Shown: positions 1 to 61,916 of the stretch, piece by piece | How the letters are laid out: the number at the start of each line of letters is the position of its first letter | Position numbering within the stretch: position 1 is the first letter of the stretch | From: Acidobacteria bacterium 13_1_20CM_3_53_8 | Lineage (GTDB): Bacteria; Acidobacteriota; Blastocatellia; Pyrinomonadales; Pyrinomonadaceae | Length of the DNA stretch: 61,916 nucleotides | Assembly: GCA_001920415.1 (NCBI GenBank) | Contig: MNJR01000027.1 | Coordinates: forward strand, 1 to 61,916 | Direction: 5' to 3' | Notes under the pieces: generated by a model | The model's input: the letters and a program-made list of their open reading frames with translations, nothing else | What the model was told of the DNA's origin: nothing | Databases searched by the model: none | Position numbers and translations under genes: made by a program

Positions 1-1
1 C

Positions 2-1855
2 ATGCCGGTTCATAACGAAAAGGGAGAGCTGATTGGCGTCGTGGGTGTGTCGGTTGATGCTACGGAGCATAAGCGCACGGAGGCCGCGCTGCGCGAAGCC
101 GATCATCAACGCGCCATAGTCGAATACGAGCGACTGCTTGACCGTCTAGCTCCTCTGGCGCAGGCATTGGGAACTGCGCGCGATCTTCTGGCAATCTTCC
201 GAGCGCTGCGCGACTTCTGCGTAGCCTCCATGCCGTGCATAGGAATTTTCATCTCGCTTTACGACGCGGAGCGCGACGTGCGCACGGCTCAGTATGCTTG
301 GGGTGAAGGCGTGGAGGTTGACGTTTCGACTCTTCCGCCTATGCCTATAACGGATGGGCCGAACAGCCTGGCCGTCAGAGAGAATCGAATAATCATCACG
401 GACGATTACTTGAGAGCAACGGAAGGTCATCCGGGCGTGAAGGTCGGAGTTGACAACGGACTGATGCCGCACTCTTCTATGGCAGCGCCTATGTCTGTGA
501 TGGGGCGCATGGTCGGCACAATAGAGGTGCAGGCTTACGAACTCGCCGCATACAAGGCGGAGCACGAGACGGCCATGCGCGTCGCTGTGAATCTGGCGGC
601 AGTGGCTATAGAGAACGTGCGTCTCTTCGAGCGTGAGACTGAAGCACGCGCGGAGGCTGAAGCCGCGAGTCGAGCCAAAGACGAATTCCTGGCAACGCTC
701 TCGCATGAACTACGCACGCCGCTCACAGCAATGCTGGGCTGGACGAATCTTCTGCGCTCAGGGAATCTGGGCGAAGGGTTGAGCGCGCAGGCGCTTGAAG
801 TCATAGAGCGCAACGCGCGCACGCAGGCGCAGCTAATCGAAGACATACTGGACGTGTCGCGCGTCATCACGGGCAAGCTCAACTTGAGCGTGCAGCCCGT
901 AGAGCTTTCTACGATCATAGGATCGGCAGTGAGCACAGTGCGCCCTGCGGTCGAAGCCAAAGCGATTGACCTTCGGCTTAACCTTGATGCTCGCGCAGGG
1001 ATTATCTCCGGCGATCCTACGCGACTTCAACAGGTCATCTGGAATCTTCTGTCAAACGCCGTGAAATTCACACCGCAGGGCGGGCGCATAGAAGTCAGCC
1101 TTGAGCGCTCTGGCTTGTGCGTTCAGGTGCGTGTGAGCGACACGGGCTGCGGCATCAACCGCAACTTTCTTCCCTTTGTCTTCGACCGCTTCCGCCAGGC
1201 CGATAGCTCCACGACGCGCATGCACAGTGGGCTGGGACTGGGACTTGCAATCGTGCGCCACGTAGTGGAGATGCACGGCGGGACTGTAGAGGCAGAGAGC
1301 GAGGGCGAAGGCAAAGGGGCAACGTTCACTGTGTGCCTGCCTGTGATGGCGTTGCGCGAGCGTGTCAGCGAAGTTGATATGCTGTGGGAGGAAAACGCTA
1401 CACGAACGGAGATTCAAGAGTCCGCATCGCTTGCGGGCGTGCGCGTGCTTGTGGTTGATAACGAAAGGGACGCGCGCGCTATGATACATGCGGGATTGGA
1501 AGAGTACGGCGCACAAGTTCACGAGGCGGCTTCCGTTACAGAGGCGCTTGAGATTCTAGCGCGCGAGAAGATAGACGTGCTGGTGTCTGACATAGGAATG
1601 CCCGTACGCGACGGCTACGAGATGATTCGACTGGTACGCGGGATTGAGGCGAAAGATGGCGTACAAACTCTTCCCGCAATTGCGCTCACGGCCTATACGG
1701 GTGAGGAAGCCGTCCGTCTCTCTCTTTCGGCAGGCTATCAGATGCACATGGCTAAGCCAGTCGAGTTGAATAAACTCGCAGAGGCCGTTGCACAGATGAA
1801 AAGCAAGGATGAAGAAGAGACGCGGAGACGCGGGGACGCGGGGACGCGGAGATAA
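2..1855 (+). CDS. hybrid sensor histidine kinase (PAS tail-GAF-HisKA-HATPase-REC), 5' end outside window
   Basis: The visible 617 residues start inside the gene: residues 1-33 look like the C-terminal edge of a PAS/PAC domain, so the true start lies upstream of the window. A GAF domain covers about 45-210. HisKA carries the H-box SHELRTPL, with the phospho-accepting His at visible residue 235. The HATPase follows with N-box NLLSNAVKF, G1 DTGCGI and G2 GLGLGLAIV. A receiver domain occupies about 475-595, with phospho-acceptor Asp530 and conserved Lys585 (AKPV). The protein would autophosphorylate and pass phosphate to its own receiver; the stimulus is unknown and no transmembrane segment is visible in this part. 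The last 14 or so residues, rich in Arg, Glu and Gly, are translated from the GACGCGG repeat downstream and are probably not part of the ancestral protein. It converges on fbaB. Confidence 0.93.
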   Translation: MPVHNEKGELIGVVGVSVDATEHKRTEAALREADHQRAIVEYERLLDRLAPLAQALGTARDLLAIFRALRDFCVASMPCIGIFISLYDAERDVRTAQYAWGEGVEVDVSTLPPMPITDGPNSLAVRENRIIITDDYLRATEGHPGVKVGVDNGLMPHSSMAAPMSVMGRMVGTIEVQAYELAAYKAEHETAMRVAVNLAAVAIENVRLFERETEARAEAEAASRAKDEFLATLSHELRTPLTAMLGWTNLLRSGNLGEGLSAQALEVIERNARTQAQLIEDILDVSRVITGKLNLSVQPVELSTIIGSAVSTVRPAVEAKAIDLRLNLDARAGIISGDPTRLQQVIWNLLSNAVKFTPQGGRIEVSLERSGLCVQVRVSDTGCGINRNFLPFVFDRFRQADSSTTRMHSGLGLGLAIVRHVVEMHGGTVEAESEGEGKGATFTVCLPVMALRERVSEVDMLWEENATRTEIQESASLAGVRVLVVDNERDARAMIHAGLEEYGAQVHEAASVTEALEILAREKIDVLVSDIGMPVRDGYEMIRLVRGIEAKDGVQTLPAIALTAYTGEEAVRLSLSAGYQMHMAKPVELNKLAEAVAQMKSKDEEETRRRGDAGTRR

Positions 1856-1904
1856 GAGACCGGGACTTGCTACATCTTCTTTCGCCTCGGTCTCCGCGTC
1901 CCCC
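1817..1904. repeat. fold-back repeat, GACGCGG family (8-nt period)
   Basis: The left arm has four units of about 8 nt (GAGACGCG, GAGACGCG, GGGACGCG, GGGACGCG). The right arm at about 1888-1904 is the reverse complement of part of it. The left arm is inside the 3' end of the kinase gene and supplies its last codons. The element sits between two convergent genes, where it could act as a bidirectional terminator (inference). Confidence 0.8.
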
Positions 1905-1912
1905 TCATTCCA

Positions 1913-3010
1913 TTACGCTACCGTTATCTCTTCCGAAAGATAAACGTCCTGAATCGCGTTCAGAAGCTCTACGCCTTCGTTCATGGGACGCTGGAAAGCT
2001 TTGCGTCCCGAAATCAGTCCCGTGCCGCCGCCGCGCTTGTTGATGACTGCTGTGCGTACTGCCTCGGCCATATCACTTGCTCCTTTGGATTCGCCGCCGG
2101 AGTTAATCAATCCGCAGCGACCCATATAGCAGTTCGCAACTTGATAACGAACCAGGTCAACCGGATTGTCTGAGGTAAGCTTCTCGTAAACCAGCTTGCT
2201 GGTCTTGCCGTAAGATTTTCCGTCACGATTCAAGGCCAGATAACCGCCGTTTCGTTCTGGAAGCTTTTGTTTGATTATGTCCGCCTGAATCGTCACGCCC
2301 AGATGATTCGCCTGACCCGTCAAATCAGCCGACGCGTGCATGTCGCCTTCGTCAGTCTTGAAAGCGGGGTTACGCAGGTAGCACCAGAGGATTGTAGCCA
2401 TGCCTAGCTCATGCGCGTAGGCGAAACATTCGCTTATCTCTTTTATCTGGCGTGTTGATTCTTCAGAGCCGAAATAGATGGTCGCGCCAACTGCGATTGC
2501 GCCCATGTCGAACGCTTCGTCAACGGTTCCGAAGAGAACTTGATCGAACTTGTTCGGGTAGGTCAAGAGTTCGTTGTGGTTGATCTTAACGATGAAGGGA
2601 ATCCTATGCGCGTACTTTCTTGACATCAACCCAAGCACGCCGAAGGTGGAAGCGACAGCGTTGCATCCGCCTTCAATCGCAAGACGAACTATATTTGCGG
2701 GATCGAAATATTGCGGGTTGGGCGCAAAACTCGCTCCGGCGGAATGCTCAATCCCCTGGTCAACGGGAAGTATAGAGAGATAGCCCGTGCCAGCAAGCCT
2801 GCCGTTATTGAAGAGCGACTGTATAGAACGCAAGACGCGCGGGTTTCTGTCCGACTGTGCCCAGACGCGGTCAATGAAATCCGGGCCGGGCACTTGAATG
2901 TGCTCTTTCGATATGGTCTGCGAAGTGTGATCCAACAGAGTGCGCGCGTCCGCGCCTAACAACTCTTCTATGCGGCTTAAGCTGTCCGCGCGTTTCAGTT
3001 CGGTAGCCAT
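1913..3010 (-). CDS. fbaB: class I fructose-bisphosphate aldolase (FbaB/DhnA type)
   Basis: Reversibly cleaves fructose 1,6-bisphosphate to dihydroxyacetone phosphate and glyceraldehyde 3-phosphate in the cytosol (glycolysis/gluconeogenesis). The 365-residue product matches E. coli FbaB along its length in my recollection: [15 protein letters not shown] near the N-terminus, [28 protein letters not shown] and [11 protein letters not shown]. The Schiff-base lysine should be the first Lys of IIKQK, about residue 247. The ATG at 3010 is chosen because AGGAGG lies 10 nt upstream; a TTG two codons earlier would leave only 4 nt of spacing. Encoded alone, with a fold-back repeat on each side. Confidence in function is high. 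Confidence 0.96.
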
Positions 3011-3110
3011 TCTCAAATATTCCTCCTACAGCTTGAAGAGACTACTAAAGACGCGAAATTCCGGGATTGTTCTTGCCGCAGAGTATAGCATAACGAAGGG
3101 ATGAGGGGCA

Positions 3111-3208
3111 GAGAGACGCGGAGAGTGGGAGACGCGGAGACGCGGGGATAAAACAAAAGCTTTTTCTTTTCGCCGCGTCGCCGCGTCTCCCACTCTCCGC
3201 GTCTCTCC
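3111..3208. repeat. fold-back repeat, GACGCGG family (8-nt period)
   Basis: Left arm about 3111-3149 and right arm about 3173-3208 are reverse complements over more than 30 nt (units such as GAGACGCG and GAGAGTGG). The loop contains AAAAGC. It lies upstream of fbaB. Similar copies occur at 1817 and 55873. Confidence 0.88.
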
Positions 3209-3587
3209 TCCTTCCATCTTGCGTTTCATCTTTTGGCTATCGTAAAATCCCCATTCGCCTTTCCCGACCGATATGAGGCAAGTCGAAAAGGGTCCCGCGC
3301 TGGTTCGTCTGGATTCAGTATAATTGAAAAATCCGTCCCTTTTCCTGCGAAAAAATTGGCCGATGGAGGCAACGAATTCGCGCCTTCGGGCAACTATAAC
3401 GGTTTGCATTCGCATTGACATTATCGAGGTCAATAAATACCGAGCCGGAACTGCTGTTTTCAGTACCAATGCAAGTGCAAGCCTAAATAAATTCAAAGCC
3501 CGACGCTGCGAGGAGTTATTAGCAGTCGCTCACGAACCCGGGTTGGTCTCCACGAACACTCCTCCTGCAAAGCAAGGCGCAAGAATC

Positions 3588-3603
3588 TGTGACACGAGTC
3601 ACA
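3588..3603. promoter_or_regulatory. CRP/FNR-type palindromic operator and leader of the transglutaminase-like gene
   Basis: TGTGACACGAGTCACA has perfect inverted half-sites TGTGA and TCACA separated by 6 nt, the classical CRP-family consensus. A TATATAAG stretch near 3653-3660 could be a -10 region, which would place the operator roughly 60-70 bp upstream of transcription start, a usual activator position. The rest of the 3209-3727 gap shows no gene I can support. No CRP-family regulator gene lies in the window, so the function is inferred. Confidence 0.45.
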
Positions 3604-3727
3604 GACGGGTGTGATTAAAATCATAGAAGCTCAGCACGCACTCACAGTAGAGTTATATAAGGAGATTCTAATCCTCGTGCGTTATCTCTAAGCTCTTCGC
3701 CGAGCCTAACCGAAAGGAAAACAAGTC

Positions 3728-5725
3728 ATGTTCCGCCCCAGATTCTTTTCCCCATTCTTCCTGGCATTGGTGTGCCTGCTCGTTTTCTCTGCCACATCGG
3801 CCTTCGCAAACGACAACGACTGGAAGCCGATTGACCCTGCGGAATTGTCTTCGACCAAGCCCGTCGTAGAGCCTAACGCAGATGCAGAGGCTATCTTCTG
3901 GGAAGTCCGCATGGACGACAGCAGTTCAGAGGATTTGGTCTTCAACCACTACATACGCATAAAGATTTTCACAGATCGCGGACGCGAATCGCAGAGTAAG
4001 GTTGACATCCCCTTTGGGAAAATCTCCAGTTACAAGATCAGAATAGAGGACATCGCCGCGCGCACTATCAAGTCAGATGGGACGATCATCGAACTGAAAA
4101 AAACAGACATCTTCGAGCGAACAATCGTCAAGGCAAACGGTCTGAAAGTTAAAGCCAAGTCATTCGCAATGCCGGGCGTAGAGCCGGGTGCGATCATCGA
4201 ATACCGTTGGCGCGAGGTGCACGAGAACCAGATGGCGAACGGCATTCGCCTGGAATTCCAGCGCGACATCCCCGTGCGCACGGTCAAGTACTACATCAAG
4301 CCCTACGCGAACGGAGAGACGATGCGCGTGCAGACCTTCCACGGGAACGGCCCCGAACTCGTCAAGGAGAGGAGCGGCTTTTACAGCGTCACCATGACGA
4401 ACATGACGGCGGTGCACGAAGAGCCGAACATGCCGCCCGGGGATCAGATCAAGACGTGGATGCTCATCTACTACACGCCGTTACCAACATCCAACCCGAT
4501 TATTTACTGGGGGCTTGTTACCGTAGCTTATAACGAAATCTTGAAGCCTTTGATAAAGGTTGACAACCTTGTGAAACAGACCTCGGCAACCGCTGTTGGC
4601 GATGCGACCACCCCGGAGCAGAAGCTTAAAAAAATCTTCGACTACGTCCGCGCGAATATCAAGAACGTGAGCGACGATGCTTCGGGGCTGACCGCCGAAG
4701 ACCGCCTGAAGCTGAAGACCAACAAGTCGCCTTCCGACACAATCAAGCGCGGGCAAGGCACGATGGCCGACATTGACCTTCTGTTTGCCGCGCTGGCAAA
4801 GGCTGCCGGGTTCGAGGTGCGCGTCGCCCTTGCCCCAGACCGTAGCGAGATTTTCTTCGAACCGCAGTTCGCCAACGCATACTTTCTGGAACCATCAAGT
4901 ATTGCCGTGAAAGTCGGTGACATCTGGCGCTTCTTCAACCCCGGCTATAACCTGCTTCCCTTCGGGATGCTGCGCTGGCAGGAAGAGGGAGAGGAGGCGC
5001 TTCTAATAAGCGAAACCGGCGCATTGTGGGTGAGGACGCCAATGTCTCCGCCTGAGCTATCACAAGTCAAACGCACTGCGAAACTGCATCTGGCGGAAGA
5101 CGGCACGCTCGAAGGTGATGTGCGCATAGAGTACACAGGCCACCTTGCCGTAGAGAAGAAAGAGGCTAACGATGAGGATTCGCCGCAGCAGCGCGAAGAT
5201 AATCTGCGCGACATGATAAAAGCGAACATGAGCACGGCTGAACTATCGAACATTCAGATAGAGAATGTGACAGACCCTGTGAAACCGTTCGCTTACGCTT
5301 TCCACATAAAAGTTCCCGGCTATGCGCAGAAAACGGGTAAACGATTATTTCTGCAACCTGCATTTTTCCAGCACGGACTAGGCGCGCAGTTTCAGACGAG
5401 CGAGCGCAGGTACGCAGTCTATTTTCACTTTCCCTGGTCTGAAGATGACAATGTGACTATAGACCTGCCAGCAGGATACACGCTCGACCATGCAGAATCG
5501 CCAGCGCCTATGGCTGCGGGAAACATCAGCGCCTACAATGTGAGGATTCAGGTGGCGGACAATCACACGGTCATCTATCACCGCACATTCTTCTTCGGAG
5601 GCGGCGAGAACATAGTCTTTCCGACATCTAGCTACGGCGCGCTCAAGCAGGTGTTCGACGCAGTTCACACCAGTGATGAACACACGCTCGCGCTCAAGCA
5701 AAACGCAACGGCTGCTTCTAACTGA
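3728..5725 (+). CDS. secreted DUF3857/transglutaminase-like protein with degenerate catalytic site
   Basis: 665 residues. The N-terminus is a clear signal peptide (basic MFRPR, hydrophobic stretch, cleavage near SAFA), so the protein is exported. Residues about 60-250 look like DUF3857, 290-430 like a transglutaminase core, followed by a beta-rich C-terminal part. At the usual catalytic Cys site (GDCKDKA in the next gene) this protein has GQGTMAD with Gly344. The Asp position reads FFNPG with Asn404, and the His is not recognisable. It is therefore probably a non-catalytic scaffold or binding relative. AAAGGAAAAC precedes the ATG. It is followed by its catalytic paralogue in the same direction, with a fold-back repeat between. 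The substrate is unknown. Confidence 0.85.
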   Translation: MFRPRFFSPFFLALVCLLVFSATSAFANDNDWKPIDPAELSSTKPVVEPNADAEAIFWEVRMDDSSSEDLVFNHYIRIKIFTDRGRESQSKVDIPFGKISSYKIRIEDIAARTIKSDGTIIELKKTDIFERTIVKANGLKVKAKSFAMPGVEPGAIIEYRWREVHENQMANGIRLEFQRDIPVRTVKYYIKPYANGETMRVQTFHGNGPELVKERSGFYSVTMTNMTAVHEEPNMPPGDQIKTWMLIYYTPLPTSNPIIYWGLVTVAYNEILKPLIKVDNLVKQTSATAVGDATTPEQKLKKIFDYVRANIKNVSDDASGLTAEDRLKLKTNKSPSDTIKRGQGTMADIDLLFAALAKAAGFEVRVALAPDRSEIFFEPQFANAYFLEPSSIAVKVGDIWRFFNPGYNLLPFGMLRWQEEGEEALLISETGALWVRTPMSPPELSQVKRTAKLHLAEDGTLEGDVRIEYTGHLAVEKKEANDEDSPQQREDNLRDMIKANMSTAELSNIQIENVTDPVKPFAYAFHIKVPGYAQKTGKRLFLQPAFFQHGLGAQFQTSERRYAVYFHFPWSEDDNVTIDLPAGYTLDHAESPAPMAAGNISAYNVRIQVADNHTVIYHRTFFFGGGENIVFPTSSYGALKQVFDAVHTSDEHTLALKQNATAASN

Positions 5726-5740
5726 AAAGAGAGATGTCAG

Positions 5741-5824
5741 ATGGATTTTCGATTTGCGATTTTCGATTTAAAAGCTCTCCGCTTCTTCCAATCGAAAATC
5801 TAAAATCCAAAATCGAAAATCCAT
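5741..5824. repeat. fold-back repeat, ATTTTCG/ATCCAAA family
   Basis: The left arm (units GATTTTC, GATTTGC, GATTTTC, GATTT) and right arm (AATCGAA, AATCTAA, AATCCAA, AATCGAA, AATCC) are inverted copies. The loop reads TTAAAAGCTCTCCGCTTCTT, close to the loop of the GTTTTCA family at 11111. It separates the two transglutaminase-like genes and starts about 15 nt after a stop codon. Confidence 0.9.
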
Positions 5825-5855
5825 TTGGCTCCAGACTCTTAAGAAGGTAACGAAG

Positions 5856-7823
5856 ATGTTGAAGAAATTAATTGGCTGCTCCTTTTTTCTACTCCTACTG
5901 GCCGCGCCCGCTCTGGCGGGGAACGACGAAGCCCCTGCGTGGCTGCGCGACGCCGCAGCGCAGAGCAACCCTGCCTACGACGCTGACGTGCCTGCGGTTG
6001 TGCTGCGCAGAGAGCAGAACACTACGGTTGGCGATGATGGTCGCATAGTCACCACGACCTACTACGCCGTGCGCGTGCTCAGACGCGAGGGGCGTGAATT
6101 CGCACGCGCCGTAGTCCCTTACCTTACCGATTCCAGCAAGGTGCGCGACATCAACGCTTGGGTCATACGCGCAGGTGGAACGGTAAAACATTTCGGCAGC
6201 GACTACGTGACGGACGCCATCTCGGACCCGAACGACGTTTACAACGAGGTGCGCGTCAAAGTGATCCCGGCTGCGGACGATGCGGATTCAGGGACGGTCT
6301 TCGGCTATCAGGCGACGGTTGAGGAGCGCTCTATCTTCGGCTACGACGATTGGAGCTTTCAAGACAGATTGCCCACGCTCGTCGCTCGCTACGCGCTCAC
6401 GCTTCCGACAGGATGGCGCGCGCAGGGCATCGTCTTCAATCACGCTAAGATTGATCCGACGGTGACGGGGACTAGCTACAGTTGGGAACTTGATAACTTG
6501 CGTCCCATAGAGATTGAGCCTGCCAGCCCGGAAGTGACGGACATCGCGCCTCGCCTAGCGGTCAGTTACGTTCCCGCGCAGGGCGCGACGACGACGCTCA
6601 AGACTTTCACAAACTGGACAGACGTATCACGCTGGTTGAGCGAGTTGCATGACCCGCAGGCTACTGTGAACGACGCGCTTGCTACAAAGGCAATGCAGTT
6701 AACTGCGAACGCGCACACGGAGCTTCAGAAAATTCAGGCCATAGCTCGCTACGTACAAGGCTTGCAGTACATCTCTATAGACATAGGCTTGGGGCGCGGT
6801 GGTGGCTTTCGCCCGCACGCAGCTACGGAAGTCTTCGCCAAATCTTACGGCGATTGCAAGGACAAGGCTAACTTGATGCGCGCCATGCTCAAGGCCGTAG
6901 GCATCACGGCCTACACTGTCGTAGTCTACCTTGGCGACCCTACCTACGTGCGAGAAGAATGGGCTTCGCCCAGCCAGTTCAACCACTGCATAGTCGCCGT
7001 CAAAGTGAGCGACGAAACGCAATCGCCTACGGTCGTGCAGAGTCCCAAGCTAGGTCGCCTGCTGATATTCGATGCTACGGATGACATGACTCCCGTTGGA
7101 GACTTGCCCGCTCCAGAGCAGGGCAGTCTTGCTCTAGTCGTCGCGGGCGATAACGGCTCGCTCATGCGCATGCCCGTCACGCCGCCCGATTCCAACCACA
7201 TGGAGCGCCAGGCCGAGATGACATTGAACGCTAACGGCTCGATTACGGCGAGCGTTCACGAGCGCTCGATTGGTCAGGCGGCTGCCGGTGAGCGACGACT
7301 GTTTCGCAAGGTCTCGCGCCCCGAATACACGCAGGTCATAGAGCGCTGGATAACACGCGGAGCGAGCGGCGCAAACGTCACACGTATAGAGCCTGCGGAC
7401 GGAAGCGCTGACGGGCGATTCTCTTTAGACGTTGATTTCAGTTCGCCCGCTTACGCGCAGCTTATGCAGAATCGCCTGCTCGTCTTCAAGCCCGTTCTGG
7501 TGGAGCGCAGCCAATCGCTCTTACTCACAAAGAGCACACGCCAGCATCCGGTCGTGCTTGAGCCTTACGCGCTCACAGAGACGGTTCACATCAAGCTACC
7601 GGCGGACTTTGACGTTGACGAACTGCCAGACCCTCTGAAACTGGACACCCCATTTGGCTCCTACACGGCCAGCTACGAAGTCAAAGGGGATCAACTCGTC
7701 TTCACGCGCACGCTCACCTTGCACGCTACGACGATTCCGACGGATCAATATGCTTCGGTGCGCAGCTTCTTTGAAAGAATACTCGCAACGGAGCAAACAC
7801 CCGTTGTTCTGGCTAGAAGGTAA
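5856..7823 (+). CDS. secreted DUF3857 and transglutaminase-domain protein, catalytic triad intact
   Basis: 655 residues. The start ATG is preceded by AAGAAGG, and a signal peptide with an LAAPALA-type cleavage site implies export. DUF3857 spans about 45-210. The transglutaminase-like core at about 280-410 retains Cys334 in GDCKDKANLM, His377 in FNHC and Asp406 in IFDATDD. A beta-rich C-terminal region follows. Papain-fold transglutaminase-like proteins of this kind act as peptidases or crosslinkers, but the bacterial DUF3857 class has no firmly known substrate. Paralogous to the preceding gene, whose triad is lost; the two may work as an enzyme and partner pair (inference). A strong intrinsic terminator lies 48 nt downstream. 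Confidence 0.9.
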   Translation: MLKKLIGCSFFLLLLAAPALAGNDEAPAWLRDAAAQSNPAYDADVPAVVLRREQNTTVGDDGRIVTTTYYAVRVLRREGREFARAVVPYLTDSSKVRDINAWVIRAGGTVKHFGSDYVTDAISDPNDVYNEVRVKVIPAADDADSGTVFGYQATVEERSIFGYDDWSFQDRLPTLVARYALTLPTGWRAQGIVFNHAKIDPTVTGTSYSWELDNLRPIEIEPASPEVTDIAPRLAVSYVPAQGATTTLKTFTNWTDVSRWLSELHDPQATVNDALATKAMQLTANAHTELQKIQAIARYVQGLQYISIDIGLGRGGGFRPHAATEVFAKSYGDCKDKANLMRAMLKAVGITAYTVVVYLGDPTYVREEWASPSQFNHCIVAVKVSDETQSPTVVQSPKLGRLLIFDATDDMTPVGDLPAPEQGSLALVVAGDNGSLMRMPVTPPDSNHMERQAEMTLNANGSITASVHERSIGQAAAGERRLFRKVSRPEYTQVIERWITRGASGANVTRIEPADGSADGRFSLDVDFSSPAYAQLMQNRLLVFKPVLVERSQSLLLTKSTRQHPVVLEPYALTETVHIKLPADFDVDELPDPLKLDTPFGSYTASYEVKGDQLVFTRTLTLHATTIPTDQYASVRSFFERILATEQTPVVLARR

Positions 7824-7871
7824 GTTTCAAGTTGAGAAAAGTTTCAGCCTGAAACTTGATTAAGAGACGAG

Positions 7872-7903
7872 AAGGCCACGCCGATGAATTGGCGTGGCCT
7901 TTT
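7872..7903 (+). terminator. intrinsic terminator after transglutaminase gene
   Basis: An 11-bp perfect stem AAGGCCACGCC / GGCGTGGCCTT with an 8-nt loop, followed by a T-rich run. This is a canonical rho-independent terminator, unrelated in sequence to the heptamer repeats. Confidence 0.88.
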
Positions 7904-7913
7904 CATTTTGAAA

Positions 7914-8097
7914 ATTTTAAATTTAAAACTACGTGAGTTCGATGTAGAGAGAAAGAGGAAAGGAAGAGAACTATCCACGCGCATCACACGAAACCACACA
8001 AAGAGGATGATTCGTTTAGTGTAGTTTCGTGTGGTTTCGTGGATAATTCACTTGCTCGTACTTCGTCTTATATCGAACTTACGTTAAATTTAAAACC
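7914..8097. repeat. large nested palindrome, about 10-nt units
   Basis: Outer arms (about 7914-7945 and 8071-8097, both containing TTTAAATTT and the GTTCGAT element or its inverse) enclose inner arms (7974-8000 and 8021-8044) made of CACACGAAAC-like units. The unit here is about 10 nt rather than 7. The palindrome fills most of the 7824-8191 gap before the next gene. Confidence 0.75.
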
Positions 8098-8191
8098 TTT
8101 CTCTTTCTATCCCTATTATTCTCTACGGCCTACGATGGTTAAAGAAACTTTCCTTACATTCAATTAAAAATTGCTCTAATATTTCGAGCCT

Positions 8192-9244
8192 ATGAAAACA
8201 AATTTTCTGTTGTACGGCGCGAACGGATACACGGGCGCACTCGTCGCACGCATCGCAGCCGAGCGCGGAATGAGACCGATTCTCGCAGGGCGGGATGCCG
8301 AAAAAGTCGGCGAGTTGGCCCAACAACTTGGATTCGAGCATCGCGTTTTTTCTCTTGATGACAAGACGGCCATTGACGCGGCGCTCGCAGACGTTGCAGT
8401 AGTGCTGCACTGCGCGGGGCCTTTCTCGCGCACGTCCAAATCTATGGCTGACGCTTGCATCAGAACGCGCACGCATTACCTGGACATCACGGGCGAGGCG
8501 GCTGTGTTCGAGGCGCTGCACGCGCGTAACGATGAAGCCAGAGAAGCGGGTGTGATGTTATTGCCGGGCGCTGGCTTCGACGTTGTTCCATCGGATTGCC
8601 TGGCCGCGCATCTCAAACGCCGCTTGCCTTCCGCCACTCATCTGGCGTTAGCCATTCGCGGCCTAACCAGAATCTCGCACGGCACAGCGACAACAATGGT
8701 CGAGAACATTCATCACGGAGGATTGGTTCGCCGCAATGGGAAACTGACTCCTGTGCCCGCAGCATGGAAGACGCGCGAGATTGATTACGGCGATGGCGCG
8801 CGGACGGCGGTCACGATTCCCTGGGGCGACGTGGTGACAGCCTACTACAGCACAGGGATTCCGAACATAGAAGTCTACAGCGCGCTTCCTTCGTCAATCC
8901 GTTTCATGATGAAGGCGAGCCGCATCTTCGGCTCTCTGTTAGCCTCAAGCGTTGTGCAGCGCTTTCTGAAGAAACGCATCAAGGCTCAGCCCGCAGGCCC
9001 AAGCGACGAAGAGCGCCGACGAGGCGCAAGCTTTCTGTGGGGAGAAGTCAAAGATGGCGCGGGCGGGTCTGCCACGTCAAGGCTACGCACGCCCGAAGGC
9101 TACACGCTGACGGCGCTCGCGGCGCTTGCGATTGTCGAAAAAGTGTTAGCGGGAGATTTTACTGCGGGCTATCAAACGCCATCGCTAGCCTACGGCGCAG
9201 ATTTCATATTGCAGATTGAAGGCGTCACGCGCGAAGACTTGTAA
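8192..9244 (+). CDS. saccharopine dehydrogenase-family NAD(P)-binding oxidoreductase
   Basis: 350 residues. The N-terminal Rossmann fold has the nucleotide-binding motif YGANGYTG (residues about 8-15) followed by LAGRDAEKV. It resembles the saccharopine dehydrogenase / trans-acting enoyl reductase group, soluble proteins that reduce or dehydrogenate diverse substrates with NAD(P). PGAGFDVVPSDCLA is typical of this group. The substrate cannot be told from sequence. It is a single gene converging on the aminotransferase. The ATG is taken from the alignment of the Rossmann motif; no strong ribosome-binding site is seen. Confidence 0.86.
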   Translation: MKTNFLLYGANGYTGALVARIAAERGMRPILAGRDAEKVGELAQQLGFEHRVFSLDDKTAIDAALADVAVVLHCAGPFSRTSKSMADACIRTRTHYLDITGEAAVFEALHARNDEAREAGVMLLPGAGFDVVPSDCLAAHLKRRLPSATHLALAIRGLTRISHGTATTMVENIHHGGLVRRNGKLTPVPAAWKTREIDYGDGARTAVTIPWGDVVTAYYSTGIPNIEVYSALPSSIRFMMKASRIFGSLLASSVVQRFLKKRIKAQPAGPSDEERRRGASFLWGEVKDGAGGSATSRLRTPEGYTLTALAALAIVEKVLAGDFTAGYQTPSLAYGADFILQIEGVTREDL

Positions 9245-9282
9245 CGCTTGAAAACATGACTTCGTCGCTGCTCGTCATAATC

Positions 9283-10146
9283 TTATTTGCCATCGGTTGC
9301 CTTCATCGTCTCTTCACGAAACGCCTCGCGCATGCGTATGGAGACGCTGCCGACCGGAAAACTGTAGCGGCGGAAATCGAACATGGTCACGAGCGCTACG
9401 CCAAGCTCTGCGGAGGTGAGAAATATTTCGTCCGCGTCCGCAAGCTGAGACAATTCGTATGCGCCCTCGACCAGTGGGATGGAAAGATCGCTCGCTATGG
9501 AGATGACGTGAGCGCGAGTTGTGCCCGAAACAGCGCCCGTTGCTATGGCGGGCGTGTGCAGCGTGCCGTGCGTGACCCAGAAGATGTTAGACATGGTGCC
9601 GGAAACAACTTCGCCCTGCTCGTTCATCACTACGGCTTCGTCAAAATCGCGCGAGCGCACCTCTTCCAAAGCAATCACGCGCTCAAGATAGTTTACGCTC
9701 TTGACTCCGGCGAGCGGCGACATGTGATTGACGCGAAAAGGCGAGACGGTTATGGCAAGGCCGTCTTCGCGTACCTCGTAAGCTTCGGCTGTGAAGACGA
9801 GCAAGTCTGTTTTCGCTCTTTCGCTTTCCTCTATCTTCCATACGCCGCCTTCAGTGTTTCTTAGAAGCGAGATGCGCGCTCGTCCCGTCGTCACGCCGTT
9901 CGCCTTGATTAATTTCTTAAGCGATGCGAGCACGCGCGCTTCGTCAATCTCGTTTGTGTCTACGCCCACGCGCTCTGCGTGATTCACAAGACGCTGCCAG
10001 TGATAAGGCCAGAGAAACGGAGCGCCTTTGTAAACGGCTACGGTGGTGAAAACGCCGCGCCCGTAAAGCGACGCTGCGGTGACGGCTGGCAAACAGGCAG
10101 CGTCCCGTTTCAGCAGCCTGTGGTTGTAGATGATATGCGCGTGCAT
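9283..10146 (-). CDS. class IV aminotransferase / aminodeoxychorismate lyase-like PLP enzyme
   Basis: 287 residues of fold-type IV PLP enzyme. SLYGRGVFTTVAV near the N-terminus matches the family start, and VKSVNYLERVIA contains the expected PLP-binding lysine. EVVSGTMSNIFWV and SGTTRAHVI are the other family signatures. Such enzymes are either branched-chain aminotransferases, D-amino-acid aminotransferases or 4-amino-4-deoxychorismate lyase (PabC, folate pathway). The short length and YGRGVF motif favour PabC-like, but no neighbouring pab or fol gene supports it. A 202-residue ORF on the opposite strand is a shadow. Confidence 0.85.
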   Translation of the reverse strand: MHAHIIYNHRLLKRDAACLPAVTAASLYGRGVFTTVAVYKGAPFLWPYHWQRLVNHAERVGVDTNEIDEARVLASLKKLIKANGVTTGRARISLLRNTEGGVWKIEESERAKTDLLVFTAEAYEVREDGLAITVSPFRVNHMSPLAGVKSVNYLERVIALEEVRSRDFDEAVVMNEQGEVVSGTMSNIFWVTHGTLHTPAIATGAVSGTTRAHVISIASDLSIPLVEGAYELSQLADADEIFLTSAELGVALVTMFDFRRYSFPVGSVSIRMREAFREETMKATDGK

Positions 10147-10152
10147 CTTCTT

Positions 10153-10218
10153 ATTGCGGAATGCGGATTTCGTATTGCGGATTGAAAGCTCGGATTTGAA
10201 ATTTCAAATTTGAAATCT
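10153..10218. repeat. single-arm heptamer arrays, ATTGCGG and AAATTTC families
   Basis: About four 7-nt units (ATTGCGG, AATGCGG, ATTTCGT, ATTGCGG) are directly followed by a short AAATTTC/AAATTTG array. No inverted partner for the first array is seen here, whereas the same units form a full hairpin at 48583. Possibly a decayed or half element. Confidence 0.6.
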
Positions 10219-10257
10219 CAGATTAAGAACTTACTTCAAACCCTGTAGGAGTCGAAC

Positions 10258-10382
10258 TCTTAGCGAGCTTAAGTTTTTCCTTTGCGCCTTTGCGTGAAAT
10301 AGCAATTCACTTAAAGCTCAAGGTAGAGAAAGCTGCAGGTTCACGCAGAGGCGCAAAGAGAAATGCTTAAGCTTGCTAAGAG
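10258..10382. repeat. fold-back repeat, CTTTGCG family
   Basis: The left arm (TCTTAGCGAGCTTAAG, then TTTGCGCC, TTTGCGTG) is mirrored by the right arm (TTCACGCAGAGGCGCAAAG, then CTTAAGCTTGCTAAGA), with a loop of about 40 nt. It occupies most of the gap between two minus-strand genes. Related to copies at 38791 and 40574. Confidence 0.82.
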
Positions 10383-10429
10383 GTTTTGAATGCTCTTCAA
10401 GTTCTTCAATCCTCCTCTTAAATTCGCAA

Positions 10430-11095
10430 TTAGTAACGGCGTTGGAAGATGGCATACAAGCCCGCGCCCCAGTCAATGTACGAGCGCGCCTCCGTGGGCG
10501 GGACTCTGTAGCCGTGCTTGTAAAAAAATATCTGGTTGCCGCCGCCGTCCGTGCTTAAGCCCTGGTTGGCCTCGTAGTAGGCAAGAATCTGATCGTTGAA
10601 TGCCTGTCGAATCGCCTGCTCGTCAGGCCCACGCAGCAGATATTTCTTCGAGAAGAGCGGGCGCTGTTCAAAGTCTATGTCCTGATAGCCGAGCGCTGTG
10701 GCTACTTTAGTAAACCAACCTTCGGGACTGAGCGTGAACGAAGGCAGACTCAGTCTGGGCGATTCAAAATAGACGACTGACTGAAAGTAGGTCTGGCGAT
10801 TTCTGCCGTAGCCTATCGTGTAGGTGTAATCGAAGAGTGATACGCGCGCCTCGTTCATCTGGCCGTAAATCATGTTCAATATCTTCTTCGAGTGGCCGCG
10901 ACTGAAGAGTTGAAAGCGATCAAGATAAGGAATCGCGTTCATTGCCGCCTCCGGCATGAACGGCCAGCCCATCTGCTGAGCCGCCAACTGCAAAGCCTCT
11001 CTGCGCTCCTTCGCCTTCTTGCGCGCCCAGAGCACTAAAGCGACCGTTAAAAGAATGATGAAGCCGAAGATTAGTATAGGAATAAGTGCTGCCAT
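10430..11095 (-). CDS. membrane-anchored protein of unknown function
   Basis: 221 residues. Residues 4-24 form one hydrophobic segment (an alternation of Ile, Leu, Val and Phe), followed by a basic stretch (WARKKAKERR), so the N-terminus is anchored and the bulk faces the cytosol by the positive-inside rule. The rest is a mixed alpha/beta soluble domain with many aromatic residues (YFQSVVYFESPRL, GPDEQAIRQAF). I do not recognise a family. Downstream of a SnoaL-like gene in the same direction, separated by a fold-back repeat. Confidence 0.78.
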   Translation of the reverse strand: MAALIPILIFGFIILLTVALVLWARKKAKERREALQLAAQQMGWPFMPEAAMNAIPYLDRFQLFSRGHSKKILNMIYGQMNEARVSLFDYTYTIGYGRNRQTYFQSVVYFESPRLSLPSFTLSPEGWFTKVATALGYQDIDFEQRPLFSKKYLLRGPDEQAIRQAFNDQILAYYEANQGLSTDGGGNQIFFYKHGYRVPPTEARSYIDWGAGLYAIFQRRY

Positions 11096-11110
11096 AGATT
11101 CATCCTTTCT

Positions 11111-11208
11111 ATAAGAACAGTTTACAGTTTTTAGTTTTCAGTTTTCAGTTAAAAGCCTGTTCGCTTCTTGCTGAAAACTGAAAACTAAAAACTGTAAACT
11201 GTTCTTAT
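11111..11208. repeat. fold-back repeat, GTTTTCA family
   Basis: Arms of 7-nt units (GTTTACA, GTTTTTA, GTTTTCA, GTTTTCA) and their reverse complement, bounded by ATAAGAAC and GTTCTTAT. The loop is TTAAAAGCCTGTTCGCTTCT, nearly identical to that at 29291. The outer end supplies the TAA stop codon of the SnoaL-like gene. Confidence 0.93.
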
Positions 11209-11621
11209 ATGACTCCCATCTGCTGGTACATGGTCAGAAAATCGAAGTTGTTCCAGGCTTCTACTATTTGGCCGTCGCTGACGCGGATGATAGTTATGCC
11301 TGTGAACTCTACTGGCTTGTGAGTCGCTGCATAGCCAAGAGTGTCGCCTGTATGTTTCCCTCGAACACGACAGCGAGCGGCTATCTTGTCTCTTTCGGAG
11401 ACAGTGTCTTCTATGGTGATGTTTATGTCGGGGAATGCTTCGCGGAATTTCTGGTGAAAAGCTTTGAAGCCTGCGGGGCCGCGCAAAGGCTGGCCGCTTT
11501 CATCCGAGAGACCGTGAGCTATGCCGTCTGCGGCGAACATCTCGTCAATAGCATCTGTGCGACCTTTATTCCAGACCTCCTCGAACCAGCGATGAATCAA
11601 AGCTCTATTTTCTTTTGTCAT
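11205..11621 (-). CDS. SnoaL-like ester cyclase / NTF2-fold protein
   Basis: 138 residues matching the SnoaL-like group: RWFEEVWNKGRTDAIDEMFA at the start, the central GPAGFKAFHQKFREAFPDI, and EAWNNFDFLTMYQQMG at the end. These small cone-shaped cytosolic proteins bind hydrophobic ligands or act as cyclases, hydrolases or isomerases; the bacterial members of this subtype are mostly uncharacterised. The stop codon TAA is the edge of the fold-back repeat downstream, so insertion was tight against the end of the gene. Confidence 0.85.
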   Translation of the reverse strand: MTKENRALIHRWFEEVWNKGRTDAIDEMFAADGIAHGLSDESGQPLRGPAGFKAFHQKFREAFPDINITIEDTVSERDKIAARCRVRGKHTGDTLGYAATHKPVEFTGITIIRVSDGQIVEAWNNFDFLTMYQQMGVI

Positions 11622-11772
11622 ATCATTCTCACTTTCGTTTTGATTACTGCGGCAAGCCTATGCGACCGAGCAGGTTTGCGCCGCACTAGATATTTCGCCC
11701 AACAACCTCTGGGTCATGCTGCATCGCGCGCGTCTTCAACTGCGACAATCTCTCGAACTCAAATTCTTTCTC

Positions 11773-12648
11773 TCACGCACTCAGCGGCCTGCCGCAATAC
11801 GCGCACGTTGATTGACCCGCGCCAACCGTTTGCGCAGAGCCGCAGCCCGAACAGGTCATTACGCTTGCGCGAGGCGCTTCAACGGGCGCGTGGTCAATAG
11901 CGACCTGCATAGGATTTTTGGGATCAAATTTCACGTAGACGGTCGAGCCGGGCATGAACTTCGGGCGCGATGCATCAGACACTGCGCACTGCGACTCAGT
12001 TCGAAAGGACGGGCGATTCTGCGGAAAGATTTCCAGACCAAAACGCAGCATAGAACCGTTGTCGCCAATGCGCACGCCGGTGTCCATCATGTTCAAGACT
12101 TTCGCCTGCGCTTCTTCTCCTGTTTGACGAATGCGCTCGTAAACTTGCTCCTGCATGAGAAGACTGCTCTGAACCTGCTGCTGTATGCTGCCTAAGACAG
12201 CGTTCACATCCGCGCCGTAAGCTACGAACGGCGCGCCGCCTGCCATCATCGCAGGATTGCCGAACGATGCTGCGCCGACATCACCGAATGAAGCCACAGC
12301 GACTCTGCTCAAATCCGCAGGGTCGTACTTCACCTCAACGGGCGTGCCCGGAACTATTAAGCCAACCTGAAGACGGTTGAGGAAGAAGACTGCCTCCGAT
12401 TGAAACGGCGGTATATTCGCTGGCCGCACCTGAAGTTGCAGCCTCACCTGCGGACTCTGGTTAAGAGTCACGCCTGTATCTTCAGCCGAAAGAATCGTCG
12501 CCGGAGCCATCAGCCCGTGCGCCATCAGCGCTCGATTGCGCGCAGAGTTTCGCAAGAGCCGTGAGACGATATAGCCTGCGATTAAGAGGACTATGGCAAA
12601 CGGAACAACCGTTAAGAGTATGGGCACATAAACGGAACTGCTTGACAT
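11773..12648 (-). CDS. membrane protein with C-terminal zinc ribbon
   Basis: 291 residues. Residues about 8-30 form a transmembrane segment followed by RLLRNSARNR. Two similar beta-rich units follow: one ending GTPVEVKYDPADLSRVAV and one ending GSTVYVKFDPKNPMQVAI, a DUF3592-like duplication. The C-terminus has CSGCGSAQ and CAYCGRPL, a four-Cys zinc ribbon. Role unknown; it may be a membrane-anchored sensor or adaptor. The start ATG has AAGGAGAG about 5-8 nt upstream. The gap to the SnoaL-like gene (11622-11772) shows nothing I can name. Confidence 0.78.
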   Translation of the reverse strand: MSSSSVYVPILLTVVPFAIVLLIAGYIVSRLLRNSARNRALMAHGLMAPATILSAEDTGVTLNQSPQVRLQLQVRPANIPPFQSEAVFFLNRLQVGLIVPGTPVEVKYDPADLSRVAVASFGDVGAASFGNPAMMAGGAPFVAYGADVNAVLGSIQQQVQSSLLMQEQVYERIRQTGEEAQAKVLNMMDTGVRIGDNGSMLRFGLEIFPQNRPSFRTESQCAVSDASRPKFMPGSTVYVKFDPKNPMQVAIDHAPVEAPRASVMTCSGCGSAQTVGAGQSTCAYCGRPLSA

Positions 12649-12742
12649 GAACTCTCCTTAAACTTTTAACCTTGACGAATCAGGTCATCAATATTGCTTT
12701 CAGGAGAAAGATAAGATGGGCACCTAACAAAACCGCTCAATC

Positions 12743-13057
12743 TTAAAGACCAAGCCAAAAGCGCACCATATTTTCAACCTCAGATAATTGAGTGGGAGAG
12801 AGCGTTCCCAGTTTGCGAATCAATTTAGCATGAGGGATTGTGACAAGATTCTGAGCATCAAAAACACCAGCACGCAGGAACTTCACCTTTATATCAACCT
12901 CAAATCTTGAACTACGTGGGCTAGTCGTGTGAGCGACCAACGTAGCTAAAGCCCTATCTTCATCCAACGCTGGAATGCTCAGAACAAGGCAAGGACGAAC
13001 TTTCGCTGCGTACCCAAGATCAACCAGCCATACTTCGCCACGATTAGGATTGGGCAT
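12743..13057 (-). CDS. MazF/PemK-type endoribonuclease toxin
   Basis: 104 residues from the ATG at 13057, preceded by GAGGCGGAAG; a longer ORF start at 13078 would lack this site. RGEVWLVDLG at the N-terminus, RPCLVLSIP and a later VDIKVKFLRAGVF-like strand are MazF/PemK-family features. These toxins cleave mRNA, usually at short motifs, when unbound by antitoxin. The start overlaps the upstream antitoxin by 14 nt, which suggests translational coupling with the antitoxin first. The usual arrangement for a type II toxin-antitoxin pair is kept. Confidence 0.86.
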   Translation of the reverse strand: MPNPNRGEVWLVDLGYAAKVRPCLVLSIPALDEDRALATLVAHTTSPRSSRFEVDIKVKFLRAGVFDAQNLVTIPHAKLIRKLGTLSPTQLSEVENMVRFWLGL

Positions 13058-13241
13058 CTTCCGCCTCTCTGCGGTCAAGCTCTAAGAACAGTTCTTCTGC
13101 GCTCAAAACAAGTTCCTCATCAGAGAGAGCAGGCATGTCAAAATTAATTGTGCGTCGCAAAATTTCGGACGCAACCTTCTGCTTTTCCGCATCCGGCAAC
13201 TTATCAAAGGATTCAATAAGATTTTGCGCTGACGTGCTCAT
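13044..13241 (-). CDS. antitoxin partner of MazF-like toxin
   Basis: 65 residues, acidic, starting at the ATG with GGAGGTTG upstream. The N-terminal half (IESFDKLPDAEKQKVASEIL) is a helix-rich segment common in small antitoxins that accompany MazF/PemK toxins. The acidic C-terminal half (LSDEELVLSAEELFLELD) is suited to wrap the toxin. No clear DNA-binding motif is seen. Identified mainly by position and by its overlap with the toxin gene. Confidence 0.78.
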   Translation of the reverse strand: MSTSAQNLIESFDKLPDAEKQKVASEILRRTINFDMPALSDEELVLSAEELFLELDRREAEDAQS

Positions 13242-13370
13242 AATTCAACCTCCAATGGCTATTGAAAGATAAGTTCAGAGAATTTTCAACTATGTAAAGA
13301 GGTTAAGAATCTCTATCACTGAGATTAAGCTGTCCCCGGCGAATTGCATTCAACCCGCAAGGAAGCATTT

Positions 13371-15899
13371 TTACTCCGCACCAGCCGCCAACACTTCTGC
13401 CTGCAACCTGTTTTCGAGAGAAAAGCGCCATGCGGGTTCAAGTTCGTTGATGTCGCATTCTATAGCAGACGAGCCATTGACATTGATGCTCAATTGACGC
13501 CCGCCGACGCGACCCAGAAGAGTAACGGGACAGTTTGTCTGCTCAGCTATCTCTTGAATCCGGTCGCCCGCCGATTCGTCAAAGCTGATGATTATGCGCG
13601 AAGGAGATTCGCTGAAGAGACATGTAGCTACCGGCAATGCTTCAGAGCAAAGGGATAAGTCCGCGCCGATGGCCGCGCGGTTGAGCGATGAGAAACAGGA
13701 TTCGGCTATGCTTACGGCCAGTCCTCCATCGGAGCAGTCGTGCGCAGAACGAAGGAGACCTGCACTGGCCGCGCGAAGGACTGTTTCATGAACGGCGCGC
13801 TCCTTTTCCAGATCAATCGCGGGCACGCGCCCAGTGCGTATCATCTCTTCGACGCTGCGGCCTTCGATTGTCGCAGCGTATTCGCTCGCGTGCATGTCGT
13901 CGTGCGTTATGCCAAGGAGCGCAATCAAGTCACCTTCGACTTTGAACCCGTGCTGTATGACGCGGCGCACGTCTTCCAGAATCCCTACCATGCCTATGAC
14001 AGGCGTGGGGCGAATGCCGCGCCCTTCCGTCTCGTTGTAGAAAGAGACGTTGCCCGATACAACAGGTGTCTTGAAAGCGCGACAAGCCTCGCTCATCCCG
14101 TCAATCACTTCTGAAAATGACCACATCACTTCCGGTCTTTCGGGCGAAGCGAAGTTCAAACAGTTCGTTATAGCAAGCGGCTTCGCGCCCACGCACACGA
14201 CGTTGCGCGCAGCTTCCGCAACGACCAGCTTCGCGCCCTCGCGCGGGTTCACTGCGCAGTAGCGACCGTTCCCATCCAGACACATAGCAAGCGCCCGGCG
14301 CGTCTCCTTGATTCTCACCACAGCAGCATCCGCGCCCGGCAACACAACGGTGTTCGTTCGCACCATGTGATCGTACTGACGAAAGACACACTCCTTCGAC
14401 GCTATGTTCGGCGATGAGAGGAGACGGAATAAAACTTCGTTATTAAGTCTGGAGTCTGGAACTAACAGTCTGGAGTCTGGAGTCTGGAGTCTAGAGTCAG
14501 ATTGATTTTCGATTTTCGATTTTGGATTTTCGATTGTCCCGGTTTCATCTTGAGCTTTGGAACTTGAGACCTCAGACTCCAGACTCCAGACTCCAGACTC
14601 CAGACTGTTGTTAAAAATAGGAGCAGTGGGTGGAGCGGGACTCACAACGTCAAGCCCTCCGCCTATTGTCGCTCCGGCTTCGTCCGTAATCGTCGGATCG
14701 CTATTCGCCGCACGCACGCTCTGAGGCTCAATAGCATTCCCTTCATCCTCATTCTTTGGCGCTCGCATCTCCCTCTCATATCGCGGGGCTTCGTCCGTTA
14801 ATGCTGCGACTGGAATGTCTGCGACCGTTTCGCCGTTGTGTGTGACGTGCATGTTGTGTCCGTCTGTGACATGGCCTATGACGACGGCATCCAAATCCCA
14901 CTTGCGAAAGATGTCAACGACTTCGCGCTCGCGACCGCGATGGGCGACTATCAACATGCGCTCCTGCGATTCCGACAGCATCATCTCGTAGGCGGTCATG
15001 CCCTCTTCGCGTTGCGGAACTAGCGAAAGGTCAAGCTCTATGCCTGTGCCTGCGCGCGCGGCCATCTCGCATGATGATGAAGTGAGACCTGCTGCGCCCA
15101 TGTCTTGAATGCCTGCGATTGCACCGCTGCGCATAGCTTCAAGACAGGCTTCCAAGAGAAGCTTTTCCAGAAACGGATCGCCCACTTGAACAGTTGGCCG
15201 CTTCTCCAATGCTTCTTCGTCGAACTCAGCCGAAGCCATCGTCGCCCCGTGAATACCATCGCGCCCCGTCTTTGCGCCGACATACAGAACGGGATTGCCT
15301 ACGCCTGTAGCCTTGCCGAAGAAGATTTGATCTCGTCTGACAAGGCCAAGCGCGAATGCGTTGACCAATGGGTTCAGGGCATACGCATCGTCGAACGCGA
15401 CTTCGCCGCCAACGGTCGCAACGCCGAATGCGTTGCCGTAATGAGCAATGCCCGCGACCACGCCAGCTAGAAGAGAACGATTGCGTCTTCCATGTTCGGG
15501 ATTATCGAGCGAGCCGAATCGAAGAGAGTTCATAGAAGCAATGGGGCGCGCGCCCATCGTGAACACATCTCTTAAAATTCCACCAACGCCCGTGGCCGCG
15601 CCCTGAAAAGGTTCTATGAATGAAGGATGATTGTGAGATTCGACCTTGAACGCAGCGCACCATCCGTCGCCAACGTCAACCACGCCAGCGTTCTCGCCGG
15701 GCGGCACAATGACGCGCTCTCCAGTCGTAGGCAATCTTTTCAAATGAACGCGCGAGGATTTATACGAACAGTGTTCAGACCACATCACAGAGAAGATGCC
15801 AAGCTCCACCATGCTCGGCTCGCGTTCAAGCAACACTTTAATCCGCTCGAACTCTTCTGCGGAGAGATTGTGCGCTGTGACTGTTTCGGGAGAAATCAT
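13371..15899 (-). CDS. purL: phosphoribosylformylglycinamidine synthase subunit PurL with repeat-derived insert
   Basis: ATP-dependent amidation of FGAR to FGAM, the fourth step of de novo purine synthesis, acting in a complex with PurQ (glutaminase) and PurS, both encoded at 21.5-22.4 kb. N-terminal [30 protein letters not shown] and [12 protein letters not shown] are hallmark PurL motifs, and the second half repeats the fold ([14 protein letters not shown]). The length of 842 is about 100 more than usual for this small PurL type. The excess is in the linker between halves (about 390-485). Residues about 431-485 are translated from a heptamer repeat, giving segments such as SGVWSLES and [10 protein letters not shown]. 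The reading frame stays open through it, so the protein should still be made. Confidence 0.95.
14446..14609. repeat. fold-back repeat inside purL, ACTCCAG family with ATTTTCG array in the centre
   Basis: Left arm units GTCTGGA (several copies, one GTCTAGA) and right arm units ACTCCAG (five copies) are inverted. Between them is an array of GATTTTC/GATTTTG units. The element is a multiple of three in effect and has no stop in the purL frame. Same family as 26463. Confidence 0.92.
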
Positions 15900-15905
15900 A
15901 AGAAA

Positions 15906-16041
15906 GTGATAAGTGACGAGTGACGAGCAAGAAACAGTTTTCAGTTTTTAGTTTTTAGTTTTCAGAAAAGAGCGAACTGCTTTTAACTGAAAACCGAAAA
16001 CTAAAAACTGAAAACTCTTCTTGTCACTCATCACTTATCAC
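15906..16041. repeat. nested fold-back repeat: GTTTTCA element inside a GTGACGA element
   Basis: Outer arms 15906-15927 and 16020-16041 are GTGATAA/GTGACGA units and their inverse. The inner element (15933-16016) is a GTTTTCA hairpin whose loop is the reverse complement of the loop at 11111. The right outer arm encodes the last residues (ISDE) and the stop codon of the thioredoxin-like gene. Confidence 0.92.
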
Positions 16042-16596
16042 CTTTTGAACTGCTTGCCGAAGTTCCGCAGGGTTGACGCGGCCTGTGTGTTTGAAGACCA
16101 GATGGCCTTGCGCGTCGTAGAGAAATGTGGCGGGCAGTCCGCCGTTCCATGCCGGGTCAACCGCGTTGATTATGGTTTCGGGATCGCTCGCGTTGATAAG
16201 GTAGGCGGGCATTGCGGTAGCGCCCGCCTGCTGTAGAAATTGCGGAACCTTCTTCTTGATGTCTGAGGGGTCATCCACAGAGACGAGTATGAATTCCAGT
16301 CCGCGCGATTGAAACTCGGAGTTGATGCGAACTAAGTCCGGCATCTCATCGCGGCATGGATCGCAGAATGTTCCCCAGAAGTTCACAGCCAAGGGTCGTG
16401 CGTGCTCGCCCTCACGGCGCAAAACTTTCTTCAACCCTTCAAGGTCAACTTCGCGCACGACTATGGAAGATTGAGCGGAATTAGCAGCCGCGTTTTGCTG
16501 ACCGGCTGGCGCACTCTGAGATGAAGAAGTAGCTTGCGCGCTGGCAAGAGACGCGAGCGCACAGGCCGCGAGCAGAATCGTAACGATGGTTTTCAT
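16024..16596 (-). CDS. exported TlpA-like thioredoxin-fold protein
   Basis: 190 residues. Signal peptide MKTIVTILLAACALASLASA, then a low-complexity Ser/Gln/Ala linker, then a TlpA/ResA-like domain with the redox motif WGTFCDPC (residues about 75-82). PATFLYDAQGHLV contains the cis-Pro loop. It should act as an extracytoplasmic disulfide reductase or oxidoreductase, for example in cytochrome c maturation. No such genes are adjacent. The C-terminal ISDE and stop lie in a heptamer repeat. The next gene upstream encodes another thioredoxin-fold protein, and the two are separated by a second fold-back element. Confidence 0.9.
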   Translation of the reverse strand: MKTIVTILLAACALASLASAQATSSSQSAPAGQQNAAANSAQSSIVVREVDLEGLKKVLRREGEHARPLAVNFWGTFCDPCRDEMPDLVRINSEFQSRGLEFILVSVDDPSDIKKKVPQFLQQAGATAMPAYLINASDPETIINAVDPAWNGGLPATFLYDAQGHLVFKHTGRVNPAELRQAVQKVISDE

Positions 16597-16611
16597 GCGA
16601 AGCCCCCAAGA

Positions 16612-16699
16612 GATTTTGGATTGCCGATTTTGGATTAGCGAACGGGTTGAAGATTAGCAACAAGCTCTCTTTCAATCCAAAATCTAAAATCCAAAATTT
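16612..16699. repeat. fold-back repeat, ATCCAAA family
   Basis: Left arm units GATTTTG, GATTGCC, GATTTTG, GATTAGC; right arm AATCCAA, AATCTAA, AATCCAA, AATTT. It starts directly at the TGA stop of the peroxiredoxin-like gene and reaches to near the start of the TlpA-like gene. Confidence 0.9.
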
Positions 16700-17328
16700 C
16701 ACTGTCCCGAAGAGCGTTTGATGGTGCAGCCGAAGGCGCGCACGTAAGAGCGTGCGACCGCGCGGCCAGCCAACATAGCATCAATCGCGTCGCGCAAATC
16801 GCTGGACGAGATTGTGTCGCCGCTGCGTGAATTGTCTATTCGACCGCGATAGACGAGCTTGTTATTCGCGTCGAACAGAAACGCCTCCGGCGTGTTCGTA
16901 GCGCCGAGCATGTCCGTGACCTTGTTATTCTTGTCCTTCAGGATTGTGAATGTCAGGTGATGCTCTTCGGCGTGATGCTTGGCCTGATCCGCAGTCTCAG
17001 TCGCATTCGCGTTGATGCCTACGACGTTTATACCGCGCGCGTTGTAATCCTGATAAAGCTGTTCCATGCGCTCGTTGTAAGCGTTGGAGACCGGGCATTG
17101 AACTGAAATGAAGATGAGCACAGTGCCCTTCTGACCTTTCAGGGAAGCGAGCGTGTGCTTGTGACCACTCACGTCCGACAACTCGAAATCGTTAATGGTC
17201 GAGCCAATTGCAAGACCAGACGACGGCGTGTCCGTGCTCGTCGTGCCGCCGCCGTTGCCGCCCTGCGCCAGCGCGCTCATGATTAAAGACAAAACTAGGA
17301 GGAGAGCAAATGCCAACTGCTTCTTCAT
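16699..17328 (-). CDS. exported AhpC/TSA-family redoxin
   Basis: 209 residues from the ATG at 17328 (AAGGAGAA 7 nt upstream); the longer ORF start adds a non-signal prefix. Signal peptide MKKQLAFALLLVLSLIMSALAQ. The domain starts with GSTINDFELSDVSGHKHTL and has FISVQCPVSNAY, where the Cys-Pro corresponds to the redox-active site of the redoxin/AhpC fold, with the second Cys of thioredoxins absent (CPVS). PEAFLFDANNKLVYRG gives the cis-Pro strand. Likely a thiol peroxidase-like or disulfide reductase in the cell envelope. It forms a unit with the TlpA-like gene downstream. Confidence 0.87.
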   Translation of the reverse strand: MKKQLAFALLLVLSLIMSALAQGGNGGGTTSTDTPSSGLAIGSTINDFELSDVSGHKHTLASLKGQKGTVLIFISVQCPVSNAYNERMEQLYQDYNARGINVVGINANATETADQAKHHAEEHHLTFTILKDKNNKVTDMLGATNTPEAFLFDANNKLVYRGRIDNSRSGDTISSSDLRDAIDAMLAGRAVARSYVRAFGCTIKRSSGQ

Positions 17329-17390
17329 CTTCGGGATTCTCCTTAGCAAACAGAATTTCGGAAGAGGGAAAGATTAGCAAGACGGATGCG

Positions 17391-17549
17391 ATAAGGCAAA
17401 AGGAAAAAGATAAAAGGCAAAGGAAAGGCAAAAGGTAAAAGTAAAAAGGCAAAAGTTAGGCGGAAACCACTTTTACAGATTTGTAAGAAGTAATAGCATT
17501 GATTTCATCCTTATCACTTTTGCCTTTTACCTTTTTCCTTTTGCCTTTC
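17391..17549. repeat. fold-back repeat, AAAAGGC family
   Basis: Left arm of AAAAGGC/AAAAGGT units (with an extra partial duplicate at the outside) and right arm CTTTTGCC, TTTTACC and related units. The loop (CGGAAACCACTTTTACAGAT) is nearly the same as in the copy at 44937. The right end touches the stop codon of the next lipoprotein gene. Confidence 0.9.
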
Positions 17550-18012
17550 ACTGACGCCTTTGGTGCGGGCGCGCGCTGAGCGGGTAGACGCCGGGCGCTT
17601 CGTCCCCTACTACGGAGAGCCACGCGCCCACTATATCCTGACCCGCGATCAGCAGATGCGCGCGAAGGTCGTAGCCGCGCACCGCTTCGTTGGTGACCTT
17701 ATAGGTTCTCATGGGCAACTTCTGTCCCGCGTGCCCGGAGAAATCAAGGCCTATGACCTTCGACGCCTCAAGGTAGCGCCTGGTGGAAAGATAGGCGGTG
17801 ACGGGGTTGGGCAACTCTAGCATGCTCTCGGTTGCGGCGCCCTCGGCAGTCCACCCGTAGCGGCGCAGCAGGTTTAGTTCAGGGTTGGCTTCAGGACGAC
17901 TCTCGTTCTGGTTTGACGATAATTGTCTATTAGCTGACTCGGACTTCTGGCAGGCAAGCGGCGACGCCAGAGCCAGCACGATAATGAGCCATAAGATTAA
18001 CGGGCTGTTCAT
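17548..18012 (-). CDS. small lipoprotein of unknown function
   Basis: 154 residues. The start MNSPLILWLIIVLALASPLAC is a lipoprotein signal with the lipidated Cys at about residue 21. A polar, Ser/Asn-rich linker follows, then a domain with LNLLRRYGWTAEG and YEVTNEAV-like spacing (residues 48-145), with WLSVVGDEAPGVYPL at the end. The pattern of a lipoprotein with a YGW motif resembles small DUF4830-type proteins, but I am not certain. Likely anchored in a membrane and facing the periplasm. The TGA stop is immediately followed by an AAAAGGC repeat. Confidence 0.78.
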   Translation of the reverse strand: MNSPLILWLIIVLALASPLACQKSESANRQLSSNQNESRPEANPELNLLRRYGWTAEGAATESMLELPNPVTAYLSTRRYLEASKVIGLDFSGHAGQKLPMRTYKVTNEAVRGYDLRAHLLIAGQDIVGAWLSVVGDEAPGVYPLSARPHQRRQ

Positions 18013-18025
18013 GCTTCTCTCCTTA

Positions 18026-18102
18026 GGAGCAGTTTACAGTTTTTAGTTTTCAGTTTTCTTCTGAAGACTGAAAACTGAAAACTAAAAACTGTAAACTGCT
18101 CC
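18026..18102. repeat. fold-back repeat, GTTTTCA family, short loop
   Basis: An almost perfect hairpin bounded by GGAGCAG and CTGCTCC, with units GTTTACA, GTTTTTA, GTTTTCA and a loop of about 6 nt (TTCTGAAG region). One end directly abuts the TGA stop of the DUF885 gene; the other is near the start of the lipoprotein gene. Confidence 0.93.
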
Positions 18103-20085
18103 TCACCTTGTCGCCTGAATCTCGCGCAAAAGATTTTCCCTGAAGTAGGCTGGCGGGATTGTGCCCTGCTTCATAAAGAGCAAGTGAAAAGTCTTCAGGG
18201 AAAAATTGTTGCCCAAGACGCGCGAGGCTTCGTTGCGCATGTCGAAGATTTGATCTCTGCCGAGGCGATAAGTTATAGCCTGCGTGGGCCACTTGGAGTA
18301 ACGGAAGATTGCGCGCTCGGCTGACTGGCAACTGGCGCGCTTCGAGTCGTTCGTTTGCAGTGCTGCCGCATCGCCGCACGAGCCGGGCTGGAAATCAACC
18401 GTTTGCGAGAATAGATCAACGGCGTCATTGTAGCTCAATCGTCCCGTGTGAATTCCTGTGTCAACGCGCACGCGAAGGTCGCGGTAGAGTTTGCCTTGAA
18501 GTTGATAGAGATGCTCTTCGGGCGTGTAGAAGCCCTGGGGCGCGTTCGGTGCAGGCTCTGCCATCAATCCTTCCGAGTAGAGCGCCCAGCCTTCTGCTGC
18601 CATAGAATCCTCCCACATAGAAGACGAGCCTTCGACCTCGCCCGGCGTGAGCCATCGCACGCCGCTGATGTCGTTGCGAAACTGCGTCATAACCTTGTAG
18701 TGCCAGTCGTGACCTGGAAAGCCTTCGTGCGCCGCAAGGTCTGCCAGCGACGCGCGATTGTTGGTTTTGAGTTGCGCCGGATCGTTGTGCGTGGGCGTAA
18801 CATAAAAGCGACCCACCCCGCTTGTCTTAAAAGGAGGCGCAGGATAATAAGCAGCGCCGTCAACAGATGATTCAAGAGGCGGCGGCGTAACAACGACATC
18901 TAGCTTGTAATCTGCCGGTACGTTGAACAGTCCACTCTTGCGCCCGTAATCAACAAGTCGCGTCGCAGTGTCACGATACCACTGGATCATTTCATCGTCG
19001 GACTTCGGATACTCTTTTGAAAGCTCGTCAAGCACTGCGCGCACAGCAGCATCGTCATCGGCAGGCAAATTCAGATTGCGTTTTGTGCCAATCTCTCTAG
19101 CCAGCTTGACTATCTGCGCGCGTGTGTCCTGAACGATAGCCCATGAATCGTCGTAAAGCTGCGCAGCAGTGCGGTCATAGTGAAGATTATTCTTAAGCGC
19201 CCAGTTGTACTCCTCTTCGCCGAGCGCGTAATGATCTTGAGAGAACTGTTGGATGATTTGTGGTGCGCTGCTCGTGCCCGTGAAGAACGTCTTCATTATG
19301 AAATCATGAAAATTGCCGTAGGCTTCGGCTGCCGTTTTCGACGCCGTGCTGACTCTATTCACAAGGTCGTCGTGCTGCGCTCCTGCGGCTATGCGCTGCG
19401 CAGCAAGGTCTGGCAGAGTTTTTGAAAAATATTTCGCGTTCGCTTCCGTCGAGTCCAATCCGTTCCGACGAAGCATGCGCTGGTCTGGCGTGTTGCCAGA
19501 TTTTAGTCCGTTCTGCAACTGCGTCTGCGCATTCTCAAAGTAGTGCAGAATCTCTCCCAGACGATGAGCAACCTGTGCCCACTCTTCGGGCGTGCCGTAA
19601 GTATCCGCTCCCGTCTGCGTCATGCCTTGAAGCTGCCAGTCAATCGCCCTGAAGGGTTCGTCCGTGTATGAATCCAACGAACGCTCTTGATAGCGTCGCT
19701 GCTTGTGAAGATGAAGCTGAAAGCTAATTTGCGCGAGAGCGACTTCGCGGTCAACCTTTCGTGCGGGCGAAAGCGTGTTTGGGTCAACGCCCTCGAAAGC
19801 TTTCTGCGTGTCCGCGAGCCACTGGTCTTCTGCCTGTAAAGCCTGCGGCGAGTAATCGCGCAATTGGCCGTCCGTCTCTCTAAGCGACGGGTCAAGTCCA
19901 GCGCCGCCCAGATATGTGTTGACCGTCGGGTTGCGCTTCAAAAACTCCACCACGTAACGGTCGTGAATAGTCTTGAACGCCTGATCGCCGCTTCCCTGCT
20001 GATTATTATTCATAGTGTTACTCGCGGGCTGTTGAGTCACACAGCCAGCCGCCGCCAGAGCCAGAAGCAAAAAGAGTCTTTTCAT
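18103..20085 (-). CDS. DUF885-family lipoprotein, putative metallohydrolase
   Basis: 660 residues. The start MKRLFLLLALAAAGC is a lipoprotein signal with Cys15. The rest matches DUF885, a family common in acidobacteria and proteobacteria. AAHEGFPGHDWHYKV at about residue 451-465 is the family's HExxxxH-like metal site, and WALYSEGLMAE follows at about 505, giving the usual pattern of an exported metallopeptidase-like enzyme. LYRDLRVRVDTGIHTGRLSYNDAV is a further family signature. The biological substrate is unknown. It stands alone on the minus strand, with its stop codon against a fold-back repeat. Confidence 0.9.
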   Translation of the reverse strand: MKRLFLLLALAAAGCVTQQPASNTMNNNQQGSGDQAFKTIHDRYVVEFLKRNPTVNTYLGGAGLDPSLRETDGQLRDYSPQALQAEDQWLADTQKAFEGVDPNTLSPARKVDREVALAQISFQLHLHKQRRYQERSLDSYTDEPFRAIDWQLQGMTQTGADTYGTPEEWAQVAHRLGEILHYFENAQTQLQNGLKSGNTPDQRMLRRNGLDSTEANAKYFSKTLPDLAAQRIAAGAQHDDLVNRVSTASKTAAEAYGNFHDFIMKTFFTGTSSAPQIIQQFSQDHYALGEEEYNWALKNNLHYDRTAAQLYDDSWAIVQDTRAQIVKLAREIGTKRNLNLPADDDAAVRAVLDELSKEYPKSDDEMIQWYRDTATRLVDYGRKSGLFNVPADYKLDVVVTPPPLESSVDGAAYYPAPPFKTSGVGRFYVTPTHNDPAQLKTNNRASLADLAAHEGFPGHDWHYKVMTQFRNDISGVRWLTPGEVEGSSSMWEDSMAAEGWALYSEGLMAEPAPNAPQGFYTPEEHLYQLQGKLYRDLRVRVDTGIHTGRLSYNDAVDLFSQTVDFQPGSCGDAAALQTNDSKRASCQSAERAIFRYSKWPTQAITYRLGRDQIFDMRNEASRVLGNNFSLKTFHLLFMKQGTIPPAYFRENLLREIQATR

Positions 20086-20148
20086 CTTTCACCTTGCGTC
20101 GAAAGTTTTCAGGAAAATTTTTGTGCAAACTATATCGCAAATTTTTGA

Positions 20149-20619
20149 TTAATGCTTGCGCGCGCGACACACTTTCTTCAATGTGAACTCCCAGAGCATA
20201 CGCCGTTCTGTTTCGTTGAAGCGCTGACGGGCTGATGTGACGCGCCAGAAACCCATGTGCTGCCAGCGCCCCACGCCCAGCTTATTGAAGAGCGGAACGG
20301 CGTGACGGCTTTCCATAGCAGCGAGCAGAGCGCGGTTGGCAGGATTCAAATATTGATCTCCGCGCCGCCCGTCGCCCGTGTAAAGAATCGTGTCGCCAGA
20401 TTCGTTCATACGATCAGGATAGCAAGGGTTGAGACGACCGAAATCTGTGAGCAGCGAGACCAGACGACCGTTACTTTGATAGACGCCGTTTCTTATTCGG
20501 TGCGTGCGATTGACTTCAGCCCATGTGAGAATTTTCGGCGTAGAAAGATTTGCCTCAGCTTTCTGAGTTTTCCGGCGAGAATCAGCGCGCCTATTTTTTC
20601 GCGCCCGTTGAGTTGTCAT
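20149..20619 (-). CDS. small basic protein, possible SRA/YDG-like modified-base reader
   Basis: 156 residues from the ATG at 20619. The first 30 residues are very basic (Arg, Lys). The body has GDTILYTGDGRRGDQYLNPANRALL and then VPLFNKLGVGRWQHMGFWRV, ending WEFTLKKV. The order GxG..GDQ, NRAL, then a short G-F-W-R-V strand and a W-x-F-x-L strand resembles SRA-like domains of McrBC-type or phage-linked restriction proteins, which bind modified cytosine. No nuclease is fused or adjacent. The identification is tentative; if wrong, it remains an unknown basic protein. Confidence 0.6.
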   Translation of the reverse strand: MTTQRARKNRRADSRRKTQKAEANLSTPKILTWAEVNRTHRIRNGVYQSNGRLVSLLTDFGRLNPCYPDRMNESGDTILYTGDGRRGDQYLNPANRALLAAMESRHAVPLFNKLGVGRWQHMGFWRVTSARQRFNETERRMLWEFTLKKVCRARKH

Positions 20620-20628
20620 CGAGAGCAA

Positions 20629-20841
20629 TTATAACAGCCCCGTTAGGGGTGAATGAAAGTAGCCCGGCAATTTATTGCTGGGAACAGTGCGAAGATAAAA
20701 GAGTAGAGTCCCGTAGGGACGATTGAAAATCTGTCGCAGTGATGCCGACAGCGAGCAGGACTACGATTACGAGCAGAGTTATCCCTACGATCTTTTTCTA
20801 TCTGCCACGTTTCGCCATCAATTTCCCCGGAAGCCTTCGGG
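20629..20841. other. gap with GTAGGG-type dispersed-looking palindromes
   Basis: Contains GCCCCGTTAGGGG, CCCGGCAATTTATTGCTGGG and GTCCCGTAGGGAC in a row. These short G/C-rich palindromes separated by purine-rich spacers look like a mobile intergenic repeat family distinct from the heptamers. No gene supported. Confidence 0.5.
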
Positions 20842-21243
20842 CTAATAGCGGATAGTTATTTCGAGCGTGTAAGGATAAGCCGCATTAGTGGAAGTGTCCG
20901 GCAAAACGTTTATGCGGTAGTCGCCATTCGCAGGCAACTCGCCAGACCAATCTCTGGTGAAATCCGCAAGCGTTCTGCCGTATGGGCCAATGATTGTGAA
21001 AGTGATTCCGCCGGGCGAAGCCAGATGCACGGACATTGTCTGTCCGGCGCTCGCGCCCAATAGGTAATCGTGACTCACGCCGCGACGCAGCACGCCGCGC
21101 AGAACTGTTGACGTGCGACCGCGCGCGAAGCGAACGCGACGGACTATGCTCGTGCCGCGCTGCGCTGGAACGCTCGCGGAAAGAAGGGCTGTGACTACCA
21201 GGAGTAGAACTATGCGTGCGCTTTTGGTTCTGAATGTGTTCAT
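20842..21243 (-). CDS. secreted PPC-like beta-sandwich protein
   Basis: 133 residues with a signal peptide (SARIVLLLVVTALLSASVPAQ). The mature part of about 100 residues has a run of beta strands and the ending SGELPANGDYRINVLPDTST followed by YTLEITIRY, which resembles the bacterial pre-peptidase C-terminal (PPC) fold or lysozyme-inhibitor-like domains. Here it is a stand-alone exported domain, with no protease attached. Function not known. Downstream of purQ with a G-rich palindrome between. Confidence 0.75.
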   Translation of the reverse strand: MNTFRTKSARIVLLLVVTALLSASVPAQRGTSIVRRVRFARGRTSTVLRGVLRRGVSHDYLLGASAGQTMSVHLASPGGITFTIIGPYGRTLADFTRDWSGELPANGDYRINVLPDTSTNAAYPYTLEITIRY

Positions 21244-21333
21244 CTTTTTTCCTCGAAGCTGTGGATTTGAAGCTCAGTGCTTCTAGTCCAAGTTCGGCTA
21301 CAATGTCAACAAAATTTTCTTGAGAAATGAAAG

Positions 21334-21443
21334 AGCGGGGGCAAGCCCCCTTCCTGACCTTTGAGATTTTTATGCTTGAGAGGCAGAGGCGAACCATTCA
21401 ACTTTAATAACCTCAAAGGTCAGGAAGGGGGCTTGCCCCCGCT
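21334..21443. repeat. G-rich long inverted repeat
   Basis: Arms of about 32 nt (21334-21365 and 21412-21443) are perfect or near-perfect inverse copies containing GCGGGGGCAAGCCCCC, itself a small hairpin. The loop is about 46 nt. It fills the gap after purQ. It is not made of heptamers, so it is a different family with the same architecture. Confidence 0.88.
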
Positions 21444-21471
21444 GCTTCGGTAAGATTCCATCTCTTCTGAC

Positions 21472-22170
21472 TTAAACCTGTGCGGCAACCGAAGCGGCGA
21501 GCGAGCGGAAGATGTCGCGCCCGTCGTATGAACCCAGAAGCTCTTCGCATGCTCGTTCGGGATGTGGCATAAGCCCCAGAACATTTCGCTCGCGGTTGCA
21601 GATGCCTGCGATGTTTTCGCGCGAGCCGTTCGGGTTAGCTTCGTCAGTGATTCCGCCTTGCGCGTCGCAGTAGCGAAAGACTATACGATCTTCGCGCTCC
21701 AATTCTTCAAGTGTTGCGTCGTCGCAGACGTAATTTCCTTCTGCGTGAGCTATGGGAATTTTCAGCACCTGCCCACCTTCCAGGGCGTTTGTGAACGGAG
21801 TCTCTGTTGTCTCTACGCGAACGCGTATGTGCTCGCAGATAAAGTGCAGCCCGCGATTGCGTATGAGCGCGCCGGGCAAAAGGCCAGCCTCGCACAGTAT
21901 CTGGAATCCGTTGCAGATGCCCAGCACTAGACGGCCTCGCGCCGCGAACTCTTTTACGGAATTCATGACGGGCGAGAATCGCGCCAGCGCGCCAGCGCGC
22001 AAATAGTCTCCGTAGGAGAAGCCGCCGGGGATGATGATGGCGTCGTAACTGCTCAAATCCGTATCGCGATGCCAGATGAAATCAACGGGCTGCCCCACGT
22101 GCTTAGAGATGACGTGGTAAGCGTCGTGGTCGCAGTTAGAACCCGGAAAAACTATAACGCCGTACTTCAT
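21472..22170 (-). CDS. purQ: phosphoribosylformylglycinamidine synthase subunit PurQ
   Basis: Class I glutamine amidotransferase subunit of the FGAM synthase complex; it releases ammonia for PurL. 232 residues. N-terminal [12 protein letters not shown], the nucleophile elbow [10 protein letters not shown] (catalytic Cys about residue 88) and the catalytic His in MPHPERA near the C-terminus are all present. Its ATG overlaps the purS TGA (ATGA), so the two are translationally coupled. PurL is on the same strand about 5.6 kb downstream, with unrelated genes between. Confidence 0.96.
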
Positions 22171-22412
22171 TCTGAAATCTCCACGCGGTAGTCTTCAATG
22201 ACTGGATTCGACAAAACTTCGCGCGCCATTCGTGTGGCCGTCTCGCGCGCCTCATCCTGTTCTAATGAACTTTCTAGCGCTATCTCGAAATATTTTCCCT
22301 GCCGTATGTCTGCTATTCCGCCATAGCCCAGAAGCTCTACGGAGTGCTGTATGGCCTTGCCCTGCGGGTCTAGTACGCCCGGTTTTAGTGTGACGAAGAC
22401 TCTGGCTTTCAC
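22167..22412 (-). CDS. purS: phosphoribosylformylglycinamidine synthase subunit PurS
   Basis: 81 residues from GTG at 22412, which gives the normal PurS length; GAGGAG lies 11 nt upstream, and the longer ORF prefix shows no family similarity. [20 protein letters not shown] and [17 protein letters not shown] are the PurS signatures. It bridges PurL and PurQ and is needed for ammonia transfer in organisms with small PurL. Overlaps purQ by 4 nt. Confidence 0.93.
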
Positions 22413-22681
22413 TGTTTTTCTCGCTCCTCGGAACAAAATTTTACGGCAAAGCGTTGCGCGTTGTGTAGTCTCTGGCTTAAGATGCGCGCATCCCGCGCTT
22501 GAATCTTGCATGAAAAGGCCAGACTCCAAGCGTAGATGGCACTCGTGCTCCTCGTTTAGATTCGTAATCGTTCTTGATTATCTGATAGCTCGCGCGACCA
22601 GCCCTTCTACTGAAATGCGAAGTGCCGAAGGCAGCGCGATACGTTCAACCAGAAACTTTAGCACAGAGGAGAAAACTTAAA

Positions 22682-23167
22682 ATGCAAAATCCGCCGCCCC
22701 CCAATCAAGGAGGCTATGGCTACGGTAATCAGTACGGCGCACCGCCGCCGCCGCCCCCCCCTTCAGGTATGCCGCCGGGTGGTGGCGGTAAAACGAGTCT
22801 GGGTGGCCTGGACGAAAACTTGGCAGCCATGCTCTGTTACCTGACAATGTTCTGCTGCGGCTTAGGCATAATCGTCAGCCTTGTCTTCTTCATAACGGAG
22901 AAGGTCAGCCGCTTAGTCCGCTTCCACGCGATGCAGGCCTTACTCTTCGGTGGCTTCTGGATCGTTCTAGGGATAGTTTTCAGAATCCTATATACGCTCC
23001 TTGCCGTCGCAGACATGGCTATCCTATCGCTGGGACTGTTATTGATTCAATTGCTCTGCCTCTTAATCCTGATAGTAGGCCTGGTTTTTGCCGCCATTCA
23101 AGCGTATCAGAGCAAGATGTTCAAGCTGCCAATCATAGGCAACATCGCAGAGAACATAGCCAAGTAA
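22682..23167 (+). CDS. membrane protein, DUF4870/Tic20-like, with Pro/Gly-rich N-terminus
   Basis: 161 residues from the ATG at 22682 (AGAGGAG upstream). The first 40 residues are Pro/Gly/Tyr-rich, including a long proline run, probably disordered and cytosolic. Then GLDENLAAMLCYLTMFCCGLGIIV begins a DUF4870-like domain with about four hydrophobic segments (residues 48-145), with a helical hairpin ending FRVRFHAMQALLF-like (here LVRFHAMQALLFG). Function unknown. The next gene is a shorter paralogue in the same operon, 51 nt downstream. Confidence 0.8.
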   Translation: MQNPPPPNQGGYGYGNQYGAPPPPPPPSGMPPGGGGKTSLGGLDENLAAMLCYLTMFCCGLGIIVSLVFFITEKVSRLVRFHAMQALLFGGFWIVLGIVFRILYTLLAVADMAILSLGLLLIQLLCLLILIVGLVFAAIQAYQSKMFKLPIIGNIAENIAK

Positions 23168-23218
23168 ATCGCAAGTAACAACCCGGAACGATAACTTAAC
23201 TCGACAGGAGGAATCTTT

Positions 23219-23581
23219 ATGGACACAGGCAAATCTTCTATTGGCCTTGACGGAAACATCGCAGCCGCGCTCGGTTATCCTATAGGCATCATTGCGATCA
23301 TCTGCCTGATCATCGAAAAGGAGAACCGCTTCGTTAAATTTCACGCGCTTCAATCCATATTGCTCCATGTTGCTTTTGTAGTGGTGGCGATTGCGCTGTC
23401 GGTGTTAGGTATAGTCGTGGGCATTGCCGGTGCCGCCGCAAGCTCGGCTGGCGGTGGTGGTGCAATCGGCGGCCTGTTCGGCATGCTGATTGGCCTGGTC
23501 TGGCTCGTTTTCGTTCTCCTGTATCTTGGAGCGCTTATCTATGCGGCTGTTAAAGCCTACGGAGGTAATAAATTAAATTGA
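23219..23581 (+). CDS. membrane protein, DUF4870/Tic20-like
   Basis: 120 residues. GLDGNIAAALGYPIGIIAII and FVKFHALQSILLHV align with the same positions in the preceding protein, so the two are paralogues. Three to four transmembrane segments, joined in the middle by a Gly/Ala/Ser-rich loop (AAASSAGGGGAIGG). AGGAGGAATC lies 5-10 nt upstream of the ATG. The proline-rich N-terminus of the paralogue is lacking. Followed by a hairpin terminator shared with purB. Confidence 0.82.
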   Translation: MDTGKSSIGLDGNIAAALGYPIGIIAIICLIIEKENRFVKFHALQSILLHVAFVVVAIALSVLGIVVGIAGAAASSAGGGGAIGGLFGMLIGLVWLVFVLLYLGALIYAAVKAYGGNKLN

Positions 23582-23585
23582 GATC

Positions 23586-23632
23586 AACCATAGACGACCG
23601 CGCGCTGACAAAAGTGTCCGTCGTCTATGGTT
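23586..23632. terminator. hairpin between convergent genes
   Basis: AACCATAGACGAC and GTCGTCTATGGTT form a 12-13 bp stem between the end of the DUF4870-like operon and the end of purB; one arm covers the purB stop codon. Probably a bidirectional terminator, although T-tracts are weak. Confidence 0.7.
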
Positions 23633-24938
23633 CACTCATCGTTCTCCCGGCAAACACTCGCGCGAAAATCGCGTCAATGTTCCGCAGATAAGTGTCTAGC
23701 GAGAAGACCTGACCGATTTGCTCTTTCGACAGGTGCGCAGCAATATCTTTGTCCTCGGAAACAAGCTGCTGAAAGTCAAAGCCTTCGTCCCACGCCTTCA
23801 TTGCATTGCGCTGAACCCACTCGTAACTGGTCTCGCGCGCAACTCCAGCGCGAGCCAGAGCAAGAAGAAGCTGGCCGCTGAAGATAAGCCCGCGCGTAGC
23901 ATTCAGGTTTTCGAGCATGCGTTCCGGGTAAACCACTAGGCCGTCAACGAGCGATGCCATCTTTTCAAGCATGTAATCGAGCGCGATTGATGAATCGGGA
24001 AGCACAACGCGCTCGGCAGAAGAATGCGAGATGTCGCGCTCGTGCCAGAGCGCTACGTTCTCAAGACCGACCATGCTGTTTGCGCGAACAACGCGCGCGA
24101 GGCCGCAGATTCTCTCCGACAGAATTGGATTGCGCTTGTGCGGCATGGCAGACGAACCCTTCTGCCCACGCTTGAATTTCTCCTGCGCCTCGCGCACTTC
24201 CGTGCGTTGCCAGTGCCGAACAGAGAGCGCGAACTTATCCAAGCTGGAAGCTGCAACAGCAAGCGTCGAAAGATATTCAGCGTAGCGGTCGCGCTGTATG
24301 ATTTGAGTCGAAGCGGGCGCGAATGCTAATCCGAGCCGCGCGCAAACTTTCTCTTCAACTTGCGGGTCAAGATGCGCGAACGCGCCGACAGCGCCGCTTA
24401 TTTTCCCAACAGCCACAGATTCTCTTGCGTGCATCAATCGCCCCAGAGTACGCCGCATCTCGTCGTACCAGAGCGCGAATGTTAGGCCGAATGAAGTCGG
24501 CTCTGCGTGAACGCCGTGCGTGCGCCCTACCTGCGGAGTCAGCTTGAACTCGAACGCGCGCCTTTTGAGAACCTCCATCAGCGCGCCAATCTTTTTCACC
24601 AGAATATCGCAGGCATCGCGCAGCAGCAGAGCGTTTGCCGTATCCACAACGTCCGACGAAGTCAGCCCGTAGTGAACGAACCGCGCCGCCTCGCCAATGT
24701 TCTCCGCCAGATTAGTCGTGAAGGCTATAACGTCGTGGTCAACCACTTTTTCAATCTCATTGATTCGCTCGACAGAAAATTTCGCCTTAGCTTTTATCTC
24801 TCCAAAAACCTCGCGCGGAATCGTCCCCATCTCCGCGTGCACCTCGCACACGGCCAGTTCGACATCAAGCCATTTTTGGAACTTATTCTGCTCAGACCAG
24901 AGAGCGCCCATTTCGGGCAAGGTGTATCGTTGAATCAT
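23625..24938 (-). CDS. purB: adenylosuccinate lyase
   Basis: 437 residues. Catalyses SAICAR to AICAR and adenylosuccinate to AMP, with release of fumarate, in the purine pathway. The family signature SSAMPHKRNP (residues about 262-271) is present. TSSDVVDTANALLL and GRTHGVHAEPTSFG (the His acts as general acid) are the other conserved regions. Cytosolic homotetramer in other species. It shares strand with purSQ and purL but forms its own unit; nested fold-back repeats lie just upstream of its start. Confidence 0.96.
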   Translation of the reverse strand: MIQRYTLPEMGALWSEQNKFQKWLDVELAVCEVHAEMGTIPREVFGEIKAKAKFSVERINEIEKVVDHDVIAFTTNLAENIGEAARFVHYGLTSSDVVDTANALLLRDACDILVKKIGALMEVLKRRAFEFKLTPQVGRTHGVHAEPTSFGLTFALWYDEMRRTLGRLMHARESVAVGKISGAVGAFAHLDPQVEEKVCARLGLAFAPASTQIIQRDRYAEYLSTLAVAASSLDKFALSVRHWQRTEVREAQEKFKRGQKGSSAMPHKRNPILSERICGLARVVRANSMVGLENVALWHERDISHSSAERVVLPDSSIALDYMLEKMASLVDGLVVYPERMLENLNATRGLIFSGQLLLALARAGVARETSYEWVQRNAMKAWDEGFDFQQLVSEDKDIAAHLSKEQIGQVFSLDTYLRNIDAIFARVFAGRTMSEP

Positions 24939-24942
24939 AAAG

Positions 24943-25127
24943 GGTGACAGGTGACAGGAGAGAAGAAGTGATAAGTGATGAGTGATAAGTGATAAGAAAG
25001 AGAAGAAAGAATAGAAACTGATAGCTAACAGCTAATAGCTATCAGCTTTTATCTTTTGATTCCTGACTTTAGACTCTCTTATCATTTATCACCGCTTCCC
25101 TTACCACCTTCTTGTCGCCTGTCACGA
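24943..25127. repeat. triple-nested fold-back repeat
   Basis: Three concentric pairs: outer GGTGACAGGTGACAGG with its inverse at 25111-25126; middle GTGATAA, GTGATGA, GTGATAA, GTGATAA (24968-24996) with its inverse at 25078-25092; inner CTGATAG, CTAACAG, CTAATAG, CTATCAG (25018-25045), which is itself palindromic. The right outer arm covers the stop codon of the next lipoprotein gene. Confidence 0.88.
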
Positions 25128-25589
25128 CGTTAATGCGTTCGAGTTTACGAAATATCCAGCGAGGAGCCAGCGACCGTCGCGCTCCAACATCGTGAATGTC
25201 TCCATGCCTTCGCCGCGCTCGAACGTCGTCTGGTAGGTGATGACGAAAGAGTGCCCCGGCAGATTGCCGCTCGTCGCGTGCTGCTCGGTCGCAGAATTGT
25301 ACGAGCGGTTCTTCACGTTGCCGAGCTTTGCCTTCAAGGTCTGAAAAAATTGGTTCGACTTCTGCGGCGTGGTCGTGCGCTGCCACTCGTCCGCAGCCTC
25401 TTCGTAAATCTTCTCGAAGCGACCTGCGGCCATATCATTCGTTATCGAATCAATTGCGTTCTGCGCCTCCGGCGGTATGCCGCTGCGACTCGCCTTGAGC
25501 GTGCAAGACGTAAAAAAGGCAAAAGGTAAAAGTAAAAAGGCAAAAGGAAGGATAAAAGCTTTTATAATCAGGCGTGAGCCTGTCCGCAC
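25122..25589 (-). CDS. DUF4019/DUF3887-like lipoprotein with repeat-encoded signal peptide
   Basis: 155 residues from GTG at 25589; the longer ORF runs into the neighbouring gene. The sequence starts VRTGSRLIIK, then a hydrophobic run AFILPFAFLLLPFAFF and FTSC, a lipoprotein-type signal with the candidate lipidated Cys at about residue 29. The hydrophobic run is read from an AAAAGGC heptamer repeat. The mature part (AIDSITNDMAAGRFEKIYEE ... ERDGRWLLAGYFV) resembles DUF4019/DUF3887 proteins, which are envelope proteins of unknown role. The stop codon also lies in a repeat arm. The start codon is not certain. Confidence 0.75.
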   Translation of the reverse strand: MRTGSRLIIKAFILPFAFLLLPFAFFTSCTLKASRSGIPPEAQNAIDSITNDMAAGRFEKIYEEAADEWQRTTTPQKSNQFFQTLKAKLGNVKNRSYNSATEQHATSGNLPGHSFVITYQTTFERGEGMETFTMLERDGRWLLAGYFVNSNALTS

Positions 25590-25619
25590 TTTTGCCTTTT
25601 TACTTTTACCTTTTGCCTT
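25512..25619. repeat. fold-back repeat overlapping a lipoprotein start, AAAAGGC family
   Basis: Left arm AAAAGGC, AAAAGGT, AAAAG, AAAAAGGC units; right arm TTTTGCC, TTTTTAC, TTTTACC, TTTTGCC. The loop has GGATAAAAGCTTTT. The left arm is coding (signal peptide of the lipoprotein) and the right arm covers the upstream leader. Confidence 0.9.
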
Positions 25620-25633
25620 CACATCCTTTGCCT

Positions 25634-26458
25634 TTATATCTCTGTCCACGGCGTAGGCTCTTTGGCGAACGAGAGTGTGATTTCCGTCTCGGCTTGAAAG
25701 AGCGGCGAGCGCTCGCGCAGCGCCATCTCTGCGGAGATTTTGGCGACGTATGGATTGTTGGCGCGTTGCGAGAGGTGAGCCAAAACAATGTGACGCGCAG
25801 CGCCGTCGAAGCCTTCGCGCAGCCAGTCTGCAACGTCTTCGTTTGATAGATGCCCTGTGCGAGAAAGTATTCGCTGCTTCAGTTCCCAAGGATAGACTTC
25901 GCAAGCTTTTAGCATGTCGCGGCTGTGGTTCGATTCGATGACGATTGCGGCGCAGTCTTTCAATCGTTCTGTAATCAGCGTGGTGATGTGCCCGAAATCC
26001 ATTAAGGTCGCTACGCGCACGCCTTCATGCGTGGCTACGAAGCCGAAGTTGTCTGCTGCGTCGTGCGGGATTGTGAAGGGATGAAAATCAATCGAGCCAA
26101 TGCGAAAGTCACAGCTTGATTCAATCTCTTCTACGCGGTCGCGCAATGCGTCTGCGCGCTTGCGCGGTTCGTCTTTAGCCGAGCGATGATACTCGCCCAG
26201 ATAAGCTTCGCGCGTCCTTTCGGAGATATAAACAGGACAGTTCAAGCTCTTCAACAGAACGCGCAGGCCGCCAGCATGATCGCTGTGCTCATGTGTAATC
26301 AGCACGCCATCAAGGCTTGATATATCTTCGCCAACAAGCGACAAACGCCGCACAATCTCTTTCGCGCTCAATCCAGCGTCAACGAGCACGCGCGTCTCAT
26401 TCGCGCAGATTAAAACCGCGTTGCCAGTCGAGCCGCTGCCTAGAACTGTAAATCGCAT
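25634..26458 (-). CDS. metallo-beta-lactamase-fold hydrolase, YycJ/WalJ-like
   Basis: 274 residues from ATG at 26458; the extra N-terminal residues of the longer ORF (such as SRLQTPDFF) are read from the ACTCCAG repeat. Starts MRFTVLGSGSTGNAVLI. The metal-binding motif HEHSDH is at residues 56-61, and DFGHITTLI and NHSRDML are conserved in the YycJ group. Such proteins are cytosolic metal-dependent hydrolases, suggested to act as nucleases or in cell-wall-linked signalling in Firmicutes; the role here is unknown. No Shine-Dalgarno is seen: the repeat is directly upstream. Confidence 0.88.
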   Translation of the reverse strand: MRFTVLGSGSTGNAVLICANETRVLVDAGLSAKEIVRRLSLVGEDISSLDGVLITHEHSDHAGGLRVLLKSLNCPVYISERTREAYLGEYHRSAKDEPRKRADALRDRVEEIESSCDFRIGSIDFHPFTIPHDAADNFGFVATHEGVRVATLMDFGHITTLITERLKDCAAIVIESNHSRDMLKACEVYPWELKQRILSRTGHLSNEDVADWLREGFDGAARHIVLAHLSQRANNPYVAKISAEMALRERSPLFQAETEITLSFAKEPTPWTEI

Positions 26459-26462
26459 AAAA

Positions 26463-26557
26463 AAGTCTGGAGTCTGGAGTCTAGAGTCTGGAGTCAAAAG
26501 CAAAAGACTGTTTTCTATCTTTTGACTCCAGACTCTAGACTCCAGACCCCAGACTTT
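26463..26557. repeat. fold-back repeat, ACTCCAG family
   Basis: Left arm GTCTGGA, GTCTGGA, GTCTAGA, GTCTGGA; right arm ACTCCAG, ACTCTAG, ACTCCAG, ACCCCAG; the loop starts CAAAAGCAAAAG. Each arm has one unit with a single transition. It forms the leader of the YycJ-like gene. Same family as the insert in purL. Confidence 0.93.
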
Positions 26558-26582
26558 CTTTAGCTTAAATGAGAAACGTTAA

Positions 26583-27782
26583 TTACTCAACCGAGAGCTT
26601 GGAGACTTTGTTTCGGCTGAGGACGAAAAGATTGTTGGCGGCGTCGAACGTCATTGCGTTGACGCTGTGCGGCGCTTTGATTGTTTTGAGAAGACGCCCG
26701 TCTGCGGCGAAGACTTGAATCTCGAAGCTGGAAGAGTCGCTGACGTATATGCGGCTCTGGTTATCAACAGCGATTGCGTTGGGCATCTTGAATTGTCCGG
26801 GCGAGTTGCCGCTGCTGCCGAATTTTCCTGTAAATCTTCCGTCGGGCGAGAACCGGTAAACGGCAATGTCTTCATCATCGTAGTAGTGCATGCCGTAAAG
26901 AGCGCCGAGCGCGTAGAGCGCGAAAGTGTTGCCTGTACCATCAACCGCAAGTCGGAAAGCTTCAGGCGGAACAGATTTTCCCAAAACGGCGCTGGCAAAT
27001 TTGTTCGTGCGCTTGAGCAGTCGGCCATGCGAATCCAGACGAATCAAATCATCGTTGCTTTTCGATGAAACGATCATGTAGCTGCCGTCCGACATGAGCA
27101 CGCAATCTTCAACGGCTTCACCACCTGGTTCCTCGCCAACAAATGCGCCGCTCGCCCCGTCGAATTTCATGAAAGTTCCGGCGACGACCGCGTAGATGTT
27201 GCCCGCGCGATCCGCAACGAGGCGGGTTGGCCCATCATGCAGTCGCGTGTGATTGCGAGTCTCCGTTGGTATCTTCCACACGCTCAGAAGCTTTCCCTGA
27301 GAATCGAATTTTTGTATACGCAGGCTGTCGTCCGCGACGAATATGTTGCCAGCGCCGTCAACGGCTATAGCCCCCGCGCGTTTGAAAAGCCCGTCGCCCG
27401 TTCCTTCTCCCCCGAAACTTAGAAGAACGGGCGCGCCTGCGTTCGCACCTTTAGGCGTCGTGCTAGGTTTCGGTGTAGAGGCTTGCGGCCTGATGCTGGG
27501 AGGCACAAAGCTAGATACTGTTCGTTGCACGCCACGCATAATCAGGAAGGTAGAGATGAGAGGAATGCTAATCATCAGCAGTATGAACAGACCTATTATG
27601 CTGAAGATAATTATAAAAGGCTTAGAAGATACTTTTTGAACAGGCACAGGTTGCGGCACGCGCGGTCGAATGCTCTCCGGCGCGATTACGGTCGAGCCGC
27701 AGTAAGCGCATTTCAGGGTAGTTCCAGCGGATTGCTCGGTCTGAAGGGACGCCCCACACTCAGGGCAGGCGAAAGATTCCAT
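26583..27782 (-). CDS. zinc-ribbon, membrane and NHL-repeat protein
   Basis: 399 residues. N-terminal zinc ribbon CPECGAS and CAYCGST (Cys at 6, 9 and 25, 28), then a transmembrane segment around 57-85 (IIIFSIIGLFILLMISIPLIS). The outer domain from about 125 has NHL/beta-propeller units (GDGLFKRAGAIAVDGAGNIF, APNAIAVDNQSRIYVSD-like repeats). NHL propellers bind other proteins or carbohydrates, so it may be a sensor or binding platform spanning the membrane. It shares the zinc-ribbon plus TM layout with the protein at 11773. Function otherwise unknown. Confidence 0.82.
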   Translation of the reverse strand: MESFACPECGASLQTEQSAGTTLKCAYCGSTVIAPESIRPRVPQPVPVQKVSSKPFIIIFSIIGLFILLMISIPLISTFLIMRGVQRTVSSFVPPSIRPQASTPKPSTTPKGANAGAPVLLSFGGEGTGDGLFKRAGAIAVDGAGNIFVADDSLRIQKFDSQGKLLSVWKIPTETRNHTRLHDGPTRLVADRAGNIYAVVAGTFMKFDGASGAFVGEEPGGEAVEDCVLMSDGSYMIVSSKSNDDLIRLDSHGRLLKRTNKFASAVLGKSVPPEAFRLAVDGTGNTFALYALGALYGMHYYDDEDIAVYRFSPDGRFTGKFGSSGNSPGQFKMPNAIAVDNQSRIYVSDSSSFEIQVFAADGRLLKTIKAPHSVNAMTFDAANNLFVLSRNKVSKLSVE

Positions 27783-27786
27783 AGTT

Positions 27787-27894
27787 TGGTAAATGGTAAA
27801 TGGTGAATGGTAAATGGACGAAAAGCCGTGAATCGTAAATCATGAATAGAAAGAGCAAGCTCTTCATCTTCCATTTACCATTCACCATTTACCA
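27787..27894. repeat. fold-back repeat, GGTAAAT family
   Basis: Left arm GGTAAAT, GGTAAAT, GGTGAAT, GGTAAAT; right arm ATTTACC, ATTCACC, ATTTACC. The loop carries a further weak heptamer run (CGTGAAT, CGTAAAT, CATGAAT) and GAAAAGCC. It lies between the M16 peptidase stop and the start of the NHL gene. Confidence 0.93.
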
Positions 27895-27898
27895 ATCC

Positions 27899-29179
27899 TC
27901 ATATTTCTAAGCGCGAGCGATCCACTTTGAAGCCGTTGAGGTTGCCGAGCGCTGCGAGCGCGACCCGTTCAGAGTTGAAAAAGGTGCGCGCGATGTGTTG
28001 CGCGTCTTCGGGCGTGACGGCTTCGACGCGCGCTATGATTTCGTCGGGCGGGATGCGGCGACCATGAATTATCTCTTGGCGAGCGAGCGCTCCGGCGCGC
28101 ACGTTGGAAGATTCAAGGCCGAGCAGCACAGACGAGATCGTCTGATCTTTGACGAGTTGAAGCTCATCCTGCGTCACGCCCTCGCGCACGGCTCGTCGAA
28201 GCTCTTTCAAAGAGAGATCAAGAACTTCGTCCAATTGCGCGGGCGAAGTTCCCGCGTAGATTGAGAAAATGCCCACGTCCGAGAATGCGCTGCCGCCAGC
28301 GCCAACGGCGTAAGCCAACCCGCGCTCCTCGCGTATTGACTGCCAGAGTCTGCTGCTGGTGCCACCGCCAATGATTGAGCCAAGCATGCTTGCCGCGTAA
28401 CGCTCATCGCTTCTGGCATCAGGCCAGGGCGTAGCGATTATCAGGTGCGCCTGCTCAAGCTCGCTCTTGCGCTCTATGATAATAGGCGCGGCGGGCACGG
28501 GGCTGTCCGATTGTGCCAACGGCGTTGGCTTAGCTTCTGACGAATCGGTTTCGTTAAAAACTCGCGCGGCGAGTTCGACCAATGTCTGATGTGTGACGTT
28601 TCCGGCGGCGGCGATGACAAGATTGTGCGCAGCATATTCGAGCGCGTGATACTTTGCGGTCTTCTCGCGGTTGAAGGTTGAGACGGTTGCTTCCGTTCCT
28701 TCAATCGGGCGACCTAAGGAGTGATTCGGAAAATAAGCTGCGTTGAAAAGCTCGCCAAGGAATTCGTCTGGCGTGTCCTCGACCATCTTCATCTCTTCGA
28801 TGATGACGCGCTGCTCGCGCAGAAGGTCTTCGTCAACGAAGCGCGGGTGAGCCAGCATGTCCGCTATCAGATCGAACGCCGATTCGAGCGCAGTGTCCAC
28901 AACCTTCATAGTGAACCCGGTCATCTCCTGCGAAGTGAATGCATCGAAGTGCCCGCCCAATCGGTCGCTCTCAACTGCTATGTCCAGCGCCGAGCGTCGC
29001 TCTGTGCCTTTGAAGACAGCGTGCTCTATGAAGTGGCAGATGCCGTTCAAATCCTCTGTCTCGTGGCGCGACCCGCGCCTTACCCATATGCCGATGGTGA
29101 CCGAGCGCAAGCCCGGCATGTGCTCTGACAAAATTGTGACGCCGTTCGGGAGTCTTGTAGCTTGAACCTGATCTATCAT
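27899..29179 (-). CDS. M16-family zinc metallopeptidase (processing-peptidase-like)
   Basis: 426 residues from ATG at 29179; a TTG six codons earlier is the alternative. The inverted zinc motif HFIEH (His49, Glu52, His53) with the downstream Glu of EQRVIIEEMKMVEDTP is typical of M16 (pitrilysin/mitochondrial processing peptidase) enzymes. ATRLPNGVTILSE and GRPIEGTEATVS are conserved in bacterial processing-peptidase-like proteins. Two M16 domains are present, the second lacking the metal site, as is usual. Probably cytosolic, no signal peptide. The C-terminal end is 4 nt from a fold-back repeat. Confidence 0.92.
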   Translation of the reverse strand: MIDQVQATRLPNGVTILSEHMPGLRSVTIGIWVRRGSRHETEDLNGICHFIEHAVFKGTERRSALDIAVESDRLGGHFDAFTSQEMTGFTMKVVDTALESAFDLIADMLAHPRFVDEDLLREQRVIIEEMKMVEDTPDEFLGELFNAAYFPNHSLGRPIEGTEATVSTFNREKTAKYHALEYAAHNLVIAAAGNVTHQTLVELAARVFNETDSSEAKPTPLAQSDSPVPAAPIIIERKSELEQAHLIIATPWPDARSDERYAASMLGSIIGGGTSSRLWQSIREERGLAYAVGAGGSAFSDVGIFSIYAGTSPAQLDEVLDLSLKELRRAVREGVTQDELQLVKDQTISSVLLGLESSNVRAGALARQEIIHGRRIPPDEIIARVEAVTPEDAQHIARTFFNSERVALAALGNLNGFKVDRSRLEI

Positions 29180-29290
29180 TTCTTGATTTACTATCAAAAG
29201 GTGCGAATAAAAGAGGCGCGCATTTCATAAAAAGCTCACGCCGTTTGAGAAAACATCCTAACACGCTGAAAAATTGGCGGCAAACGATGA

Positions 29291-29382
29291 AACAGTTTTC
29301 AGTTTTTAGTTTTAAGTTTTCAGTTAAAAGCCTGCTCGCTTCTTTCTGAAAACTGAAAACTAAAAACTGAAAACTGCTCTTA
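29291..29382. repeat. fold-back repeat, GTTTTCA family
   Basis: Units GTTTTCA, GTTTTTA, GTTTTAA, GTTTTCA and inverse. The loop TTAAAAGCCTGCTCGCTTCT differs from the one at 11111 by about one base. The outer edge ATAAGAGCAG supplies the TAA stop of the beta-helix gene. Confidence 0.93.
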
Positions 29383-30648
29383 TTGTGTATTGCCTGCAAG
29401 CGTGAAGCCTCTGTTGTTGCGATAAATGTTTCTGCGGGACGCTCCCGAAACTACTATCCTCGCATCAACAGAACCCGAACCGCTGTAAGTAAAAGTGTTC
29501 CCCTCTATACGGCTATCTGAGACGTTGTTGACGATGAATCCCGGAATGCCGCCGCCGCCTACGTCCGTCATCTGGTTGTCAACGATTGTAACGTGCGAGC
29601 AACCGTCAAGGTTGACGCCCGCCTGCCCTGTGCGCCGTATGACGTTGTTCCTAACGGTCACATCACGCATTGTCACGCCTATGAGGTAGACGCCGTTGCT
29701 CAAAATGGTTGTGACCGTGCCCTGGTTCGTGCCGCCTATAATGGTGTTGTTCTCGACAAGTATTGGGCCAACGAAATGCGTTCCTGAACCTGACTGCACA
29801 ACTATGCCGTTGCCGGTCGTAGGAACCTCCGACTCTCTTACGTCAATCAGATTATTCCTGACTGTAACGTTCTCAATATGATCCGTACTTTCGTTCGGCT
29901 CAAGATCAATGTTCGTGGAGCCTGGGCCGCCCCTCTGGCCTGAAGCCAGAAACTTGTTGCCCTCGAAAAGTATGTTCCTGCCGTTGACCACAGCCAGATT
30001 CTGCGACGCAACGCGCGTGAACAGGCAGTTAATCACCTTAGAGTTTTCCGCAAGGTTTCCCAAATATGAAGAGCCGCCGAGCGCTATGCCTATGGAGCGC
30101 GTCCCGTTGATCCAGACTCTTTCGACCGTACAACCCGAACAATTGCCCAGAGAGATTGCCTGCTGCGCGGAATCGAAGCCACTGTTCGCGCCTCTTATCT
30201 GTAAATCGCGTATGAGCAGGCCAGAGTCCGCGTCGCCATTGCGAACCGAGTGGTTGAAAGCGATGATGACTGTGAACTGTCTGGGCGCGGTTGATTCCGT
30301 GATGATGGAATTCCAGCCAGAGCCAATGACAGAAGAGCGCGGCTTTAGAAGAATCGGGGGCGCGGTCGTTCTTGTAACGTACGTTCCGGGCAGCAGTCGC
30401 AAGGTGTGATCCGAAGAGATAATGACCTGCGTGGAGATAGTACCTCCGCCGCTCACAGTTATCTCGCCGGGCGCGCTGCCCAATGCCCTATCTGCGGCGT
30501 TAATCTTTGCGCCAATGTCTGCGCCCGGATACTGGTTGGCATTTACAACTCTAACTCTCTGGCGCGAAGTCCCTTGAGCGAAAACGAATCCCTCGAACGC
30601 TAGAGCGAGCGCGAGCAGCATTGCTGTTAATCTTGAAGTATTAAGCAT
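29380..30648 (-). CDS. secreted right-handed parallel beta-helix protein
   Basis: 422 residues. A signal peptide (MLLALALAFEGFVFAQ) precedes a region with many short repeats of the kind NGIVVQSG, VTVRNNVI, VTIVDNQM, SRIEGNTF, typical of the parallel beta-helix fold (pectate-lyase-like, PbH1 repeats). Residues 20-45 include VVNANQYPGADIGAKINAAD, which is the start of many pectate-lyase-3 domains. No lyase active-site pattern is identifiable, so it may bind or modify polysaccharide outside the cell. The stop codon is the edge of a fold-back repeat. Confidence 0.83.
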   Translation of the reverse strand: MLNTSRLTAMLLALALAFEGFVFAQGTSRQRVRVVNANQYPGADIGAKINAADRALGSAPGEITVSGGGTISTQVIISSDHTLRLLPGTYVTRTTAPPILLKPRSSVIGSGWNSIITESTAPRQFTVIIAFNHSVRNGDADSGLLIRDLQIRGANSGFDSAQQAISLGNCSGCTVERVWINGTRSIGIALGGSSYLGNLAENSKVINCLFTRVASQNLAVVNGRNILFEGNKFLASGQRGGPGSTNIDLEPNESTDHIENVTVRNNLIDVRESEVPTTGNGIVVQSGSGTHFVGPILVENNTIIGGTNQGTVTTILSNGVYLIGVTMRDVTVRNNVIRRTGQAGVNLDGCSHVTIVDNQMTDVGGGGIPGFIVNNVSDSRIEGNTFTYSGSGSVDARIVVSGASRRNIYRNNRGFTLAGNTQ

Positions 30649-30761
30649 AAAATTTTTCGGGAGAGAGCTAACGTACCATAAAATCGAAGCCTTGGCATCT
30701 ACACCGAAATGCTATTGGAAGAGAACAGCGCCCCTTGAACGCTTGCAGTGGACTGCACTTT

Positions 30762-30791
30762 TTGTCGCTCTCATTTGCATCTTGCTATAAA
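30762..30791 (+). promoter_or_regulatory. candidate sigma-70 type promoter upstream of outer-membrane barrel gene
   Basis: TTGTCG and TATAAA separated by 18 nt. They lie about 280 nt upstream of the ATG at 31073, leaving a long leader. No other gene is supported between 30649 and 31072. Based on consensus match only. Confidence 0.35.
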
Positions 30792-31072
30792 ATTCAGCCG
30801 TACTATCTTGACACCCTTCACTACATTGGCGGAAAATGTCCGTTCTCAAGCGGGTTAGGGCTGTTCGTGTGCCCGCGTATCTGTTCGACGGGTCAGATAG
30901 ATGTTCTCAGGAACAGTGGCAGGCAACCAAATCCCCGTTGACTTGTCATCTGAGATAGCAAATAAAGGTCTCTCCAAAATTGTACGTGGCTTTTGAAAGA
31001 CGGTTTCGCTTGAGGACGCGCTGGCGTTGCGCTTTCGGTGTAGCGTCTGCGCGGCTCGGAGGTTTGGCCGCG

Positions 31073-32824
31073 ATGAGAAAAGCTTTACGCGCAAGTTTGA
31101 CTCTGCTGGTGCTGGCCGCAATTGGGGCGGCCAGCGCGCCGCACGCTCTTGCTGGCGGCGCTCGCAACTCCCTCGCTACAATCACAGGAACGGTCAGGGA
31201 CAGCCGTGGCAATGCTGTCGCGGGCGCAGTAATCTCCCTGCTCAGGGAAGGCGCTGGTGAGGTGGTCAGGCAGACGCGAAGCTCCGCCGATGGCTCTTTC
31301 GCAACACGCGTAGCGCCCGGTCGCTACAGCCTTCGCGCCGTTGCCTATGGCTTCAACGACGCGCTCTTCACAGCCGTTCAGGTCTATCCTTCCGACGAAC
31401 TCGTCTATCGTTTCAATCTGGAACCGGCAGGGCAGGGGCGCACCGTCCCTGAGAGGCGCAGAGATCGCAACGACCCGCGCTATCGTGTGCGCGGGGCGCA
31501 GGCGCGCCGCTCTATCTTCCAGATGCGGGAGGGCGAAGACAATCAGGTCGCTCTGGGCGAGGACGTGGGGGATGCTGACTATCCTGAGTCGGTAGCGGTT
31601 GACGCGGACTCAGAGCGCAGGGAGACGAACGCGCGCACCACAGGCGTGGTCGAAACTTATGTTGCAACTTCAAGCGCTACGGTTGGCGCTCCCGTCGCTG
31701 GAATGAACTTCGCAGTCTCGCGTCCCGTAAGCGGAACAGTTGATCTGGTCTTCGCAGGGCAGACAGGCGCGGGGCCGAACGCGCCGCAGCGCCTTGAGAC
31801 CCTGGCGCGCGTGCGTGTGAATGAGCGCCATAGCGTTTCGATTAGCGCTGGCGGGATGCGCGTCAGCGCTACGAATCTGAAGCCGTCGGACGGAACGCTG
31901 GGACAATTCTCTGTGCGAGCAGTTGATGAATGGATTGTGCGCGACGGCGTTGTTATCGTGCTCGGTCTTGACTACTCGAAATTCGTAGGACTGAGTGGAG
32001 CGCACGCCATAAGCCCGCGCCTTGGCGTTCAGTTCGACGCTAACGCGCGCACACGCTTCAAAGCTGCATACGCGCCCGGTGGCGGTAATACGAACCTACA
32101 GAGCCTGGCCAATTTTGAAGACTCGCAGATAGCTTTCAATCAACCCGGGACTCAGCCCGTCGCGCTCGTTGACGGTCGCGCGGTGATGGAGCGCAGCCGC
32201 CGTCTGGAATTCGGCGTTGAAAGAGTTCTTGATGACGAATCGAGCATAGAGACGACTGCATTCTTCGATACGACTTCGGGTCGCGGCGTAGGGCTTCTAA
32301 GCCTTCCCATCAACGCGCTGAACGGTGCGGGTGGTGACGCGCTCTTGAACGTGGCGAACCAGCAGGGAAATGCGCGCGGCCTTCGCGTCGTTTACACGCG
32401 CCACATCACCCGTATACTCAACGCATCGGCAGGCTACTCGTTCGGACGCGGACAGAGCCTTTCGGCGAACGGGTTGAGAAACCCCGCAGAAATTTTCAGC
32501 AACGGATTCTTCCAGACAGCAGCGCTTCAGGTCGGAGCAGACTTGCCCACAGGCACGCGCGTTCACACGGTCTTCCGCTTCAGCCCTCGCGCTACAATCT
32601 TTGCTATTGATCCGTTTGCGGGACGCCTGGCGGTTTACGATCCGTCGCTCAGCATTCTGATAACGCAAGAGCTGCCAAGATTCGGGCTGCCCGTTCGCGC
32701 AGAAGCAGTCATTGATGCGCGAAACCTGCTGGACGTTGGCGCGAGCGCAGACGATGGCGAGAAGGTTCTGTTCACAAATTCTGCGCGTCGCTCCTTGCGC
32801 GGCGGAATCTCTGTCAGGTTCTAA
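31073..32824 (+). CDS. carboxypeptidase-regulatory-domain outer-membrane beta-barrel protein
   Basis: 583 residues from ATG at 31073 (CGGAGG 10 nt upstream). The signal peptide (residues 1-31, ending SAPHALA) is followed by a carboxypeptidase-regulatory-like beta-sandwich (ATITGTVRDSRGNAVAGAVIS, about 38-115). The rest has alternating strands and ends GGISVRF with a C-terminal Phe, the outer-membrane barrel signature. It is shorter than usual TonB-dependent transporters and no plug domain or TonB box is evident. Likely an outer-membrane channel or receptor relative. The TAA stop is the edge of a repeat. Confidence 0.82.
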   Translation: MRKALRASLTLLVLAAIGAASAPHALAGGARNSLATITGTVRDSRGNAVAGAVISLLREGAGEVVRQTRSSADGSFATRVAPGRYSLRAVAYGFNDALFTAVQVYPSDELVYRFNLEPAGQGRTVPERRRDRNDPRYRVRGAQARRSIFQMREGEDNQVALGEDVGDADYPESVAVDADSERRETNARTTGVVETYVATSSATVGAPVAGMNFAVSRPVSGTVDLVFAGQTGAGPNAPQRLETLARVRVNERHSVSISAGGMRVSATNLKPSDGTLGQFSVRAVDEWIVRDGVVIVLGLDYSKFVGLSGAHAISPRLGVQFDANARTRFKAAYAPGGGNTNLQSLANFEDSQIAFNQPGTQPVALVDGRAVMERSRRLEFGVERVLDDESSIETTAFFDTTSGRGVGLLSLPINALNGAGGDALLNVANQQGNARGLRVVYTRHITRILNASAGYSFGRGQSLSANGLRNPAEIFSNGFFQTAALQVGADLPTGTRVHTVFRFSPRATIFAIDPFAGRLAVYDPSLSILITQELPRFGLPVRAEAVIDARNLLDVGASADDGEKVLFTNSARRSLRGGISVRF

Positions 32825-32913
32825 AAGGTTAGGTAAAAAGGGGAAAAGGTGGAAAGGGAAAGAGCATTCTCAGAAGCTCTCCCTTCTAGCCTTCTCCCCT
32901 TTTCCCCTTTTAG
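32822..32913. repeat. fold-back repeat, GGGAAAA family
   Basis: Left arm built of AAAAGG-type units (AAAAAGGGG, AAAAGGTGG) and an inverse right arm (CCTTCTCCCC, TTTTCCCC, TTTTAG). The inner stem is GGGAAAGAGC / GCTCTCCC. Period is less regular than in other families. Confidence 0.8.
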
Positions 32914-33166
32914 ATCATCCTCCAAATTCTCGGACAATTCCGAAAACTTGGATGAGCGCAAGCGCACTTGACTGCCGCGCTCTTCGAGCTAAGAGCGGGC
33001 TGAAAAGGGCGAAATCCTTATGCGCGGTGCGTTGTCAAGGTCGTTTTAAGAATCGCATAGAATCACGGGAAGTAGAAGATTTAATGATAGCTTGCTTGGA
33101 ACATTGCTTGCTTGAAACGAAGCGCGGGTTGGAGTGTGCTCGTCTAGTGGAGAGGCTAATAGTCAA

Positions 33167-36079
33167 GTGAAATCTGTGCTGACAACCAGGACGTGGGTGC
33201 TGCTGATAGTGGCGGCGCTCTTCACGACTGCCGGTGCGCTCAACTTCGCTCAGCGCCTCAAGCACAAACCCCCGCCCTGGGACGGAGTCGAGTGGACTAC
33301 TACGCGCGCAGGAATAGTCGCCCGTTCAGTCGAGCAGGGTTCAGCAGGAGCACGCGCAGGAATAATTCCGGGCGACCGCCTCATAGCCGTTAGCGAAAAC
33401 GACTCGGATTATGAGCAGGTCATCTTAGATCATGACATACAGATTTATTTGGATGACGCGGGAGTTGGCGGACATCTCTCATATTTAATAGAGCGACCGT
33501 CGAACCCGGAAGGAATACGCGACCGCTACGCAGACCTTTACAACATAGGTGCTGTTGAGAACTGGACGCCGCGCGATTTTTACCTGAATGTAATCGGCCT
33601 GGTCTATCTACTCGTAGGCTTCTTCGTGCTCTTCAAACAGGGCGGACGCGCCCCCTTCGTACTACATTTTACGACGCTCTGTCTAGCGGCTTTCGTCTTC
33701 CATTTTTACAAGCCCGTAGGAACTTACAAAGACCTGGACGCGGCCATTGGCTTTATAAAGAACGCTGCATTCATTCTGTTTGCGCCGCTCTTCCTGCATT
33801 TCTGTGCGATCTATCCTACGCGCCAGCATCTTTTTAATGAACGGCGTTGGCGCGCGGTTGTGCTCTACGTCCCATCGCTCTTTCTTCTGGCATTCGCCGC
33901 GCTCGTCTATTTCGTGCCCGACTCTACATCGTTCCACTTGCCTGAGAGAACAGTCGGCTGGTTCTATCAAGGGAGCTTCATATATTTCACGCTCGCGCTC
34001 GTAGCAAGCGCTGCGCTACTGATTCGCACTTATGTGAAGAGCAAAGTTGCGGTCGTTCGCCAGCAATTGAAGTGGGTGGTGTGGGGTTCGGTTCTTGCCA
34101 TTGCGCCTTTCACTTTGCTCTACGGCGTGAGCTATATATTCGGGACTGAGAGCGAGCGCTGGCTGACGGACGCCTCAATCCTCCCGCTCATAATCATCCC
34201 ACTCGCTTTCGGCTACTCGGTCGTGCGCTACCGTCTGATGGACGTTGAGTTGGTCGTGCGCCGCGTCTCCGTCTACGCGCTCACGACGCTCGCCATCTCT
34301 GTTCTGGTTGGCGTAGTCGTTTACGTCGCGGGTCGTTACGCATTGGGCGTCTCGGTCGTGCCGGAAGAGATAACTCTGCCGGTCGTCATAACGGTTCTGG
34401 CGATGACTGTGGTCGTAATGATAGCCGCGCCCGTCAAACATTTTTTGCAGGAGCGTGTTGACCGCATCTTCTACGGCGAGCGGTACGACTTACGAAACGG
34501 CCTTCTTGATTTCGGTCGCACGCTTTCGGCCACGACTACGCTTGAGCCGCTCTTGAACGCGCTCGTCAGTCGCCTTCAGCAAGTTCTGGACGTAGAGCGC
34601 GTGGCGATTTTTATAGAAGATGCGCGAGAGCCTGCGGGCTATCGTGTCGCGCGGGTCGTGGGGCTGTCGCCGACTATGATAGTGCCGCCGGATTTCCGCG
34701 AGATGATACGCGTGCGATCTGCCGAAACAGGGATAGTGCGCGCGGATGATTTAGACCTTGTGCCTGAGACGGCTGCGTTCGTTCGCCGCGCGCTTCATTA
34801 CTACGTGCCGTGCGTGGTGCGCGGGCGCATGGTCGCTGTGATTGGTCTGGGACGCTCGGCAGACGGCGCGCTTCTATCCAGCGAAGACGTTGAAATCCTG
34901 CGCACCGTTTCAGGTTACGTCGCCGTCGCAATCGAGAACAGCCTGCTCTACCAGGAGCAGCATGAGCGCGCAGCAGAGCTTGAGCTTCTGAAGGAATTCA
35001 ACGAATCCATAGTCGAGTCAATCAACGTGGGGCTTCTGGCAGTTGATCTTGACGGGCGCGTGACGGCCTGCAACTCCGCGCTGGAAGATATGCTGGGCGT
35101 GCGCCGCGACGAAGCGGTCGGTGAAAAGGTCGAAGACCTCTTCGCGGAAGATTTCGCAGACACGCTGCATCAGGTGTTGGGCCAATCGGGTTGGCGCATT
35201 GAAGAAGCGCGCAGCATCTACAAGCTGCACACGGCCACGCGGCGCGAGCGCTCGCTCGTGCTGAACATAGCGATTGCGCCGCTTCGCCCTGACTCGAACG
35301 ACCGCACGGGCGCGCTAGTGGTTCTGGAAGACGTAACTTCTCGCGCGCGTCTTGAAGAGCAGTTGCAACAGCGCGAAAAACTCTCTTCAATCGGATTGCT
35401 CGCCGCAGGTGTTGCGCACGAAGTGAACACGCCGCTCACAGGAGTCTCTTCTTACACGCAGATGCTTCTGGGGATGATTCCCGAAACAGACCCTAAGCAC
35501 ATGCTGCTTGAAAAGGTGAAGCTACAATCGGAACGCGCCTCAGACATTGTGAACAACCTCTTGAACTTCTCGCGCACGGGCAGCGCTACGGAATTCACAG
35601 AGGTTGATCTTCATAGAGTGCTGGACGACACGCTTCAACTGCTTGAGCCGCAACTGCGGCGCAGTCAGATAGAGTTGGTGCGAGATTATGAAGAAGGCTT
35701 GCCAAAAGTTTTCGGCAACGCAGGAAAGCTCCAACAAGTCTTCACTAATCTCATCTTGAACGCGCGCGACGCTATCCCCGCAGGCGGTCGCATTACTCTA
35801 TCAATGCGCTCGAATATAGATGACGATTCAGTTACGATTGAGATAGCGGACACAGGCATAGGCATCGCGCCCGAAAACGTGGCGAAGATTTACGATCCAT
35901 TCTACACAACAAAAGGCATAGGTCGCGGCACAGGCTTAGGCTTGGCCGTCACCTACGGCATAGTGCAAGAGCACTCCGGCCACATCACAGTCGAGAGCAT
36001 GCCCGGCAAAGGCACAATCTTCCGCATCACTCTCCCCACCGCACACGCTCGCACAAGATTGCAAGCAGCGAGCGACTGA
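33167..36079 (+). CDS. PDZ, multi-TM, GAF, PAS sensor histidine kinase
   Basis: 970 residues from GTG at 33167, chosen because GGAGAGG lies about 9 nt upstream. Order: N-terminal TM, PDZ-like domain (about 35-110, including SAGARAGIIPGDRLIAV), about eight to ten hydrophobic segments (residues 135-425), GAF (about 455-600), PAS (about 615-720), HisKA with His751 in AHEVNTPLTG, and HATPase with N-box NLILNARDAI and GTGLGLAVTYGI. Membrane sensor likely to phosphorylate the sigma-54 regulator at 39116, which is on the same strand. Between them the DNA holds the cassette-like insertion and one further gene. The PDZ domain at the start of a kinase is unusual. Confidence 0.9.
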   Translation: MKSVLTTRTWVLLIVAALFTTAGALNFAQRLKHKPPPWDGVEWTTTRAGIVARSVEQGSAGARAGIIPGDRLIAVSENDSDYEQVILDHDIQIYLDDAGVGGHLSYLIERPSNPEGIRDRYADLYNIGAVENWTPRDFYLNVIGLVYLLVGFFVLFKQGGRAPFVLHFTTLCLAAFVFHFYKPVGTYKDLDAAIGFIKNAAFILFAPLFLHFCAIYPTRQHLFNERRWRAVVLYVPSLFLLAFAALVYFVPDSTSFHLPERTVGWFYQGSFIYFTLALVASAALLIRTYVKSKVAVVRQQLKWVVWGSVLAIAPFTLLYGVSYIFGTESERWLTDASILPLIIIPLAFGYSVVRYRLMDVELVVRRVSVYALTTLAISVLVGVVVYVAGRYALGVSVVPEEITLPVVITVLAMTVVVMIAAPVKHFLQERVDRIFYGERYDLRNGLLDFGRTLSATTTLEPLLNALVSRLQQVLDVERVAIFIEDAREPAGYRVARVVGLSPTMIVPPDFREMIRVRSAETGIVRADDLDLVPETAAFVRRALHYYVPCVVRGRMVAVIGLGRSADGALLSSEDVEILRTVSGYVAVAIENSLLYQEQHERAAELELLKEFNESIVESINVGLLAVDLDGRVTACNSALEDMLGVRRDEAVGEKVEDLFAEDFADTLHQVLGQSGWRIEEARSIYKLHTATRRERSLVLNIAIAPLRPDSNDRTGALVVLEDVTSRARLEEQLQQREKLSSIGLLAAGVAHEVNTPLTGVSSYTQMLLGMIPETDPKHMLLEKVKLQSERASDIVNNLLNFSRTGSATEFTEVDLHRVLDDTLQLLEPQLRRSQIELVRDYEEGLPKVFGNAGKLQQVFTNLILNARDAIPAGGRITLSMRSNIDDDSVTIEIADTGIGIAPENVAKIYDPFYTTKGIGRGTGLGLAVTYGIVQEHSGHITVESMPGKGTIFRITLPTAHARTRLQAASD

Positions 36080-36082
36080 TTA

Positions 36083-36122
36083 AGGTAAAAGTAAAAAGGT
36101 AAAAGGCAAAAGTAAGGACAAA
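36083..36122 (+). repeat. left half of a split AAAAGGC fold-back repeat
   Basis: Units GGTAAAA, GTAAAAA, GGTAAAA, GGCAAAA, then TAAGGACAAAG. It is a complete left arm with no inverse partner nearby. The partner is at 37572-37621 and starts with CTTTGTCC, complementary to the GGACAAAG here. It begins 3 nt after the kinase stop codon. Confidence 0.85.
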
Positions 36123-36143
36123 GGCATTTCTTTAGAATTGTTT

Positions 36144-36183
36144 GTCTAACGCTCGAATCCGCCCCGCGCATGAAGCCTTAGAT
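36144..36183 (-). other. attC-like recombination site after antitoxin-like cassette gene
   Basis: Read on the minus strand, a segment beginning ATCTAAGGCTTC ends with GGATTCGAGCGTTAGAC. The outer boxes ATCTAAG and GTTAGAC are imperfect inverse copies and GTTAGAC matches the integron core GTTRRRY. At about 40 nt it is shorter than usual attC sites. Position directly after the stop codon of the gene at 36198 is as expected for a cassette. Confidence 0.45.
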
Positions 36184-36197
36184 AAGCACTTCGTAGC

Positions 36198-36401
36198 TCA
36201 TTCACGCGCGCCTTCGATCTCTTTTATAGCTTGGGAAAAAGAGATAGCTTCATCACCAGATGATTTAGCCTCATCATAAGCACGGATGGATTCAAGCTCC
36301 TCTTGCGCTTCGAGCAATTCAAAATATCGCTCCACATCAAGCAATACTGCTGTGCGATTTCCGCTTTCATCCACGACAAACTGTTCTTTAGTCACGCTCA
36401 T
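36198..36401 (-). CDS. Phd/YefM-type antitoxin-like small protein
   Basis: 67 residues from ATG at 36401 with GGAGGTG 6 nt upstream. VTKEQFVVDESGNRTAVLLDVERYFELLEAQEELESI is the pattern of Phd/YefM-like antitoxins (short N-terminal strand, then helices, then an acidic flexible tail). No toxin gene lies next to it, which is common for cassette-borne antitoxins. Its base composition is lower in G+C than the flanks. It is the first gene of the cassette-like block, on the minus strand, opposite the kinase. Confidence 0.7.
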   Translation of the reverse strand: MSVTKEQFVVDESGNRTAVLLDVERYFELLEAQEELESIRAYDEAKSSGDEAISFSQAIKEIEGARE

Positions 36402-36467
36402 AAAAAGCACCTCCAAGCAGTAAGTTTATCCTCGAATTGAGATTACTACCAGCACTTAACTGGCGAA

Positions 36468-36575
36468 GTATAACGCCTGAATTCATCGCCGCGAGAGCAA
36501 TAATTCAACCCCCGCCGCAATCATGAATAATGAAAGGCTCGCAAGTCGAGCATCCGGTTGAATGAGTTGTTAGAC
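36468..36575 (-). other. attC-like recombination site after the membrane cassette gene
   Basis: Read on the minus strand, it starts GTCTAACAACTCATTCAACC and ends TGAATTCAGGCGTTATAC, with inverted boxes (GTCTAAC against GTTATAC, and ATTCA against TGAAT). Length of 108 nt is in the usual attC range. It lies directly downstream of the gene at 36608-37186. The internal part includes GGCTCGCAAGTCGAGC, a stem. Confidence 0.6.
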
Positions 36576-36607
36576 GCGGTATGGATGAGCATTCGGCTCA
36601 CTATTAT

Positions 36608-37186
36608 TCATCTCAAAAGCTTGTTGAGATTATTGGACAGTAACCAAACAGCTCTATCCCACACCATATTAGTCCATACTACAAGCTCGTTTGATGGCGG
36701 AACATACTGAGAGTGGATAGACCTTTCCTCAAATGGCCAGACTTTAGCAAATCGCTCTTGATGCTCCTTAATCCTTTTAATTACCTCTGCGAGGTCATAA
36801 TTCTCTGATAGCGACATCATTAACCTAACTATCTTATCAATCTCAAAAGTAAGTTGGTCATACCTTTGCCAGAATTCATCGGATTGAAGAAAGGCTTGAC
36901 TTTTTATCCTGACAGTAAATCTCTTGGTGAACATTCCCGCCCTTTTCTCATTGGCTGGCGAGGCTTTGTCGATTTCAAAATTACTATTTCGAATGTGACC
37001 ATAAATCACTGATATGATAGAGTTCAAATCGTTCCCAACCTCTTCAAGAAGTTGCAGTGACTTTTCTCGTATCTTGTCTTTTTTCGCTCTGCGCTCCGTG
37101 AGTCTAGTGAAAAGATAACTCCCTATTGTCAATGTCAGTAAGGTTAAGATAATAGGCTTACTGAGAAATGTTAAGACATATTCCAT
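36608..37186 (-). CDS. cassette-borne single-pass membrane protein of unknown function
   Basis: 192 residues. ATG with GAGGAA 5-6 nt upstream. Residues 7-27 (FLSKPIILTLLTLTIGSYLF) form one transmembrane segment, followed by TRLTERRAKKDKIREKSLQL, a positively charged amphipathic stretch, and then a helix-rich soluble domain. The gene is rich in A+T compared with neighbours. Not a family I can name; similar small membrane proteins occur in integron cassettes in my memory, which is weak support. An attC-like site follows its stop, and another cassette precedes it. Confidence 0.72.
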   Translation of the reverse strand: MEYVLTFLSKPIILTLLTLTIGSYLFTRLTERRAKKDKIREKSLQLLEEVGNDLNSIISVIYGHIRNSNFEIDKASPANEKRAGMFTKRFTVRIKSQAFLQSDEFWQRYDQLTFEIDKIVRLMMSLSENYDLAEVIKRIKEHQERFAKVWPFEERSIHSQYVPPSNELVVWTNMVWDRAVWLLSNNLNKLLR

Positions 37187-37223
37187 AATCGTTCCTCACG
37201 AAGATTGTAGTTTAGGAATTAGC

Positions 37224-37246
37224 GTCTAACGCCTTATTAGGCGTCC
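37224..37246 (-). other. attC remnant after DUF2442 cassette gene
   Basis: The minus strand has ACGCCTAATAAGGCGTTAGAC: a GCCTAAT / GTTAGAC pair with an AAGGCG core. It is much shorter than a full attC, so it is at best a partial or deleted site. It sits after the stop codon of the gene at 37257 and before the next gene start, as a cassette boundary would. Confidence 0.35.
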
Positions 37247-37256
37247 TTGTCCGTAA

Positions 37257-37508
37257 CTACGCGAAGCTTGATTCGCTAATAACAACGCTCTCTAAATATA
37301 AAGTTTCCGGGCTGATGTTTTGCTCGTTGGGCCATTGCACAGTTCCGAATGCCACCTTAACTTTTTTGAAAAAGTTTATATCCTTTAGCTCTGTGAAAAT
37401 CCCATGCTCAAGGTAAGGTGTCATATAGAATCTTCTAACACTGCCGTCGTCAAACTTCAGGTCGAGTGAGAAGTCATCGTTAGCCGTTGCTGCTACGGCT
37501 TTGGTCAT
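37257..37508 (-). CDS. DUF2442-domain protein
   Basis: 83 residues, ATG with AGGATT upstream. LDLKFDDGSVRRFYMTPYLEHGIFTELKDINFFKKVKVAFGTVQWPNEQNISPETLYLES matches the DUF2442 pattern closely (a short beta-rich domain with a conserved WPN...ISPETLY segment). Function unknown; DUF2442 genes are often found near toxin-antitoxin pairs, mobile elements and integrons. AT-rich. The first gene of the cassette block in the direction of transcription. Confidence 0.82.
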   Translation of the reverse strand: MTKAVAATANDDFSLDLKFDDGSVRRFYMTPYLEHGIFTELKDINFFKKVKVAFGTVQWPNEQNISPETLYLESVVISESSFA

Positions 37509-37571
37509 AAATAATCCTAAAACATGGATATGACAGGCATCCTCTTCTTCCTTTCAATTCGGATTATATCA

Positions 37572-37621
37572 CTTTGTCCGTGCATCTAACTTTTGCCTTT
37601 TTACTTTTACCTTTTGCCTTC
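37572..37621 (+). repeat. right half of a split AAAAGGC fold-back repeat
   Basis: Reads CTTTGTCC, then TTTTGCC, TTTTTAC, TTTTACC, TTTTGCC: the inverse of the left half at 36083-36122, extending with the 8-bp GGACAAAG/CTTTGTCC match. The two halves are 1.45 kb apart with three genes between. Confidence 0.85.
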
Positions 37622-37684
37622 TTTGCGTATACTCCTCACGCGAAATCCCTGTCATTACCTCTTGCATAGAAAGGAGCGTGCGCG

Positions 37685-38686
37685 GTGCGTAAGCGAATCA
37701 GCATCTTGCTTGTCACAAGCGTCTTTTTATGCGTAGCGAGCTTGTGTGTGGTTGACGTTAATCGCGTTCGCGCGAAGAGAATTGCGCCCGTTGCTCAACA
37801 GGGCGCGAGCGAGCGCGTTACGATTACTATGCGCTCTCTTGTTCCCGGCGCTTCGGGTACGCTTCTTCTCCGTGCGCGCAGCCGTCAGGTGAGACTTTCT
37901 ACGCATGGACTCACACGCCCCGAATCGCTTGACCCGCGCGCGCGCGTCTTTATGGTCTGGGCCGTTGGCGCGGATGGTCGGATCCTAAAGCTCGGACAAT
38001 TGAAGACGGATGCACAGGGCGGCGCGCTCGCGTTCACAGTTCAACCGGCGCTTGAGCCTTACAGCGTTATCGTGACAGCAGAACAGAACGCGCTCGCCCT
38101 CAGACCGTCGGGCGTGCCTGTTCTTTCGACGCGCGCGCGCGAGGTCTCAACGCCACAGCCTCTCAGCACAAACGATGAAGCAAGGCAAGGGCATGAGCGT
38201 TCGGTCAACGACGTGCGAGCTACACGCACAAGCGCTCACGTTCCCACAACCGATTTCTATTCGATTGTAGACGCTGCGCTCGGCTCAGGCCGCACGCTAT
38301 TTCTGACAGGCGCGCCCATGTTGCCGAGAGCGCGCGGCGTTGCACACGTTGCTGTTATCGGTGGAACAGCATTCGTCCGAGCGCGTCTGGCAAATCTGCC
38401 TGCGCCTTCCGCTCTTGGCGCGAGCGAATACGTTTTGTGGGGTCGCTTGCGCGATGGTCGCGCCATTTACATGGGAAGCCTTCCGGCGCGCAGCCTAAAC
38501 GGCAGTGACATTTACGTTCGCCTGAACAACGCAGGCTTCGATGACTTCAATCTGTTCGTGACTGCGGAAAAGACGCGCCCAGCAATATTTCCTTCTAACC
38601 GCCGCGTGCTCGTCACACGCGAATCCACACGACGCACGCGACGACCGCACCGCAGACGTAGAAGGCGCAGGCACGTGAGCGCCTGA
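37685..38686 (+). CDS. exported protein with two RskA-like domains and an arginine-rich tail
   Basis: 333 residues, GTG start with AAGGAG 10 nt upstream. Signal peptide (SILLVTSVFLCVASLCVV). Two similar domains: one with RVFMVWAVGADGRILKLG and one with SEYVLWGRLRDGRAIYMG. The Y-x-L-W-x-x-x-x-G-x-x-x-x-x-G pattern resembles the C-terminal periplasmic domain of anti-sigma-K (RskA) proteins, here without the N-terminal anti-sigma domain. The final 20 residues are nearly all Arg and His, a very basic tail not seen in the family. Located between the kinase and its likely regulator. Confidence 0.75.
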   Translation: MRKRISILLVTSVFLCVASLCVVDVNRVRAKRIAPVAQQGASERVTITMRSLVPGASGTLLLRARSRQVRLSTHGLTRPESLDPRARVFMVWAVGADGRILKLGQLKTDAQGGALAFTVQPALEPYSVIVTAEQNALALRPSGVPVLSTRAREVSTPQPLSTNDEARQGHERSVNDVRATRTSAHVPTTDFYSIVDAALGSGRTLFLTGAPMLPRARGVAHVAVIGGTAFVRARLANLPAPSALGASEYVLWGRLRDGRAIYMGSLPARSLNGSDIYVRLNNAGFDDFNLFVTAEKTRPAIFPSNRRVLVTRESTRRTRRPHRRRRRRRHVSA

Positions 38687-38713
38687 GCAAGCTTGAATTA
38701 AGAGTCTCATCAG

Positions 38714-38779
38714 GAACGAGTGAAAGATTTCAAATTTCAAATCTGAGATTACAAATCTGAAATCTTTCACTCGTTTTTC
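38714..38779. repeat. fold-back repeat, AAATTTC family with T-tract
   Basis: A stem of about 25 bp: ACGAGTGAAAGATTTC and its inverse enclose a short AAATTTC/AAATCTG array. It ends in CGTTTTTC, so it also has the form of an intrinsic terminator for the RskA-like gene. Distinct from others in having a T-tract. Confidence 0.85.
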
Positions 38780-38790
38780 TTAGCTTCTAC

Positions 38791-38840
38791 AGCGTCTTGG
38801 CGTGAAAAAACCATCTCACGCTCTCTGGCGCAAAGACGCT
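38791..38840. repeat. fold-back repeat, CTTTGCG family (imperfect)
   Basis: AGCGTCTTGGCGTGA against TCACGCTCTCTGGCGCAAAGACGCT. Similar units to 10258 and 40574 but with bulges. Confidence 0.65.
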
Positions 38841-38982
38841 AAGACGAGACGCAAAGAGGTGTTGAATTGCTCTCTTGATGAAAATCTCCCACTAACCCAC
38901 ACTTTTCCCTTTCCACTCACGAACCGTTATAATGAGCAAGCTCGCGCACATGGTTTGATTAGGCGAAAGCAAATCGAGCGTA

Positions 38983-39100
38983 AGGAAAGGCAAAAGTAAA
39001 AAGTCAAAAGGCAAAAGTTAGGACAAAAGCATTTTAATTAAAGCGGTTTCAGCCTTCCTTTTACCTTTTGCCTTTTACCTTTTGCCTTTCCTTTGCCTTC
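38983..39100. repeat. fold-back repeat, AAAAGGC family
   Basis: Left arm with GCAAAAG, TCAAAAG, GCAAAAG units and right arm with CTTTTACC, TTTTGCC, TTTTACC, TTTTGCC. The loop starts TTAGGACAAAAGCATTTTAA, close to the loops of 36083 and 25512. It forms the leader of the sigma-54 regulator gene. Confidence 0.9.
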
Positions 39101-39115
39101 TCAGCGAGTTTTGTT

Positions 39116-40543
39116 ATGAATAAGGCTGTGCGAATGGCGAAGAAGGGTTCTGTGCTCGTCGTTGATGACGAGGAGATAATGCGCGATGTGCTGGAGACGC
39201 TGTTGTCTGCGGAAGGCTATCGCGTTGATCTGGCGAAGACAGGCGAAGATGGATTGGAAGCTTACGGGCGTCGCGCTTATGACGTTGTGCTACTGGATGT
39301 CTCCATGCCGGGCATGGGCGGCCTTCGCGCGCTCGAAGAGTTTTTGAAATTGGACGCGGAGGCCGTAGTCATAATGATTACCGCTTACGCCACATTCGAC
39401 ACGGCTGTATCGGCTTGGGAACGCGGCGCTGCGGGCTGCATACGCAAGCCTTTTCAGAACGAGCAGATTCTAAGGCAAGTCGCTGCGGGCGTGAAGCGTC
39501 GCCGCAAAGAGGAGGAGCGACAGACCTTAAGGCGCGCGATGAGCCGCGCTGTTGATCGTGGCGCAATCATAGGCCGCTCAGATGTCATGCAGCAGGTCTT
39601 TCGTCTGGTTGATCAGGTCGCGCCCGCTCGCTCGACCGTGCTGATTACGGGCGAGTCAGGCACTGGCAAAGAACTCATTGCGAAAGCTATTCACGAGGCT
39701 AGCACGCGCACACAGAAACCTTTTGTCACAGTCAACTCTTCCAACATTCCTTCCGAGCTTCTTGAATCGGAACTCTTCGGGCACACGCGCGGCGCATTCA
39801 CGGGCGCTGTCGCCGCGAAGAAGGGATTGTTTGAAGTTGCAGACGGCGGCTCGATTTTTCTTGATGAGATAGGAGACATCCCGCCCGAAACTCAGGTTCG
39901 TCTGCTGCGCGTGATTCAAGAGCGTGAGTTTACACCTTTGGGCGACACAAGCCCGCGCCGCGTTGACGTGCGCATCATCGCCGCAACCAATATTGATCTG
40001 AAAGAGGCTGTGAAGCAGGGAATTTTCCGAGAGGATTTGTATTACAGATTGTCTGTTGTCCCGATTGAATTGCCGCCTTTGCGTGACCGCCGCGAAGACG
40101 TGCTGCCGCTGGCGCAGCATTTTATACGAAAGTACAACGAAGAGAACGCTCGTCGTGTGTCCGAGCAGATAGCCCCTGATGTTCTGGCGCTCATGGAAAG
40201 CTACACATGGCCGGGCAATGTCAGGGAGCTTGAGAACGCTATAGAGCGCGCGGTCGTTATAGCGCCGGGCAACGAGGTAACGCGCGAATGCCTGCGACCG
40301 GAAATCAGCGATCCTGAAACAGCGCGTGCTCTAATGCGAGAAGGCGCGAGCGGCTCCGCACAACTGGACATCAGTCGCGGCGTAAATTTCTACGACGAGG
40401 TGCGCCGCTTCGAGATTGACCTCATACGCCGCGCGCTGGAACAAACGGGCGGCCATCAATCGCGCGCCGCGCGACTTCTCGGAATGAACGCCACCACGCT
40501 CAATTCCAAAATCAAAACCTACAACATCAGCCTGCGTTCATAG
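39116..40543 (+). CDS. sigma-54-dependent response regulator (NtrC type)
   Basis: 475 residues from the ATG at 39116; a longer ORF start upstream reads into the repeat, and a second ATG six codons on is also possible. Receiver domain (about 10-125) with phospho-acceptor Asp61 in LLDVSMPG. AAA+ domain with Walker A GESGTGKE, GAFTGA sigma-54 contact loop, and Walker B FLDEIGD. C-terminal Fis-type helix-turn-helix (QSRAARLLGMNATTLNSKI). Activates sigma-54 promoters on phosphorylation; the likely kinase partner is the one at 33167. Confidence 0.96.
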   Translation: MNKAVRMAKKGSVLVVDDEEIMRDVLETLLSAEGYRVDLAKTGEDGLEAYGRRAYDVVLLDVSMPGMGGLRALEEFLKLDAEAVVIMITAYATFDTAVSAWERGAAGCIRKPFQNEQILRQVAAGVKRRRKEEERQTLRRAMSRAVDRGAIIGRSDVMQQVFRLVDQVAPARSTVLITGESGTGKELIAKAIHEASTRTQKPFVTVNSSNIPSELLESELFGHTRGAFTGAVAAKKGLFEVADGGSIFLDEIGDIPPETQVRLLRVIQEREFTPLGDTSPRRVDVRIIAATNIDLKEAVKQGIFREDLYYRLSVVPIELPPLRDRREDVLPLAQHFIRKYNEENARRVSEQIAPDVLALMESYTWPGNVRELENAIERAVVIAPGNEVTRECLRPEISDPETARALMREGASGSAQLDISRGVNFYDEVRRFEIDLIRRALEQTGGHQSRAARLLGMNATTLNSKIKTYNISLRS

Positions 40544-40573
40544 AGTTCATCAAGAAACTATTAGACACAATCT

Positions 40574-40653
40574 CTTGCGCCTTTTCTTAGCGACTTTGCG
40601 TCTTTGCGTGAAATCTATCCTCACGCAAAGTCGCAAAGCGAGAGCGCAAAGGT
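40574..40653. repeat. fold-back repeat, CTTTGCG family
   Basis: CTTTGCG, TCTTTGCGTGA against TCACGCAAAG, TCGCAAAG, CGAGAGCGCAAAGG. It abuts the stop codon of the GGDEF gene and lies between two convergent genes. Confidence 0.88.
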
Positions 40654-41624
40654 TATTTGTAAGGAAGCGGTGTGTCGCAAGGGTTGGCGGCAACCGTGTT
40701 GCGGCCATCTGATTTGGCGTTGTTGAGTGCGGCGTCGGCGCGTATGACAAGATCGTTTTCTGATTCGCCGTCGCACAGGTTTGCCGCGCCAATGCTGATG
40801 GTTAGATGAAATTTGTATGAGCCATCGGCAATCTCGCGCGCCTCTATGCATGAGCGAATCTTTTCGGCGAGCGCTGCCGCGCCGCCCAAATCTGTTTCGG
40901 GCAAGAGCGCAAGAAATTCGTCGCCGCCGTAGCGGAATAGCATGTCGGAGCGGCGCACGGTTTCGCTCAAGACACTCGCTACTTGTCGTAGCGCGGCGTC
41001 TCCGGCGGCGTGTCCGTATGTGTCGTTTATCACTTTAAAATTATCCAGATCGAACATCAGGCAGGAGAGCGGGCGCGCGTAGCGTCGCGCCTCTGCGTGT
41101 TCGCGCGCTAATGAATGCAGCAACTCGTGACGGTTGAGAAGACCTGTGAGCGAATCTTTTATGGCCTTCTCCTCAGCGACCTCTCTGTCGGCTTCGGCCT
41201 CTTCTACGCGCGTGCGCAATTGATCGCGCTCATGCTTCAAGCGCATGGCAACATGCACGCGCGCCATAAGCTCTTCGGCCTTGAAAGGCTTGCTGATGTA
41301 ATCGTTCGCGCCCAGGGAAAGGCCGCTTACCTTCACGTCCGTTTCGTCGCGCGCAGAGAGGAAGATGATGGGGATGTCGCTGGTTTCCGCATCCTCTTTA
41401 ATCAGACGACACGCTTCCAGCCCGTCCATCTGCGGCATCATCACGTCCAGGATTATCAGGTCTGGTCGCTCGCGCGTGCTCATCTCAACAGCCTGCTGTC
41501 CGTTCTCAGCCGTCAACACATGGAAGCCTTCGCGCTCCAATCGGCGCTGTATGAGCGCGCGGTTGATAGGCTCGTCGTCGGCCACCAGGATAGTCCCGTT
41601 AGATTTTGCTGCTTCAGCGACCAT
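40653..41624 (-). CDS. REC-GGDEF diguanylate cyclase response regulator (PleD-like)
   Basis: 323 residues. A receiver domain (VADDEPINR, phospho-Asp in LIILDVMMPQ, Lys in ISKPF), a coiled linker (residues about 128-155) and a GGDEF domain (DSLTGLLNRHELLHS, and the active motif RYGGDEF). An RxxD inhibitory I-site (RRSD) precedes the GGDEF by five residues. It should make cyclic di-GMP from GTP when phosphorylated, with feedback inhibition. A PilZ protein (52309) in the window is a possible receptor. The start ATG is taken by the REC domain start; no good ribosome-binding site is seen. Confidence 0.94.
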   Translation of the reverse strand: MVAEAAKSNGTILVADDEPINRALIQRRLEREGFHVLTAENGQQAVEMSTRERPDLIILDVMMPQMDGLEACRLIKEDAETSDIPIIFLSARDETDVKVSGLSLGANDYISKPFKAEELMARVHVAMRLKHERDQLRTRVEEAEADREVAEEKAIKDSLTGLLNRHELLHSLAREHAEARRYARPLSCLMFDLDNFKVINDTYGHAAGDAALRQVASVLSETVRRSDMLFRYGGDEFLALLPETDLGGAAALAEKIRSCIEAREIADGSYKFHLTISIGAANLCDGESENDLVIRADAALNNAKSDGRNTVAANPCDTPLPYK

Positions 41625-41726
41625 GAGTGATTAACTTTGCTGTTGACCTATCATATTACAGTTGAGCGCGCAATCTAAGATTCACCGCCGCAGGAGACAG
41701 AGAAGCACCGAAGAAGAATAAAACAT

Positions 41727-41793
41727 TTGAGATTTGAGATTTCATATTTAAGATTTCTGATTTCAAATTTGAAATTTAAGATTAAAAATTCTC
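41727..41793. repeat. heptamer array, ATTTGAG family
   Basis: Eight consecutive 7-nt units (ATTTGAG, ATTTGAG, ATTTCAT, ATTTAAG, ATTTCTG, ATTTCAA, ATTTGAA, ATTTAAG) with many variations; the last half is a weak inverse of the first. It fills part of the gap between two minus-strand genes. Confidence 0.8.
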
Positions 41794-41934
41794 TGTATAT
41801 CCTCCGTTCAGACAGCAAGCCTTTCATCTGATGCCGGTTTCTACGATTCAGTTCATGTGCGGTTTATTCTAATTGAGCGACCGGACGATTACATCTTTTC
41901 TCTCTCAATCATCCGAAGACGCGCGCCGCTTCTC

Positions 41935-44277
41935 TCAAGAATCCGCGCCGGGTATTTCGGGAGGCAGGCGAAACCAGAAGGTTGAGCCTTCGCCGGGCGT
42001 GGACGTGACGCCTATGTTGCCGCCCAAACGCTGCACCAGCCGCTTCGAGACTGCTAAACCCAGCCCCGTGCCGCTGTATGCGCGCGTGTTCGATGTATCG
42101 GCCTGACGGAATTCCTCGAAGAGTTGCGGAAAGGCCGCAACGTCCAATCCAGCGCCCGTGTCCGTCACGCTTATCTGCACGCTTCCGGCTTCCGCAGGCT
42201 CTACGCTTACTTGCACAAAACCAGTTTCGGTGAACTTGACTGCGTTCGAGAGAAGGTTCGTTAGAATCTGTCGAACGCGCTCAGGATCTGTGCGGATTGC
42301 TGGCGCATCTTCAGCGATGATAGTCTTGATGTCCAAGCCCTTCACGTCCGCCGCGCCGCGCACGCCCGAAACCGCGCGCTGTATGACTTCATCGAAAGCG
42401 ACCGTGTCCATGTAAACGGGGAAACGCTCCTGCTCCATGCGCGCAAGGTCTAGCGTGTCTTCGACCATGCGCAGCAGGCGGTCAGCAGAATCAAGAACCG
42501 TGCGAACGTCAGCGCGCTGCTGCTCGTTTAACTCACCTGAAAAACCGTCCAGAAGCATCTGCGCGTAGCCAATGATTGCATTCAAAGGCGTGCGCAGTTC
42601 GTGCGACATGATGGACATGAACTCAGTCTTGTGCGATTGCGAACTGTGCAAACTCTCCTGCATAGTCTTAGCCGACTGCGCGCTCTGGCGGGATTCTCGC
42701 GCCCATTCAAGGTTCTGCATGGCGAGCGCTACGGGGCGTGTGAATAAATCTGCCAGACGCTGTTCGCTTGCAGCAACTTCTGCAACGTTGCGCGCGAAGG
42801 TGACGAGCACGCCTAGCAGTTTGTTGTTCACGCCCGTAATCGGCGTAGCCCACGCGCCGCGCAGCCCAGACCAGCGCACAGCAGAATAAAGCTCCGCGAA
42901 GCGAGCCTCGCTTGCAAGATCAACGATGACGCCTACGCGTTTTTCGGCAGCGAGACCGAGAACGCTATCGCTTAAAGTGACGCCGCGCGTGTATCGCTCA
43001 AGGAGCGCGGTCGGCAGATGCTTAGAGGTGGCTAGACGCAAAAGCTTTGTCTCTTCGTCCCATCGCAGTATTACACTGGCATCAGCGCCAGCAATCTTGG
43101 CCCAAGCATCCAGCGACGCGCGCAAGCTTCGATCAAGGTCTGTTTCAGTTGTGACTTCGCCTGCGAGCTTCAATAGTGTCAGCAAATCTTCTATGTAAGT
43201 CCGAAGACGCGCGTGAAGCTGCGCGTTCAGAATGAGTGGCGCTATGGTTTCCGCAACCTGCACCAGAAGCATCTGCTCGTCCGCAGTCCAGCGTCGCATC
43301 GCATCCGACTCTACAAGTCCGAGCGAGGCCAGCACTTGACCGCCGTAAACTACGGGAGCGAAATAGACCGAGCGAGCGCCCAATCTTTCAGCGAGCGGCA
43401 CCAGATCGCTGCTCGCTCCTCTTTCGGCACGCAGGTCTTCAAGAAAAACCGGGCGCTGCTCTGAGTAAACCGCGCGCTCCTGTTTCGACACTGGCGCGTG
43501 AACTTCTAGCGGCGGGCGGTCGTGACCCGTAGTCCACGCGCGCAAAACTTTTTCCGGCACGCCGAAACTGACTGAGCGCAGAACTATGAAGCTGGCGGGA
43601 AGGGCGTGTGCCAGCGCGTCAATCGCATGAAGAAGTATGCGATCAAGATCGAGCGTGGAGCGCGCCGCGCTGTTGAGTTCTTCTATCAACTCCGCATGAC
43701 GTCTCGCTTCGGCTTCTTGCTCGCGCGCTCTTCGAGCTTGCTCCGAGAGATTGATTCGCTCAAGCGTGGCGGCCAGCATGTCTGCTGCTACGCACGCGAC
43801 TGTTTCATCTTCGGACTTGAAGCTTGCTATATGTGAAGAGCTTGCCACGAGCGCGCCCGTCAACTTGCCTCCGATGACGAGCGGCAAGACGAGCGCGGAT
43901 TGCGCGGCGGGGCATAGGAGCGCGCCCGCAACCTCGTCGGGTGCGAGTTCGTGCGTAAGGTTATCAAAACGCGCTGGCGCTCGCGCGAGCATACCATGTG
44001 TGGACGAAACTGTTTCGCCGCCAGTGATGATCTCTACTTCTCTATTACGCTCTACGCGCGCACGAACTCGCTGGTGTCCCCTCCCATCATCAGTCGCCAG
44101 GTAGAGCGATTCTGCTTCAAGCTCATTGAAAATTTTTGGTAGGAAGGAGCGCAAGACCTCTTCTTCACTCACAGCGTCATTAAGAGCGCGCGCCCACACG
44201 GCCACGCCGTTTAATTCGTATGCGCTCTCTCTGTGCGCAGCTTTTTGCGACCGCTGATGTGTCTCGCGCTTTTTCAT
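41935..44277 (-). CDS. triple-GAF sensor histidine kinase
   Basis: 780 residues, no transmembrane segment. Three GAF-like domains (about 20-180, 205-360, 370-530), then HisKA with His559 in MSHELRTPLNAII, and HATPase with N-box NLLSNAVKFT, G1 DTGAGL and G2 GTGLGLAVSKRL. Cytosolic kinase that could bind small ligands through the GAF domains. There is no receiver domain; the REC-GGDEF regulator at 40653 on the same strand, 310 nt downstream, is a plausible partner. Confidence 0.92.
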   Translation of the reverse strand: MKKRETHQRSQKAAHRESAYELNGVAVWARALNDAVSEEEVLRSFLPKIFNELEAESLYLATDDGRGHQRVRARVERNREVEIITGGETVSSTHGMLARAPARFDNLTHELAPDEVAGALLCPAAQSALVLPLVIGGKLTGALVASSSHIASFKSEDETVACVAADMLAATLERINLSEQARRAREQEAEARRHAELIEELNSAARSTLDLDRILLHAIDALAHALPASFIVLRSVSFGVPEKVLRAWTTGHDRPPLEVHAPVSKQERAVYSEQRPVFLEDLRAERGASSDLVPLAERLGARSVYFAPVVYGGQVLASLGLVESDAMRRWTADEQMLLVQVAETIAPLILNAQLHARLRTYIEDLLTLLKLAGEVTTETDLDRSLRASLDAWAKIAGADASVILRWDEETKLLRLATSKHLPTALLERYTRGVTLSDSVLGLAAEKRVGVIVDLASEARFAELYSAVRWSGLRGAWATPITGVNNKLLGVLVTFARNVAEVAASEQRLADLFTRPVALAMQNLEWARESRQSAQSAKTMQESLHSSQSHKTEFMSIMSHELRTPLNAIIGYAQMLLDGFSGELNEQQRADVRTVLDSADRLLRMVEDTLDLARMEQERFPVYMDTVAFDEVIQRAVSGVRGAADVKGLDIKTIIAEDAPAIRTDPERVRQILTNLLSNAVKFTETGFVQVSVEPAEAGSVQISVTDTGAGLDVAAFPQLFEEFRQADTSNTRAYSGTGLGLAVSKRLVQRLGGNIGVTSTPGEGSTFWFRLPPEIPGADS

Positions 44278-44404
44278 CCAGTGACGATCTATTTATGAAA
44301 CGTCCGTGACTCGGCGCTTACGCCGCAGCCGCGCCGCCGCTTGCGCTAGATGGCCGGGTTTGAGGACGCGGAAAATTTTGTCGCTGAATCTTAAAACAGA
44401 TTCG

Positions 44405-44908
44405 ATGGGCATCGCAAACTGGTTGTTTGTGATAAGCTGTGGCGGCGAAGGGAGGGACTACAGGATTTTGCGACGGCGCGAGGGCGATGGCTGCCCCGTC
44501 TGGGGCGCGCTCCAGATGGTTGGCGACAAGTGGACTATGCTGGTGGTGCGCGACCTTGTGGCCGGGCCTAAGCGCACGACCGAGTTGATAGCGGCGCTGC
44601 ATCCCATCAGCAGCCGCACGCTCGTGGGTCGCCTGCGTGACATGCAGCGCGATCAATTGATAGAGCGGCGCGATTTCGGTGGAAGCCCTCCGCACGTCGA
44701 ATATGTTTTGACAGAGCGCGGACGCCTTCTGCTGCCTCTGCTGGATGCATTGAGGAACTTAGGCGCGGCGCTTGATTGCAACGATTGCGAGGATCGAAAA
44801 GCCAGAGCAGATTCATACTGCGACGCATGCCCGCATAATCTTCAAAAAGAAGAAGCGCGCACGACCAGTGTCAGGCGCAGGCAAGACGATTCAATTGTGC
44901 TGTTGTGA
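44405..44908 (+). CDS. HxlR-family winged-helix transcriptional regulator
   Basis: 167 residues from ATG at 44405; an alternative TTG at 44468 has GGAGGG 11 nt upstream and may be the true start. GCPVWGALQMVGDKWTMLVVRDLVAGPKRTTELIAALHPISSRTLVGRLRDMQRDQLIERR is a clear HxlR domain. The C-terminal part has CNDCEDRKARADSYCDACP, a Cys-rich segment unusual for the family that could bind metal. Some HxlR proteins sense aldehydes or redox signals. It diverges from the kinase at 41935, so it could regulate that gene. Confidence 0.85.
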   Translation: MGIANWLFVISCGGEGRDYRILRRREGDGCPVWGALQMVGDKWTMLVVRDLVAGPKRTTELIAALHPISSRTLVGRLRDMQRDQLIERRDFGGSPPHVEYVLTERGRLLLPLLDALRNLGAALDCNDCEDRKARADSYCDACPHNLQKEEARTTSVRRRQDDSIVLL

Positions 44909-44936
44909 AGAGCACACATCAGTACCGCAAGCTGAA

Positions 44937-45076
44937 AAAGGCAAAGGAAAGTCAAAAGGTAAAAGTAAAAAGGCAAAAGGAAGGCCGAAAACCACTTTTA
45001 CAGATTTAGAGAAAGAGAAATAGAACTCTCTTCATCCTTATCCCTTTTGCCTTTTACCTTTTTACTTTTGACTTCT
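44937..45076. repeat. fold-back repeat, AAAAGGC family
   Basis: Left arm AAAAAGGC, AAAGTCAAAAGG, TAAAAGTAAAAAGGC; right arm CTTTTGCC, TTTTACC, TTTTTAC, TTTTGAC. The loop CCGAAAACCACTTTTACAGA is almost identical to the one at 17391. Confidence 0.9.
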
Positions 45077-45107
45077 TAAGAGGGCGGTACTGACTCGTTA
45101 GCCATAT

Positions 45108-45152
45108 AATGAATAAGAGGCGACCAAACTTTCGGTCGCCTCTTATTCATTT
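45108..45152. terminator. bidirectional intrinsic terminator
   Basis: AATGAATAAGAGGCGACC / GGTCGCCTCTTATTCATT with a short AAACTTTC loop: an 18-bp perfect stem between the HxlR gene and the end of the DUF4214 gene. A T-tract follows on both sides in part. Confidence 0.85.
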
Positions 45153-45172
45153 GATTAAAGTGCAGTGCGTCT

Positions 45173-47011
45173 TCACTGCGAGCATTCAGAGTTGGAACGA
45201 GTTACAACAGGGCTGAAACGCTTCTGGTATTCTGCGCTTGTTAAGAAGGCGCAGACCATAGAGCGGTAATTTCCGGCCACGCGATTATTCAATACATCCA
45301 GCCAGAATTGATAGCCGCCCGCGTCCGCGTCTCTCCTTAAGTAGCCGAAGTATTCCGTCAGCACAAACGAAGTGTTCATTTCAGATTGCTTGAACGAAGC
45401 CGCTTCAATCGCATCTCTCAACGCAAGGCTACGGCTCTCGTTCATAGACGTGCCCGTTTGATAGCGCGCAATCAAGGCATCACGCTCTGCTGATAGACCA
45501 ACGCCCGAAGCCTGCTGGATCGTTTGTAGAAGCGCGCTGACGAAACTTGAAGCAGAATTCGCCCCATTATATTTCCCCAAAAACTCTGCACGCTGAACGA
45601 ACGAGTTGGCGAAAGCATCACGGCTGGCCGAGAGCGCGCCATTGTCCACAACCTGTGCTCTGTCTGCTGTGAACTCTTGGTAGTTGAGTTCTCTGCCCAA
45701 TCCAGCTTTGTAGAGCCGGTAGACGAAAGAGCCTGTTTGCCGAAACTCTTCAGACGCGAAGAAGGCCGCAGAGATTTCTATGCGCTCTTGACGCACACAT
45801 GCAGCATCCGGGCCGCAGGCGTTGAGCTTGCCAGCCCAGAAATCCAGCCCATCTTGATCCGGCTCACGGCCTAAGAAATCCAGATACTGCTGGCGCACGA
45901 AGTATTCGGGCGTCTCAAGAGGATTCTGCGTAGCTATAGCGTTTGGCGTGGCGGTGAATGTAGCGTCCGTCTTATTGCCCAGAAGCGAGAACGAGCGGTT
46001 CTGCGGAGTGAAAGTGTAGTTGGCTATCTCAGGCGTGACTGTGTAGAAGCGGTCAGCCACTGCATTCTCAAATGAATAGTTGCCGTTTGCGTCGGTGATG
46101 GCTGTTTGCGATTGTGCGCCGTCCAGGAAAATGGAGACGCCGCCGAGCGGTGCGCCGTCGGGCGTCGTTACACGCCCGCTGATTGCGGCTGGCGCGGCTG
46201 TTGGTTGTTGCGTCAGCGTACAGCCTGCGGCAGCGCTGCTCACGGAAAGATTGTACAATCCTCGGCCTTCACAAGAGCTAAGGTCAGAGAACCCGGATAT
46301 AACTACATCAAAATCGCCAGCCCCCAGACTCAGGGTTACCGAAGATAATGTGCCGCCAGTGCCGCAACCTCCGGTATCATCAGCATACCCTACTAATCTT
46401 TGAGGCACGCTCGTAGTTCCACAGGGATCAGTCGGATTGAACCCAGACCCTGAAGCCGTTCCCGCTGTTGCTCCGCCTTTTCTGTAAATGGAAATAGTGG
46501 TGTCATTTATTCCTGCTGTTTCTGCGGCACATTGGGCTGCTGTTCCTGCTGGAACAAAGGCACAACCGCCGGGGCCGCAAGCTGAAATCGTCACGGAAGC
46601 GGGGAACGTTGTGCAGCCGCTAAGAGTCAGTAGATAATGGTCCTCCCTTGAAGTCGTAGCACTAGGATTACATGTCGGAGAGACAGATTCCGGGTGGTCA
46701 AACAAAGTGTCGCTAGCAGCGATATTGCCGCTAAAACAGTTCGAGAAGGCGTCAGGTACAACGGAGACAACAGCGTTCGCGCTCTGTTGTTGTAGAGTGC
46801 CGGTATTGCCAGCGAATCTCTGAGAACGACCTGTTAAGCCACCAGGTAATCTCTCTATCCCATACATGCTTTGAGTCCCGTAGAAGGTGTGCTGAGACGA
46901 GTCAGCGCTCGCCTTAGGCAAGACAGCCGCCAGTAATAGAACGCACGTGAGCACAAGCAGGCATGAGATAAAGATCACGCGATGAGTAGTTCTTGATTGT
47001 TTGGATGACAT
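45173..47011 (-). CDS. secreted protein with carboxypeptidase-regulatory and DUF4214 domains
   Basis: 612 residues from ATG at 47011 (AAGGAG about 10 nt upstream). Signal segment VIFISCLLVLTCVLLLAAVLPKASA. A Cys- and Gly-rich N-terminal domain (residues 80-260) with many small-residue strands, then a carboxypeptidase-regulatory-like beta-sandwich (ISGRVTTPDGAPLGGVSIFLD, about 285-360), then two or more DUF4214 units (FVRQQYLDFLGREPDQDGLDFW and FVLTEYFGYLRRDADAGGYQFW). DUF4214 proteins are cell-surface or adhesin-like. Likely a large surface protein. Confidence 0.85.
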   Translation of the reverse strand: MSSKQSRTTHRVIFISCLLVLTCVLLLAAVLPKASADSSQHTFYGTQSMYGIERLPGGLTGRSQRFAGNTGTLQQQSANAVVSVVPDAFSNCFSGNIAASDTLFDHPESVSPTCNPSATTSREDHYLLTLSGCTTFPASVTISACGPGGCAFVPAGTAAQCAAETAGINDTTISIYRKGGATAGTASGSGFNPTDPCGTTSVPQRLVGYADDTGGCGTGGTLSSVTLSLGAGDFDVVISGFSDLSSCEGRGLYNLSVSSAAAGCTLTQQPTAAPAAISGRVTTPDGAPLGGVSIFLDGAQSQTAITDANGNYSFENAVADRFYTVTPEIANYTFTPQNRSFSLLGNKTDATFTATPNAIATQNPLETPEYFVRQQYLDFLGREPDQDGLDFWAGKLNACGPDAACVRQERIEISAAFFASEEFRQTGSFVYRLYKAGLGRELNYQEFTADRAQVVDNGALSASRDAFANSFVQRAEFLGKYNGANSASSFVSALLQTIQQASGVGLSAERDALIARYQTGTSMNESRSLALRDAIEAASFKQSEMNTSFVLTEYFGYLRRDADAGGYQFWLDVLNNRVAGNYRSMVCAFLTSAEYQKRFSPVVTRSNSECSQ

Positions 47012-47228
47012 TTCGTCAACTCTCCTTTTCTTTGGTAGCCACCTCGCCGCCCAATTGTAAAATAGGTTTTGTATCGCAGGCGAATCTTGGATTCTTGCGC
47101 GCCAGCTTAACACTTTGCCGAGTTGAGTGAAAGAGAGAGAAGTCACACTGCCCCTCTCCCTCTTTATCTCAAAGTATCAGACTCTCACTTGAAATTTGCA
47201 TCGTCTCACTACGAGATTGATGCAGTTG

Positions 47229-47747
47229 TTAGTTCCTGCTCGGGAAGATGCCTTCCAAAGCAATGCAGTAGTTAAGCCCAAGGTACGGCGGATGAATATC
47301 GAATGGCGCAGCGCCTCCTGTTAGACCGGTATTGCCCCCACCCATTACTCCATTGGCGTTGGCGGGTGCAGTATATTGCACAGCGTTAGCAGGTATATTG
47401 CCATTCGGTTTACTAGCGTCGGCTGCAACATTGGCAGAAGGCTGTGCGAAGGTGTGCAGGTGCGGGGCCAAATTGTTTACCGTCAGTGTGACGTTTTCCT
47501 TTCCAGCCACTTGGCCCAAGTCATAGTTTGAAAGTCCAGGCCCTTGGCCTACGCCAATCGGGTAGCGTCCGCGCAAGTCTGGGAGCGCGAATGTGGTCTG
47601 CCCGTTGCCGCCGAATGTGGTTCCGAGAAGCGAAAAGAGCGCAGTGTTCTGGGCAATCGGCAATATCTGGCCTGCGCAAAAGGCCCAGCCGCGGGGGGCA
47701 AAGTTGTAGGGAACGATAATAATCATCCCAAGATATGGTTCAGACAT
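47229..47747 (-). CDS. phage tail-collar domain protein (microcystin-dependent-protein-like)
   Basis: 172 residues. SEPYLGMIIIVPYNFAPRGWAFCAGQILPIAQNTALFSLLGTTFGGNGQTTFALPDLRGR is the tail-collar pattern that is found in phage tails and in bacterial MdpB-like proteins. HTFAQPSANVAADA lies in the loop part. No other phage gene is nearby, so it is probably a domesticated or contractile-system-related protein rather than a prophage. Two DUF6916-like genes just downstream in the region fit the usual neighbourhood of this type. Confidence 0.87.
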   Translation of the reverse strand: MSEPYLGMIIIVPYNFAPRGWAFCAGQILPIAQNTALFSLLGTTFGGNGQTTFALPDLRGRYPIGVGQGPGLSNYDLGQVAGKENVTLTVNNLAPHLHTFAQPSANVAADASKPNGNIPANAVQYTAPANANGVMGGGNTGLTGGAAPFDIHPPYLGLNYCIALEGIFPSRN

Positions 47748-48082
47748 GTTTCTTCTCCTTTAAGCGGTGAAGCGTTAGGGGTCATAGGGTGAAAGGAGCG
47801 TCCCGTTTACTTTATCGAACCGAAATGGCATGGTTCGGTTGGGAGTGTAAACGATAGTGAGTCTCCTTCGTTTCGCAAAGAACGGATATCTAGCGATTGT
47901 TGCATATTGCTTCGACGGCCAGCGATTGTAAACTTAAGTAGCTTTCTTTTCAAGAAAATCTTTTCCCGGACGGCAAACGGCTATTGTAAATTCGTCGGAG
48001 ACACAATAAACTAAGATTGCGTTCTGCCCAGAACCCCGCCTTCTTTTGGACGCAGCCAAAATTTTCCTCGTAGGAGATTTTA

Positions 48083-48571
48083 ATGAGTCTATCACGCCGG
48101 AAGTTTATCAAGGCGGGCGCGGTAACCGCCGTTTCAGCCAGTCTATCTTTAAGTCTTGCCGACACGATTGTTGGTCAGACGCCGGGTCAATCACCGAAGC
48201 GCGCCGCGTCGCAGCTGGGGTTCCCAGATGAGAGCCAGCTTCAATCCACCTTCTACCTTGTGCGGGATAGCTTCTCGCCCTACCTGAACACAGTCTTTAC
48301 GGTTTGCCCCGTCGGCGCAGCCGATGTGGACGTGAAACTGGTCGAGGTGGGTGACACGATGTCTGCGGCTACGAAAAAGAGCGCTGCCGTTGTTGATGCC
48401 CGGCAACACAGCTTCTCGCTCATGTTCTACAGCCCCCGCAAAAACGCTCTCAGCCAGGGCACCTACACAATAAAGCACGACGCGCTAGGCACGTTCGCCC
48501 TCTTCGTTGTCCCCGTTGATATAAGCAAGAGGGGACAGTATTACGAAGCAATCATCAATCGTCTGAGTTGA
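48083..48571 (+). CDS. Tat-exported DUF6916-like protein
   Basis: 162 residues, GTAGGAG upstream of the ATG. N-terminus MSLSRRKFIKAGAVTAVSASLSLSL has the twin-arginine motif SRRKF followed by a hydrophobic stretch, so it is a Tat substrate. The C-terminal half (SFSLMFYSPRKNALSQGTYTIKHDALGTFALFVVPVD) is the same domain as the gene at 48693, which resembles DUF6916. Function unknown. The gap 47748-48082 before it holds no gene I can support, only a short CGAACC/GGTTCG hairpin near 47817. Confidence 0.75.
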   Translation: MSLSRRKFIKAGAVTAVSASLSLSLADTIVGQTPGQSPKRAASQLGFPDESQLQSTFYLVRDSFSPYLNTVFTVCPVGAADVDVKLVEVGDTMSAATKKSAAVVDARQHSFSLMFYSPRKNALSQGTYTIKHDALGTFALFVVPVDISKRGQYYEAIINRLS

Positions 48572-48582
48572 TCCGGCGTAGC

Positions 48583-48694
48583 GATTGCGGAATGCGGATT
48601 TCGGATTGCGGATTGGAAAGCTTGGATTTGAAATCCCAGATTAAAGAATTTAATTCTTCTCTTAAATCCGCAATCCGCATTCCGCAATCTTTTT
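48583..48694. repeat. fold-back repeat, GCAATCC family
   Basis: Left arm GATTGCG, GAATGCG, GATTTCG, GATTGCG, GATTGG; right arm AAATCCG, CAATCCG, CATTCCG, CAATC. Inside is a second inverted pair (GGATTTGAAATC and similar). It lies between two convergent genes and abuts the stop codon of the one on the minus strand. Confidence 0.9.
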
Positions 48695-49031
48695 AGTTTT
48701 GTTCTGTCGCGCGCGCCGCGTCGTCGGGCGGGCTTGGGTACAGGCGGTTGAAGACGGCCTGGTAGTAGTAGCTGTTCTGATCCTGTTCGACCGGAACGAG
48801 GAAGAGATCGAACTGGCCCAATTTATCATGCTCCATGTGGTAAGTGCCCTGGGGTAGAAAGCGATCGCGCGGCCCTCGGAATATAATCGAAAAAAATTCC
48901 TGCCTGCGCGTTACTGTGGGCTTCGAGATTTCCGTGAGTTCCAACTCAAGGGCATCCGCATCGCCGTAGCGTATGACGAACTTCGTGTTCAAGTTTTCCG
49001 TTAACGCCGCGTGTGTCAAATTCTCAGACAT
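48693..49031 (-). CDS. DUF6916-like protein, cytosolic version
   Basis: 112 residues with no signal peptide. SIIFRGPRDRFLPQGTYHMEHDKLGQFDLFLVPVEQDQNSYYYQAVFNRLY aligns with the same positions of the Tat-exported protein at 48083. The two are paralogues differing in targeting. DUF6916-like proteins are often encoded near tail-collar proteins such as the one at 47229. Function unknown. Confidence 0.75.
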   Translation of the reverse strand: MSENLTHAALTENLNTKFVIRYGDADALELELTEISKPTVTRRQEFFSIIFRGPRDRFLPQGTYHMEHDKLGQFDLFLVPVEQDQNSYYYQAVFNRLYPSPPDDAARATEQN

Positions 49032-49140
49032 AGCTAATGAAGGGATGAGGGATGAGGGATGAATAGGAATTTAGCTAATTGCATGCTGACGCAATTACCC
49101 CTTCTTATTCATCCCTCATCCCTCCGCCCTCATCCCTTCC
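49030..49140. repeat. fold-back repeat, GGATGAG family
   Basis: Left arm GGGATGA, GGGATGA, GGGATGA; right arm TCATCCC, TCATCCC, TCCGCCC, TCATCCC. The right arm is coding for the C-terminal tail of the GNAT protein and provides its stop. Confidence 0.9.
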
Positions 49141-49611
49141 ATCCTCCCTGCCTTTCCACTCCATCTGGTAGTGAGTTGCGCTCTCGCCCGTTAGCGAAAA
49201 TCCAAGCCGCATGTAAAGACGCAGAGCGCGGTTGAATTTTTCCACCTGAATCTTAAAGGGTTTGCCCTCGCGCACAGCCTCGTCCAGCAAATCTTTTATG
49301 ATCGCAGAGCCTATCCCGCCGCTCCTGTATTCAGGCAGCAGCGCTATGTCAACGCCAATGATCTCTTTGTCGCTGCGCTCGACCATGATTCTACCTGCGG
49401 GCTTGCCGTCCACCAAAATAATCTTATGGTCAGCGCGAGAGTAATGTTCTGCATAGTGCATGCGCTGCGCTTCAAACTGCATCTTCAAAAAAGCCTCGCG
49501 CTGCACGGCGTTCCAGCCCGTCATCTCCATCTCTTCCGCGCGCGTCGTCGCGTAGAGCTTGTACAGAAAAGCGTCGTCAAACGGAAGAACATCTCGGAAA
49601 GTTACGGGCAT
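49105..49611 (-). CDS. GNAT-family N-acetyltransferase with repeat-encoded tail
   Basis: 168 residues. The GNAT motifs are visible: IALLPEYRSGGIGSAIIKDLL (motif A, acetyl-CoA pyrophosphate loop at YRSGGIGS, about residue 95-102) and VEKFNRALRLYMRLGFSLTG (motif B). Cytosolic acyl-CoA-dependent acylation of an amine; the substrate is unknown. Residues about 154-168 (Arg, Glu, Gly, Asp, Met only) are read from the GGATGAG fold-back repeat. The next gene upstream on the chromosome is trxB, separated by another repeat. Confidence 0.87.
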   Translation of the reverse strand: MPVTFRDVLPFDDAFLYKLYATTRAEEMEMTGWNAVQREAFLKMQFEAQRMHYAEHYSRADHKIILVDGKPAGRIMVERSDKEIIGVDIALLPEYRSGGIGSAIIKDLLDEAVREGKPFKIQVEKFNRALRLYMRLGFSLTGESATHYQMEWKGREDGRDEGGGMRDE

Positions 49612-49623
49612 GATTTAAGAGAA

Positions 49624-49725
49624 TGATAAGAGCAGTTTTCAGTTTTTAGTTTTCAGTTTTCAGCAAGAAACGAAATGCTCTTATCTGAAAACTGAAAACT
49701 AAAAACTGAAAACTGCTCTTATCAC
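49624..49725. repeat. fold-back repeat, GTTTTCA family
   Basis: Bounded by ATAAGAGCAG and CTGCTCTTAT; units GTTTTCA, GTTTTTA, GTTTTCA, GTTTTCA. The loop GCAAGAAACGAAATGCTCTT is the reverse complement of the loop of the copy at 57411. Its right end abuts the trxB stop codon. Confidence 0.94.
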
Positions 49726-50825
49726 TCCGCTATGACTCCTTCGGGCTTGTTGGACACGACCTCGCCGTCGGGCATGATTATCTTCTCGTGGTCGGGCGTG
49801 ATGTGCTCGCCTTCGATTGTGATTTCGTCTCCGGCGGGCATGGTGACCGGAAGGCTATCCAGAAATCGCTCGGCGTCAAGAGCGGCCATGCAGCCCGTGC
49901 CCGCAGCCGTTATAGCTTGACGATAATAATGGTCTTGCACGTCGCCGCATGCGAAGACGCCGGGGATATTCGTCGCCATAGAGTGGCCGTTGGTCTTGAG
50001 ATAGCCCATCTCGTCCATATCAAGCTGACCCTTGAAGAGTTCTGTGTTCGGCTTGTGCCCGATTGCTACGAAAACTCCATGACAAGCGAAGACGCTCGAC
50101 TCGCTCGTCTTCAGATTTTTAATTCGCACGCCGGTCACGCCGTCTTCCATTGTCCCCAAAATCTCTTGGACGGCAGTATCCCACAGAAAATCAATTTTCG
50201 GATTCTTGAACGCCTTGTCCTGCATTATCTTCGACGCGCGAAGTGTATTGCGGCGATGAATAACCGTGACGCGCGCGGCGTAGCGCGTCAGAAACGTAGC
50301 CTCTTCCATGGCCGTGTCACCGCCGCCGATTACCACAAGATGCTTGTTGCGAAACGCAGGCAGTGGCCCATCGCACGTGGCGCAGGCAGAGACGCCGTGG
50401 CCGCCTAAACCCTCTGGAACTTTAGCCTCGCCTGGAATGCCCAGCCACTTTGCAGACGCGCCCGATGCTATGATTAGCGTTTCGGCCTTAATAGCCTTGT
50501 CTTCGGTTTCGAGCGTGAAGGGTCGCTCCCGCAGATCAATTTTCGTTATCCACGTTTCCAGAAACTCTGTGCCGAATCGCTCGGCCTGCTTGCGGAATTC
50601 CTCCATCAACTCAGGCCCCTGAATCCCTTCAGAGAAGCCCGGATAGTTTTCCACGTCAGTTGTTATCATCAACTGACCGCCCGGAGTGGTCTGCTTCTCT
50701 GAATTAACGGGCGCGTCAACCAGAAGCGGATGAAGATTGGCGCGTGCAGTGTAAATTGCTGCGGTCAGACCCGCCGGGCCTGAGCCTATGATGACGACTT
50801 CCCTGCGAAGAATCTCTTTCGACAT
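49722..50825 (-). CDS. trxB: thioredoxin reductase
   Basis: 367 residues from ATG at 50825 (AAGGAG somewhat far upstream); the longer ORF has only a TTG. NADPH-dependent FAD enzyme that reduces thioredoxin in the cytosol. FAD motif VIIGSGPAGLTAA near the N-terminus, redox-active CATC (Cys148/Cys151), NADPH motif VIGGGDTAMEEA, and second FAD motif GVFACGDVQDHYYRQA. The last 40 or so residues (EITIEGEHITPDHEKIIMPD) extend past the usual end of the family. Confidence 0.95.
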   Translation of the reverse strand: MSKEILRREVVIIGSGPAGLTAAIYTARANLHPLLVDAPVNSEKQTTPGGQLMITTDVENYPGFSEGIQGPELMEEFRKQAERFGTEFLETWITKIDLRERPFTLETEDKAIKAETLIIASGASAKWLGIPGEAKVPEGLGGHGVSACATCDGPLPAFRNKHLVVIGGGDTAMEEATFLTRYAARVTVIHRRNTLRASKIMQDKAFKNPKIDFLWDTAVQEILGTMEDGVTGVRIKNLKTSESSVFACHGVFVAIGHKPNTELFKGQLDMDEMGYLKTNGHSMATNIPGVFACGDVQDHYYRQAITAAGTGCMAALDAERFLDSLPVTMPAGDEITIEGEHITPDHEKIIMPDGEVVSNKPEGVIAE

Positions 50826-50953
50826 CGAACTTTTCTGTCTCTCCTTCGGTATGTTCAAGCGCGCATCAAGAGAGCGCGCCGCTCACTATCCTGTATAGCC
50901 TTTTAGTTTGCGACTATAGTACAACAAGTGCCTTGTTGTACCTACTGGCAAGA

Positions 50954-51090
50954 TAAGGCAAAGGAAAGGCAAAAGTAAAAAGGTAAAAGGCAAAAGGGAT
51001 AAGGATGAAGAGAGTGCTATTATTCTTTCTAAATCTGAAAAGCGATTTCATCCTAACTTTTGCCTTTTACCTTTTTACTTTTGCCTTTAC
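50954..51090. repeat. fold-back repeat, AAAAGGC family
   Basis: Left arm AAGGCAAAAG, TAAAAAGG, TAAAAGGCAAAAGG; right arm ACTTTTGCC, TTTTACC, TTTTTAC, TTTTGCC. Loop with GGATAAGGATGAAGAGAG. It lies upstream of the dehydrogenase gene in the long leader between trxB and it. Confidence 0.88.
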
Positions 51091-51243
51091 TTCATGCTGG
51101 CATAGCCTGCCCCAACTATTGTATAACTACTCCTGCAAAAGTAGTCGAACCGTTTTGCCAGGGCGTGCAGGCGTTTCCCGGAGAGCTTCCACCGCCACCG
51201 ATGTCCCAGAAAGAGACGCCACACTCGCCGCAAAAATTTCAAG

Positions 51244-52170
51244 GTGCAATTGTTGGATCAAACTGAAACTTGCGCTAGCGCCTTGCGCGCTCTGGACACA
51301 ATCGCCGTGCTCGGCGCGGGCACGATGGGGCACGGCATAGCTCAGGTCGCTGCACGGGCAGGCTATCAAGTAATCCTGCGCGACGTGGAACGCGAAGCTC
51401 TCTCGCGCGGATTGCGCTCGATTGAGCGCAATCTTGCCAAGGGGATTGAGCGCGGCAAGGTCACGGAAGAGGAGAAGGACTTAATTCTTCAAGGCATACG
51501 CGGCACGACTCAATTGGAAGAGACCATTCGGGCAGACCTCTTCATAGAGGCCGCGCCCGAAGTTATGGAGTTGAAACAAAAAATCTTGCGCGAAGTCGAG
51601 CAACATGCACGCGCCGATGCAATCTTCGCCACAAACACTTCATCGCTTTCCATCACAGAAATCGCTGTTGCATCCGCCCACCCGCAACGGGTCGTTGGCA
51701 TGCACTTCTTCAACCCCGTACACATCATGCGTCTGGTTGAGATAGTCAGGGGGCGCGAAACGAGCGACGAAACTGTTGAGACCGTTAGCCATGTTGCGCG
51801 CCGAATGAAGAAAGAGCCTATCATCGTAAAGGACGTTCCCGGTTTCGCTTCGAGCCGTCTGGGCGTTGCTCTGGGACTCGAAGCGATGCGCATGTTGGAG
51901 CAGGGCGTTGCGAGCGCGCGCGATATAGACACGGCTATGGAACTCGGCTACAACCATCCTATGGGGCCATTGCGTCTGACGGATTTGGTAGGATTGGACG
52001 TGCGGCTGCGTATAGCCGAGTACCTTCACGGCGCGCTCCGTTCCGAAACGTTCCGCCCGCCAGAGATTCTGCGGCGCATGGTGAATGAAGGCCGTTTGGG
52101 CAAGAAGAGCGGTGAAGGCTTTTACAAATGGGAAGACGAAGCAGAAGCGCGCAACGCACATTTGAAATAA
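51244..52170 (+). CDS. 3-hydroxyacyl-CoA dehydrogenase
   Basis: 308 residues from the GTG at 51244 (TTG at 51250 or 51253 are alternatives). NAD-dependent oxidation of 3-hydroxyacyl-CoA, a beta-oxidation or butyrate-type step, in the cytosol. N-terminal Rossmann motif VLGAGTMGHGIAQVAA. FAT-like NTSSLSITEIA, GMHFFNPVHIMRLVEIV with the catalytic His, and DVPGFASSRLGVALGLEAMRM follow. FadB/PaaH-like, short single-function type. The enoyl-CoA hydratase at 52853 is on the same strand and probably acts in the same pathway. Confidence 0.92.
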   Translation: MQLLDQTETCASALRALDTIAVLGAGTMGHGIAQVAARAGYQVILRDVEREALSRGLRSIERNLAKGIERGKVTEEEKDLILQGIRGTTQLEETIRADLFIEAAPEVMELKQKILREVEQHARADAIFATNTSSLSITEIAVASAHPQRVVGMHFFNPVHIMRLVEIVRGRETSDETVETVSHVARRMKKEPIIVKDVPGFASSRLGVALGLEAMRMLEQGVASARDIDTAMELGYNHPMGPLRLTDLVGLDVRLRIAEYLHGALRSETFRPPEILRRMVNEGRLGKKSGEGFYKWEDEAEARNAHLK

Positions 52171-52189
52171 ATTTTTCGGCACAAGACTT

Positions 52190-52307
52190 TCAATTTTGGA
52201 TTTTAGATTGCCGATTTTGGATTAAGCGATTTAGCATCTCTCTAGTTGAGATTTAGCTGCTAATGTTTAATCTAATAGTCCAATCCAAAATCCAAAATCT
52301 AAAATCG
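52190..52307. repeat. fold-back repeat, ATCCAAA family, directly before PilZ start
   Basis: Left arm ATTTTGG, ATTTTAG, ATTGCCG, ATTTTGG, ATT; right arm AATCCAA, AATCCAA, AATCTAA, AATCGG. The right arm ends at the ATG of the PilZ gene, so it replaces the usual ribosome-binding site. Confidence 0.9.
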
Positions 52308-52308
52308 G

Positions 52309-52698
52309 ATGAGTACACCGCACCAGCCAGAGAGAAGATTCGCGTTGCGCATGGCGCTGCGCCTGTCCGTAGTCGTCTCGGGCCGCTCCGAGGACGGCGC
52401 TGCGTGGAGCGAGCCAACAGAGACGGACGACATCTCAACCTCCGGCGCGCTCTTTCATCTGAACCAGAGGGTCACGCGCGGCGAGCGTCTATACATACGC
52501 GCACATAAACCCGACGGCTCGCCCATCGAAGCCACAGCCACAGTCATACGGGTCGCGCCCGCCATCTACGGCACAGCGCGCATAGGCGTCGCAATAAGCG
52601 AACCCACAGAGAACTGGCTGCGCCTCTTCGTCTCCTGGGTCGCAGACGAGCAGCCAGCAAGTTCAGAGAACGATAAGACAGTGACAAGTGACGAGTGA
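52309..52698 (+). CDS. PilZ-domain protein, putative cyclic di-GMP receptor
   Basis: 129 residues. A single PilZ-like domain: RRFALRMALRLSVVV near the start (the RxxxR c-di-GMP contact is partially met), and the DISTSGALF motif (D-x-S-x-x-G) at about residue 42-49. Binding of cyclic di-GMP is likely but the first motif is not ideal. A diguanylate cyclase is at 40653. The final residues (KTVTSDE) and the stop come from the GTGACGA repeat, in the same way as in the TlpA-like protein. Confidence 0.85.
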   Translation: MSTPHQPERRFALRMALRLSVVVSGRSEDGAAWSEPTETDDISTSGALFHLNQRVTRGERLYIRAHKPDGSPIEATATVIRVAPAIYGTARIGVAISEPTENWLRLFVSWVADEQPASSENDKTVTSDE

Positions 52699-52845
52699 CA
52701 AGTGACGAGCAGGAAAGAATTTTTAATCTTTAATCCAGTATTAAGTTTTCAACTCTTATTCTTCAATACATAAGAAAGAAGCTGTGCTCTTTTATTAAAA
52801 TCCATCAACTAAAAATTAAAAATGATTCTTGTCACTTGTGACTGA
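52676..52845. repeat. nested fold-back repeat, GTGACAA outer and AATTTTT inner
   Basis: Outer left GTGACAA, GTGACGA, GTGACAA, GTGACGA; outer right CTTGTCA, CTTGTGA. Inner pair with ATTTTTAATC and AATTAAAAATG. The left arm is in the PilZ coding sequence. Confidence 0.85.
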
Positions 52846-52852
52846 GGCCAAA

Positions 52853-53635
52853 ATGGCATCTTACGAAACTTTGCTTGTAGAGCGGCGCGAGCGCGTCGCA
52901 ATCATAACGATCAATCGTCCTGAGAAGAGGAACGCTCTTAACATAAGGACGCGCGAAGAAGGCGCGTCTGCGCTCGAAGAGTTGCGCGAAGATGATTCAA
53001 TCGGCGTCGTTGTGTTCACGGGCGCGGGCGACAAAGCTTTCATAGCTGGCGCGGACATTGCCGAGTTCGCCGGGCGCACGGCGCTCACGCAGCGCGCCAT
53101 CATGTTGGGGCGCTCGCTCTTCACCGCGATTGACACTTTCCCGAAACCCGTCATCGCAATGGTTAACGGTTACTGTCTGGGCGGCGGTTGCGAACTTGCG
53201 CTCTCTTGCGACCTGCGCATAGCTAGCGAAGCGGCAAGTTTCGGCCAGCCGGAAATCAACCTGGGGATCATTCCCGGCGGCGGCGGCACGCAGCGTCTTA
53301 CACGGCTCATAGGCGAGGGGCGTGCTATGGAGATGATCCTGACGGGCGAGATTATCAATGCGGAGACGGCGCTTCGCTATGGACTGGTCAACATGGTCGT
53401 GCCCGCGTCAGACCTCGAAGCGAAGACTATGGAGGTGGCGAACCGCATCGCAGAGAAAAGCTCCATCGCGCTTCGCATGGCGAAAGAGGCCGTAAAGCTC
53501 GCCTCGCGCTCCAGCCTGGACGAAGGCTTGCGCCGCGAGATTGATCTCTTCGCGCTCTGCTTCTCAAGCGAAGACAAAGACGAAGGCGTCAACGCATTTC
53601 TGGAAAAACGCAAGCCAGCGTTCAAAGGAAAATGA
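52853..53635 (+). CDS. enoyl-CoA hydratase/isomerase family protein
   Basis: 260 residues from ATG at 52853 (CTGAGG upstream). Crotonase fold: RPEKRNALN, AFIAGADIAEF (oxyanion hole), YCLGGGCELALSCDLRIA, and FGQPEINLGIIPGGGGTQRL, with the two Glu residues expected for hydratase activity (in CELAL and PEINLG). Hydrates trans-2-enoyl-CoA in fatty-acid or ring degradation. With the upstream dehydrogenase it makes two consecutive beta-oxidation steps. The stop is immediately followed by another fold-back repeat. Confidence 0.93.
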   Translation: MASYETLLVERRERVAIITINRPEKRNALNIRTREEGASALEELREDDSIGVVVFTGAGDKAFIAGADIAEFAGRTALTQRAIMLGRSLFTAIDTFPKPVIAMVNGYCLGGGCELALSCDLRIASEAASFGQPEINLGIIPGGGGTQRLTRLIGEGRAMEMILTGEIINAETALRYGLVNMVVPASDLEAKTMEVANRIAEKSSIALRMAKEAVKLASRSSLDEGLRREIDLFALCFSSEDKDEGVNAFLEKRKPAFKGK

Positions 53636-53749
53636 TTCGATTTTGGATTTGCGATTTTGGATTAAAGGTTGAGAGCTTGTTCAGCTCGAATTTTGTCCCT
53701 CAACATCCGAAACCAAAACCAATCTAAAATCCAAAATCTAAAATCCAAA
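53634..53749. repeat. fold-back repeat, ATCCAAA family
   Basis: Left arm GATTTTG, GATTTGC, GATTTTG, GATT; right arm AATCTAA, AATCCAA, AATCTAA, AATCCAA. Its left end overlaps the TGA stop of the enoyl-CoA hydratase and its right end touches the ATG of the next small gene. Confidence 0.9.
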
Positions 53750-53971
53750 ATGAGAATCGTTGCTCTCATCATCGGTCTTGCCGTCGCCGCATGGGGCGGC
53801 GTCATAGTCTATCGCGCACTCTTCATAGAACCGAGCGCGACCGCCATCATTAACGAGAGCACAGGAGCGATACATCAATACCCGAACATGCTGCGCGTCA
53901 CGAGCGGCCTCATCATGCTACTCTGCGGCGCATGCGCAGCCTTCTTCGCCGCTCGCCGCAAACCTATGTGA
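53750..53971 (+). CDS. small two-pass membrane protein
   Basis: 73 residues from the ATG at 53750, which directly follows a repeat. Two hydrophobic segments (about 3-22 and 49-67: IVALIIGLAVAAWGGVIVY and SGLIMLLCGACAAFF) flank a short periplasmic loop. Basic C-terminus RRKPM. No family recognised. Its expression would depend on readthrough from upstream or an unseen promoter, since the fold-back repeat occupies the leader. Confidence 0.65.
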   Translation: MRIVALIIGLAVAAWGGVIVYRALFIEPSATAIINESTGAIHQYPNMLRVTSGLIMLLCGACAAFFAARRKPM

Positions 53972-54037
53972 GATGCTTGACGCGCTTTTGAGCTTTACGC
54001 TACTCTTTTATTCCTAATCGTTGATACGATTCCTTGT

Positions 54038-54110
54038 GGGGCCTTAGCTCAATTGGGAGAGCGCCGCGCTGGCAGCGCGGAGGTTAGGAGTTCGATCCTC
54101 CTAGGCTCCA
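54038..54110 (+). tRNA. tRNA-Ala (anticodon GGC)
   Basis: 73 nt. The acceptor stem pairs GGGGCCT with AGGCTCC, the D-arm is GCTCAATTGGGAGAGC, the anticodon stem CCGCG/CGCGG encloses CTGGCAG with anticodon GGC, and the T-arm is AGGAG-TTCGATC-CTCCT. The 3' CCA is not encoded. It is uninterrupted. Confidence 0.95.
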
Positions 54111-54278
54111 TCAATATCTTTAGGTTAGCGGGTAATTGCAAGGTTGCACGCTACTTTTTACACCCACACCCTCCTAATTTAATCCGTCATCTATTTTTTG
54201 ACCCTCATTCCGCTAAGATGATCGCTGAGCACTCGACATGAGTTCATTGGACTTGCATTTGAGTGGAAGAGAATCCTG

Positions 54279-54911
54279 ATGGGTATTGCTAAACCTGAAT
54301 TGAAGGCAGAAGCAATTCGCTTGCGCATTGAAAAGAGGCACTCGCTGCGAGAGATTGAGGCTCTTACAGGGGCAGCGAGAGGCTCACTCAGCATGTGGTT
54401 AAAGCCGTATCCTTTGACCGAAGCGGAGAAGAAAGCGAGAAGCAAATTTGCTAAACGGTATATCCCGCCTAAGAAGAGTCATGGCGAAGAATCAAAACAT
54501 AGCCGTCTAGTCGTTTGGCACAATCTTATGCCTTATCACAAAGGAAGAATTGCCGAAGCAGCCGTTCTTTTTCGCTTAGCTCTACACGGCTTCAATGTGT
54601 ATTCCTCTTTCTTTGACGGAGATAAAATTGACTGGATAGTTCAAGTTCCTGAAACCGGAAAAATATTGAAGCTGCAAGTTCGTTGCGTAAACGCGACGAA
54701 TCGTCACGGTTTGCCAAATGTTATGCTTACCTGTACGGAAGGACATGGCAGACGTAGAAGATACAAACAGGATGAATTTGATTTCATTGTCGGCTACTAT
54801 CTTTTTAACGACACGGCGTATGTATTCTCATTCGATGAAGTAAGGCATCTTAAAACAAACGTCACGGTCTCTGAAAAGTCTGCGGAAAGATGGGATAAAC
54901 TTCGATCTTAG
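54279..54911 (+). CDS. helix-turn-helix and PD-(D/E)XK homing-endonuclease-like protein
   Basis: 210 residues. The first 45 residues (LKAEAIRLRIEKRHSLREIEALTGAARGSLSMWL) look like a helix-turn-helix. The C-terminal half, KGRIAEAAVLFRLALHGFNVYSSFFDGDKIDWIV then ILKLQVRC, has E, D and Q-x-R/K residues in the order of a PD-(D/E)XK nuclease, similar to the group-I-intron endonuclease I-Ssp6803I family (PDDEXK_5). AT-rich relative to neighbours. It lies between a complete tRNA-Ala and a tRNA 3' fragment, so it looks like a mobile element payload. No intron structure found. Confidence 0.72.
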   Translation: MGIAKPELKAEAIRLRIEKRHSLREIEALTGAARGSLSMWLKPYPLTEAEKKARSKFAKRYIPPKKSHGEESKHSRLVVWHNLMPYHKGRIAEAAVLFRLALHGFNVYSSFFDGDKIDWIVQVPETGKILKLQVRCVNATNRHGLPNVMLTCTEGHGRRRRYKQDEFDFIVGYYLFNDTAYVFSFDEVRHLKTNVTVSEKSAERWDKLRS

Positions 54912-54920
54912 AAGCAGCAG

Positions 54921-54955
54921 GCATAAGATCAGGGGTTCGATCCCCCTCGGCTCCA
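54921..54955 (+). pseudogene. tRNA 3'-end fragment (T-arm and acceptor), flank of inserted element
   Basis: A T-arm AGGGG-TTCGATC-CCCCT, then CGGCTCCA and TCA. It resembles the end of the tRNA-Ala at 54038 over 27 nt with three differences (54087-54113 against 54932-54958). The 5' half of this tRNA is missing. Together with the complete tRNA it forms an imperfect direct repeat that flanks the nuclease gene, as attachment sites do. Confidence 0.7.
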
Positions 54956-55203
54956 TCATTCATTACCTCATCATGTTTCCAAATCAAGAGCGCCCGCTTG
55001 CTCGCCACCTGTAGCTCTTGTCGAATCCGAACACTTCAGTCCCAGAACTGATAAAGAGAAGAAATGGCTGCGCCCGTCTGAACCAGCTTAATTAAGGTTT
55101 GGCTGATGCGGTTGGGAGTGGCATGAGAATTCCTTTGCGTCGTGCTAACACAGAGGCGTATGGCGTGCGAGTTCGACTGCCGACGAGCGTATCGGAGAGA
55201 AAC

Positions 55204-55869
55204 ATGATTCAACTACATAACATTGAAAAATATTATGAGCACGGCGCGCAGAAGACTTTCATACTGCGGCGTGTGACGTTTGATGTTCGTGAAGGAGAGT
55301 TCCTTTCAATAATGGGGCCTTCGGGTTCTGGAAAGACTACGCTCTTGCACATACTTGGCATGTTAGACAGCGCATGGTCGGGCGAGTTCTACTTCATGGA
55401 TCAGCCCGTTCATAAGATGAGTCGTAAGGATCGCGTTGAGCTTCATAAGAAATATATCGGATTCGTCTTTCAGAGCTATCACCTGCTGGATGACCTGACG
55501 GTTTACGAAAATCTGGAAGTACCTCTCTCATATAAAGACGTTAAGAAAGCAGAGCGTGAAAGCATTGTTGGGGACACTCTCGACCGCTTTCAGATTGTCG
55601 GCAAGAAAGACCTTTATCCGAATCAACTCTCTGGCGGGCAACAGCAACTTGTAGGAGTTGCTCGCGCCATAGTTATGAATCCCAGATTGATTCTCGCGGA
55701 CGAGCCTACGGGAAATCTACATTCCGATCAGGGGCGAGAGATCATGGAACTCTTCAAACGGCTGAACGCGCAGGGCACGACCATCATACAAGTCACGCAC
55801 TCCGAACAGAACGCCGCTTACGGCCATCGCATCATCAAGCTCTCTGACGGGTGGGTGGAAGAGGGATGA
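55204..55869 (+). CDS. ABC transporter ATPase (MacB/LolD type)
   Basis: 221 residues from ATG at 55204 (GGAGAG upstream); longer start not supported. Walker [13 protein letters not shown]-loop [22 protein letters not shown], signature LSGGQQQ, and Walker [17 protein letters not shown]. The LolD/MacB type drives export of lipoproteins, macrolides or peptides with a MacB-like permease. It is the first gene of a locus with an adaptor protein, a second ATPase and two permeases. The gap 54956-55203 shows nothing I can name. Confidence 0.93.
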
Positions 55870-55872
55870 AAG

Positions 55873-56007
55873 AAAAAGGACGCGGGGAGTGGGAGACGCG
55901 GGGACGCGGGGAGAAGAACAAGCTAAGATTAAGAGAAAGTTATCGAACACTTTTTTCATCCGTTCTCTTCGCCGCGTCCCCGCGTCTCCCACTCCCCGCG
56001 TCCCTCT
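55873..56007. repeat. fold-back repeat, GACGCGG family (8-nt period)
   Basis: Left arm GGACGCGG, GGAGTGGG, AGACGCGG, GGACGCGG, GGAG; right arm CGCCGCGTCC, CCGCGTCTCCC, ACTCCCCGCGTCC. It lies between the ATPase and the membrane fusion protein, 3 nt after the stop. Confidence 0.9.
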
Positions 56008-56149
56008 TTTCGGACGGTGTTTTCCCGGAAGCGGGAAATTAGGGGAAAGAGCGGGGGCGCGCTTTCATCGTTATCTCGAATTATTTGGTCAGTTAACCTG
56101 TATCACTCGAATGGCACGCGGGTCGCTACAACTTGTGCAGGAGTCACGA

Positions 56150-57406
56150 ATGGACGTACCTCGCAAAACTAAGACAAGGCGCAACAAGCGTGTGCGCCAA
56201 GCGGCGATTGCTGTCCTGGCGGTCGCCTGCATTGCGCTTGTCACTTTCGGAATCTCGCGCCTTAAACCCGCAGCTCCTTCGGTAGAGCGTTCGACCGTTC
56301 TGATTGATACGGTCAAGCGTGGGCCAATGCTGCGCGAAGTGCGTGGCCCAGGCTCGCTCGTCCCGGAAGAGGTGCGCGTTATCGCAGCATCAACCGAAGG
56401 GCGCGTCGAGAGAATTCTGGTAGAGCCTGGAACAGAAGTGGCTCCGGGCACTGTGCTGCTCTACCTCGTCAACCCTAAGCTTGCACAGGAAGCGCAGGAT
56501 GCTGAATTTGCCCTGAAGGCTGGCGAAGCCGATTACAACTACATGAAGGTGCGACTGGAGAGCGAGCGTATGACTCAGCAGTCGCAGACCGCGCAGGTTC
56601 GCGCCGAATACGAGCAGGCTAAGATTCAGGCAGACACGGACGCGCAGCTTGCCAGAGACGGTTTGATTGCTCCGCTTAACTATAAGCTCTCAAAGGTTCG
56701 CGCAGACGAGCTTGCCAACCGCTACGCCATTGAGCAGCGCCGTCTGGATGCAACGGCGAAATCCGCAAAGGCGCAACTAGACGCGCAGCAGGCGCGCATC
56801 TCTCAACTGCGCGCGCTGCTCGAACTCAAGCACAGTCAGATACAGACCCTTAGCGTGGTCGCTGGCATCTCCGGCGTGCTTCAGCGCATGGACGTTGAAG
56901 TAGGCCAACAGATTCAGCCGGGCACTAACCTTGCACGCGTAGCAGAGCAGCAGAAGCTCAAAGCCGAATTGAAAATAGCCGAGACGCAAGTCAGAGATAT
57001 TCAGTTGGGCCAACAGGCTTCGATTGACACGCGCAACGGAATCATACCGGGCCACGTCAGTCGCATTGACCCTGCTGCGCAACAAGGCACGGTCTCGGTT
57101 GACGTTGCGCTCGACGGTGCGTTGCCGCAGGGCGCGCGACCGGATTTGAGCGTGGACGGAACAATCACGCTCGAACGCTTGAGCGACGTTGTGTACGTAG
57201 GCCGTCCTGCGTTCGGCCAACAGCAATCAGCCGTCAGCATGTTCAAACTCGACCCGGACGGGCGTGGGGCTTCTCGCGTTCAGGTGAAACTGGGGCGCAG
57301 TTCCGTCAACGCAGTCGAAATTTTGGAAGGTTTACAACCCGGCGATCAGGTGATTCTTTCGGACACCTCGCAGTGGGATAACTACAACCGCATTCGTTTG
57401 AACTGA
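56150..57406 (+). CDS. periplasmic adaptor / membrane fusion protein (HlyD/MacA-like)
   Basis: 418 residues from ATG at 56150 (AGGAG 7 nt upstream). A basic N-terminus and one TM (about 17-37, RQAAIAVLAVACIALVTFG), a lipoyl-like hairpin (LVPEEVRVIAASTEGRV), a long coiled coil (about 110-235) and a beta-barrel (ETQVRDIQLGQQASIDTRNG). These bridge an inner-membrane ABC transporter and an outer-membrane channel. It belongs with the ATPases and permeases here. Its stop is 3 nt from a fold-back element. Confidence 0.92.
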   Translation: MDVPRKTKTRRNKRVRQAAIAVLAVACIALVTFGISRLKPAAPSVERSTVLIDTVKRGPMLREVRGPGSLVPEEVRVIAASTEGRVERILVEPGTEVAPGTVLLYLVNPKLAQEAQDAEFALKAGEADYNYMKVRLESERMTQQSQTAQVRAEYEQAKIQADTDAQLARDGLIAPLNYKLSKVRADELANRYAIEQRRLDATAKSAKAQLDAQQARISQLRALLELKHSQIQTLSVVAGISGVLQRMDVEVGQQIQPGTNLARVAEQQKLKAELKIAETQVRDIQLGQQASIDTRNGIIPGHVSRIDPAAQQGTVSVDVALDGALPQGARPDLSVDGTITLERLSDVVYVGRPAFGQQQSAVSMFKLDPDGRGASRVQVKLGRSSVNAVEILEGLQPGDQVILSDTSQWDNYNRIRLN

Positions 57407-57410
57407 TAAG

Positions 57411-57500
57411 AGCAGTTTTAAGTTTTTAGTTTTCAGTTTTCAGATAAGAGCATTTCGTCTCTTGCTGAAAACTGAAAACTAAAAACTTAAAACTGCTCTT
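57411..57500. repeat. fold-back repeat, GTTTTCA family
   Basis: Bounded by ATAAGAGCAG and CTGCTCTTAT. Units GTTTTAA, GTTTTTA, GTTTTCA, GTTTTCA. The loop ATAAGAGCATTTCGTCTCTT is the reverse complement of the one at 49624. It fills the gap between the adaptor stop and the next ATPase. Confidence 0.94.
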
Positions 57501-57512
57501 ATGGAGAAACCT

Positions 57513-58220
57513 ATGACCCAATCCACCGAACCCTTGATTCGCCTTGAAGGCGTGACCAAAGTTTTCTACACGGACGAAGTCGAGACGCACGCGCTCTCCG
57601 GCACTCATCTTGAAATAAATTCGGGCGAGTATGTTTCGATAACAGGCCCATCGGGTTGCGGCAAATCAACGCTGCTTTCGATTTTAGGTCTTCTGGATTC
57701 GCCTAGCGACGGCGAATACTGGCTAGACGGCAAACCCGTAGCAGACCTCTCACTTTCAGAGCGCGCGCGAATACGCAACCGCGAAGTGGGCTTCATCTTT
57801 CAAAGCTTCAACCTGATTGGCGACCTCACCGTCTACGAGAACGTAGAACTGCCTTTGACCTATCGTGGTTTGAGCGCCGCAGAGCGCCGCAAGCGTGTGA
57901 CCGCAGCGCTTGAGCGTGTGGGCATGGCGCATCGCGCCAAACATCTTCCTAGCCAGTTGTCTGGCGGCCAGCAGCAACGCGTCGCAGTCGCCCGCGCAGT
58001 CGCAGGCCAACCGCTCATACTTCTCGCGGACGAGCCAACAGGAAATCTCGATTCAACCAACGGCGAAGCCGTGATGGAACTACTGCGCGAGCTTCATCAA
58101 GGTGGCGCGACCATCTGCATGGTGACGCACGACCCGCGCTACGCTCAATACGCAGACCGCGCCGTGCATCTCTTCGACGGGCGCGTTGTTAAGGAAGAAG
58201 AGAGTGCTGAGGCTGCATAA
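57513..58220 (+). CDS. ABC transporter ATPase (LolD/MacB type)
   Basis: 235 residues from ATG at 57513 because GGAG lies 7 nt upstream; an ATG at 57501 has only the repeat upstream. Walker [13 protein letters not shown]-loop [22 protein letters not shown], signature [14 protein letters not shown] and Walker [18 protein letters not shown]. Paired with the permease genes downstream, of which the first starts 23 nt on. A second ATPase of the same locus (55204) has a less usual [10 protein letters not shown] signature. Confidence 0.94.
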
Positions 58221-58243
58221 GAAGGAAATATGGAGGGCGCGTG

Positions 58244-60670
58244 ATGGGCATATTTTTGCAAGACCTTCGTTATGGGCTACGCATGCTGGTCAAAAGTCCG
58301 GGGTTTACAGTGGTTGCCGTGATTGCGCTTGCGCTAGGCATAGGCGCGAACACGGCCATCTTCTCCGTAGTCAACGCCGTGCTCCTACGGCCCTTGCCCT
58401 ACAAGGAGCCGAACAGTCTTGTTATCCTCTGGGACACAACGCCGAAGCAGGACACTTCTGTGTCTTATCCGAACTTCGAGGATTTGCGCGACCAGAATCG
58501 CACGTTCGAGCAACTTGCGGCTTTTCGCCGCGATAGCTTCAACCTGACAGGAGTCGGTGAACCTGAGCGTCTATCTGGTCGCATGGTCTCGGGGAATTTC
58601 TTCCAGATGCTCGGCGCTCGACCTTTGAAGGGTCGCGACTTCACAGCAGAGGATGATCGCGTCGGAGCCAACCACGTCGTCATTCTTAGTGAAGGACTAT
58701 GGCAGCGCAGGTTCGGCGCAGATCAGAGCATCGTCGGGAAGCAACTCAATCTTAGTAACCAGAGCTATACGGTCGTCGGCATCGTGCCTGCAAACTTCCG
58801 CTTCGGCTCAGACGTTGACCTCTTCGTGCCCATTGCCGCATCGGGTGCGCCTTACTTGAAAGCTCGCGGCTGGCATCCGGGCCTGTATGTCATCGGACGC
58901 CTCAAGCCCGGCGTCACTATAGAGCAAGCGCGCGCCGACCTTGACTCCGTTTTTGCACGCCTTAGCCAACAGTTTCCCAATGAAGTCGGCGAGCGCAAGA
59001 GCCATGTCGAAGCGCTCTACGAAAACACTGTGCAAGATGTACGCCGCTCGTTGCTGGTCTTGCTCGCGGCGGTAGGCTTCGTGCTCCTTATAGCGTGCGC
59101 GAACGTGGCGAATCTGCTTCTAGCGCGTTCGGCAGTGCGGCAGAAAGAGATTGCTATTCGTACGGCTTTGGGCGCGAGCCGCACGCGCGTTATTCGACAG
59201 CTTCTGACGGAGAGCGTGCTGCTCTCCATCTTAGGCGGCGCTATTGGAACTCTTATAGCGATGTGGGGCACTGAAGCGCTCATCAAACTTGTGCCGAGCA
59301 ATATCCCGCGCCTACTAGATGCGGGCATTGACCTGCCCGTGCTTGCCTTCACGTTCACCGTCTCCGTGCTGACGGGACTCTTCTTCGGTCTTGTCCCGGC
59401 TCTTCAGGCCTCAAGGACTGACCTTAACGAGACACTCAAGGAGGGCGAGCGTGGTTCAAGCGTCGGGCGTCATCGCGTGCGCGGCGCGCTCGTTATTGCG
59501 GAAGTGGCGCTCTCGCTTGTCCTGCTTATCGGCGCGGGATTGATGATTAAAAGCTTCTGGCGCTTGCAGCAGGTCAGCACAGGTTTCGACTCTCATAACC
59601 TGCTCACTATGTCGCTCTCTTACACGGCTGGACAGGGCGAAGGGCAGAAGATCAGAAACTTTTTCCAGCAGGCCGCAGAGAGAATCAAGGCCGTGCCCGG
59701 CGTCGAAGCTGTGACCTACTCAGGCGGATTGCCGTTTCTAGGCGCACCTGAACAGAGCTTCTGGATAGAAGGACGACCGCGCAGTAAGCCAAACGACTTT
59801 CTAATGGCTGTGAATTACACAGTGGGGCCGGACTACTTGCGTGCGCTAGGTATCCCGCTCAAACGTGGTCGCTTTATCTCGGAGCAGGATCGCCCGGACA
59901 CGACGCACGTTATCGTGATTGACGAGTCGCTGGCACAGAAGTATTTCCCGAACGAAGACCCTATAGGCAAACGCATTCAGTTTGACGGGTCTGATCATCC
60001 AATATTTCTTGAGATCGTTGGCGTCGTCGGTCACGTCAAGCAGTATGGGCTGGAAGGCGAAGTGCCGGTTGACCCGCAGTTCTATATACCGTTCAGCCAG
60101 ACCCCGGATGAGATTCTGCCCAATGTAGCTCATGGTATGTCTCTGGCGATTCGCACGCAGAATGATCCCTTAAGCGTAGTGGGCGCTGTGCGCAGTCAGA
60201 TTCTCGCCGCAGACCCCAACCAGCCCGTCTTTAACATTAAGACGATGGACGAGGTGATCACCCAGTCTATAGCCTCGCGCCGCTTCTCCATGCTGCTATT
60301 GGTTCTCTTTGCAGGCGTTGCACTCCTCCTTGCGGCGGTCGGAATCTACGGCGTTATGGCCTACACCGTTACGCAGCGCACGCACGAGATAGGAATACGC
60401 ATGGCTCTGGGCGCGCAAACCCGTGATGTGCTCAAACTCATTGTCGGTCAGGGCATGTTGTTGGCTGTAGTCGGTGTCGCTGTTGGTCTGGTCGGCGCAT
60501 TAATATTAATGCGCTTGATGGCGAGCCTTCTCTTCGGCGTTAGTGCAACCGATCCGCTCACGTTCGCCGTGGTGGCGACATTGCTGACGGCAGTTGCGCT
60601 CGCTGCCTGCTACATCCCCGCGCGGCGAGCAACGAAAGTTGATCCGAACTTCGCGCTCCGTTACGAGTGA
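58244..60670 (+). CDS. MacB-like ABC permease (acidobacterial duplicated orphan type)
   Basis: 808 residues from ATG at 58244 with GGAGGG 6 nt upstream. Four-plus TM segments in two FtsX-like units: an N-terminal unit ([50 protein letters not shown]), a large periplasmic MacB-PCD domain, FtsX-like TMs (residues about 265-400), then a second PCD and TMs ending in a C-terminal [28 protein letters not shown]. The FtsX duplication and the LRYGLRML signature are characteristic of ADOP proteins expanded in acidobacteria. Works with the LolD-type ATPase upstream. Confidence 0.95.
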
Positions 60671-60701
60671 GTTGGTGAAAGAAACTGAAAGGGGCGTAGC
60701 G

Positions 60702-61916
60702 ATGAATTCTCTATGGCAGGACTTCCGTTATGGATTCCGTATGCTTGCGAAGACACCGGGGTTCACTGCTGTTGCAGTAATCTCGCTGGCTCTTGGCATT
60801 GGCGCGAACACGGCAATCTTCAGCGTGGTGAACGCAGTTCTCCTAAAGACGCTCCCCTATAACGATCCCGGACGCATAGCGATGGTCTGGGGCGACGAGC
60901 CTGCGAAGGGGAATCATCGCGGCCAGGTTTCGTTTACGGACGTGGATGACTGGCGTAAGCGTAACCACGTCTTCGAGGCGGTCGCAGCCTTCACGAGTTG
61001 GAGACCCAGCCTTTCGGGGACGGGCGAGCCAGAGAGAATCCCTGCGGCGCTTGTTTCCGACGGGTTCTTTGATGTGATGAAAGCCAGACCGCTTCTAGGA
61101 AGAATCTTTCTGCCGGAAGAACAGGAGGACGGAAAAGATTTCGTAGTCGTTTTAAGCTACGGACTGTGGCAGCGCAAGTTTGGCGCAGACCCCGCGATAG
61201 TGAACAAGACGATTACGCTGAACGGTCGCACCTACACAGTTGTTGGCGTGCTGAGCGCTGACTTCCACTCGCTCCCGCAGAGCATACTTACAAGCGAAGC
61301 CGCAGAGCTTTACAGACCCGCCGCCGAAACTCATGACGAGAAGCAGCGCGGCGCACGTCACCTGCGCGCCATTGCGCGATTGAAGCCGGGCGTCACGATT
61401 GAGCAGGCTCAGGCCGAGATGAGCGTTATAGCAAAACAGATTTCCGACGAGCATCCCGAAAACAACAAAAGCTACGGCGTGCGTCTGGTCTCTCTGCGCG
61501 AAGATTTGGTGGGAGCGTTGCGCCCGTCGCTTCTTATGCTCTTTGGCGCGGTCGTCTTTCTTCTTCTTATAGCGTGCGCGAACGTTGGCAATCTGCTGCT
61601 TGCTAAATCCAGCGTCAGGCGTAAGGAGATAGCGATTCGTACTGCGCTGGGAGCGGGGCGATTGCGCATCATACGTCAACTGCTCACGGAATCGGTCGCG
61701 CTCTCTTTGCTGGGCGGTGCGCTCGGACTGCTGCTTGCGATGTGGGGCACGAGCGTAATCGAAGCGCTCGGCACGCAAGCCTTCCCTTCGCTCGGTCATG
61801 TTGAGATTGACTGGCACGTGCTCTTGTTCACACTCGTGATGTCGCTGCTAACCGGAATCGTCTTCGGTCTAGCTCCAACTCTTCACATGAGCAACCCTGA
61901 TTTGAACGAGGCGCTA
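60702..61916 (+). CDS. MacB-like ABC permease, second copy (3' end outside window)
   Basis: 405 residues visible; AAGGGG precedes the ATG. The start [48 protein letters not shown] aligns with the permease just upstream, so the two are tandem paralogues. A MacB-PCD domain and the first FtsX-like TM group ([18 protein letters not shown]) follow. The frame stays open to the window end. Confidence 0.94.

Follow-up and report, generated by a model that had tools for sequence, protein, structure and literature searches.

Cassettes of sedentary chromosomal integrons, and likewise those of CALIN arrays (two or more neighbouring attC sites and no intI), are small genes with an attC behind them (R'' RYYYAAC, L boxes and R' GTTRRRY) and share one orientation. 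Insertion of cassettes outside integrons has mostly been studied experimentally, with the integrases of mobile integrons. Its occurrence at secondary sites, of the type called attG, is already known (Francia 1993 and Loot 2024, as related in PMC10127599, PMC11023631 and PMC12901181); it takes place at one GTT core that belongs to neither attI nor attC, and the exit side keeps the TTRRRY of the target. The extended core of the integrase is given as GTTRRRY in PMC10127599. A different kind of element, the fold-back or MITE-like intergenic repeat, has long inverted arms, hundreds of dispersed copies and no coding capacity.

The locus described here combines features of all three. It lies in a window of 61,916 nucleotides, the whole stretch of DNA that was analysed, which lies on contig C9 of the draft genome of an uncultured acidobacterium (6.1 Mb, 155 contigs, 95.9% complete). 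Judged by the relatives of a kinase encoded in the window, the organism belongs to Pyrinomonadaceae, Acidobacteriota, or close to them. Compared with the secondary-site insertions described so far, this would be a natural chromosomal event in an uncultured organism, situated in a repeat, with decayed attC sites and with no integrase found. In contrast to sedentary integrons and CALIN arrays, the block is short and isolated and contains only one complete attC; set against the CALIN definition, its content amounts to one complete site and two remnants. Cassette insertion outside integrons is not new in itself, but the locus probably represents a natural example from an uncultured lineage, with good documentation.

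Layout of the locus and its cargo

A histidine kinase gene with GAF, PAS, HisKA and HATPase domains (Pfam) occupies positions 33134–36079 on the plus strand and has orthologues in 40 of 40 relatives. Three to four base pairs past its stop codon begins a fold-back repeat that is split in two. The left part (36083–36149), delimited by the repeat family and the restored stem, includes the loop and TTTGTCTAA of the right arm; the rest of the right arm (37590–37621), delimited by arm pairing and junction tests, is followed by the next gene, which starts at 37685. Between the two parts lies an inserted block of 1,440 bp (36150–37589, minus strand), made of three co-oriented cassettes, with G^TTAG (minus strand) at either end. 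The extent of the block relies on direct reading of the sequence, on junction tests and on its absence from 44 relatives. Its genes and its attC share one orientation.

Cassette 1 (37230–37589, minus strand, 360 bp, bounds G^TTAGATGC and G^TTAGACGC) carries the gene of an 83-aa DUF2442 protein (37257–37508, minus strand; Pfam E 4.5e-13), with a weak likeness to the antitoxin DhiA that scores 23.8 bits in NCBIfam, far below the cut-off. Cassette 2 (36474–37229, minus strand, 756 bp, bounds G^TTAGACGC and G^TTATACTTC) encodes a 192-aa protein of membrane type, with a hydrophobic N-terminus and no assigned function (36608–37186, minus strand; no Pfam family above cut-off). This protein is rare: among the 161 further genomes of the class that were searched, one has a homologue, and the gene of this sole homologue does not adjoin an attC. 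Cassette 3 (36150–36473, minus strand, 324 bp, bounds G^TTATACTTC and G^TTAGACAAA) encodes a 72-aa RelB/Phd-like antitoxin (36198–36416, minus strand), whose match to the RelB-like Pfam family (E 1.4e-5) is slightly below the curated cut-off and which has no toxin gene adjoining. The three minus-strand genes that the initial annotation had read from the sequence are all retained. None of their products has a match in PADLOC. In a promoter scan, the leader of the first cassette has no promoter-like site, and the region as a whole has about as many sites as shuffled sequence would. A DUF2442 protein with weak likeness to DhiA, a RelB/Phd-like protein and a rare 192-aa protein are the kind of cargo that cassettes carry.

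Attachment sites and integrases

DNA similarity first tied positions 36470–36572 to repeated sites with the spacing of cassettes on other contigs, and these sites have the classical attC form (e.g. CCTAACAACTCATTCAACCGGAGCG...CCGGTTAATTCGAGCGTTAGGC). A covariance model was built from 44 attC sites elsewhere in the same genome, with the window left out; its structure, set by hand with paired R boxes, replaced an RNAalifold structure of 9 pairs. With this model, positions 36468–36575 of the minus strand are a complete attC (R'' GTCTAAC ... R' GTTATAC) of 59.8 bits and E 4.6e-14 (65 bits with nhmmer). Its L arm is partly decayed, and four of the 16 model pairs in its stem are non-standard. The site is of the same family as those of the arrays on contigs C60, C61 and C103; in Rfam, no family covers the array or the block.

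The sites behind the other two genes, both on the minus strand, are at noise level as whole attC sites, with 6.8 bits at 37224–37242 and 6.3 bits at 36144–36183, but they keep the R boxes or the cores of these. The former reads GCCTAAT-AAG-GC-GTTAGAC, with R boxes that are nearly fused. The latter reads ATCTAA...ATTCGAGCGTTAGAC and has an exact ATTCGAGCGTTAG half; its final TTAGAC is that of the target repeat. Within the whole window the 9-mer GCGTTAGAC is found only at these two sites, for an expectation of about 0.5. Both look like remnants left by deletions in attC sites. The original view, that each gene is followed by a site with a GTTAGAC or GTTATAC core and inverse boxes, is therefore upheld for cassette 2, the only one with R'', L boxes and R' behind its gene, and is reduced to remnants for cassettes 1 and 3.

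In the genome as a whole, the model finds 111 attC sites at E <= 0.001, with arrays on contigs C60, C61, C103, C111, C24, C149 and C152, many of them cut by contig ends. Sites of the same type are present in 22 of 25 genomes of the family, the exceptions being G008, G016 and G020. Integron integrase genes (TIGR02249) are present in 21 of 40 relatives, and in two cases (G012:C248 and G017:C102) attC sites lie within about 1–8 kb of an integrase gene over the cut-off, the first of them 1–2 kb away at most. The window had been described as free of integrase, and indeed its whole contig bears no trace of one (TIGR02249). The search for intI, extended to the entire draft genome, likewise gives nothing over the TIGR02249 cut-off of 265, the best score being 81.9 bits. 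The integrase of this genome may have been lost or may be absent from the assembly; the absence of intI is not proven, given a draft completeness of 95.9% and the many arrays that are cut off where a contig stops.

The repeat, its restoration and its counterpart in a relative

The genome contains the 12-mer AAAAGGCAAAAG of the repeat arm 342 times in forward and 333 times in reverse orientation, whereas the reversed control gives 1 + 1, and thus the fold-back family is far above chance. Its dispersed copies with inverted arms are those of a fold-back or MITE-like repeat. By a rough estimate (about 330 copies of about 100 bp), these repeats make up ~0.5% of the genome and a larger share of its intergenic DNA. 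The arms normally pair at close range, within about 110 bp. Only one +/- pair of arms in the window is distant, namely the left arm that starts at 36083 with the right arm at 37590–37621, as expected from the claim of a split fold-back, and further copies of the repeat lie nearby within the window. A second fold-back, of the GATTTCAAATTTCAAATCTGAGATTACAAATCTGAAATC type and from a family that differs from the AAAAGGC repeat, occupies an intergenic position at 38725–38775.

On the minus strand, the entry side of the block reads AAAAGGCAAAAG^TTAGATGCAC and the exit side GAGCG^TTAGACAAAC, with both block ends at G^TTAG, i.e. between the G and the TT of the core. Joining the flanks at their shared CTAAC yields a hairpin of 99 nt, a size normal for the family, with a stem that runs through the junction and a DNA fold of -25.5 kcal/mol. 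The arms would hence once have formed one hairpin, as had been proposed, and the restored repeat contains GTTAGAC, a core of the GTTRRRY type. Among 5,280 joins ranked by likeness to 48 intact copies, the best is one base from the predicted join, because the family consensus is GTCCTAAC where GTCTAAC is found here. The predicted join itself comes 20th of the 5,280, and some shorter joins that share its right boundary score equally high; the right boundary is therefore firm, and the left one is placed by means of the core and the restored stem. The fold energy of the joined flanks was dropped as a junction locator, since longer joins fold better anyway.

One detail of the initial annotation is not sustained. 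The 8-bp match said to extend the right arm, CTTTGTCC at 37571–37578, is present, yet it is cassette sequence under the junction model, and the stem partner of GGACAAA is TTTGTC at 36141–36146, left of the insertion. Cassette 1 begins with TTAGATGCACGGACAAAG; its 8-mer GGACAAAG, next to the right junction on the cassette side, is shared with the repeat arm. Two stretches of cassette 1 resemble the GGACAAAG of the arm, namely GGACAAAG itself at 37571–37578, near the start of the cassette, and GGACAAGG at 37241–37252 (minus strand), near its end. Under the junction model GGACAAAG belongs to the cassette; its likeness to the arm, for which that model does not account, counts against the best reading of the locus.

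An uninterrupted hairpin behind the kinase had been anticipated in relatives, and one is found in Acidobacteria bacterium gp4 AA20 (G012, locus L168), which belongs to the same family but to another genus. There, an unbroken AAGGCAAAAGTAAAAAGGTAAAAGGCAAAAGGGAAGATAAGAGATTCGCTCTTTCTAACTTTTGCCTTTTTCCTTTTACCTTTTGCCTT stands 3–4 bp past the kinase stop codon and carries the same TCTAACTTTTGCC, likewise unbroken, in the same place as the copy of the window. Whether inherited or an independent copy, this repeat shows the form of the site before insertion, and it provides the unoccupied counterpart of the filled site. No attC occurs behind the kinase in the 44 relatives that are readable past its stop codon. 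Without the block, the gap in the window would measure 165 bp, compared with about 139–194 bp in relatives with the same adjoining next gene. In other relatives the place is held by other fold-back families, a difference from ordinary fold-back or MITE-like repeats: fold-backs of unrelated sequence (GGGGTTAGGGG, GGGGAAAGGGG, GATTTGAAATC, ATGAGTGATGAG and GTCAGAGGTCAG types) lie directly past the kinase stop codon at loci L166, L171, L173, L176, L182, L195, L198, L199 and L212. The short terminator-like spot behind the kinase looks like one that unrelated repeat families settle, or take over, again and again.

Probable mode of entry of the cassettes

With a genuine attC in the block, G^TTAG at both of its ends, flanks that join into a normal repeat and an unbroken repeat in a relative, the best explanation, with a probability of about 0.85, is that an integron integrase inserted the cassettes at a secondary, attG-type core, G^TTAGAC, of a pre-existing fold-back repeat behind the kinase. 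Assignment to the attG type is based on the GTTRRRY core and on the unoccupied site in the relative. The repeat would have stood behind the kinase gene before the cassettes arrived, and the target would have been the single core G^TTAGAC, a GTTRRRY sequence, in its right arm. The agent, presumably an integron integrase, would have joined the attC of a cassette to this single chromosomal core and thereby split the repeat, so that the entry side carries AAAAG and the exit side TTAGAC.... The three cassettes may have come as one string or one by one, and later decay of all three attC sites would have fixed the genes in place.

The abundance of the repeat, with about 675 exact arm 12-mers in the genome and more copies nearby in the window, could also suggest that two separate copies flank the block, or that it entered via homologous recombination between repeats. 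Such an origin is improbable, as the two halves complete each other (the left one contains the left arm, the loop and TTTGTC, the right one only the outer right arm), both end in CTAAC at the block, and a single intact copy stands here in G012/L168. Entry at the hairpin as a secondary site, as put forward in the initial annotation, is supported by the attC match, the junctions, and the restored and unbroken repeats. The accompanying idea, that the extruded hairpin served the integrase as a folded, attC-like single-strand substrate, fares poorly: integrases do act on folded single strands, and the restored repeat does fold into a strong hairpin (-25.5 kcal/mol) with the core in its stem, but the boxes of the repeat, GTTAG...CTAAC, are inside-out relative to the RYYYAAC...GTTRRRY of attC on both strands. 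Moreover, a hairpin is split at one of the 19 isolated cassette loci tested, i.e. this one, with a score of 21, whereas the 18 others, with scores of 8–12, split none. Because the repeats occupy ~0.5% of the genome and more of its intergenic DNA, one repeat insertion among about 20 needs, by rough estimate, no preference for them; a substrate role of the hairpin has little to commend it.

The block might finally be what is left of a small integron that formerly stood in this place with an integrase and attI of its own. Its three cassettes do lie in one orientation, and antitoxin genes are common in sedentary integrons, yet such an ancestry is very hard to credit on a contig with no trace of an integrase, where the entry side consists of a repeat arm and then the conserved neighbour gene, and where relatives have no integron in the same place, G012 having the empty repeat there.

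Insertion at the G^TTAGAC core of the repeat would make the locus a natural chromosomal case in which the filled site can be set beside an unbroken one in a relative. About 20 further isolated loci (L121–L154), with one or two attC sites each, lie inside contigs and away from arrays, on C1, C2, C5, C14, C16, C21, C24, C25, C49, C95, C97, C100, C110, C111 and C136; they are a widely scattered cassette population in one genome, on which one could measure how targets are chosen in nature and how attC decays once a cassette is inserted. At 19 isolated loci, cassettes were tested for a general association with split hairpins, and none was found. It is an unlikely, speculative extension that the lineage scatters cassettes routinely, that fold-backs with GTTAG cores are landing sites and that integron and repeats together reshape intergenic regions; the idea of scatter refers to a single genome with roughly 111 attC sites and some 20 isolated loci. 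Among the arrays, the long one at L030 (C60:155000-174000) has its first attC at 8676 and an entry end without an integrase gene, and its upstream neighbours are glycosyltransferases and a large repeat-domain protein.
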